Of a DNA stretch of 38,622 nucleotides, positions 1-38,622 are shown piece after piece. The position numbers were made by a program, and so were the translations under genes. The notes under the pieces were generated by a model. It was not told where the DNA came from. It saw only the letters and a list, made by a program, of their open reading frames with translations, and made no database searches. Source of the stretch: Acaryochloris sp. IP29b_bin.148 (GTDB taxonomy: Bacteria; Cyanobacteriota; Cyanobacteriia; Thermosynechococcales; Thermosynechococcaceae). The stretch is taken from contig NZ_JANQOY010000040.1 in assembly GCF_028285565.1 (NCBI RefSeq), forward strand, positions 1 to 38,622. The letters run 5' to 3'. Within the stretch, counting starts at the first letter, position 1. Every line of letters starts with the position of its first letter.

Positions 1-193
1 GAGAAAGACCAGAACTCTTCCCGACTGGAAGCTTGAACCGTTTGAAGAAGCTGCTTGAGATAGGCTGATCTTTACACCGACTTATGACCACTAGGGATGG
101 AACGCTTTGAGTGGGATAGCTTCCCTCGGGTGGCAGCGATTGTTACAGTCAAGATTTAAGGAAAACATCGGTATATAAATGCGGTAGTCAGCG

Positions 194-1003
194 ATGAACG
201 TCTGTGAACTGATTGAGTGGTTTGAAGGTTGGGCCAACCCGGCTTGGCAAGAGAAGTGGGATAACTGTGGCTGGCAGATTGAGCCCGGTATTTTGGATCA
301 ACCGGCTCAGGTGCTGGTCTGCTTAACGCCCACGTTAGCGGTTATGGCAGAAGCGATCGCACTTCAGCAGCAGGGTACCCCTGTTAATTTGATTTTTGCC
401 CACCATCCTCTGATCTTTGGTCCTCTAAAATCGGTACAAAAGGGCGATGCCATTGGCGATATGGTTCGCCTCTCGATCACACATCAAATTGGGGTATACA
501 GTGCCCATACTAATTTTGATCAGGTGATGGACGGCACCGCAGATGTTTTGTCTCAACTCTTGGAACTCCAGAATGCAGAGCCAGTAGAACCCACTCAAGA
601 TGGCCTGGGCTATGGCCGGGTCGGTACTCTTCAGCCTGCGCTGACCCTGCAACAGCTTCTGTCTAAGATTCAATCAACGCTGCAGCCTGCTGATTTACTG
701 GTCTCCCCCATGGCGGATCGCCAGCAAACGATCGAACGAGTGGCGGTATTGGGCGGGTCTGGAGCCAGCTATATCTCCGCAGTGAGCCAGACGGGTGCTC
801 AAGCCTATCTGACGTCGGACTGTAAGTTTCATCAGTTTCAAGAGAGTCGCGATCGCAACCTGATTCTGATTGATGCTGGACACTACGCGACAGAGCGGCC
901 TGCCTGTGAACGCCTATCCCAAAAATTTCTAGATCAAGGGGTTGACTGGTCACAGCTGAGTCAAGCGGACGAAGATTTTCGCCGTTTTTGGGCTGCAAGG
1001 TAG
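194..1003 (+). CDS. Nif3-like dinuclear metal centre protein
   Basis: This 269-aa protein belongs to the NIF3/YbgI/YqfO family, widely conserved metal-binding proteins that form toroidal hexamers; their biochemical role is poorly settled. The expected metal ligands are visible: the His pair H70-H71 in AHHPLIF, H105 and D109 in HTNFDQV, and H230 with E234 in DAGHYATE. Length matches the short bacterial form without the extra central PII-like domain seen in YqfO. The ATG is preceded by no strong Shine-Dalgarno sequence; an AT-rich TATATAAAT lies just upstream and could be a -10 element. The gene stands alone, 90 nt ahead of the Uma2 gene on the same strand. The family call is secure; the function is not. 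Confidence 0.9.
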   Translation: MNVCELIEWFEGWANPAWQEKWDNCGWQIEPGILDQPAQVLVCLTPTLAVMAEAIALQQQGTPVNLIFAHHPLIFGPLKSVQKGDAIGDMVRLSITHQIGVYSAHTNFDQVMDGTADVLSQLLELQNAEPVEPTQDGLGYGRVGTLQPALTLQQLLSKIQSTLQPADLLVSPMADRQQTIERVAVLGGSGASYISAVSQTGAQAYLTSDCKFHQFQESRDRNLILIDAGHYATERPACERLSQKFLDQGVDWSQLSQADEDFRRFWAAR

Positions 1004-1093
1004 CTGGGACAGCCAAAAAACTTTCTATGATAGGGATCAAAAGGTGCAATATTCGCTGACTGTTCTGGCCTCTTTCTCAATCTGATATTTATC

Positions 1094-1666
1094 ATGACTT
1101 CCACAGCCCTCTCTCCCCCCGATCTCCGATTAATCACAACGGTCGAATATCATCAAATGGCTGAGGTCGGTATTCTGGCCGGAGATGAACAGGTTGAACT
1201 GATTTCGGGACAGATTATTCAAAAAATGCCTAAAGGTCCGGCCCACAGTGCACTTTGTAAACGAATTGAAAAGCTTTTAGAGCACCGCTTAGGCAGCCAA
1301 GTGCTGGTTCGTCTGCAAGACCCGGTTAGCCTTGATACTTACTCAGAACCCGAACCTGATATCGCGGTTGTCCATCCCCAGGACAATTTCTATGCCGACC
1401 ATCACCCTACGCCAGTACAAATCTATCTCATTATTGAAGTGTCGGACACAACCCTCAAACGAGATTTAGGAATTAAGGCCGATCTCTACGCAGCGGCAGG
1501 AATTGCTGACTATTGGGTGCTGGATATTACTGCTCAGCAACTCCATATTTTCCGAGACCCTAACCCAGCAGGCTATCAACGCCAACTGATTTTGCGCGGT
1601 CAACAGTCTGTCAGCCTCCGCGCGTTTCCTGATTGCAGTGTTACCGTGCAGGATTGTATGGGGTAA
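1094..1666 (+). CDS. Uma2 family endonuclease-like protein (DUF820)
   Basis: The 190-aa product is a Uma2/DUF820 protein, a PD-(D/E)XK nuclease-fold family that is greatly expanded in cyanobacteria and of unknown biological role. The fold residues are present: D89 in EPEPDIAVV, E115 in LIIEVSD, and K128 in GIKADLYAAAGI followed by the family signature DYWVLD. It is full length with no frame damage. It is convergent with petH, the two stops being about 215 nt apart with hairpins in between. Nuclease activity is inferred from the family only; no target or partner gene is evident nearby. Confidence 0.88.
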   Translation: MTSTALSPPDLRLITTVEYHQMAEVGILAGDEQVELISGQIIQKMPKGPAHSALCKRIEKLLEHRLGSQVLVRLQDPVSLDTYSEPEPDIAVVHPQDNFYADHHPTPVQIYLIIEVSDTTLKRDLGIKADLYAAAGIADYWVLDITAQQLHIFRDPNPAGYQRQLILRGQQSVSLRAFPDCSVTVQDCMG

Positions 1667-1713
1667 AGCTGGCTTAACTTCTCGCATCTTGTCCTAGACG
1701 CCGAAATATAGGC

Positions 1714-1740
1714 AAATAAAATGCCCCCGTCAGGAGGCAT
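1714..1740 (-). terminator. intrinsic terminator of petH
   Basis: Read on the minus strand, ATGCC-t-CC and GG-g-GGCAT pair around a TGAC loop (one mismatch), and the stem is followed by TTTTATTT. This is a good rho-independent terminator about 140 nt beyond the petH stop. The other strand has only GTTTGTT after the stem, so termination of the Uma2 gene there would be weaker. Confidence 0.65.
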
Positions 1741-1754
1741 GTTTGTTGGAATGC

Positions 1755-1781
1755 ACGCACGAGTGATGACGACTCGTGTGT
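1755..1781. other. hairpin in the convergent Uma2/petH 3' region
   Basis: A ten-base-pair stem (ACGCACGAGT with ACTCGTGTGT, one G-T pair) closes a GATGACG loop. No T-run follows on either strand, so it is not a standard terminator. It lies inside the petH 3' untranslated region just before the terminator and could stabilise the mRNA end; that role is inference. Confidence 0.45.
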
Positions 1782-1881
1782 ACTAATGAGGTTTAAAGGG
1801 TTTGCTTATCTCTGTAATTAAAAGTAGCAACCAAAGGTGAAGATATCGCGAATGCCATAGATGTTGTTGAGCAACGCTCCC

Positions 1882-2844
<963 letters not shown>

Positions 2845-2966
2845 CTAGGGGTATTCTTAGGATCCCATTGTCGCTACCAGTACAATTTCCAAGTGTTTTT
2901 AGATTTATCAGAATAAGACCAGGGCTGTCCCGTTGTTTTCTGTTCCGATGTATCCTAATGCCCATC

Positions 2967-3962
2967 TTAGGTCTTGTTGAGCAGCGCCTGAGCGACTGAC
3001 TCATCGGTAATCAAGCCGTTGACTAGCTTTCCTGCCAAGGCAGCCCGGATTGCATTGGCTTTAGATAGGCCACCTGCGATCGCAATGGTCGTTCGATCGA
3101 CTGGCTGCTCCAGCGGTACGCCTGCAACTTTCGTATTGGTCCCCTGCTTCAGCAAGAGTCCTTGCTGATTGTATGCCCACCCAGCAATTTCGCCTATCGC
3201 GCCTAGCTCAATCAGTTCTGCAATCTCGGCATCGTTGACAAAGCCACTTTGATGCAACGGTGCATTCCACTCCACTGTGCCGATGCCTACAAACGTGACC
3301 TTCGCCTGCCCCACTAACTCTTTAATAGCTACAAACGATCGCTGTGTCTGCAATAGTTCTCTTTCTTCTATACTGGTGGCCACCACAGGCGTCGGTACTG
3401 GATAGGCAGAGGCTCCTGTCCGTTCGCAAAGATGCATGACAACTTCGTGGTGGCCAGCTCTCCCATAATGAGATAAGTTACCCACAATCGAAACTATCTT
3501 GTGCTGCGGCTGATTCATCAATGGCATCTGTTCGACCATCTCTCGCAGCGTCCGCCCTGAAGAGAAGGCAATCACGCTTGGTGCTTTCGCCGCTAGATGT
3601 GCTTCTAGATGAACCGCTCCGCAGTTGCCAAGGCCCGCAAGCAAGCTGTTGCCGTTATCGCCGCTTGGCACCACTTCGCAGGTTACAAGCCCAAACTGGT
3701 TGCGTAGGGCCTCTGCTAATTCAAGACAGAAAGCGAGCGGATAATCTAGCCGAAACTTAATCAGTTTTTCGCTGACCGCTAGAGCAACTAATCGCTGAGC
3801 GGCCTGACGCGAAATCCCTAGCTTGCCCGCAATCTCTTCTTGATTATTGTCTGCAATGTAATAGAGCCAGGCAGCATGGGCTGCTAGATCGAGTTTGCGG
3901 TCGGATGAATGACGTCTTGTGATGTCTTGCGATTGTCGTTCGGCTTGATCACGTTTTTTCAA
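2967..3962 (-). CDS. SorC/DeoR-family sugar-responsive transcription regulator
   Basis: SorC-family regulators pair an N-terminal helix-turn-helix with a sugar-phosphate-binding domain. Here the HTH lies near residues 41-62 (QEEIAGKLGISRQAAQRLV). The effector domain covers most of the rest, with family-typical stretches such as SSGRTL, VGIGTVEW and the C-terminal AIAGGLSKANAIRAAL. Length (331 aa) is normal for the family. The chosen start is TTG, seven bases after AGAGG. It lies 91 nt downstream of the fructokinase gene on the same strand, so the pair probably forms one sugar-response unit. A candidate operator lies immediately before its start, suggesting autoregulation. The effector is inferred to be a phosphorylated sugar and cannot be read from the sequence. 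Confidence 0.88.
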   Translation of the reverse strand: MKKRDQAERQSQDITRRHSSDRKLDLAAHAAWLYYIADNNQEEIAGKLGISRQAAQRLVALAVSEKLIKFRLDYPLAFCLELAEALRNQFGLVTCEVVPSGDNGNSLLAGLGNCGAVHLEAHLAAKAPSVIAFSSGRTLREMVEQMPLMNQPQHKIVSIVGNLSHYGRAGHHEVVMHLCERTGASAYPVPTPVVATSIEERELLQTQRSFVAIKELVGQAKVTFVGIGTVEWNAPLHQSGFVNDAEIAELIELGAIGEIAGWAYNQQGLLLKQGTNTKVAGVPLEQPVDRTTIAIAGGLSKANAIRAALAGKLVNGLITDESVAQALLNKT

Positions 3963-3975
3963 AATAAGCCTCTTC

Positions 3976-3995
3976 TATGCTCACCGATTGAACAT
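3976..3995. promoter_or_regulatory. candidate operator before the sorC-type gene
   Basis: An imperfect palindrome, ATGCTCA-ccga-TTGAACAT, lies 14-33 nt upstream of the regulator's TTG start. Its arms match the half-site shared with the palindromes near 5011 and 5254, read in the opposite order. Assignment to the SorC-type regulator is inference. Confidence 0.35.
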
Positions 3996-4053
3996 TGTGT
4001 TGATCGCCCTGAGCGATCGCAATGGCCTTGATCACGTCGTCAGAATATTATCT

Positions 4054-4959
4054 CTAAGCTTGCAACTCTAATGCCTGCGCGGCCAGGACAAAAGCCCCTG
4101 AGAATCCGGCTTTTGCGCCTAGCTTGGGCGGCAGTATGTAGTTGTCAATATCGTAGACGATCTCAGGGACATCCAAATAATGACTCAGCAGCGCCTGCAC
4201 CTGCGATCGCACCATTGGAAACATCTGCTTTTGTTCCATGACACCGCCCCCAATAATGATGCGCTCAGGTGAGAGCGTAAAAATAAAATTGATCAGTCCT
4301 AGCGCCAGGTAATGCGCTTCTAGCGCCCATGCTGGATGGTCAGGCGGTAAGGAAGCTCCTGGCTGGCCCCATCTTTTTTCCATCGCGTACCCAGAGGCTA
4401 ACCCCTCTAAGCAGTCTTTGTGGAAGGGACAAGCACCGACAAATGGATCTGCGATTACATCGTGTGGAATCAGAATATGGCCCATCTCAGGATGCAGCAA
4501 CCCGTGCATGAGTTTCCCATCAACCATCCCACCCCCACCGACACCCGTGCCCACCGTCAAGTAAATAAAGTTTGCGATGCCTTGTGCGTTTCCCCATTGA
4601 TATTCGCCTAAGGCTGCGGCATTCACATCCGTATCGAAGCCGATGTGTGGCACACCCAGTTCACGTTGAAGCAGTCCCAAAAAATCAATCTGCTGCCAGC
4701 CAGGCTTGGGCGTATTCAGAAACCATCCAAACTTAGGTGAATCTGGGTTGACATTCACCGGACCAAAGGCACCAATGCCTATCGCTTCGATCTCACCTGC
4801 TTCGACTTGTTGTTGGCGGAAAAAATCAACAACCTGTCCCAACGTTTCTTCAGGTGTAGTAGTGGAGATTCGCGTTTGGCTTTGCAAGTTATCAGGATCA
4901 GTACCCACCGCACAAATAAACTTTGTGCCACCTGCTTCAATTCCACCAAAAAGTGACAT
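4054..4959 (-). CDS. ROK-family fructokinase
   Basis: The 301-aa protein is a ROK-family sugar kinase of the zinc-dependent fructokinase type (YdhR/ScrK-like). It shows the phosphate-binding GIEAGGTK near residues 6-13, D111 in DTDVNAAALGE as probable catalytic base, the glycine-rich TVGTGVGGG, and the zinc-site motif HPEMGH (156-161) followed by CPFHKDC (177-183). Fructokinases of this group phosphorylate fructose with ATP in the cytoplasm. The ATG is preceded by GAAAGGAAA. It is first in a two-gene unit with the SorC-type regulator, and a 35-bp palindrome lies in its promoter region. Specificity for fructose over glucose or mannose is inferred from the zinc-motif subgroup. Confidence 0.88.
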   Translation of the reverse strand: MSLFGGIEAGGTKFICAVGTDPDNLQSQTRISTTTPEETLGQVVDFFRQQQVEAGEIEAIGIGAFGPVNVNPDSPKFGWFLNTPKPGWQQIDFLGLLQRELGVPHIGFDTDVNAAALGEYQWGNAQGIANFIYLTVGTGVGGGGMVDGKLMHGLLHPEMGHILIPHDVIADPFVGACPFHKDCLEGLASGYAMEKRWGQPGASLPPDHPAWALEAHYLALGLINFIFTLSPERIIIGGGVMEQKQMFPMVRSQVQALLSHYLDVPEIVYDIDNYILPPKLGAKAGFSGAFVLAAQALELQA

Positions 4960-5010
4960 ATTGCTTTCCTTTCTCTATTGATAGAGCCTAGATCCCTCTG
5001 CCTAGTTATT

Positions 5011-5045
5011 TTGAGCATACATTCTACATAAGAATACATGCTCAA
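5011..5045. promoter_or_regulatory. 35-bp palindrome upstream of fructokinase
   Basis: Arms TTGAGCATACATTCT and AGAATACATGCTCAA flank a central ACATA, with 13 of 15 positions symmetric. It lies 52-86 nt before the kinase ATG, in the expected promoter zone. Length and symmetry fit a regulator that binds as a tetramer, as SorC-family proteins do. Binding by the adjacent regulator is inferred. Confidence 0.6.
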
Positions 5046-5237
5046 TCTTCAGGCTTTTTAAAAAAGTACTAATGATGAACAAGTCATGCTGAGATCCATG
5101 TTCTTTGGCATGTCAGAATACCTTGCTCTTCTATATGCTGTCTAGCTAGGAAGACCTCGTCAATAAGGTAAAGAAATATGTTGATTTTTAGCTTTGCTCT
5201 CATTAGTGGAGGAATCGTCTCATATGATGCACAAGTA

Positions 5238-5271
5238 GAGCTTATATTTATAATTTGAGCTTATGCTCAAA
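5238..5271. promoter_or_regulatory. second palindrome with the same half-site, plus direct repeat
   Basis: TTTGAGCTTATGCTCAAA at 5254-5271 is a perfect 7-4-7 palindrome that repeats the TTGAGC/GCTCAA half-sites of the 5011-5045 palindrome. A further GAGCTTAT at 5238-5245 repeats the left arm 19 nt away. It lies about 295 nt upstream of the fructokinase, at the edge of the transposase remnant, and could be a distal operator for DNA looping. Confidence 0.45.
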
Positions 5272-5359
5272 ACAGTCAACTGCTGGGTCACTACTTAAAC
5301 CATTACTTCTAAATTTCAGAAAGGAGCTGAGTGATGCGGTCGTTTCGCCTCGTCAAGGG

Positions 5360-5671
5360 AATTGCAGCATTTTTAACAAAGAGGCTTGTAACCGCCTGGT
5401 CTTTGAGACATGGCTAGAGACTTGCTTAATCCCCACGCTCAAACCAGGACAGAAATGGGTGATTGACAATGCCAGCTTTCATAAAGGAGGACGAATTGAG
5501 GAGCTGGTGAAGGCTGCTGGGTGTGAGGTTTGGTACTGACCTCCCTATTCACCAGACTTCAATAAGATTGAGCATTGCTGGTCCTGGCTTAAAAGTCGGA
5601 TTCGAAAGTGTTTGGCACAATTTGATACGCTGCGTGAAGCAATGGAGCATGTGCTGAAGGCTGCGTCCTAA
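5360..5671 (+). pseudogene. IS630-family transposase remnant
   Basis: The frame contains the C-terminal half of an IS630-type transposase: ACNRLVFETWLETCLIPTL, the second catalytic Asp in VIDNASFHKGG, then PPYSPDFNKIEHCW with the catalytic Glu, and a final AMEHVLKAAS before TAA. A TGA at 5537-5539 interrupts it exactly where family members have Leu before PPYSPD. The N-terminal half with the first catalytic Asp is absent; residues read upstream of about 5360 do not resemble the family. The element is therefore dead. No clear terminal inverted repeats were found. Confidence 0.85.
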
Positions 5672-5710
5672 CTGACCTGGCGATTTAACAATCTTGATCC
5701 AAAAAGTAAG

Positions 5711-5774
5711 ACATTGTGGGGTAACGTCAATCGTCTTGGCTCATATTGCGGGAAACGGCCTTTATCCACAATGT
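5711..5774. repeat. 9-bp perfect inverted repeat between IS remnant and tyrA
   Basis: ACATTGTGG (5711-5719) and CCACAATGT (5766-5774) are perfect inverses 46 nt apart. On the minus strand the distal arm is followed by CTTACTTTTT, so it could act as a long-loop terminator for the tyrA operon. It might instead be a leftover of the insertion element. Neither reading is certain. Confidence 0.35.
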
Positions 5775-5787
5775 TCTTGAGATTTGA

Positions 5788-6624
5788 TCACAAAAATTTT
5801 GATCGTTCTGCTTGCGTTTGTTTGAGCAAAACTTCTAAAGCTGACCAGTCTGATTGCTCAATCATAGCTGTGAGCCGATCAAGGCTTTGGCGGTATTGGT
5901 GGAGCGATCGCAACAGTTCTTCCCGGTTGTACTGGGCCATCATGCAGCCGAGTTCGGGGTTGCCGCCCCCCACGCGACTGGTATCGCGAAACCCAGAACT
6001 AGCAAAAGATTGAGCGAGTTTCAGGATCTCTGGATCCGCTTCACTCAAGCAAGCCGTAATTAACGCTGCACTGGTCATTTTAGGCAGGTGAGAAATCCAA
6101 GCCACCGACCGATCATGGACCGTGGGGGAACATTCATAGAGGTTGCAATCTAGTTTACCGACCAGATCTTTCATCGTCTGGATCACATCGTCTGGCGTCT
6201 CAGCTGTCGGTGTCAAAATATAAGGATTGCCCGCAAAGAGCCGAGACTGGGCCGCATGAATTCCCGTTTCTTCACTCCCTGCCATCGGGTGACCGCCAAT
6301 AAACCGGGGCCATAAAGGCGTTAAGCGGTTGACGACCGCTCCTTTAACAGAACCGACATCCGTGAGAATGGCCTCTGGGGATAGATAGGGGATCAGACGA
6401 GTTGCGATCGCATCAATCACGCTCACCGGAGTGCAAATAAACACCACATCCGCAGAGGCAAGAGAGGCGAGATCGGGACTAGCTGAATCGACTGCCCCTA
6501 GCGTGACAGCGTCCTTACAGGTTTGGGGCTGTCGACTGACGCCCAGCACGTTATATCCCACGGCTCGCAAGTCATAGGCTAAAGAACCACCAATTAAACC
6601 CAAGCCAACAATGCCAATCTTCAT
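5788..6624 (-). CDS. tyrA: arogenate/prephenate dehydrogenase
   Basis: TyrA catalyses the oxidative decarboxylation that leads to tyrosine; cyanobacterial enzymes mostly use arogenate and NADP. The 278-aa protein has the Rossmann motif GLGLIGG (residues 7-13), VFICTPVS, TDVGSVKG, and GGHPMAGSEETG containing H112, the position of the catalytic His in the family. The C-terminal helical dimerisation domain is present. SRQPQTC after the second strand, without an acidic residue, fits NADP preference, an inference from known relatives. Its ATG overlaps the stop of the upstream small gene by 4 nt, indicating translational coupling within the apt-permease operon. Confidence 0.93.
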   Translation of the reverse strand: MKIGIVGLGLIGGSLAYDLRAVGYNVLGVSRQPQTCKDAVTLGAVDSASPDLASLASADVVFICTPVSVIDAIATRLIPYLSPEAILTDVGSVKGAVVNRLTPLWPRFIGGHPMAGSEETGIHAAQSRLFAGNPYILTPTAETPDDVIQTMKDLVGKLDCNLYECSPTVHDRSVAWISHLPKMTSAALITACLSEADPEILKLAQSFASSGFRDTSRVGGGNPELGCMMAQYNREELLRSLHQYRQSLDRLTAMIEQSDWSALEVLLKQTQAERSKFL

Positions 6625-6908
6625 CCTGCCAAACTCATAAATTCAATTCGGGGGATCAGAGGATCTTGAACCATGCCAATCCCTTGATATTGCCAGCGGT
6701 CTAAAATACCGCGAATATGGCTCTTGCCGATAGACTCGACACTGAACTTAGAAGCTGCTGCTTGAGCATGAGTATTGAGATAGCTGAGCGCTTCATAATG
6801 CTCAGCAAACAGGAGCAAATAGCGCTGGGGTGCTTCTGGATCAGGTTGGGCTGCCAGGTAATTACCATCGGCCCGAGAGCGAAGCGTGTAATAGAGAGCA
6901 GTATTCAT
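6621..6908 (-). CDS. conserved small protein of unknown function
   Basis: A 95-aa soluble protein that I do not match to a named domain; it has the look of a cyanobacterial conserved hypothetical. There are no membrane segments or cysteine motifs. Its sequence is rich in aromatic residues (ALYYTLRSRADGNYLAA at the N-terminus, DRWQYQGIGMVQDP near the C-terminus). It sits between the permease (4 nt gap) and tyrA (4 nt overlap), so it is certainly translated as part of this operon. Function cannot be inferred beyond that linkage. Confidence 0.75.
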   Translation of the reverse strand: MNTALYYTLRSRADGNYLAAQPDPEAPQRYLLLFAEHYEALSYLNTHAQAAASKFSVESIGKSHIRGILDRWQYQGIGMVQDPLIPRIEFMSLAG

Positions 6909-6912
6909 CGGC

Positions 6913-8790
6913 TTAGTTCAGGTTACTGAGCTTGATACGTGGATCAACAACGGCTAGGAGAAGATCTGCCAGCAAATTACCCACAATCAGCATCACTGCC
7001 CCCATCATTAAGCCTGCCATCACTAAATATAAATCTTGGGCTTGTACAGCTTGCAGCAACAACTGCCCTAACCCCGGCCAGTTAAAGAAGAATTCAGCAA
7101 TAAAGGCACCGCCCAATAAGCTAGAGAATTCAAACCCCAACAGGGTAATCAGAGGATTAACGGCATTACGGAGGGCATGGGTATAGATCACCTTATTTTC
7201 TGGCAAGCCTTTAGCACGGGCCGTTTGGATATAGTTTTGACGCAGAACGTCCAGCATATTGCCGCGAGTAATCCTTTGTAGGCCCGCAAACCCGGTGACG
7301 CTGAGGGCTACAGTGGGCAGAATCATATGCCAGCCCACATCCAAAATCTTGCCGAACCCATTCAGATCCGCATGATCGATGCTGGTCATATCGCCCACGG
7401 GAAATAGGGGCGTACTCTGGGCTAAAAACAGCAGCAGTAAGGCGGTGATAAAGCTGGGGAAGCCTTGACCAATATAGCTGAGGATACGGAGAATGCGATC
7501 GCTCCACTGATTCTGATTCACCGCCCCGATAATGCCCAAGGGAATGGCAATGCTCCAGTTAATCACTAGGGAGGCAATCGCCAATAGCAGCGTATTGGGA
7601 ATCCGCTCCCAAATTAACGCCGTTACCGGTCGCTGATAGCTAAAGCTTTCGCCAAAATCGCCTTGGTAGATTTGTCCCCAATGGCCTTTCCAGATCTGGG
7701 AAAAATCAAAGGTAAAAATATTTTTAAACCAGAGGCCATACTGCTTGATTAAAGAACGATCTTTTTGCCAAACCTGTACCGATTGATCGCCATTGATCAG
7801 GACTACCCGTTCGCCATTATCGGCAAACTGTAGCCCTTGGATCGCCTCTTGTTTGCTATTAAAACTACCTAATGCTTGGTTATCCTTTTGAGACCAGAGG
7901 CGTACTACTTTACCTGCGCTGGTGGCATAGGTGGTGCGATCGGGACTAAAAGCTGCCGAGGTGATCGGTTGGTCCTGTAGTTGATTTAAATCTTGAGTTT
8001 TTAGGGATTTGCCGTCTACATTCCATTGCTGCCAGGTCTGATGATTGACGATGGTATTGAGCAGCGGTCCCTCCGAATTTTGATTAAATTGCAGAGCTGT
8101 TGCTGGCCCCTTCAGCACTAACGTTTGTTGGAGGGCACCATCCGTTTTCCACAGGCGCACTGTTTTGTCTTCACTGCCAGAAGCCAAAAGGCTACCGTCT
8201 TGATTGAAGGCTAGCACTGAGATTGAGCTTTTGTGACCTGTTAGCGCTTTGAAGGCGGTGCCGTCCGTTTTCCACAGGCGCACCGTTTTATCGCCACTGC
8301 CAGACGCGAACATTTGACCGTCGCTACTAAAGGCTAAACAAGTCACCGCAGCCTGGTGACCTGTCAAGGTTTGAACCAGGGTACCATCGGCTTTCCACAG
8401 CTTAATGGTTTGATCTGCACTACCCGAGGCAATCAGCTCACCATCAGGACTAAAGGCTAAGGCTGTAATCCGTCCTTGATGCCCCTTGAGGGTCTTGACT
8501 ACTGCTCCCTTGTCGTCCCAAAGCGTGACGGTATTAGCCCCACCTGTGATGACTTGGCTACCATCTGGCTTAATGGCTATGGCAGTGGTCTTCTCGCTTT
8601 TGAGGGTGGTTACAGAACGGTTTTCTGCCCAGGTATTGCCCAACCCAAATTCTTGGCGTAGCTCTTCGAGGCGCTCTTGAGACATTTGGGGATTATTTTT
8701 GAACTGATCGAGGTAATCGCCAGGGGCCAGATCGACAATATAGAAGGTTAAAATCGATGCCAAAAATAGGGTGATCAGACCTTGAAACAC
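6913..8790 (-). CDS. DppB-type ABC transporter permease with inserted WD40 propeller
   Basis: The protein is a permease of the dipeptide/oligopeptide/nickel ABC family with a large insertion. Residues 1-50 are the first membrane helix and conserved LAPGDYLDQF...ELRQEFGL. Residues about 60-345 form seven WD-type repeats (GHQGRITALAFSPDGELIAS, then SADQTIKLWK and similar). At residue 350 the permease resumes with QYGLWFKN...GDFGESFSYQRPV and about five membrane helices. The EAA-loop region, RAKGLPENKVIYTHALRNAV, is near 525-544. In the family the loop after helix 1 faces the periplasm, so the propeller should be extracytoplasmic. The GTG start is uncertain: the frame stays open upstream through SELLGYTIKR, a normal-looking N-terminus, but without ATG, GTG or TTG. 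It follows apt by 38 nt. No solute-binding protein, partner permease or ATPase is in the window. Confidence 0.92.
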   Translation of the reverse strand: MFQGLITLFLASILTFYIVDLAPGDYLDQFKNNPQMSQERLEELRQEFGLGNTWAENRSVTTLKSEKTTAIAIKPDGSQVITGGANTVTLWDDKGAVVKTLKGHQGRITALAFSPDGELIASGSADQTIKLWKADGTLVQTLTGHQAAVTCLAFSSDGQMFASGSGDKTVRLWKTDGTAFKALTGHKSSISVLAFNQDGSLLASGSEDKTVRLWKTDGALQQTLVLKGPATALQFNQNSEGPLLNTIVNHQTWQQWNVDGKSLKTQDLNQLQDQPITSAAFSPDRTTYATSAGKVVRLWSQKDNQALGSFNSKQEAIQGLQFADNGERVVLINGDQSVQVWQKDRSLIKQYGLWFKNIFTFDFSQIWKGHWGQIYQGDFGESFSYQRPVTALIWERIPNTLLLAIASLVINWSIAIPLGIIGAVNQNQWSDRILRILSYIGQGFPSFITALLLLFLAQSTPLFPVGDMTSIDHADLNGFGKILDVGWHMILPTVALSVTGFAGLQRITRGNMLDVLRQNYIQTARAKGLPENKVIYTHALRNAVNPLITLLGFEFSSLLGGAFIAEFFFNWPGLGQLLLQAVQAQDLYLVMAGLMMGAVMLIVGNLLADLLLAVVDPRIKLSNLN

Positions 8791-8828
8791 CCGCTTGATG
8801 GTGTACCCGAGGAGTTCGCTGCCGATAA

Positions 8829-9341
8829 CTAGTACTCCACTAATACATTGATCAGACAGTCAGGCAGTTTTTGCCGCCCTGCTAAACCTGTCAGCTCGAT
8901 AATAAACCCAAAGCCGACGAGCGTGCAGCCGAGAGGTTGCAGGAGTTGGGCCGTGGCCGCCGCCGTGCCGCCCGTTGCTAGTAAGTCATCAACGACCAAC
9001 ACACGGCTGCCTTGCGGACAGGCATCTTGGTGGATCTCTAAGCGATCGGTGCCGTACTCCAGCTCATATTCCTGGGCATGGACAGCTGCGGGGAGTTTGC
9101 CAGGTTTACGCACAGGCACAAAGCCCGCACCCAGTTGATAGGCTAAGGGTGCGCCAAAAATAAAGCCTCTCGACTCGATGCCCACAACATAGTCAATGGC
9201 TTGATCGCTAAAGTTATCCGTCAACTGGTCGATGATGTAGCGGAGGCCATCAGGATTTTGCAATAAGGTCGTAATATCCCGAAACAGGATTCCTGGCTGG
9301 GGAAAATCAGGAATATCGCGAATCAATGCTTTAAGATCCAT
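8829..9341 (-). CDS. apt: adenine phosphoribosyltransferase
   Basis: Apt converts adenine and PRPP to AMP in purine salvage. The 170-aa protein is of standard length and contains the PRPP-binding motif [13 protein letters not shown] at residues 114-126, the N-terminal [28 protein letters not shown], and the VRKPGKLP loop. The ATG lies about 295 nt from the divergent DUF3038 gene. It appears to be the first gene of the minus-strand operon with the permease, the small protein and tyrA. The functional link of purine salvage with a permease is not obvious. Confidence 0.96.
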
Positions 9342-9635
9342 AGGTTCTGTGGTTTTACTCTAGGTCACTCGTCAACATGGCCTTCTAGTCTGACAAGGAG
9401 AGACAGCGCCAGAAGGTACGTCAGAAATCGTACACTAATGGGGTTGGAAATTTAGATTATGTGGGTTCTTTACTGCATTCAAACAGCCTGCAAGAGGGTT
9501 GGGCGACTGTGAACTTTTAGAGAAACGCATCGTCGAGGGTCTTCTGCGGGCAGCCTAGATCTGGATGCCAATGTTAAGGTTTCCTCAGCCGTTGATCAAA
9601 CTGATGTTCCGTAGTCTTGTTGTGATGGAATCGTA
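9342..9635. other. divergent intergenic region apt / DUF3038
   Basis: This 294-nt stretch separates two divergent operons and must contain both promoters. I see no convincing paired -35/-10 set, no strong hairpin and no coding frame. Confidence 0.5.
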
Positions 9636-10241
9636 ATGCAAGCCGATAGCCCAATTGAACCGTTGACTTCCCCCGTTCTGAAAACGCTGCCCGATCCCAA
9701 AGTCCCGAACCAGGTCTGTCCCCGACGCACCCGGATTCAACTAGATTTCGTGTTGCTAGCCATCGAAGCGTTGGATTTATACGCTTCGGAGTTAATGTTG
9801 CTGAGCTTGGAAGAACTGCAGCTCCAAGATGTGATCGAAAATCGGGTGGACTTTTGGCAATCTCGCAACACCAATCCCCTGCGGCGATCGCATCAGCGAG
9901 ACTCCCTCAGTTTAGATAAGGCGAAAGCCTTGGTGGCTGTAGGGTGTCATATTGCGCGTCGGCAAACAGCCCAAGTTCGTCAGCTCTTGCAGGTACAGCG
10001 GCAGCTCGCTGAGAAACAGTTGACGCCAGATCACAGTGTGCCTTTAGCCAATTATTTAGAACGATTTCGCCGCCATTTTCGCAGTCGGATGAATCCGAAC
10101 CGCACGGCTATTGCGGTTTACAAGGATAATGAGCGGCTGGATGAACTGGCCTTGGGTTTGCTAGAACAGGTGCTGTTTTGTACCGGAACAGCCGGAATGG
10201 AACGATTTTGGTCTAGTCTGTTTGATGGAGAAGTGGCCTAA
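9636..10241 (+). CDS. DUF3038 domain protein
   Basis: A 201-aa, probably cytoplasmic protein recognisable as DUF3038, a family confined mainly to cyanobacteria. The conserved part begins near residue 30 (CPRRTRIQLDFVLLAIEALDL) and runs to the C-terminal LALGLLEQVLFCTGTAGM. It is mostly helical with no membrane segment or catalytic motif. Five bases separate its stop from the DUF4335 gene, and in my knowledge these two families are commonly adjacent, suggesting a shared but unknown role. Confidence 0.85.
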   Translation: MQADSPIEPLTSPVLKTLPDPKVPNQVCPRRTRIQLDFVLLAIEALDLYASELMLLSLEELQLQDVIENRVDFWQSRNTNPLRRSHQRDSLSLDKAKALVAVGCHIARRQTAQVRQLLQVQRQLAEKQLTPDHSVPLANYLERFRRHFRSRMNPNRTAIAVYKDNERLDELALGLLEQVLFCTGTAGMERFWSSLFDGEVA

Positions 10242-10246
10242 TCCCA

Positions 10247-11089
10247 ATGACCATTCAACGTCAATTTATACTGCCCAACTGTACCTTTAGCCTAGAAGGC
10301 ATCAGCAATTCAGTGTCTGATGCGACTCTAGGTGGCTCCTTAGATGTTCTCCTACGCTTGGAGTGCCAATTTGGTGATTTAACGCAACCTCTGACGGGCG
10401 GTCTGGATCTACTCAATAGTCTGATCCAAGCTACGAATCAATGTACTCAGTCCTGGATGAGTGGTGTGCCCCATCGTCGCCTGACAAAGCTGAACCAAGA
10501 CCAATCGGCGGTTCACCTGCTACCCAAGACGGGAGATGGGTTTGAGCTGACCATTCCTCAGGCATTGCTGAATGAACCCCCTAGTGGGGCAGCGGATCCG
10601 ATTCGGGTCAACTTAAACACGATTCAGCTCTTTGACCTGGTGGAAGCCTTAGATCAGCTCTTGGCCGATCAGCAAACGTTGCCCAATCTGTCGTTGGCCG
10701 TCCGGCCTTTGTCTCGGTCAGAAGCGGCATCGGGCCAGGCACTGCAAAAATCAACGCCTGCGATATTGGGAGCGGCAAGCATTGCGATCGCAGCCGCAGG
10801 CTTTTACTTTCTACCTGTGCCGAAGGCTAGTCCACCGCCTAAGGATCAGCCTCAGCCCACGAGCACCGATGCGCCCACGCCCGGTACGTTACCGCCTGGG
10901 GTTTCGATTCCCACCCCTGGTGTGACGACAGAGCCAGCGCCTGGAGAATCCCCCAGCCCATCACCGGCAGACGAGTCTCCCACGCTCGCACCGACAGAGG
11001 AGTCTCCCAGTTCTGTCCCCCCAGAGGAGTCGCCAACACCATCCCCTGCTCCAGAATCCCCTAATCCATCACCAGATGCTTCTCCTTAG
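10247..11089 (+). CDS. DUF4335 domain protein with membrane anchor and Pro-rich tail
   Basis: The 280-aa protein has an N-terminal DUF4335 domain (residues about 1-155, beginning RQFILPNCTFSLEGI), a single hydrophobic helix at about 171-190 (PAILGAASIAIAAAGFYFLP), and a tail of some 90 residues of Pro, Ser, Thr and Glu in loose repeats (ESPSPSP, EESPSS, EESPTPSP). The layout suggests a cytoplasmic domain tethered to the membrane with a cell-wall-spanning tail, a topology that is inferred. It is coupled to the upstream DUF3038 gene and followed within 34 nt by the FAD oxidoreductase, probably one operon. Confidence 0.82.
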   Translation: MTIQRQFILPNCTFSLEGISNSVSDATLGGSLDVLLRLECQFGDLTQPLTGGLDLLNSLIQATNQCTQSWMSGVPHRRLTKLNQDQSAVHLLPKTGDGFELTIPQALLNEPPSGAADPIRVNLNTIQLFDLVEALDQLLADQQTLPNLSLAVRPLSRSEAASGQALQKSTPAILGAASIAIAAAGFYFLPVPKASPPPKDQPQPTSTDAPTPGTLPPGVSIPTPGVTTEPAPGESPSPSPADESPTLAPTEESPSSVPPEESPTPSPAPESPNPSPDASP

Positions 11090-11122
11090 CGCACTTTGCA
11101 CCTAAAAAATCCGTATCACTCG

Positions 11123-13096
11123 ATGAAACGATCTCTCTGGGTAATGGTTACGGCAATATGGGGTATTGGGGGCTTATCTAGCCCCGTTGCCGCTGCGCCG
11201 CGTCCGATTGATCGCACGGTCAATTGCGAGATTTTAGTGGTGGGTGGTGGGCTAGCAGGGGTTGCCGCTAGTTATGAAGCGCTACTAGCCGGTCGTCAGG
11301 TATGTATGACAGAACTGACAGACTGGTGGGGTGGCCAAATCTCCTCCCAGGGCACGTCGGCTTTAGACGAGACGGTAGGACAGCGATCGCGCGGTATTTT
11401 TCCCAGGGGCTATGCCCAGTTTCGTCAGCGATTGATAGAGGTATCAGGACGCGATCGCCCCGGTGATTGTTGGGTCAGCCTAGTCTGCTTTTTACCCCAG
11501 CAGGGACACACCATATTGCTGGATATGCTGAAAGAGGCAGAGTCTAAAGGCAAGGGCAAGCTGCATCTATTCCCAAATACGGTGGTCAAGTCTCTAGAGA
11601 CCGATCCGAACGGTCAGTTACTGACCTCAATCCGAGCCATTCAGCATCAGCCTGCCCCTGGAGCACCGCCGCTCAATACCTATCCCCTCTCTCAAACCCT
11701 GGCCGATAGCTATACAGAACAAGATTCAGACCGCTTCACCAAAACGATTCTCCAATTCCAGCCACCCGTCACAGGACAATGGGTTGTAGTGGAGGCCACA
11801 GAAACGGGAGAACTATTAGCCCTAGCAGACCTTCCCTATCGCCTGGGCATTGACCCCCGCTCCCATCTAGAACCGTCTTCCTCCAGTGAGCAGGCTAACC
11901 CCTACTGCACCCAAGCCAGTACCTATACCTTTGCCATGCAGGCCACTGCAGCGCCGCCCGTTCATCAGCCGCCTGCCTTCTACTCCGAATACGAGCCGTT
12001 CTATAGTTTTGATAAACCTCGCTATGCTCAAACCCCCAACTTAGTGTTTAGCTATCGCCGCATTTTTAGCGTCAAACCCGGCACTGCCGATGAACAGGTG
12101 AATGTGGGCGATATCTCCATGCAGAATTGGGGTGGGGGCAATGATTATGGTCCGGGTACAGCGGCAGACAACCTAATTTTGACCCGCGATCAGCTTCAAG
12201 CAGAAGGGCAGCTCCAACCTGGCGGCTGGCAGGGCGGCTTACGGATTGCCAGTTTGCAGGGGGGCGAAGAGTTGGCCCAGGGTTATTTTTATTGGCTGGT
12301 GGCGGGAACGACAGATTCTAAGCTGGCAGACCAGCCAAAGCAGCCCTGGCCCAATCTTAAATACTTAAAAGGGCTAGACTCACCGATGGGCACTGCGCAC
12401 GGTCTGTCGAAGTTTCCCTATATGCGGGAAAGTCGGCGTTTGGTTGGGCGCTATAGCTATGGTTATCCTCAAGGCTTTGTGATTTCAGAGACAGATGTCT
12501 CTAAGCAAGATTTTCAGTTGCCCTATTACCGCAACACGCTATCGGGAACAGACTACCGAAATTTAATCACTCGGATGGCGGGGTTAAAAACCCTGGATGT
12601 GATTTTGGATCGGGTCCCCCTATCGGAGGTAGAGCTGAGAACTAGAGCCCGCCTCTACCCAGACAGCGTGGGCATTGGCCACTATCCCATTGATTTTCAT
12701 CCCTGTATGCAGCTTAGCCCTCCCCAAGCGCCAGGGAATCAAGAACGGCCAGGGGAACGCCAGGGTGCAACCCAAACTTATCCCTACCAAATTCCCTTGC
12801 GAGCGATGATTCCACCTCGGATTAATAATTTGCTGGTGACGGGCAAGAGTATTGCCACCAGCCATATTAGTGCGGCAACCTATCGGGTACATGGTTTTGA
12901 ATGGTCATCGGGGGCGGCGGCGGGAACGACGGCGGCGTTTGTACTCGAGCAAGAGATATTTCCCCATCAGTTGGTGGAGGGTTTGCCCCGTCGCAGCCCA
13001 CAGTTGGAAAAGCTACAGGCGATGTTAAGCCGGAATCAAAATCCAACGGCCTTTCCGAATATGTCGATTTTCAACCTGAACTGGAAGAATTGGTGA
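11123..13096 (+). CDS. exported FAD-dependent oxidoreductase
   Basis: The product (657 aa) starts with a Sec-type signal peptide (MKRSLWVMVTAIWGIGGLSS, cleavage probably after PVAAA) and continues with the dinucleotide motif VGGGLAGVAAS at residues 40-50, typical of the FAD-dependent oxidoreductase family PF12831. A TTG nine codons upstream could extend the frame, but the ATG at 11123 places the signal peptide correctly. C-terminal FAD-contact regions are visible (NNLLVTGKSIATSHISAAT and VHGFEWSSGAAAGTTAA). The substrate is unknown. Export of a flavoprotein by Sec rather than Tat implies FAD loading outside the cytoplasm; no twin-arginine motif is present. It is convergent with the TpsA gene. 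Confidence 0.85.
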   Translation: MKRSLWVMVTAIWGIGGLSSPVAAAPRPIDRTVNCEILVVGGGLAGVAASYEALLAGRQVCMTELTDWWGGQISSQGTSALDETVGQRSRGIFPRGYAQFRQRLIEVSGRDRPGDCWVSLVCFLPQQGHTILLDMLKEAESKGKGKLHLFPNTVVKSLETDPNGQLLTSIRAIQHQPAPGAPPLNTYPLSQTLADSYTEQDSDRFTKTILQFQPPVTGQWVVVEATETGELLALADLPYRLGIDPRSHLEPSSSSEQANPYCTQASTYTFAMQATAAPPVHQPPAFYSEYEPFYSFDKPRYAQTPNLVFSYRRIFSVKPGTADEQVNVGDISMQNWGGGNDYGPGTAADNLILTRDQLQAEGQLQPGGWQGGLRIASLQGGEELAQGYFYWLVAGTTDSKLADQPKQPWPNLKYLKGLDSPMGTAHGLSKFPYMRESRRLVGRYSYGYPQGFVISETDVSKQDFQLPYYRNTLSGTDYRNLITRMAGLKTLDVILDRVPLSEVELRTRARLYPDSVGIGHYPIDFHPCMQLSPPQAPGNQERPGERQGATQTYPYQIPLRAMIPPRINNLLVTGKSIATSHISAATYRVHGFEWSSGAAAGTTAAFVLEQEIFPHQLVEGLPRRSPQLEKLQAMLSRNQNPTAFPNMSIFNLNWKNW

Positions 13097-13183
13097 GTGC
13101 CTCAATCGCGGTTGCAAGTCTGATTGCCGATATCAGGCGTTTGCACCTGCATCGGTTGAACGGGCGTGAGCGGTCTGATGAGC

Positions 13184-16100
13184 TTAGGGGTCTGAACAGA
13201 TCCGACTCATCACTAACTGCCCATTTTGAAGAGGGTAAGCGCCCTGTGCCTCAATGACGGGATCGCCTATTTGCCACGGTCGTTTGCTCCCTTGGGTAGG
13301 AGCATTTTCACGCTTGGCCGTAGACCTCACAGATCCGGTTGGGAAGTCAGAACTGGCAGCCTCACCAGGCCGTCTCGGTAAGCCCCCGGATCCTGTAATG
13401 ATGAACTTGCCTTGTTGAGTCGTGGCAGGAACCAGACAGCTATTGGCTAACAGTTGTTCGGTATTGACTAAATTCTCGGGTAAGTCCGTAAGGTTATTTT
13501 GAACAAAACTGACATCAGGAATCGCAACGGCACCCGAAGCAATCCCTCCTGTTGCATTGATATCGACGCGATTATTACCGTCTAAGGTATTGGGATCTGC
13601 CTCGGTCAATGCGAAAGATTCACCAAAGAAAATAGGGCTATTGAGGACAATATCTCCCCCTGTGCCGTCACGAGCAAAGGCCAAAATATCGCTATCGTCA
13701 AAGGCAAGAATGGATTGAGCAGAGAGGGTAATATCCCCTCCAGTGCCTGCACCACTCGCAACATTGGTGAGAATATCACTGTCACCCAACAGCCGCAGAT
13801 CAGATGTAGTTAACGTAATAGCCCCGCCTGTCGATTGAGCGGCTGCAGTCGTGATGTCGCTATTGTCTAGGGTAATTGTTTCATTGCGATAGGGATGATT
13901 GGGAAAGATAAGAATATTCCCTGCTCGACCTTTGCCTTGCGAGCTAGCACTAATCAGTGAACGGTTAGTCAGTGAAACGTTATCAGCTTGGATTTGAATA
14001 TTACTGCCATCCCCAGTTGAAGCTGTCGTCGTCCCAGACAGAATCACACTATTATTCAGCAATAAGGTGTCTGTCTCATCAATTTGAATCGGCCCGGCAT
14101 CTCCTTGCCCGACTGTCAAAGTTGTGATGGCAGACTGCTTGTCGAGGGTTATGAGTGGAGCATTGACCTGAATGGGTGCTGCATTGCCTGTACTGGACGT
14201 ACCGCTAGAAATGAGAGCACCATTATTCAGTATTAATTCATTTGTGAGTAAGGAGATCGGTCCTGCAGTTCCTTCGGCTGTTGGGCCAACGGAACTAGAT
14301 ATCACGCTACCTAAGCCGTTCCGATTCATGCCGGATAGAATAATGCCGTCTGTAGTGTCAATGCTAATGCCCCCGGCATCCCCAGCGCCCAAAGTAGTGG
14401 TAAAGATTTGAGTCCCCTCAGTTAAAGATAATGTGCCCGCCTTAATTTCAATACCGGCAGCAGAGCCTTTGGCACCTTGTTCTACTGAGCTGGTAATCGA
14501 GCTTACCCCTCTGGGAGCACTACTATTCTCGCCTATCAGTGTGAGGCCATCTTGGGTCTCAATGCTGACTTTCCCAGCGTTGCCAGTGCCTGCTGTGACG
14601 CTACCAATTCCAGCGCCATCCTCTAACACCAATGATCGGGCGCTAATGGCGATATCTCCCCCTTGGCCAATGGCATTAGGCCCCACTGAGCTAGTAATAA
14701 AATTGGATCGTTGCTGACGACTGATACCGGATAAGGCAACCGAATCATCGACGGCAATAGTGATATTGCTTCCATTCCCATTGCCAAGGGTGCCGGCAAT
14801 AATACCCGCACCATCTTGAAGGATCAGTCTGGCAGACGCAATCTCGATATCTCCAGATGTACCTGTGCCGGTTGACTCAATCTGACTCGAAATCAGACTG
14901 CCATCCCCCTGGCGGCTATTCCCCATTAAAGAGAAAGACTGCCGAGCCTGGATGGTAATGGGGCCACTCTCACCATTCCCCCTGATGTCAGCCAATATCT
15001 GCGCACCATCGTTGAGGAGGAGTGAGTCTGTTTGAATCTGGATACCCCCAGCAGAGCCACTCCCCTGGATAGCAACTTCGCTTTGCAGTGCACTTGGACC
15101 TTCTGCAATATTGGTTCCTGCCAGAGAAATATCATCAGCTTGGATGGAAATACTGCCTGAATTGCCTTGGCCAAAAACAGTGGTTGACAGCCTAGCACCA
15201 TCATCAAGGTCTAAGGTTCCAGCCGATATAGTGATGCCTTGAGTGGATCCAATGGCACCAGAGCTAATTTGATTAAAGATACCGCTGCCAAAGCCTTGAT
15301 CGGTTCCAGATAATGCAATTGTCTGAGCATCAATCCTGATCGCTCCTGCATGGCTGAATTGACTCGTGCTGGAAAAATTGGCATCGGCAAATATAGTAGA
15401 GCCATTTTCCAGAGAGAAGCGCTGGGCTTGAATCGCGATATCGCCACCGGGCGTACTGAGGGTGTTATTCCATGAACTATTGGCGATCTGACTGCCCAAA
15501 ACAGAGATATCCCTCAGACTCTCAAGTCTGATGTCTCCCCCCGATAAACCAAAGGAGAGGATATTGGCGTCGGGGCTGACGGTTATATCACCTGCAGCTA
15601 GAGCGACGATATTGCCCCCATTCCCAAAAAAGGTGTTGCGAGGGATATTTACACTCGGGTCGAACAAATCTTTGGATGAAGCGGTTACTGAACCCGTTAA
15701 ATTCACCGCGCCACGACTATCAATCACCACGGCGCCTCCCCCCAGAAAATCAGCGGTCTCAATAGAATCTACAGTAATGGTTCCGGGTGTGCCTGCTAAA
15801 GCTGGATTTGGACGATATTGGTTGGTGAGAAAGACTTGACCGCCAGTGCTAACCGTTGGGTTAAGGAGAACGGGACCGATGGTGATATCAGCCCCTGTGG
15901 GTTGCCCGGTATTAAAGGGAGAGGTGCCAATTGCGGTTGTCCCGGCCCTAATATCTAAGGTGGGTACTAAACTGCCATCAATTGCGATGTTGGTGGTCTG
16001 GTCAGATAAGGTTACGGTCTCAATAATGGCGTTGGCTGTGCTATCCGGCTGCACAATGGTGACGCCACCCGGAATAGCAACAGACCCTCCGGCAAAGATA

Positions 16101-17119
16101 TGCAGTGAAGCGCCAGTAAAGGCATTCAGTACCACGTCACCAGACGCTCGAATCACCGGATCATAAGGACTGGTTAAATCACCGAGGGTGCTATCCAGCT
16201 GTTCAATGCGAAAGTGGCCACCACTGAAGTAATGGGCATCGCCACCGACCGGATGGGCAGAGCGTAATACCATATCTCCGCCGGAGAATAGACCGCTGTC
16301 GGGATGACGGATGGCAAACAGATCGATGGCTTGATTCCCCTGCAGCTGTAAATGACGACCTGCTGAAAGAATCGCGGGCTGGCTGATTTGGTCTTGAGCC
16401 GTAAGGGTGTGGGCGGCATTCAGGTTTAAATCTCCGCCCGTGAAGATCTGTCCTTCTACGTTGATATCGTTGGCAGTAAAGGTTAAATGGTTGCCCACTC
16501 GTAACGTCCCTTGATGGGTAATAGAGCCTTGATGGATGGCAGCATGATTCAAAAATGAGGCCTTGGGATCAACCGACAGTAACTGACTGTCGCCTGGATG
16601 GGTGGCGCTAAATTCCCCGTCTCCTTTGAAGGGAATGGCATCAGCAGTTGACACATAAAATGACCCTTGAATATCCAAGCTTGCCTGGGGGCCAAACACA
16701 AATCCGTTGGGATTGAGGAGAAATAAATTCGCTTTCCCTAATACGCCCAAGCGACCGAGGATATGAGATGGTGTACGCCCGGTGACCCGTGACAGAATAT
16801 TATCGATACCGCTGGGGTTGGCGAAATAAACACTGCGTCCCCCATCGACATTAAAGGCTTCAAAGCTGTGGAAGAGATTACCGCCTCGGGTTGCCCCACC
16901 TTCAATGCGATCGCGGAGGGCATCAATCGGTTTAACCACAGACTGCGAGCGCCCTAAGGTGTCGTCTGCTTGAATGGGTTGCGCTTGAGCGGGAAGCGGG
17001 TTGAGGGTGCTACTGATACAAATAAGGGTCAGAAAAGAGGGAAGACAAAAAACATCAATGCTTGCTTTTTTTGACTGATACTGAACAAGATCGGCGAAGA
17101 GGCTGCCAACGCTTTTCAT
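13184..17119 (-). CDS. TpsA-type two-partner secretion protein (filamentous haemagglutinin family)
   Basis: This 1311-aa protein has a long signal sequence (hydrophobic core near 26-40, cleavage near PAQAQ at 43-47) and a haemagglutinin activity (TPS) domain at about 48-290. That domain includes the NPSGI (101-105) and LLNPNGFVFG (134-143) motifs that guide export through a TpsB outer-membrane pore. Residues about 400-1180 are imperfect beta-helix repeats (G-N-x-G-x-I-x-I-x-A and DGSxI patterns). The C-terminal region has the cyanobacterial ending NSCLVPATTQQGKF then ITGSGGLPRRPGE. It is a surface or secreted adhesin-like protein. No TpsB partner lies in the window. It is divergent from the CHAT gene, 134 nt apart. 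Confidence 0.92.
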   Translation of the reverse strand: MKSVGSLFADLVQYQSKKASIDVFCLPSFLTLICISSTLNPLPAQAQPIQADDTLGRSQSVVKPIDALRDRIEGGATRGGNLFHSFEAFNVDGGRSVYFANPSGIDNILSRVTGRTPSHILGRLGVLGKANLFLLNPNGFVFGPQASLDIQGSFYVSTADAIPFKGDGEFSATHPGDSQLLSVDPKASFLNHAAIHQGSITHQGTLRVGNHLTFTANDINVEGQIFTGGDLNLNAAHTLTAQDQISQPAILSAGRHLQLQGNQAIDLFAIRHPDSGLFSGGDMVLRSAHPVGGDAHYFSGGHFRIEQLDSTLGDLTSPYDPVIRASGDVVLNAFTGASLHIFAGGSVAIPGGVTIVQPDSTANAIIETVTLSDQTTNIAIDGSLVPTLDIRAGTTAIGTSPFNTGQPTGADITIGPVLLNPTVSTGGQVFLTNQYRPNPALAGTPGTITVDSIETADFLGGGAVVIDSRGAVNLTGSVTASSKDLFDPSVNIPRNTFFGNGGNIVALAAGDITVSPDANILSFGLSGGDIRLESLRDISVLGSQIANSSWNNTLSTPGGDIAIQAQRFSLENGSTIFADANFSSTSQFSHAGAIRIDAQTIALSGTDQGFGSGIFNQISSGAIGSTQGITISAGTLDLDDGARLSTTVFGQGNSGSISIQADDISLAGTNIAEGPSALQSEVAIQGSGSAGGIQIQTDSLLLNDGAQILADIRGNGESGPITIQARQSFSLMGNSRQGDGSLISSQIESTGTGTSGDIEIASARLILQDGAGIIAGTLGNGNGSNITIAVDDSVALSGISRQQRSNFITSSVGPNAIGQGGDIAISARSLVLEDGAGIGSVTAGTGNAGKVSIETQDGLTLIGENSSAPRGVSSITSSVEQGAKGSAAGIEIKAGTLSLTEGTQIFTTTLGAGDAGGISIDTTDGIILSGMNRNGLGSVISSSVGPTAEGTAGPISLLTNELILNNGALISSGTSSTGNAAPIQVNAPLITLDKQSAITTLTVGQGDAGPIQIDETDTLLLNNSVILSGTTTASTGDGSNIQIQADNVSLTNRSLISASSQGKGRAGNILIFPNHPYRNETITLDNSDITTAAAQSTGGAITLTTSDLRLLGDSDILTNVASGAGTGGDITLSAQSILAFDDSDILAFARDGTGGDIVLNSPIFFGESFALTEADPNTLDGNNRVDINATGGIASGAVAIPDVSFVQNNLTDLPENLVNTEQLLANSCLVPATTQQGKFIITGSGGLPRRPGEAASSDFPTGSVRSTAKRENAPTQGSKRPWQIGDPVIEAQGAYPLQNGQLVMSRICSDP

Positions 17120-17253
17120 GTTGATAATTTATTGACTTTAATGATACAAATTCATCTAGAATATGGCTCAATGATAGGGCTGAGAGAGACGCCTGATTTT
17201 AACAATTTATGAATGTCAATTTTTGCTAATTCTGTTTATTGTGAGGCAGTTTT
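17120..17253. promoter_or_regulatory. divergent promoter region tpsA / CHAT gene
   Basis: A 134-nt AT-rich spacer drives both genes. On the plus strand TTGACT (17132-17137) and TAGAAT (17157-17162) resemble -35 and -10 elements, but their 19-nt spacing is long. GAGG seven bases before the GTG at 17254 serves the CHAT gene. Shared control of the two genes is an inference from the short spacer. Confidence 0.35.
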
Positions 17254-19881
17254 GTGCAGTGGAAATATCATTCTTTTCGCATGCGAATCATTGCCAGCGT
17301 CCTCTTTTTGAGTAGCTTGATTGGGTGCGTTGGATCTAGTTATGGTTGGCGCTTCAATGCGAATTTCGATCCGTGCCCTGTGATGGCGGCCCAAGTTGCC
17401 GATCAGATCACCGATGGTGAACAACAGATTCAGCAAGGGGTCGAGGCGTATCAGCAAGGGGTTTTCTTGGATGCCATTGCTCATTGGCAAACCGCGCTTA
17501 AGCATTATCAGTCGGTTGAAGATCACACCCAAATTGCCCTGATCGAAGAAAACCTGGCAAGAGCCTATCAGCAAGTAGGGCAGCATACCGAAGCCCTTCA
17601 GCATTGGCAAGCTGCAACGCAGCTTTACCAACAGTTAGGCGATCGACCGCAGCTCGGACGCATGCTGACAGAACAGGCGCAAACCTATCGCCAACTGGGG
17701 CAATATCAACGTGCGATCGCACTGCTTTGTACACCCGCTGCGAATCACTGTTCCGCAGACAGTGCTCTCACCATTGCTCAAGATCAAGGCGATGTGACGG
17801 GCACAGTCGCCGCCCTTGGCACCTTGGGGGAAGTCTCTCGCCTTCAGGCGGAGTATGATCTTGCGATTAATTGGCTGGACCAGGGACTAGCTCTGGCTCA
17901 AAAACATGATCTGGCTACCATTGATCTGCTCAATAGTCTGGGCAATACCTATGCTAGTCGGGCACGATGGCGCGATCGCAAAGCTGCATCACTGCGGACG
18001 GTGGGAGATGATGCCCAAGCAAAGTCTCTCATGGCCAAAGCCAATCAAGACCATGCGCAAGCCTTGGAGTCTTTTGAGACGAGCCTGCGTCTGGCTCGGC
18101 AGGCCAAAAATTTAGCGGCTCAATTGCGTAGCCTGCTCAACAGCATTCCCGTCTATCAGCGTCTGGATATCAACCAAGCACAAAAGGCGCACACCTCAGC
18201 CCGCTCCCTCCTCGAACAACTGCCGGACTCGCAAGCGAAGGTCTTTGCTGCCCTCACCTTAGCCCAGATTAATCCAGCCTTGGGCCAGGAAGCCACAGCG
18301 GTACGCCCCGTCTGCCTAGCAACAACAGGTCCATCGCAGGGGTTAATGGAGACGGCCCTCACGGTGGCCCGTCGCATTGGTGATCAGCGGAGTGAGTCCT
18401 TTGCCCTCGGGCAGTTAGGGCACTTTTGGGAATGCCAGCAAGACTACGACACCGCCTTGGTCAGAACGCAAGAGGCGCAAGCTGCAGCCGAAACTCTAGA
18501 CAATCGAGACAGTCTCTATCTTTGGCAATGGCAAGCCGGACGCATTTATGATGCGACTAACCAGCACCCCAAGGCCCTCAACGCCTACCAACAAGCCCTG
18601 AATACCCTGGATAAGATTCGCAGTGAGATTGTCGCGGCCAATCGTGACCAGCGACTAGACTTTCGAGAAACGGTGGAGCCGATTTATCGGCAGCTTGCCG
18701 CCTTGAGCCTATCGCAAGCTTCTCTCGATCTGGAGGCAGTGGACCCGACAACCGCAGAGACGGTGCTGGGGACGATGGATCGACTACAGTTAGCTCTGCT
18801 GCAAAATTACTTTGGCAATGACTGCGTGATTACAGCTCTCCCTGCCCTGGAGCAGGGGGGGCTCGATCAAACTGCTAAAACAGCGGTTTTTAATACCATT
18901 CTGTTTCAAGATCGGATGGCGGTGATTTTGACATTGCCGGGTCAGCCCCAAAAGCTGGCTTGGGTGGAAGATGATCTGCCGACCGTAAAGCAAACGATCA
19001 ATCACTATCGACGGCAGCTAGAGCGCCACTTTAGTCTGACGCCCTATAATAAACGGCTGTCTCAACAGCTTTATGAGTGGTTTATTCAACCCTTTGCCGC
19101 AGATTTAGCGGCAGCCCAGATCGAGACCCTGGTCTTTGTTCAGGATGGCGTTCTGCGCACAGTCCCCATGGCCTCGTTGCACGATGGCCAGCGATATCTG
19201 ATTGAAACCTACGCCATTACTACCACGCCCAGCTTAGCGCTGACGGCCCCCCAGGCCCTGGATAAAGATCGCTTGAGTATCTTGGCCCTGGGATTAACCG
19301 AACCGGCAACGGTGAATGGACAGTATTTCCCGCCTCTCGATCATGTGCAAACGGAACTGAATCATATTGCAGCTCAACTCCCGGAGAGTCAGGTCTTCCT
19401 CAATCAGGCGTTTACGGGCGATCGCATCGCCCAAGTTTTACAAACGAATCGCCACAATATTGTCCATCTGGCCACTCATGCTGAGTTTGGCCCTGAGCCA
19501 GAGGATACCTTCTTAGTGACAGGCAATAACAGCAAACTCACCCTCAATGCCTTTGATACCTTAATTCGGGAGAATACCGATCAGAGTCGCCCTCTGGATC
19601 TGCTGATCTTGACGGCGTGCCAAACCGCTGTCGGGGATGATCGGGCCGCACTGGGACTGGCGGGCGTCGCGATTCAAGCAGGGACAAAAAGCGTGTTGGC
19701 CTCCCTATGGTCTATTAACGATCAAACGACCGCTCAGTTTGTGGATCATTTTTACACGGCCCTGCGTCAACCGGGTGTGTCGAAAGCGCAAGCCTTACAA
19801 AGGGCACAGCTAGAAATTTTGAAGACCCGCCCGCATCCTGGGTATTGGTCTTCGTTTATTTTGATTGGGAATTGGCTGTAG
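17254..19881 (+). CDS. exported TPR-CHAT domain protease-like protein
   Basis: The 875-aa protein combines tetratricopeptide repeats (about residues 45-480; for example QQGVEAYQQGVFLDAIAHWQ) with a C-terminal CHAT domain, a caspase-like cysteine peptidase family. The predicted dyad is H742 in VHLATHAEFG and C789 in LLILTACQTAVG. The CHAT core also has LAGVAIQAGTKSVLASLWSI and ends in the family-typical HPGYWSSFILIGNW. An N-terminal hydrophobic stretch ends in SSLIGC, a plausible lipobox, so it is probably periplasmic and membrane-anchored. GTG at 17254 has GAGG upstream; ATG at 17281 is the alternative. Its 3' end overlaps the convergent DUF928 gene by 26 nt. A proteolytic target is unknown. 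Confidence 0.9.
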   Translation: MQWKYHSFRMRIIASVLFLSSLIGCVGSSYGWRFNANFDPCPVMAAQVADQITDGEQQIQQGVEAYQQGVFLDAIAHWQTALKHYQSVEDHTQIALIEENLARAYQQVGQHTEALQHWQAATQLYQQLGDRPQLGRMLTEQAQTYRQLGQYQRAIALLCTPAANHCSADSALTIAQDQGDVTGTVAALGTLGEVSRLQAEYDLAINWLDQGLALAQKHDLATIDLLNSLGNTYASRARWRDRKAASLRTVGDDAQAKSLMAKANQDHAQALESFETSLRLARQAKNLAAQLRSLLNSIPVYQRLDINQAQKAHTSARSLLEQLPDSQAKVFAALTLAQINPALGQEATAVRPVCLATTGPSQGLMETALTVARRIGDQRSESFALGQLGHFWECQQDYDTALVRTQEAQAAAETLDNRDSLYLWQWQAGRIYDATNQHPKALNAYQQALNTLDKIRSEIVAANRDQRLDFRETVEPIYRQLAALSLSQASLDLEAVDPTTAETVLGTMDRLQLALLQNYFGNDCVITALPALEQGGLDQTAKTAVFNTILFQDRMAVILTLPGQPQKLAWVEDDLPTVKQTINHYRRQLERHFSLTPYNKRLSQQLYEWFIQPFAADLAAAQIETLVFVQDGVLRTVPMASLHDGQRYLIETYAITTTPSLALTAPQALDKDRLSILALGLTEPATVNGQYFPPLDHVQTELNHIAAQLPESQVFLNQAFTGDRIAQVLQTNRHNIVHLATHAEFGPEPEDTFLVTGNNSKLTLNAFDTLIRENTDQSRPLDLLILTACQTAVGDDRAALGLAGVAIQAGTKSVLASLWSINDQTTAQFVDHFYTALRQPGVSKAQALQRAQLEILKTRPHPGYWSSFILIGNWL

Positions 19882-20647
19882 CCTTGGATGACTGGGTTTG
19901 CAGAATCTGCTGTAGGCGTTGGCCTTGCTGACGAGCGGGCTGTGAGGATTGGGCAAGTTCTTGGTTGGAAAGATCCTTGAGCAACGCCAGAGCTGCATCC
20001 CTAGCGGCGGCATCTTGGAGGGGCATCACTTCTGCAAAGGCGTCATACCAAAAACCTGCTTTGGCATAGAGTTGCGATCGCATCACTGGATCTGAGACGG
20101 TAGCCAAGGCACTCGCTAGATCAGGCGGCATCTCCACTACCTCAATTTCAGCTTCCACCACTAAGGAAGCGGAGGGACGATTGGGATTACAAACCAAGGC
20201 CACTTGCCATCGATATGTCTGATTTTTCGCCAGTGACTGCTCCTCAGGAATGGTCCAATGGCCAAAGCCAGACTTGCTTTCTTTCATCACTGGAGTGGTG
20301 AGCTGTGTACCGGAGCCAACCAGCGACAGTTCCAGGGGATACGACGTCTGATCGGGAACAAACCAAGCCAGTGTGGGACGAGTGGATGTAGTTCGACCCA
20401 TATAGCTATGGGGTGCGATCGCAGTCAACGCAGCTTGCTCATTTCCGGCACATCCATTCCGAGTGCCTGCGGTGTAACCCCGATCTGAAGGCGCTGAGGG
20501 GTTGGGGGGTGGCGTATATCCAGCCCATACAGCAGATGCCATCGATAGTGAGAACAGGCTCCCCAGACTTAATAGACTTACTCCAGTAGTGAAATATTGA
20601 GCGAGACTGCGAACATATCGAAAAGAACGCTGCATCTTGTTAAGCAT
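19856..20647 (-). CDS. DUF928 family exported protein
   Basis: A 263-aa protein with a signal peptide (hydrophobic LLSLGSLFSLSMASAVWAG, cleavage near AVWA) and the DUF928 hallmarks: the PPNPSAPSDRGYTAGTRNGC start of the mature part, LTAIAPHSYMGRT, RPTLAWFVP, and a second cysteine in ALVCNPNRP. DUF928 is common in cyanobacteria next to CHAT and CHASE2 genes; its role is unknown. The C-terminal part is helical and Gln-rich. It is last in a three-gene minus-strand operon, 15 nt after the preceding stop, and overlaps the CHAT gene tail to tail. Confidence 0.9.
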   Translation of the reverse strand: MLNKMQRSFRYVRSLAQYFTTGVSLLSLGSLFSLSMASAVWAGYTPPPNPSAPSDRGYTAGTRNGCAGNEQAALTAIAPHSYMGRTTSTRPTLAWFVPDQTSYPLELSLVGSGTQLTTPVMKESKSGFGHWTIPEEQSLAKNQTYRWQVALVCNPNRPSASLVVEAEIEVVEMPPDLASALATVSDPVMRSQLYAKAGFWYDAFAEVMPLQDAAARDAALALLKDLSNQELAQSSQPARQQGQRLQQILQTQSSKATANSQSK

Positions 20648-20662
20648 GGGGAGAATATCCTG

Positions 20663-21175
20663 TTATCGTCGGCACGGCTTCACATCTACTGGGGAAAGGC
20701 GACCGGCATCGTTAATATTGAATGCCAGGGGTCCGCGCTCTGGATCGACTTGTAAAGCGAAGTTATCGGGACTATAAGTTGGGTGAGGACGCTTCGTGAT
20801 TAAATCGATGGGATTAAACCCGAAAATGATCAATCCTCTGGGCGAGCTATGTAACTTCATTGTTTGTCCCACAAAAGCAGTTCCTTTGTCCTTTAAACTG
20901 TAATACCTGGTCGCCATCACTCCTTCATATCCAGCCATTCGTAATCGACTTTCTCGTACAATGCCTTGTTCGTTATAGGTTAAATCCCAGCAGACATACA
21001 AAGGATTAGTGAGAGAGAGTAATTGGGGTGGGTGTTGGGCCTGCCGTTTATGTAGATTAGATGCAGGTGATGACACTCGCGGGGTGAATGCCAACGCCTT
21101 AAAAGATGGGAGCATCAAAGCAAGGACTGCGATCAGTGTGGAAAGTGCTAGTCGATTGATAGGTTTACTGTTCAT
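20663..21175 (-). CDS. exported protein of unknown function
   Basis: I do not recognise this 170-aa product. The start at 21175 is supported by AAGGAG seven bases upstream and gives a clean signal peptide (hydrophobic LALSTLIAVLALMLPSF, cleavage near KALA). A longer frame to 21286 exists but would bury the signal. The mature part shows YVCWDLTYNEQGIVRESRLRM, a predicted beta-rich segment, and a final VKPCRR, so two cysteines could pair. Its start lies 11 nt inside the upstream gene, indicating translational coupling. It is probably a periplasmic companion of DUF928. Confidence 0.8.
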   Translation of the reverse strand: MNSKPINRLALSTLIAVLALMLPSFKALAFTPRVSSPASNLHKRQAQHPPQLLSLTNPLYVCWDLTYNEQGIVRESRLRMAGYEGVMATRYYSLKDKGTAFVGQTMKLHSSPRGLIIFGFNPIDLITKRPHPTYSPDNFALQVDPERGPLAFNINDAGRLSPVDVKPCRR

Positions 21176-21782
21176 TTCTAAACTCCTTTTCTGATATTGA
21201 ATCAACAGGATCTTTTCCAGCCGGAGATGGCTGGAGATAAATAGTCCAATGAGAAGGCTGTTCATACTGATAGCCATTTTGTTCATTGACTTTAGTCATG
21301 AACCGTGCGGGATTAACAAACTTTCTGTAACGATCTGGTTGAGTAAACTTTTGCAATTCTGAATCCCAATCTAGACCTGAGGTAAATAACAGATGAAAGA
21401 CGCCATCAGGAACCTTGGGTAGCTCGGCTTGATGGTGAGCTTTTACATAGATAGAAGCAATCGTTGTTTGAGTCTGGTCATCGCGTAGTTTGACGACGGC
21501 ATCACGGGCGGTATCATTTTCAACCGTCATATGACCCTTACCCTCATAAATTAGGGAGTCAATCACGGTGCCATTCTCAAGCGATCGGGGAGGGCTAGTG
21601 GGAGTTGGACTGGGTGAGGGTAGCTCTGGTAAGGGTGGAGGAGAATAGATGGGGACAGGCGTTGGATAGCGATCAGACTCAGGTATAGAGCAACCCAGAT
21701 ATACTCCAGAGAGCAGTAGGGTCATAATGGCGACCTGATAGGTGCGATCGCAGCCCTTAGAATTATGTGGTAAACAAGACAT
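21165..21782 (-). CDS. putative lipoprotein with conserved beta-domain
   Basis: The 205-aa product has a hydrophobic stretch (VAIMTLLLSGVYLGCS) with a weak lipobox, then a Pro-rich linker (PSPSPTPTSPPRS), then a compact domain from about residue 70: GHMTVENDTARDAVVKL, SIYVKAHHQAELPKVPDGVF, LLFTSGLDWDSELQKFTQP. I have the impression that this pattern (DAVVKL, IPDG, GxDWD) recurs in other cyanobacterial proteins, but I cannot name a family. ATG at 21782 has AGAGG eight bases upstream. It is first in the operon leading to DUF928. Confidence 0.75.
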   Translation of the reverse strand: MSCLPHNSKGCDRTYQVAIMTLLLSGVYLGCSIPESDRYPTPVPIYSPPPLPELPSPSPTPTSPPRSLENGTVIDSLIYEGKGHMTVENDTARDAVVKLRDDQTQTTIASIYVKAHHQAELPKVPDGVFHLLFTSGLDWDSELQKFTQPDRYRKFVNPARFMTKVNEQNGYQYEQPSHWTIYLQPSPAGKDPVDSISEKEFRNEQ

Positions 21783-21829
21783 CACACAACCTCTTTATTG
21801 ATTTGGAAAGTGCTAAATGCTTTTCTCCA

Positions 21830-21867
21830 GGGAGGCTAGAATGCTGAGGCCGTTTGTCTAGCTTCCC
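21830..21867 (-). terminator. hairpin between the RTX gene and the DUF928 operon
   Basis: GGGAGGCTAG (21830-21839) pairs with CTAGCTTCCC (21858-21867) through ten positions with one mismatch or wobble, loop 18 nt. It lies 23 nt after the RTX stop. There is no T-run, so it may be an RNA-processing or stability element rather than a true terminator. Confidence 0.35.
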
Positions 21868-21889
21868 AATAGGTCTGAGTGTTTTCTGC

Positions 21890-24800
21890 CTATAGAGCAG
21901 TAAAACTATCTGCAGTCAGTGTGGTCGTGTCAACGCCTGTGAGCATGGCGAGAATCTGATCTTCAAAACTAATTTCATTCCCGCTAAAGCTCAAGCCGCT
22001 AAAACACAACCCGTCCGATAGGCCAATGACATCAACACCGATCTCAAAGTCAGTGAACACATCGGTTCCGGCCTCTGGCGCTAGCGCAAAGACATCTAGG
22101 CCAATGCCCCCTGTTAAGGTGTCATTACCTGCGCTACCCGTTAAGGTGTCATTACCTGGGCCACCGACTAGGATGTCACTCTCACCTAAGCCGCGGATTT
22201 GGTCATTGCCCTCTAGCCCATCGATGCGATCGCGATTGCGAGTGCCAATCAGGCTATCATCACCATTCGTTGCCACTGATGTCTCGACCGGATCTTCAGA
22301 CTGGAGGCTGCCCCCACTTTCTTCTTCCAGCTCTATGCCATTTGAGAGAGTGACCATTAGGTCAGAACCCATTAAGTTCTCGACAGCAGCCGCTTGACCT
22401 AAAGCCAGCACACTATCCACTAGATTGCTAATGATATTGGAGCCGGATCCGGCGGAGGTGGTATTGAATACTAGTAGATTAATCAGAGTACCTATATTAA
22501 TCTCAACGTTAAAAACGACTGGAGCATCAGGCTCAGACACCGCTCCCTCATCGTTGTCTTCAATCGTTACATCGACACGATTATTGTCTCCTAGTATCAA
22601 CCCGTCACTGGGATTGGAGATCTCAAACGTTGCCGTTTCGATATCTGCCTCAACCTCCATATCATCATTCACCATGACGGTGGTGGTCCCGATGGTTTGA
22701 CCGTCAGGAATCGTAATTTGAGAAGGGAACACTCCTGTAAAATCAGCACTGTCCGTGCCACCCGTCAGGGTTAAGTCAATCGTTTGATCGCCGGTAACGG
22801 CACTCTCTGCTGTCACCGTTATGGTGAATTCAGTCCCCTCTGACTCGGTACCTGCTGTAGGCGTGACTGATAAAGTCGCGGGTATGGGAGCTGGATTTCC
22901 TGGAGAGGGTGGCGTTGAAGGATCTGTAGGTTGTGGTCCATCTATAGGTGGTGCCGTAGGATCTGTGGGTTGCGGTTCATCTACAGGGGGTGGTGTCGTT
23001 GGATCTGTAGGTTGCGGTCCATCTACAGGTGGAGTGGTCGGATCCGTGGGTTGCGGTCCATCTACAGGTGGTGTTGAAGGATCCGTGGGTTGTGGTCCAT
23101 CTACAGGTGGTGTTGAAGGATCCGTGGGTTGCGGTTCCTCTGCGGGTGGCATTGTCGGGTCTGTAGGTTGCGGTTCCTCTACAGGTGGCGCTGTCGGATC
23201 TGTAGGCTGTGGCTCCTCTACGGGTGGAGTGGAAGGATCTGTGGGTTGCGGCTCCTCTGCGGGTGGTACCGTCGGATCTGTAGGCTGTGGTTCCTCTACG
23301 GGTGGTGCCGTCGGATCCGTAGGTTGTGGCTCTTCTACAGGTGGAGTGGAAGGATCTGTGGGTTGCGGCTCCTCTACCGGGGGTGGCGTTAGACTTGCTT
23401 CAAAAGCACCAATATCAACTGTGTCTCTAACGATTCGAGCAAAATCAGACCCTCGCTGATCGAAAGGTGTCTGTTCAGTGGTATCGCCATTACCATTTTG
23501 GTCATTAATATCTGCAGGAATGAGGGCATTATCCCCGGCATCGATTGCAGGACTATTGTTAAGGAGGGCATGAGTTAAGGTCGCTCCTCCATTGTCCTGT
23601 AGCTGACCGAGCCGCGGATTCGGACTCAGAATATTATTGCCTTCAGTGATCGAACCTTCAGCCCCCTCAAGACTGCTGACTAGATTATTATTGCCATCAA
23701 CGGAGCCAGCAATATCTGCCTGAATGTCGCCAGGACCATCATTGTCCTGGCTATCTCTATTGCCCGCAATAATACTATTTTGGCTATCAACATTGCTGGG
23801 AAGAAAGATCACGTTCCCATCACGGAACCTTCGATTAGCGATGCCGCCGCCATTCCCTGTCCCATTATCATCAACGTCGGCAGTATTTTGGGTAACGGTC
23901 GTATTGAATAAATTAGTGGTTCCCCCCGGTACGCCAACTACAACATTCCCAAATGGATCAACTGATCCCCTTGTAGGCTGATTAAAAATCCCCCCGCCAT
24001 CGTTATTAGCTGTGTTTCCACTTACTGTGCTGTTGGGTAGATTTGTGGCTGCACCACTCTCCGTGAACACTCCTCCCCCATTAACACCAGATTGATTATT
24101 GCTGACGGTGCTATTGACGATATTTGTGGTTAACCCATCATTATTAATACCGCCGCCATTTCTAGTGGCCTCATTGTTATCAACCGTACTCTCTAGTACA
24201 AAAACATCTGAACTAGCATTGCTGAATATTCCACCCCCATCGACTGCGGCAGTATTCTCAGAGACAAGGCTAGAGGACAAAACAGTTTGTGCACCAATAC
24301 CTGAGGCAAAGATGCCGCCTCCACTATTAATAGCTTCATTTCCTCGAACTACACCATTGTCAACAATCACGGTATCGCTAGCGTTATAAATCCCTCCACC
24401 GTCGCGTTCAGCAGTGTTAGTAGAGATAGACGTATTGGTAAGGGTTACCCTATCGTCAGGGCTGACATTACTGGTGACATATAGTCCACCGCCGTCTTGG
24501 CCAGAACGATTATTAGTGATTTGACTATCTGTCAGGATGAACTCTCTGGCAGAGTCAAAGGTGGAATCGGCACCTTGGGCAATAATTCCACCCCCATCTA
24601 CTGCTGCAGTATTCTCTGCAACGGTGCTATCTGTGAGGATTGTGCGACCAATAAAACTGGCAATTCCACCGCCACTACCACCTGCAATATTCTCTGAAAC
24701 AGTGCTTTGATCTAACGTGATTTCTCCGAGTGTTTCAGCGTCGATTAAACTTATTTCTGAATTGTTAAAGATCCCCCCGCCATCGGTAACAGCATTATTC

Positions 24801-25864
24801 AAAGAAATAACACTATTGGTTAATGTCGCTTTGCCACTGGCTGTATTGAACAGTCCGCCACCACGATTGGCTGAATTGTCTGTAATCAGACTATCAGTCA
24901 GTGATAGGGTGCCTAAATTGGCAATTCCGCCGCCGCCAAAGGTGGTTTGGCCACCCGTTACCGTAATATTCTGTAAATTGAGTTCGGCATTGTTAGAGAC
25001 TGTAAAAACTCTATCTAAGCCATTGCCATTAATCTCAGCCTTTTCATTCCCTTCTGAACGGATTGTGATGTTCTGGCCAGTGCCAATATTGAGCAGAGAC
25101 TCTAGATCCGTATCTTCCCCTTCTCCGTCGATGCTGAGGTCATAGATCTCGCCCCCTTCCAGGTTGATAGTGGCGGCATTAGTTTGAGCTGCGATAAGGG
25201 CTTCCCGCAAACTAATGCCTGTCCCTCCAGGATTTGCCTGAAGACTAAAGATATTGGTGATGTCTCCATCTAGTTCATCTAGAGTGGTATCCACCGTAAT
25301 TTCAAATACGCTAGGATCGGCCTCAGCTTCTGCTCTGAGTAACCAGTTCCCACCTGTTAAAGGCTGTAGTTCAGAATTCGCGGCGAGATTATTTAAATTG
25401 AAGGCACCATTACCTGCTGTGGCAACAAACGATCGATTCTCCTGGGGTGAAGTAGTGTCGACCGCCGCAGGACCACCATTCCCTAGTGTACTGGGTTGAT
25501 TGGGGAGTAAGGCCCCAACAAAAAAGGAATCGCTAACAACGGTTGGATCAATCGATATCGTTGCAAATTGATCGGTATTCGGGTTAACGACTTGAGCCTC
25601 AGCGGTGGTTAGTAATACCGCATCATCTGGATTACCGTCATCATTTGGATCTTCATAGAGAGCCACAACAATGGGATCTCCATCAATCGTAAATGCAGGC
25701 TGATTAGGAGACCCCCAAGCTAAGGAAATGCCAGTAATCGTATCAGCTTCGGGTGCTGCATTGAACTGATTGAGCCACAATACATCTCGAGGTCCTAGGG
25801 TTGAATTGCCTAAGAGGGATGTTTCACTACTGCTATCATCCACAGAATATTTAAAACCTTCCAT
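21890..25864 (-). CDS. secreted beta-helix / Calx-beta / RTX repeat protein
   Basis: A 1324-aa protein without a Sec signal, as expected for type I secretion. In order: an N-terminal domain (about 1-190); a parallel beta-helix with many GGGI-x-N repeats (about 250-650); a choice-of-anchor-Q-like end (SPAIDAGDNALIPADINDQN, then FDQRGSDFAR and VDIGAFEAS); a proline-rich spacer of twelve 13-residue units; a Calx-beta domain (SEGTEFTITVTAESAVTGDQ); and RTX calcium-binding nonapeptides (GNDQIRGLGESDILVGGPGN and GNDTLTGSAGNDTLTGG) before a C-terminal secretion segment ending DSFTAL. ATG at 25864 is preferred over TTG at 25882 because GCGAGG precedes it. Probably a surface or extracellular adhesin; no type I exporter genes are in the window. 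Confidence 0.9.
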   Translation of the reverse strand: MEGFKYSVDDSSSETSLLGNSTLGPRDVLWLNQFNAAPEADTITGISLAWGSPNQPAFTIDGDPIVVALYEDPNDDGNPDDAVLLTTAEAQVVNPNTDQFATISIDPTVVSDSFFVGALLPNQPSTLGNGGPAAVDTTSPQENRSFVATAGNGAFNLNNLAANSELQPLTGGNWLLRAEAEADPSVFEITVDTTLDELDGDITNIFSLQANPGGTGISLREALIAAQTNAATINLEGGEIYDLSIDGEGEDTDLESLLNIGTGQNITIRSEGNEKAEINGNGLDRVFTVSNNAELNLQNITVTGGQTTFGGGGIANLGTLSLTDSLITDNSANRGGGLFNTASGKATLTNSVISLNNAVTDGGGIFNNSEISLIDAETLGEITLDQSTVSENIAGGSGGGIASFIGRTILTDSTVAENTAAVDGGGIIAQGADSTFDSAREFILTDSQITNNRSGQDGGGLYVTSNVSPDDRVTLTNTSISTNTAERDGGGIYNASDTVIVDNGVVRGNEAINSGGGIFASGIGAQTVLSSSLVSENTAAVDGGGIFSNASSDVFVLESTVDNNEATRNGGGINNDGLTTNIVNSTVSNNQSGVNGGGVFTESGAATNLPNSTVSGNTANNDGGGIFNQPTRGSVDPFGNVVVGVPGGTTNLFNTTVTQNTADVDDNGTGNGGGIANRRFRDGNVIFLPSNVDSQNSIIAGNRDSQDNDGPGDIQADIAGSVDGNNNLVSSLEGAEGSITEGNNILSPNPRLGQLQDNGGATLTHALLNNSPAIDAGDNALIPADINDQNGNGDTTEQTPFDQRGSDFARIVRDTVDIGAFEASLTPPPVEEPQPTDPSTPPVEEPQPTDPTAPPVEEPQPTDPTVPPAEEPQPTDPSTPPVEEPQPTDPTAPPVEEPQPTDPTMPPAEEPQPTDPSTPPVDGPQPTDPSTPPVDGPQPTDPTTPPVDGPQPTDPTTPPPVDEPQPTDPTAPPIDGPQPTDPSTPPSPGNPAPIPATLSVTPTAGTESEGTEFTITVTAESAVTGDQTIDLTLTGGTDSADFTGVFPSQITIPDGQTIGTTTVMVNDDMEVEADIETATFEISNPSDGLILGDNNRVDVTIEDNDEGAVSEPDAPVVFNVEINIGTLINLLVFNTTSAGSGSNIISNLVDSVLALGQAAAVENLMGSDLMVTLSNGIELEEESGGSLQSEDPVETSVATNGDDSLIGTRNRDRIDGLEGNDQIRGLGESDILVGGPGNDTLTGSAGNDTLTGGIGLDVFALAPEAGTDVFTDFEIGVDVIGLSDGLCFSGLSFSGNEISFEDQILAMLTGVDTTTLTADSFTAL
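22913..23383 (-). repeat. 12-copy, 39-bp tandem repeat coding a proline-rich spacer
   Basis: The tract encodes twelve units of PPVEEPQPTDPST type, 13 residues each, with one extra Pro in unit 10 (157 codons in all). Position 3 is V, A or I and positions 4-5 are EE, DG or DE. Units 2-7 read as a repeated triplet (TA, TV or TM, then the A-form ending ST), so there is a higher-order 117-bp period. This suggests growth by unequal recombination and likely length variation between strains. Confidence 0.92.
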
Positions 25865-26092
25865 CTTGCCCTCGCTTATCAAGAATAAACAATCGTCAGC
25901 AACCGTTATTCAACGAGGGTGTGAGTCCCGTTGATTGCCGAAGCTCCATCACTGTTCAGAGCTTCGGACTGCTTGCTTGACACGCTCACAATATCGGTAG
26001 GGACCAAGTGCGGGCATCGTAGATGAAGGCAGTATTGGAGGTGGAGTTAGGCACATGGGGTTGCACAACAATGCATCTGTGCGCCCAGGTTA

Positions 26093-28012
26093 TTAATGGA
26101 AACGACGAACAGAGAAAAAACGCCAAAAGGGCTTTTTCTTCACTGACCACTGCAACTTGTAACGCTGTCCAGTGGGGGTATTGCCATGTTGTTGCCAGGT
26201 TCCACCGAGCTGTCGAGCTAACTGCTGGGCTTGTTGCGTGCCCCAGCCCATCTTGGCAGTTGAACCTAAATCGCTTGTTGTGCCATTATCAGCCACTTCA
26301 ATTCTGTTGTAGCCCTGATCTTGCATACAGGTAACAGACACTTGGGTAACCCCGTGAGCATGCTTGCCAATGTTGCAGAGCACTTCTTCTAAAAATCGAC
26401 AGAGTCTGCGTTTGAGCTCAAGGCTAAGGGCGCGTTCATCCATCGGTTCAAATTTCACGATTTTGAACTGGATATCTGCAAAACCCGGTAAGTCTCGGGC
26501 GAGGGTTTCGCTATAAACGGTGCATAACAATTCGTGGAGGGGGGCAGTCAACTCCAACTGCAGATCACTGCTCAACCCTAAGATCGGTTCAGGTTTCAAG
26601 GTTTCTTGGCGGATCAGATTGTAGATTCCTCGCAGTTCTTGGTTAAGGTGCTGCAGTTGAGGCTCTAGTTCTGAGGTAGACGTGTTGCGATCTCGCACCC
26701 CTCGCAATACTCCTGCTAAGGTTTGCAACGGACCGTTATGGATGGTATCAAAGGTTGTATCGATGACCTGCTGCCGATTTTGGAGTTGCGATCGCAACCC
26801 CTGGTCATACAGCCAAAAGCTATATAGCACCACTCCATTGATGCCAAAGACCAGCAAAGGGGGCACTAACGGAATCCAAACCCCACCTAATAAACTGAGA
26901 TAGGCCAAACCCACCAGCCCCGCACTGCCCACTGCCATGCTTAACAGATGAAGGATCGGGGTTCGACTCCAGTACTTGAAAAGGATTCCCAGCACGCCCC
27001 ACCCTATAATCCAGAGATACTCTAGGAAGTCGGACCACCCTGTTAACAGTGGTCGTCCCTCTAGCTCCGCATTAATAATTTGGCTAATGGCATGGGCTTG
27101 GGCTTCAACGCCATAGATCTGTCCGGGGATGCCTGTGAAAGAGGGGGGTACTGCTGTGGTGTTGACCATATCTTTCTGACTGAGAGCGGTCATGCCTACC
27201 AGTACAATCCGGTTTCGCAGCGTCTCCGGTTGAATGCGACCTGTATTTAAATCTGCCAACGAGAGAATCCGAAAAGGATGGAGACTTTGGCGATAATTCA
27301 GCAGCATTTGGTTACCCCCGTCATCAGCCCTCACGTACCCCCCTGTGTGGGACTGGAATCGAGTGAGTTCAGTCTGGCCAAACCGCATGGCTACCGGATC
27401 TTGGATGCCATTTTCGAGCGATCGATGGTGTTCTTTTAAGTAAAGTTCTGCGACCCGAAGGGCAAAGGAAAACCGATACTCCCCGTCAGCGGCAGCCGTT
27501 CCGAGCAGCATCCGGCGTAGTCCGCCATCTGCATCCGGCAGGATATCGGCAAAACCAATCTGGTCCTGTGGCCAAACCGCTAAAGCGGGGATGGGAATAC
27601 TGTCTGCACTGGACAATACCTTCTCAATGCCCACCAAGTGGGAGAGATCAGTAATGGCAGTCTCTAGATCTGGCTCTCCTGGTGGAATCGGAAAATCTCG
27701 TAATAGATCCAGACCAATCACCTGTGGTTGGTAGTCCTGGATTTGCCACAGGAGTCTGGCCAGTGCTTGATCGGGAACGGGATAGGCCTGCAGCCGTTGA
27801 ATGTCAGCGTCGGTAATCCCCACAATCACAATCCGCTCATCCACGGCTTCAGCGGGACGAAGGCGCAAGCCCTGATCCAGCGCCATCCATTCCCATCGCT
27901 GTAGCCCCCCCAGAGCACGGACACCGATCACCAAAAGAATAACAAGCACACCGGGCAGCACGCCTACTCTCCATCCTCCTGGAAGTGGGTGAGGGGAACG
28001 CTGGCTGGACAT
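26093..28012 (-). CDS. CHASE2-domain sensor histidine kinase
   Basis: With the ATG at 28012 the protein has 639 aa: a membrane helix near residue 20-36, an extracellular CHASE2 sensor domain (about 40-320; ERIVIVGITDADIQRL, RNRIVLVGMTA), three more membrane helices (about 330-400), then a NarL-type kinase core. The phosphoacceptor is H425 in DTIHNGPLQTLAGVL, and the ATPase N-box is LEEVLCNIGKHAHG followed by VADNGT. HN replaces the usual HD of the H-box, but the surroundings are intact. It follows the response regulator gene by 4 nt, so they form a two-component operon. The CHASE2 ligand is unknown. Confidence 0.9.
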   Translation of the reverse strand: MSSQRSPHPLPGGWRVGVLPGVLVILLVIGVRALGGLQRWEWMALDQGLRLRPAEAVDERIVIVGITDADIQRLQAYPVPDQALARLLWQIQDYQPQVIGLDLLRDFPIPPGEPDLETAITDLSHLVGIEKVLSSADSIPIPALAVWPQDQIGFADILPDADGGLRRMLLGTAAADGEYRFSFALRVAELYLKEHHRSLENGIQDPVAMRFGQTELTRFQSHTGGYVRADDGGNQMLLNYRQSLHPFRILSLADLNTGRIQPETLRNRIVLVGMTALSQKDMVNTTAVPPSFTGIPGQIYGVEAQAHAISQIINAELEGRPLLTGWSDFLEYLWIIGWGVLGILFKYWSRTPILHLLSMAVGSAGLVGLAYLSLLGGVWIPLVPPLLVFGINGVVLYSFWLYDQGLRSQLQNRQQVIDTTFDTIHNGPLQTLAGVLRGVRDRNTSTSELEPQLQHLNQELRGIYNLIRQETLKPEPILGLSSDLQLELTAPLHELLCTVYSETLARDLPGFADIQFKIVKFEPMDERALSLELKRRLCRFLEEVLCNIGKHAHGVTQVSVTCMQDQGYNRIEVADNGTTSDLGSTAKMGWGTQQAQQLARQLGGTWQQHGNTPTGQRYKLQWSVKKKPFWRFFSVRRFH

Positions 28013-28016
28013 GATG

Positions 28017-28664
28017 CTAATCAATCAAGCCCATAGATCGGGCCTGAATTTCAGTTTGAATGCGCATACTTTTGTCCGCCTCTGGATAGACGCCTAAGGC
28101 ATCTTGAACCTTGGTCCAGTAGTTCCGAACCGTCCGCAACGAGATATTCAGACGTTGGGCAATCGCCTGATCCTGTAGACCCTCTTGAAACGCCAGCTGA
28201 AGGACCGCCAACCATTCTGGCTTGATTTCGATGCCGGCCCGCATTTCTTTGGGGGTACACATCAGACCTTGTAACGCCCAATCCATTTTCAGCAACAGTT
28301 GCGCCATCGGGACACTTTTGTCCACGATCGTAAATCCGCCTTCATGGGCCACAATCGTCGGCTTAAGGCGAACCAACTTTTCAGTAAAGCTGCTTAACAC
28401 CACAATATTGAGGGTGGGATACTCCTCCATCAGCGTTCTCAATAACTGTAGCCCTGTGTCTGATCGAGAGGGATCACCCAGTTTTTGAGGAATGGAGAGA
28501 TCGAGCACCACCAAATCAGGGAGATGCTGTTGAACAGCCCCATAGGCTTGTTCCGCATTTTTGAAGACTAGAATCTCTGCATCGGGATATTGCTGTTCGA
28601 GAGCACTTTGGGTCCCTCTGAGGGTCATATCATGATCGTCAATAACGAGAAGACGGAGCGGCAT
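28017..28664 (-). CDS. LuxR/NarL-type response regulator
   Basis: The 215-aa protein has an N-terminal receiver domain (LLVIDDHD with D9-D10, phosphoacceptor D55 in LVVLDLSIP, K116 in IVDKSVP) and a C-terminal LuxR-type helix-turn-helix (about 153-200; GLQDQAIAQRLNISLRTVRN). It is co-transcribed with the CHASE2 kinase, its evident partner. Regulated genes cannot be read off; the neighbouring surface-protein genes are reasonable candidates. The last ten residues extend beyond the usual HTH end. Confidence 0.93.
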   Translation of the reverse strand: MPLRLLVIDDHDMTLRGTQSALEQQYPDAEILVFKNAEQAYGAVQQHLPDLVVLDLSIPQKLGDPSRSDTGLQLLRTLMEEYPTLNIVVLSSFTEKLVRLKPTIVAHEGGFTIVDKSVPMAQLLLKMDWALQGLMCTPKEMRAGIEIKPEWLAVLQLAFQEGLQDQAIAQRLNISLRTVRNYWTKVQDALGVYPEADKSMRIQTEIQARSMGLID

Positions 28665-29169
28665 CGTTGGTGGGTGGATAGACTCTCATTCCATATAAAC
28701 ATCAATAGAGAAAAAAACGCGTCAGTCGTTGGCCAGGATTGATGCTCTATAGATGTCATGTCTATTTCATGATGGGCATTCTGTACCGCACTTTTGTCAC
28801 TTGCCGGATGCGATCTCAGGCCTTAAATTCATACTTTTAAGTGATATTGAACTCAATTACTCAGAACTATTTCCAATTCTCGAGAGAAAATCTGGAGCTA
28901 CCCTTTTTGCATATATTAATTTTCAGAAGCTAAATAGTTCCGTATGTTTACTGACGCGATCGCAAGAATCAAATAGGTATAAGAAAGATACGGTATTCAT
29001 AGTCAACCTCCGCATTTCTGCGGATTTTTTGCCTAGTAATGCTCACAGAAAAGAAGACTGAAGGACGGGGTTGACCGACGGCATCAAAACGGAAAATAAG
29101 CTTAGCCATTAATCAGCTAGCGTTTGAAGAGGCTTAGCAGACAAACTCATATGGGGGATTCACAAGTTT
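28665..29169. other. 505-nt intergenic region with orphan terminator
   Basis: The region separates the divergent response regulator and GGDEF-EAL genes. A 102-codon frame at 28753-29061 has no recognisable protein features and I do not accept it as a gene. The notable element is a plus-strand terminator at 29009-29030, which implies a plus-strand transcript that ends before the GGDEF-EAL gene. Confidence 0.5.
29009..29030 (+). terminator. orphan intrinsic terminator
   Basis: TCCGC-atttct-GCGGA is followed directly by TTTTTT, a short but canonical rho-independent terminator. No plus-strand gene lies upstream, so it ends either a small RNA or an attenuated leader of the GGDEF-EAL gene, whose ATG is 139 nt further on. 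Confidence 0.6.
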
Positions 29170-31002
29170 ATGCAAGCATTGGACACACAGATTATTCCAG
29201 CACAGAATACAGAAATTTTGATGATCGAGGATGATTTTCAAGATGTAGAAATAGTGACAAGGCTATTGGGGAAAGAAAAACAGCACTCTATCCTGCTCAA
29301 TCATTGCCCAACCCTAAATTCAGGTCTAGATACCTTAAAAGAAGAAACCAAGATTGATCTGATTTTGTTGGACTTATCGTTATCCGATACTCATGGACTA
29401 GAGACATTCCGCAAAGTTCATGATGCGTTTCCCAGCATTCCCCTAGTTATTCTGAGTGGTAATAGTGATGAACGACTTGCTTTAGAAGCAATGCAGGAAG
29501 GGGCACAAGACTTTTTAGTCAAAGGACGATTAAACAGTACGATGCTGTCACGGGCGATTCAGTATGCTATGGAACGCCAAAACCAGCGGCTAGAGCTGGA
29601 ATATAAAAACCTCGCTCTAAAGACATTATCCCAGCAATTAGCGATCGCTAATCAGGAACTTCAACAATTGGCAGTGGTGGATGAGTTAACGCAGATTTCT
29701 AATCGGCGACGGTTTGATGAGGTGTTTCTGAACGAGTGGAACCGTCTACTGAGAGAAGAACAGCCTTTGGCTTTAATTATGTGCGATGTAGACCACTTCA
29801 AGGCTTATAACGATACTTACGGTTACCAAGCTGGCGATCTTTGTTTGGAATCCGTGGCTCAAGCCATTGCCAAGGTGGTTAAACGCCCTGCAGACTGTGT
29901 GGCCCGCTATGGTGGCGAAGAGTTTGTCATTGTACTGCCCAATACCGATTTAGCGGGAGCTACCCATGTGGCAAAAGAGATTTGGCGGGCGGTCCATCAT
30001 CTCAACTTACCCCATGCCACCTCTTCCATTAGTAGCCGTGTGACCCTTAGTTTGGGGGTTGCCTGCCAAATTCCTAATGATGATCTGCCCCCCTCTGTAT
30101 TAATTGACGCAGCGAATCGAGCCGTATATGCGGCCAAAGCCACTGGTCGTGATCGCATCCACATCCATCATGCGGACTGCGCCGTCAATCTCCGGTCTCG
30201 CCAAACCTTGCTGTGGTTAGAGCGGCTGCAAAACGCTTTAAAGTATGACCAATTTGAGCTGTATGCACAACCGATTCAGGCACTGCATGCATCCACTTCA
30301 GAACCCTACTTTGAAATTCTGTTGCGCCTATGCGATCAGCCGGGGATAGTCTGTTCCCCAGGTATGTTTTTCCCTGTTGCCGAGCAGTATAACTTTATGC
30401 CTCGGCTTGATCGCTGGGTGATCAAGCATTTATTTGCGAATTTGGGAGAAATCAATGCCTTAATGCTGAAGGAAGCTATTTTCTTTATCAATTTATCCGG
30501 GGCCACCTTCAAAAATATGGAAATCGCCTCATTTATTGCGACACAACTGGCTCGCTATAATCTCAAGCCTGAACAATTTTGCTTTGAAGTCTCGGAAAGC
30601 GTCGCGTTCCATAATATAGAAGCTGCGGCACAACTGACCCAAGCCTTAAAGGATATGGGATGTAAAGTGGCTTTAGATGATTTTGGCAGTGGCCTGTCTT
30701 CCTTTACTCATCTCAAGAACATTCCGGCTGATTTTGTCAAAATTGATGGTTCCTTCATCAAAGATGTGGCGCAAGATGAGATGTCTAAAGGGGTCGTCGC
30801 AGCGATTCACCATTTGTCTAAAATCATGGGCTTACAGACCATTGCGGAATACGTGGAGAATCGGGCCATTCTTAATCTCCTCAATGAGTTCAACATTGAT
30901 TTTGCCCAGGGTCATTATTTTAGTCCTGCTCGGCCACTGGTAGAGACCTTAGCGACCTGGCAGGCGACTGCCTTTACGCATCAGTCGCCATCGGCGAGTT
31001 AG
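29170..31002 (+). CDS. response regulator with GGDEF and EAL domains
   Basis: A 610-aa cytoplasmic protein: receiver domain (phosphoacceptor D68 in LILLDLSLSD, K118 in FLVKGR), a coiled linker (about 135-170), a diguanylate cyclase domain with an intact active site GGEEF (248-252) and an inhibitory-site RxxD (R239-D242) five residues before it, and an EAL domain. The EAL domain reads EIL (from E382) but retains INLSG, FEVSESV, LDDFGSGLSSF, VKIDG, QTIAEYVEN and DFAQGH, so c-di-GMP hydrolysis is plausible. Both synthesis and breakdown seem possible, with phosphorylation perhaps switching between them. No dedicated kinase is adjacent, though the CHASE2 kinase is divergent 1.1 kb away. Confidence 0.93.
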   Translation: MQALDTQIIPAQNTEILMIEDDFQDVEIVTRLLGKEKQHSILLNHCPTLNSGLDTLKEETKIDLILLDLSLSDTHGLETFRKVHDAFPSIPLVILSGNSDERLALEAMQEGAQDFLVKGRLNSTMLSRAIQYAMERQNQRLELEYKNLALKTLSQQLAIANQELQQLAVVDELTQISNRRRFDEVFLNEWNRLLREEQPLALIMCDVDHFKAYNDTYGYQAGDLCLESVAQAIAKVVKRPADCVARYGGEEFVIVLPNTDLAGATHVAKEIWRAVHHLNLPHATSSISSRVTLSLGVACQIPNDDLPPSVLIDAANRAVYAAKATGRDRIHIHHADCAVNLRSRQTLLWLERLQNALKYDQFELYAQPIQALHASTSEPYFEILLRLCDQPGIVCSPGMFFPVAEQYNFMPRLDRWVIKHLFANLGEINALMLKEAIFFINLSGATFKNMEIASFIATQLARYNLKPEQFCFEVSESVAFHNIEAAAQLTQALKDMGCKVALDDFGSGLSSFTHLKNIPADFVKIDGSFIKDVAQDEMSKGVVAAIHHLSKIMGLQTIAEYVENRAILNLLNEFNIDFAQGHYFSPARPLVETLATWQATAFTHQSPSAS

Positions 31003-31137
31003 ACCGCAGATCAGGTTGCGCAATATTCCTTACGACTTCTTTGATTTCCGTATCAGAACGTAACGGGCAGCCCATTGCTTTTCCAGTTTGAGCATCCTTA
31101 AGATAGGGGTAAACTTTCCGGTGAAAGTGAGTCTGCT

Positions 31138-31716
31138 ATGCATGCTTGCGAGGCACATCTGCAAACCCTATCACTCAAGTCCACTGCTTCCTTTGATGAA
31201 ATTCGAGAAGCCTATCAGGATCTGGTGATGGTCTGGCATCCAGATCGGTTTATGCATAATCCTCGGCTTTATAAGAAAGCCGAGGAAAAGCTCAAACAGG
31301 TGAATCAAGCTTATACCTACCTAAAAGCTCAGCAAACAGAGTTGTCTGTTGCCGGAGCGCATCCGCAGGAAGACGCCGGTTCAGCGAAGCCCCCCTCTCA
31401 TGCTCCCGCACCATCGTTTAACCGCCATCACCACATTGCTTGTCCTTGGCTCAGTTTTGCGGATGCGGAATACATCTTAAATCACTACTGTTTCCATGCC
31501 GTCGCCACCAAAGATGCTGGACACCAGACCTATCATAGTGGCCCTTTTGTCTTGGACACCTGCCCTCATCCCGCAGAAGTGACCTTGTCCGTTCCGTGTG
31601 ATTCCGTGCATGGCTTCGATCGCATTTTGCTATCCATTCCTTGCAAATCAAGAGGACATTTTCGCGACGCTGAGGCCGAGCAACTGCTGCAACTCTTGCG
31701 TCACCAATCCGGTTAA
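31138..31716 (+). CDS. J-domain (DnaJ-like) protein
   Basis: The 192-aa protein begins with a J domain (about residues 6-68) carrying the HPD motif at 34-36 (MVWHPDRFMHNPRL), the element that stimulates DnaK ATPase. It lacks the Gly/Phe region and zinc fingers of DnaJ, so it is a class III co-chaperone with its own C-terminal domain (about 95-192). That domain contains HHHIACPWLSFADAEYILNH and several His/Cys residues; I do not recognise it. The stop overlaps the convergent pentapeptide gene by 4 nt. Confidence 0.9.
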   Translation: MHACEAHLQTLSLKSTASFDEIREAYQDLVMVWHPDRFMHNPRLYKKAEEKLKQVNQAYTYLKAQQTELSVAGAHPQEDAGSAKPPSHAPAPSFNRHHHIACPWLSFADAEYILNHYCFHAVATKDAGHQTYHSGPFVLDTCPHPAEVTLSVPCDSVHGFDRILLSIPCKSRGHFRDAEAEQLLQLLRHQSG

Positions 31717-32534
31717 CAGTGAAAATCTGGGAACCCTCGCGCTTGCTGTAAATCAGCTAATTCCCAATCGGCACCGTCTAAGCAAGTGCGGTGAAACTGG
31801 GCGCGATGGAGTCGGGTGCCCCGAAGGCTGGCACCCCGTAAATTGGCCCCTTTAAAATTGACTTTGCTGAGATTGCTCCAGGCTAAATCAATACCCTCGG
31901 CATTGATGTCCTCTAGATTCGCCCGCACCATATAGGCTTGGGCACAGCGGGCCGATCGTAAATTTGCTCGACTCAAATCTGCACCGTAGAGATAGGCCCC
32001 CATCAGCGTCGCGTGGGTTAAATTGGCTTGACACAACGTCGCTTGAATCAGGTTCGCGGATTCCAGTTCGGCATAACTCAAATCGGCTCGATTGAGCTGG
32101 GCGGCTTCCAGCTCGGCTCGGCGAATATCAGCATTTTTGAGCCCGCAGCCAATCAGGTTGCTGCGACTGAGTTCGGCTTCTAACAGCACGGCTTCTGCCA
32201 AATCCCCCCCGATTAAGTTGGCATCTCTGAGATCAGCGCCCACTAATTGGGCATGGTGGAGGTTAATGGCCACCCCTTCAATCCCCGTCAGCTGAGCATT
32301 GATTAAATTAGCCCCACATAAGCGGCTATTGCTTAAATTGACGCCTTGCAGATTCGCACCTTGCAGATTGGCAGCGGTGAGATCGGTATCCCTTAAATCA
32401 AAGCCTTGCAAATCCATTTGCCCGAGGTTACACCCAGCCAGATTGGGATGAATATGGCTATGCCGTTGCCGCCACTGCTCCCATGCCTCCACACCTTGAT
32501 ATAAAAGGGCTAAATGTTCGCCAGCTCTGGTCAT
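31713..32534 (-). CDS. pentapeptide-repeat protein
   Basis: The 273-aa protein consists mainly of A(N/D)Lxx pentapeptides (LTAANLQGANLQGVNLSN and about 40 more units, residues 35-255), which fold into a right-handed quadrilateral beta-helix. A short helical N-terminal segment (LALLYQGVEAWEQWRQRH) is typical of cyanobacterial members. It has no signal peptide and its function is unknown. It starts 16 nt after the ccmP stop and probably shares its transcript, which is the only functional hint. Confidence 0.9.
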   Translation of the reverse strand: MTRAGEHLALLYQGVEAWEQWRQRHSHIHPNLAGCNLGQMDLQGFDLRDTDLTAANLQGANLQGVNLSNSRLCGANLINAQLTGIEGVAINLHHAQLVGADLRDANLIGGDLAEAVLLEAELSRSNLIGCGLKNADIRRAELEAAQLNRADLSYAELESANLIQATLCQANLTHATLMGAYLYGADLSRANLRSARCAQAYMVRANLEDINAEGIDLAWSNLSKVNFKGANLRGASLRGTRLHRAQFHRTCLDGADWELADLQQARGFPDFHC

Positions 32535-32550
32535 GGTTGCTCCTGTCTAG

Positions 32551-33192
32551 CTATTCCTTGTTATGACGACCAGGATGATCGCGGCCAGGAACGGTTTCCA
32601 TGGCACCGATGACGGCGGCAGCAGCCGTTTTGATATCTCGTTCAGCGCCGCCTAAGTACAAACGACCAAAGCTTCCCACTGAGGTAATTTGCAAAATATT
32701 AATCAAAGCCGCTTTTTCGGCTTCATTCGCGGCTAAGGAGGCATAGGCAGCTGGGGTAACCTCCATCACGTAGAGTGCCTGACCGGCCAGCAGCATATTG
32801 CCCCGACTGTTGCGATTAATCAATTGAGCATGATGGGGGTCAATATTGCGGATGATTTGGCTGGAAACGACTTGGGGCCGTAACCGATCGCGGAGCTGAA
32901 CCCCTAAGGCATCTAACATGGCTCGCCCGGCAGTTTGCGTTTCCGCTTGACTGCTGGCATGCACTTCTAGTACGCCATACAGCCGTTCTACCATTTGCAC
33001 GGCGGGGCGAACCACAGCAGATTTTAGGGCCACATCCATAATTCGATTAATCTCAATGCCGGGCGAAATCTCAATCCAGAGGGATGTATCACCGGGTAAG
33101 GGTAAAAACCCAACGGCGACGGTGCCCATGTAGGCAGCATGCTGCGACTGGAGGCTATCGAGATAGACATAGCTACGCAGTTCAACACCCAA
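32551..33192 (-). CDS. ccmP: carboxysome shell protein, tandem BMC domains
   Basis: CcmP is a pseudohexameric shell protein of the beta-carboxysome with two BMC domains in one chain; stacked trimers form a gated pore. The 213-aa product reads [14 protein letters not shown], then [20 protein letters not shown] in the first domain and [39 protein letters not shown] in the second. I chose a TTG start at 33192 because AAAGGAG precedes it by nine bases and the result aligns with the N-terminus known for CcmP. The open frame upstream to 33300 (MCGFIHQWR...) is unlike the family. It is not beside other ccm genes here, as is usual for ccmP. Confidence 0.92.
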
Positions 33193-33360
33193 AATGACAC
33201 GCTCCTTTCTATATGATATGAGTCCCGACCGATCGCCAGGGGCGACCGAATCTACACAAGGTGTTTGACGTAGCCTCCATTGATGTATGAAACCACACAA
33301 AGGGGCGTTCTAGGTGGTTTTTCCTGCGATGGGTGCCCAGAGAATAGGGGCGAAGGGTAC

Positions 33361-34587
33361 TTATGCCAGCGACTGCCCAATCGCTTGGGCTGCTAACCAG
33401 GCGGTGGTCCAAGCATTTTGAAAGTTAAAGCCGCCTGTAATCCCATCCACATCAATCACTTCTCCCGCAAAGTGGAGGCCTGGACAGAAACGACTCTCCA
33501 TGGTTTTAAAGTGAATCTGTTTGAGATCAACACCACCGCAGGTGACAAACTCATCTTTGAAGACGCCTTTCCCCTTGACTTGGAACCGTCCTTGCGTCAG
33601 CTCTTGTTGGAGGTTACGAAGATTTTGCTTGGAGAGATCGGCCCAGCGTTGGCTTGGAGGGATAGCGGCAGCTGTCAGTAAAGTTTGCCACAGCCGTTGG
33701 GGCAGCTGAACGGGACAATGCTTGGCGATCGCACGTTTGGCCTTTTGGGCTTTAGCCTGCAACAGCTGTTGGCGCAGCTCTTCATAGCTGAGCTGAGGCA
33801 ACCAATGGATAGCTAACTCTCCCCGATACCGACTGTGATGTAAGGCTCGGGCGCCCCAGGCCGATAGTTTGAGTACGGCAGGCCCACTGAGTCCCCAATG
33901 GGTAACCAACAGTGGTCCAGTTTGATCAAACGCCTCGTCTGCTGTCGATAGCCTCAGTTGCACGGGATCGACCGTAATCCCTGCCAAGCCTTGTAAGCGT
34001 GGATCGTTGATTTTAAAGGTAAATAAGGAGGGCACGGGGGCGATCGGCGGATGCCCGAGCTGACGGGCTAGGCGATAGCCCAAGGGATGGCTGCCTGTCG
34101 CTAACAGGATGCGATCGCAGGCCAGTTTCTCTCCCGATTTTAAGCGCACCTCGAAACGACCGCTATCCGATCGAGCCAGGTGGGTCACGGGCGCAGTCGT
34201 GCGGAGGTGAATCCCGAGCTGTTGAGCGGTGCGGAGCAGGCAATCAATAATCGTTTCTGAGGTATTGGTGGTTGGGAACATCCGACCGTCCGCTTCGGTT
34301 TTTAGGCGGACACCGTGGGCCTGGAACCATTGCACCGTATCTTGGGGCTGAAACCGAGTAAAAGCGCCCCGCAGCGCTTTAGCGCCTCGTGGATAATGTC
34401 CCACCAAGAGCATCGGCTCAAAGCAGGCATGGGTGACATTACAGCGCCCACCGCCAGAAATACGAACTTTGGTGAGCACCTGGGGACTCGCTTCTAGAAG
34501 CGTAATATTGATCTGCGGATACGCTTCCGCACAGGCAATGGCACCCCAAAACCCAGCCGCACCCCCGCCAATCACGATCAGCTTCAC
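33361..34587 (-). CDS. HI0933/YhiN-family flavoprotein
   Basis: A 408-aa NAD(P)/FAD-dependent oxidoreductase of the HI0933-like (BaiN/YhiN) family. The N-terminal Rossmann motif IVIGGGAAGFWGA (4-16), the family signature VRISGGGRCNVTH (42-54), ILLATGS, and the C-terminal FAVGEV-type segment LHFAGEVIDVDGITGGFNFQ are all present. The physiological substrate of the family is generally unknown. It lies 34 nt after the sulfite reductase stop and 168 nt before ccmP. Co-transcription with sir is likely. Confidence 0.9.
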   Translation of the reverse strand: MKLIVIGGGAAGFWGAIACAEAYPQINITLLEASPQVLTKVRISGGGRCNVTHACFEPMLLVGHYPRGAKALRGAFTRFQPQDTVQWFQAHGVRLKTEADGRMFPTTNTSETIIDCLLRTAQQLGIHLRTTAPVTHLARSDSGRFEVRLKSGEKLACDRILLATGSHPLGYRLARQLGHPPIAPVPSLFTFKINDPRLQGLAGITVDPVQLRLSTADEAFDQTGPLLVTHWGLSGPAVLKLSAWGARALHHSRYRGELAIHWLPQLSYEELRQQLLQAKAQKAKRAIAKHCPVQLPQRLWQTLLTAAAIPPSQRWADLSKQNLRNLQQELTQGRFQVKGKGVFKDEFVTCGGVDLKQIHFKTMESRFCPGLHFAGEVIDVDGITGGFNFQNAWTTAWLAAQAIGQSLA

Positions 34588-34621
34588 GCGTTGTTACCAT
34601 CCTGCCAGCCAAGCCGTTGGA

Positions 34622-36547
34622 TCACTGAGACAAGTTTTGCAAATACAGATCAATGGCATCTGAGGCCAGCTCTGTTAGGGTTTTGCCTTGTGTACTCGCC
34701 GTTTGCTTAAGTCGGTCATAGACCTCTGCACGCAGATTGACCCGATGCCGCACGCGCGACGAGCTGATCTTACCTGTTTGGGTGGTGGGATCATAGGTGT
34801 CGCTATACTGACGCAGGGCGTCAAAGCCGATGCGATCGCAAAAATCACCAAAGCTTTCAGCGGGTTTGCCCTTTTGCTTAAAGAAAACCAGGAGAGGCTC
34901 TAGGGTCGTCTCCAGCTCATCTATCGGCATGACCTCCATAAAGGTTCTGGCTAATCGCGTCTGATTGGGGCAGCCTCCTAACCAGAGCTGATAAGCCGTC
35001 GGCTTAATGCCGACAAAGCCTAGCTCAGCCATATAGGGACGGGCGCAGCCATTGGGACAGCCGGTCATCCGAACCACAAAATGCTGATCGCTCAAGTCCA
35101 GCTTATTGAGGAGTGCCCGGATCCGATCAAGAATGCTGGGGATGGCGCGTTCCGATTCTGCGATCGCTAATCCGCAAGTCGGTAAAGCTGGACAGGCCAT
35201 GGCATAGCGAACCAGTGGATCAATCTCCGTCTCTGCTAGTACACCTGCATTCTTTAAAATGTCTTGAATAGCTGTTTGATCACCGGGCTGAATATTGTAA
35301 AGAATCAGATTATGATTGGCCGTCAGCCGCATGGGCAGATAGTACTGCTTCGTAATTTGGCGTAGGGCAGACTTCAGCTGCAGCTTGCCATTATCAAAGA
35401 CCCGACCATTCTCAATAGAAATGCCCAAGAACAGCTGACCATCCCCCTGTTCATGCCAGCCTAGGTAATCTTCATACTTAAACTCAGGCAAAGGACGACT
35501 GGGGGCAATAGACTTACCAAAATACTGTTCAACGACACTGCGAAACTTATCAATGCCCCAATCATTGACCAGGTATTTCATCCGGGCATGGCGACGCTGC
35601 TGGCGGTCACCATAATCTCGTTGAGTGGCAACAATGGCTTTGACTAAGTCATAGACATCCTCTTTGGTGACATAGCCTAAGGGATCAGCAATCCGGGCAA
35701 AGGTCTCTTCTTTTTTGTGGGTACGGCCCATCCCTCCGCCCACAAAGACGTTAAATCCTTGCAGTTTATCTTGGTCATCCAGGATAACCACTAGACCCAC
35801 ATCTTGGGTGTAGAGATCAATGGAGTTATCTCCAGGGACGGTGACGGCAATCTTGAACTTCCGGGGCATGTAATGCTGCCCGTAGATAGGCTCTTCATCG
35901 TCGTCTAGATTGGTGCCGTTGGTATTGCGCTGGCGAGCCGCTTTGACCTCAGGGTGCTCTTCTGCGGATAAGAATTTTTCCCCATCTAACCAAATCTCGT
36001 AGTACGCGCCCGTTTGGGGGGTGAGTAAATCGGCAATCCGATTAGCATACTCTTGGGCATAGACATAGGCTGGCCGGTTGACATAGGGGGCTGGCGGGGC
36101 CATCACGTTGCGATTTAAGTCCCCACAGGCACCTAGAGTAGACCCCATGCTGTGAATAATGGCGGCCATCACCGTTTTCAGATTTTGCTTGACAATGCCA
36201 TGAATCTGAAATCCCTGACGAGTGGTGGCTCGCAGGGTGTGATTGCCGTAGGTTTCGCTGAGTTCATCCAGTGTTTGATAGAGCTGGGCTGGAATAAATC
36301 CACCGGGGCTGCGGGTCCGCAGCATAAATTGATAATCTTTCTCCTGTCCTTTCGCCCGATTGTCCCGATTATCTTGCTGATAAGAGCCATGAAACTTGAG
36401 AATTTGAATGGCTTCTTCAGGAATATTTCTAGCGTCCGTCTGCAGTTCTGCAATTAACGGATGACGTAAGTGATGGCTGCGCTCTTTAATCCCTTCCAGC
36501 TTGGAAAGTTTAGGCGGAGTCGGTTGTTTAGGAGGGGCATTGACCAT
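34622..36547 (-). CDS. sir: ferredoxin-sulfite reductase with C-terminal RHH-like extension
   Basis: Sir reduces sulfite to sulfide with six electrons from ferredoxin, using siroheme and a 4Fe-4S cluster. The cluster ligands are visible in [10 protein letters not shown] and [12 protein letters not shown], and both ferredoxin-reductase-type half domains are present ([33 protein letters not shown]). I set the start at the ATG at 36547 ([20 protein letters not shown]), since the 37 codons before it look non-coding; this gives 641 aa. The last about 42 residues ([20 protein letters not shown] then [14 protein letters not shown]) resemble a ribbon-helix-helix motif and are not part of the catalytic core. 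It heads a minus-strand operon with the flavoprotein gene. Confidence 0.94.
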
Positions 36548-36716
36548 GGGATAGTAGGCAGTTGCTAGCAATGACGAACTTACAGACTGGATGACGCTTC
36601 TACAGAAAAATGCTGGGATTTGGTGCTTTGTTCTGCTAAAGACGACACCGGGCAGCACAACGGTGTAGTTACGAATGCCCGGTAAATCGGTCGGAATATT
36701 GGTGAATTGCTTTTTA

Positions 36717-36725
36717 TTTTATCAC
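36717..36725 (-). promoter_or_regulatory. possible -10 element of sir
   Basis: On the minus strand GATAAAAT lies about 170 nt before the sir ATG. No well-spaced -35 element accompanies it, so the call is weak. No NtcA-type GTA-N8-TAC site was found here. Confidence 0.2.
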
Positions 36726-36760
36726 TGCTGCTTTTGACGGATCCATCTTTGTCAATTGTG

Positions 36761-36940
36761 TTAACGCTGAGGATCGTGATTCGGTAAACATTGCCGAATC
36801 CAACACCGATTCAAATACTCAATCCGATACAGCTGCCAAAAGCGACTGGGATTCAGCACCAGTGAGATTTCAGAGTGGAACAGAGGCTGATTGAGGTATT
36901 GCCAAAGAGGAAACCGATTTCGATGAGATTTAGAAAGCAT
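36761..36940 (-). CDS. small basic/aromatic protein, unknown function
   Basis: A 59-aa frame with ATG at 36940 and TAA at 36761-36763 that reads MLSKSHRNRFPLWQYLNQPL, then HSEISLVLNPSRFWQLYRIE and WIRQCLPNHDPQR. The richness in Trp, Tyr, Arg and hydrophobic residues and the regular helix-like pattern look protein-like rather than random. It has no clear Shine-Dalgarno sequence. It lies upstream of sir on the same strand, separated by 213 nt. I suspect a small conserved cyanobacterial protein but cannot name it. Confidence 0.5.
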   Translation of the reverse strand: MLSKSHRNRFPLWQYLNQPLFHSEISLVLNPSRFWQLYRIEYLNRCWIRQCLPNHDPQR

Positions 36941-37509
36941 GACAATTCGATGTTTGGGTGGTTAGGCGTTTAATCCAGCTAGGATTCAGCTACAGTGGAG
37001 CCCTATTACAAAGTCTTCACTGTCGCCATGCTCCACAACTTTAGGGGAAACAATGACCCTAAATGGGATCCCTAAAAGTTATGTAAAATGAAGCTCAAGC
37101 AGACGTTGAAGCTATGTGCTAAGCCGATTGTGATTTGGATAAAAGGTGCGCTCCGTATAGGCTTAGGATGCCCAGGTTCGTCGTAATATACGTCACAAAT
37201 TTTGCGGGATTCTGAAAATCTTTACAAACAACAAACAGAAGGGGATGCCAAGTGTCAGCGACAAAGTTTATGATTAATTAACAATTTCCAGAAAAGATTG
37301 CAGACAACTCTAGGAAACCAAAGTAGAGTGACTGCTGGGTTTATCTTTAGAATCAGCCGCAACAGACAAAACTCAGCCCACTGACATATGTGTAGAGAAT
37401 TAAGGATGGTGTGTTGAAGGGGTAAAGATGCCAAAAGACGGTTCAGTCGAAGGACTGCGTGCATTTTTGCTGATGTTTAGTATGTATTTATGAGGAAGTA
37501 AGCGTTTCC
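36941..37509. other. intergenic region upstream of accD
   Basis: This 569-nt stretch lies between the divergent small ORF and accD. It contains a hairpin near 37040 and GAGGAA 12 bases before the accD ATG. A 69-codon minus-strand frame at 37255-37464 looks non-coding. No convincing promoter boxes are visible. Confidence 0.4.
37040..37078. other. hairpin with repeated CCCTAAA
   Basis: TTTAGGG (37040-37046) pairs with CCCTAAA (37057-37063) around a 10-nt loop; a second CCCTAAA follows at about 37070-37076, and GGGATCCC lies between. The three related heptamers could be a regulator site or alternative RNA pairings. There is no T-run. Confidence 0.3.
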
Positions 37510-38424
37510 ATGTCTTTATTTGATTGGTTTGCAAATCGGCGAAAATCTCATCCTGTGACCAAGGCACAGCCTGAGCGGGAAATCTCGGATGGATTATGGT
37601 CTAAGTGCGAAGCGTGTGGGGTGTTGACCTACACCAAAGATTTGCGAGCGAATCAAATGGTTTGCTTGGAATGTGGGCACCACATGCGCATTACAAGTGA
37701 TGAGCGGATTGGTCAACTGATTGATCCTGAGACTTGGGTCTCAATGGATAACAACCTTGTGGCTTGTGATCCGTTGCAATTTCGCGATCGCAAAGCCTAT
37801 TGCGATCGCATTCAGGAATACCAAAGCAAAACGGGTCTGCAAGACGCCGTCCAAACCGGGGTCGGTGAACTGGATGGCTTATCCCTGGCACTGGGTGTTA
37901 TGGACTTCCGGTTTATGGGTGGCAGCATGGGATCGGTGGTGGGTGAAAAACTGACCCGATTAATTGAGCATGCCACTCAAAATCACCTGCCCTTAGTGAT
38001 TGTCTGTGCTTCTGGGGGGGCTCGCATGCAAGAAGGCATGCTCAGCCTGATGCAAATGGCTAAAACTTCGGCGGCGCTGGACCAGCATCGAGCCAGCCGT
38101 CTCCTCTATATTCCGGTCTTAACCCATCCCACCACAGGTGGCGTGACCGCCAGCTTTGCCATGCTAGGGGATATGATTTTGGCAGAACCCAAAGCCACCA
38201 TTGGTTTCGCGGGCCGACGAGTGGTCGAACAGACCCTGCGAGAAAAACTCCCCGACGACTTCCAGACCTCAGAATATTTGCTCAGTCATGGATTTGTGGA
38301 TGCGATTGTTCCTAGACCCGAGTTAAAAGAGACCTTAGCTCGGCTGATCCGCATCCATGCTCAGATGCCTATGGCTTCAGATGTTTCACCCTCAGCCGTT
38401 CCGGTCGCCGCTGCCGCTGAATAG
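37510..38424 (+). CDS. accD: acetyl-CoA carboxylase carboxyltransferase beta subunit
   Basis: AccD with AccA transfers CO2 from carboxybiotin to acetyl-CoA, the first committed step of fatty acid synthesis. The 304-aa protein has the N-terminal zinc ribbon with C33, C36, C52 and C55 (CEACG ... CLECG) and the crotonase-fold core with [38 protein letters not shown] and [19 protein letters not shown]. The C-terminal Ala/Val-rich tail is short. GAGGAAGTAAG precedes the ATG. Length and motifs are normal. Confidence 0.97.
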
Positions 38425-38476
38425 GGAGCACATTGCCCAACCTTGATCCCCTGCCATCTCAGATTTGACCTAATTT

Positions 38477-38622
38477 ATGGAATCTGGATTTGGGAAAGGG
38501 ACACCTCAATGGCATGATATTAGATGGGTCAACCTTAATAAAATCAGTACGTTAATGATTATGGGGTTTGCAGACCTGTCAATCTCGGACATAGCAGAAG
38601 ACTATCATCTCTCTATTGAAGA
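38477..38622 (+). CDS. partial small ORF, possibly DUF433-like
   Basis: An ATG at 38477 opens a frame that runs off the window after 48 codons. Its middle part, LMIMGFADLSISDIAEDYHL then SIEE, faintly resembles the helix-turn-helix part of DUF433 antitoxin-like proteins (Gly, Ser-x-x-x-Ile, Asp-Tyr pattern). The beginning does not show the usual GKPVIxGTR motif, so the assignment is weak; it could be a decayed copy or another protein. Confidence 0.3.
   Translation, partial: MESGFGKGTPQWHDIRWVNLNKISTLMIMGFADLSISDIAEDYHLSIE

Follow-up and report, generated by a model that had tools for sequence, protein, structure and literature searches.

How does a WD40 propeller come to lie inside the membrane subunit of a peptide-type importer, and what might it do there? 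The question is raised by one gene in the window, which is the whole stretch of 38,622 nucleotides of Acaryochloris DNA that was analyzed (Table 1). From its GTG, the gene runs for 625 codons in a single frame with no stop, which rules out a pair of overlapping genes. Its product matches the Pfam families WD40 (E = 5.6e-53, 175.6 bits versus a curated cut-off of 27) and, over residues 415 to 620, BPD_transp_1 (E = 9.3e-43, 146.5 bits versus a curated cut-off of 26.4). A sequence-only reading of this DNA had described two permease halves with a WD40 domain between them; the Pfam matches and alignment with plain relatives bear this out and place the domain in the first loop after TM1. Within its own genome, nothing else matches the query over its full length; contigs C132 and C43 carry two more permeases of the type, with frames of 344 and 320 aa, which match only the membrane part of the fused protein.

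TABLE 1 Features of the fused permease locus (positions in the window)
Feature	Position	Strand	Basis
Fused gene, DppB-type ABC permease with nested WD40 propeller	6913..8790	-	625 aa from GTG; open frame and Pfam
TM1 and stretch to insertion point, residues 1-54	8629..8790	-	hydropathy peak 1-19; model helix 2-21
Counterpart of DppB scoop motif (alpha1-loop-alpha2), residues 24-50	8641..8721	-	L014 alignment with 8z1v
Inserted WD40 propeller with linkers, residues 55-347	7750..8628	-	seven blades predicted; boundaries from relatives
Alpha3, remaining membrane helices, coupling region, residues 348-625	6916..7749	-	BPD_transp_1 415-620
Second short insert, 15 residues, 361-375	7666..7710	-	alignment with relatives
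14 coding-like codons ahead of GTG	8791..8832	-	resemble SETFIYVVKR of plain relatives
Adenine phosphoribosyltransferase-like gene (apt), upstream	8829..9341	-	name from reading of protein
Prephenate/arogenate dehydrogenase-like (tyrA-like) gene, downstream	5788..6624	-	name from reading of protein

Where translation of the permease starts is uncertain (8788 to 8832, minus strand): the 14 codons that precede the GTG also look coding, and their differences among four sequences are, by eye, mostly synonymous. No ATG, GTG, or TTG occurs among these 14 codons, nor does one occur in genome G001 (locus L090) anywhere in the frame 5' of the GTG back to its stop. It is possible that translation begins at a rare start codon or is coupled to apt. 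In-frame ATG codons are found farther upstream in two other fused loci, L010 and L012.

Fused proteins align with plain relatives up to ...EFGL and resume at ..QYGLWL; the intervening segment in the plain relatives is just a short turn (DKSWFE, for example). The most divergent of the fused sequences, L012, retains FGLDKTW ahead of the propeller, and we therefore place the insert proper at about residues 55 to 347 (293 residues). The insert that had been delimited from the sequence alone at about 51 to 348 is real, with a small correction of its limits to those given by the plain relatives and L012. The plain ortholog L014 aligns over residues 11 to 328 with residues 4 to 336 of E. coli DppB (8z1v, E = 2.8e-54), and through this alignment residues 24 to 50 of the fused protein correspond to E. 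coli 32 to 58, with FGL, by our own count, at 56 to 58. In E. coli, the alpha1-loop-alpha2 scoop motif of DppB occupies the cleft of DppA, and DppB residues 32 to 62 are not visible without DppA (PMC12136057). Since FGL falls at E. coli 56 to 58, the propeller is attached where the scoop motif ends, ahead of alpha3. The scoop region itself is identical at 24 of its 27 residues among five fused orthologs; the E. coli charged pair E41/R42 is not conserved in the aligned cyanobacterial proteins, fused or plain. The insertion turn accepts additions: the plain permease L094, from a family member, is longer there by about 20 residues. The second insert, just behind helix alpha3, is shared by the five intact fused genes, and neither L012 nor the aligned plain relatives have it; the simplest account of this pattern is a gain after the L012 split or a loss in L012.

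That an assembly or annotation artefact has fused two genes is scarcely credible: the genomes are drafts and the L012 frame is broken, yet the frame is continuous, with the same junctions, in five genomes, including G001, which comprises 20 contigs and is 98% complete. An assembly chimera is thereby ruled out, and read-through of the junctions in related genomes, which had been put forward as a check, is what we found. In the genus (Acaryochloris by its named records), five of seven genomes carry a single full-length fused frame of 644 to 690 aa. In a sixth, G002, which has the same sequence as L012, the fused gene is split over two frames, and the seventh, G006 (82% complete), has no ortholog at E of 1e-60 and yields only paralogs and WD40 genes at 1e-10. 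L012 (2254 to 3977, from the SU_2_1 MAG) has six readable blades in its broken frame; its record name gives a coverage of only 2.28, low enough for a collapsed repeat to be possible there.

Beyond the genus, the gene is common, and the propeller was not encountered among the frames compared. In the family, 28 of 29 genomes (own included) have a match at 1e-60, and all 22 genomes of other genera hold plain frames of 333 to 387 aa. A class-wide sample gave matches at 1e-60 in 300 of 388 genomes and none in the other 88, with frames outside the genus of 304 to 424 aa among the matches listed. Four of 79 loci from named genomes are fused (L009 to L012), and their records belong to Acaryochloris or Acaryochloridaceae; for the remaining 75 the match spans 903 to 954 bases, and 74 of them are plain frames, the exception being L069, which the frame pattern missed. 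DppB searches also returned a long frame of 848 aa in another genome (L147), which looks like an overlapping-frame artefact, and two more long frames of 1006 and 904 aa.

The simplest account of these observations, built on comparison and distribution, would be a single insertion at the existing locus, on the stem lineage of the genus and before the divergence of L012. The insert alone, searched against 145 genomes, gave only partial matches to other WD40 proteins (45 to 58% identity over 125 to 159 residues; 8 of the 145 genomes, own included, at 1e-40), and no donor was identified among them. Base composition carried no foreign signal, with a G+C of 0.499 in the insert against 0.457 before it and 0.487 behind it.

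The gene that received the propeller appears to be a chromosomal one of the DppB type, which in cyanobacteria is often found behind apt. An apt gene lies upstream on the same strand at 82 of 98 loci, namely, at 9/9 fused loci (four of which repeat others) and at 73/89 plain loci, the latter comprising 66/75 of L013 to L087 and 7/14 plain family loci; among the 16 loci without apt, only L035, L065, and L069 have fewer than 800 bases upstream. The tyrA-like gene occurs in the flanks of all nine fused loci, whereas the flanks of the 89 plain loci lack it, and a small frame lies between it and the fused permease. This comparison, which covered apt and the tyrA-like gene, recognized no accessory gene beside the fused gene. 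Separate WD40 and permease genes at this position in relatives had been named as evidence that would speak against a genuine fusion. By tblastn of the insert, and with some flanks short, a WD40-like gene turned up at 1 of 89 plain loci: in L085, a Richelia MAG, it follows directly on the plain permease (7067 to 7891, minus strand) but is encoded on the strand opposite to it.

The fold of the insert was approached with two AlphaFold2 runs, the first with 30 sequences (mean pLDDT of 72.2, with a confident propeller and a weak membrane part) and the second with 50 sequences, including distant paralogs (mean pLDDT of 83.0). In the second model, block pLDDT values were 80 to 97 for residues 61 to 340 and 74 to 90 for 381 to 620, with 52 to 73 for the scoop, the linkers, and the short insert; across both models, residues 61 to 340 scored 76 to 97. 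Both models contain the same 28 strands, one at residues 59 to 63 and 27 more up to 342. These would form seven four-stranded blades, with the N-terminal strand 59 to 63 completing blade 7, where ring closure and strand pairing are read from the strand order and a Foldseek match. If the N-terminal strand completes blade 7 in this way, then both linkers meet, which would explain how a ring fits into a loop. The best solved match to the first model in Foldseek is the seven-bladed 7big (TM-score of 0.86 by target length, 287 columns), and the best by sequence is 2ymu. The closed propeller of about seven blades proposed from the sequence alone thus agrees, as a prediction, with the 28 strands of both models and with the 7big match. 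The pTM of 0.59 means that the placement of the propeller relative to the permease domain is not reliable. Blades 2 to 4 are 58 to 61% identical to one another as protein, and with 62 to 65% identity between them as DNA, a very recent amplification of these blades is unsupported.

On which side of the membrane would such a domain lie? A hydropathy scan of the insert found no hydrophobic segment (best 19-residue mean of 0.88). Outside the insert it gave seven peaks, TM1 and six behind the insert, where the family expectation is six; because of this mismatch, our topology rests on the family and not on the scan. E. coli DppB has six membrane helices and its scoop in the periplasm (PMC12136057), and because one helix precedes the propeller loop, the latter should, by analogy with E. 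coli DppB, be periplasmic. Plain loci L013 to L087 are 68 to 79% identical to the fused protein in their best segments, and the best NCBIfam model is Opp2B, at 247.5 bits versus a cut-off of 350. The fused protein and plain L014 both fall below the cut-off of every NCBIfam model matched, and because Opp2B stays under its cut-off for the fused and plain proteins alike, we give no substrate name.

The reading that we prefer, tentatively and with a little less than even confidence, is that a propeller was inserted into a DppB-type gene and now acts as a side-domain in the periplasm, where it docks or positions a partner, be it the binding protein or another one, much as MalF P2 would do. Comparison gives the site, the turn that joins scoop helix alpha2 to helix alpha3; most simply, the insertion would have happened once, on the stem lineage of the genus. 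With its N-terminal strand completing blade 7, as predicted, the ring of blades would close on itself, and the domain could therefore be a side-knob without breaking the permease fold. The permease would remain a working importer subunit, its scoop region, membrane core, and coupling region nearly unchanged, and would presumably transport a peptide or another ligand of the DppB-type permease family. The propeller would stand in the periplasm beside the point where the scoop enters the cleft of the solute-binding protein, serving as a docking or positioning platform, one face of which, blade 2 above all, may touch the binding protein or another periplasmic partner. A stronger version, in which the propeller is a built-in docking and gating module that holds the binding protein over the channel or lets one permease serve several, seems to us rather unlikely.

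The main rival to docking is that the propeller is a tolerated passenger, i.e., a self-folding domain that landed by chance at a permissive turn, does little harm, and is selected for folding and solubility only. We consider this possible, if doubtful, and much of the conservation data bears on it. The insert evolves faster than the permease, yet under purifying selection: in ten pairs of five orthologs, with the insert taken as 51 to 345 and dS saturated in the pairs involving L010, dN/dS was 0.079 to 0.173 for the insert and 0.012 to 0.031 for residues 346 to 625 (nine of the ten pairs finite). Among four close orthologs, the insert is 74 to 82% identical and residues 346 to 625 are 95 to 98% identical, a difference that fits a passenger; the corresponding values with L010 are 56 to 62% and 89 to 90%. 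Invariant positions in the five orthologs number 129/293 in the insert and 211/237 in the membrane part. Within the propeller, the invariant fraction is 0.36 to 0.56 for the strands and, for the loops, 0.33 (d-a), 0.35 (b-c), 0.20 (c-d), and 0.58 (a-b), so that the a-b turn and strands a to c are the most constant parts. This pattern could reflect folding constraint alone, and the variability of the surface loops relative to the strands is again what a passenger would show, as are the extra residues tolerated at the same turn in L094 and a blade number that may differ in L012. On the other side, the propeller is intact in five genomes down to the insert identities seen with L010, at dS >1.9, where an occasional deletion of a dispensable domain might be expected.

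The conservation of blade 2 is also in excess of what a passenger would lead one to expect. With 28/40 invariant positions versus 96/244 in the other blades (Fisher p = 0.0005; 0.003 after multiplication by seven), it is the most conserved blade in a set of five sequences, although it was chosen post hoc. By the usual WD40 convention, the d-a and b-c loops form the top face of a propeller, and in blade 2 these loops are invariant at 7/9 positions versus 18/56 in the other blades. Several observations count against docking as well: most surface loops outside blade 2 vary, the trait is confined to one genus in the genomes searched, and apt was not found upstream at half (7/14) of the plain family loci.

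WD40 domains usually serve as scaffolds, and the propeller might be a regulatory or spatial tether whose ligand is not the binding protein but, for instance, a wall-linked protein, a peptidase, or another transporter, thereby anchoring the importer or linking it to a peptide supply. A periplasmic precedent is PG1058 of the type IX system, which is described as an outer-membrane-linked scaffold with WD40 repeats (PMC5053529). No candidate partner was found among the neighboring genes, and we regard a tether as improbable.

As possible parts of a complete importer (a DppC-type subunit, two ATPases, and a binding protein), the fused permease's own genome contains four SBP_bac_5, two OppC_N, and three oligo_HPY matches, none of them on the contig of the fused gene. 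The OppC-type protein L111 (396 aa), on contig C6, has no other such match beside it; by eye, a stretch of more than 100 residues separates the first hydrophobic helix of L111 (439 to 1629, minus strand) from the remainder of the protein. Genomes of the genus have four to five SBP_bac_5 matches in 7/7 cases and other family genomes exactly two in 18/22, a count that we do not use as support because some matches are pieces and two of the own four adjoin their own permeases. The suggestion made from the sequence alone that the propeller replaces substrate delivery becomes less likely, because the scoop region is kept in the five orthologs and the genome has four SBP_bac_5 proteins; the other half of that suggestion, that it modifies delivery, may hold.

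Whatever its role, the fusion amounts to a natural domain-insertion experiment, in which a conserved importer subunit has received a whole propeller at one of its functional hinges, in one genus, while the relatives of other genera whose frames were compared are plain. The case makes it testable whether the scoop region of peptide importers can carry a docking module. The same holds for the ability of WD40 propellers to function in the periplasm of bacteria, a setting in which, to our knowledge, they have rarely been described. If the docking or gating reading is true, the propeller would represent a class of importer accessory domain not met in our searches. In the open literature, no report of a WD40 propeller in a type I importer permease appeared in the titles and abstract openings among the matches listed, and no paper combined Acaryochloris, WD40, and "ABC transporter permease." A systematic study of prokaryotic WD40 proteins contains, by a word search, neither "transporter" nor "permease" in its main text (PMC5587647). 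On these searches, the fused gene represents a new domain architecture of a known transporter kind.

Among known systems, the closest solved propellers by sequence are the repetitive 2ymu, which we take to be an N. punctiforme propeller, and the WRAP designs 7bid to 7big; by fold of the first model, the closest are these and 5mzh. WRAP derives from the C-terminal part of a STAND ATPase protein (PMC9218822). Unlike WRAP, the insert has a membrane protein as its host, and blades 2 to 4 of the insert show only the limited mutual identity given above. The periplasmic P2 loop of MalF moves around MalE (PMC8134467). The likeness to P2 is that of a folded periplasmic domain of one permease subunit near a binding protein, with which the insert may be in contact. 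MalF P2 is not a propeller and lies in another loop than the insert described here. Within the permease family, the profiles of YejB and mycoplasma OppB carry about 30 and 70 more positions, respectively, before the part that matches L014, so the length of the N-terminal loop varies in the family; we know of no propeller in either. With the solved DppB/OppB/NikB-type permeases (8z1v, E. coli DppB; 8z21, OppB; 8j5q; and 8wd9), the fused protein shares the BPD_transp_1 core, TM1, the scoop region, and the coupling region, and it differs from them in the 293-residue propeller set between scoop helix alpha2 and alpha3.
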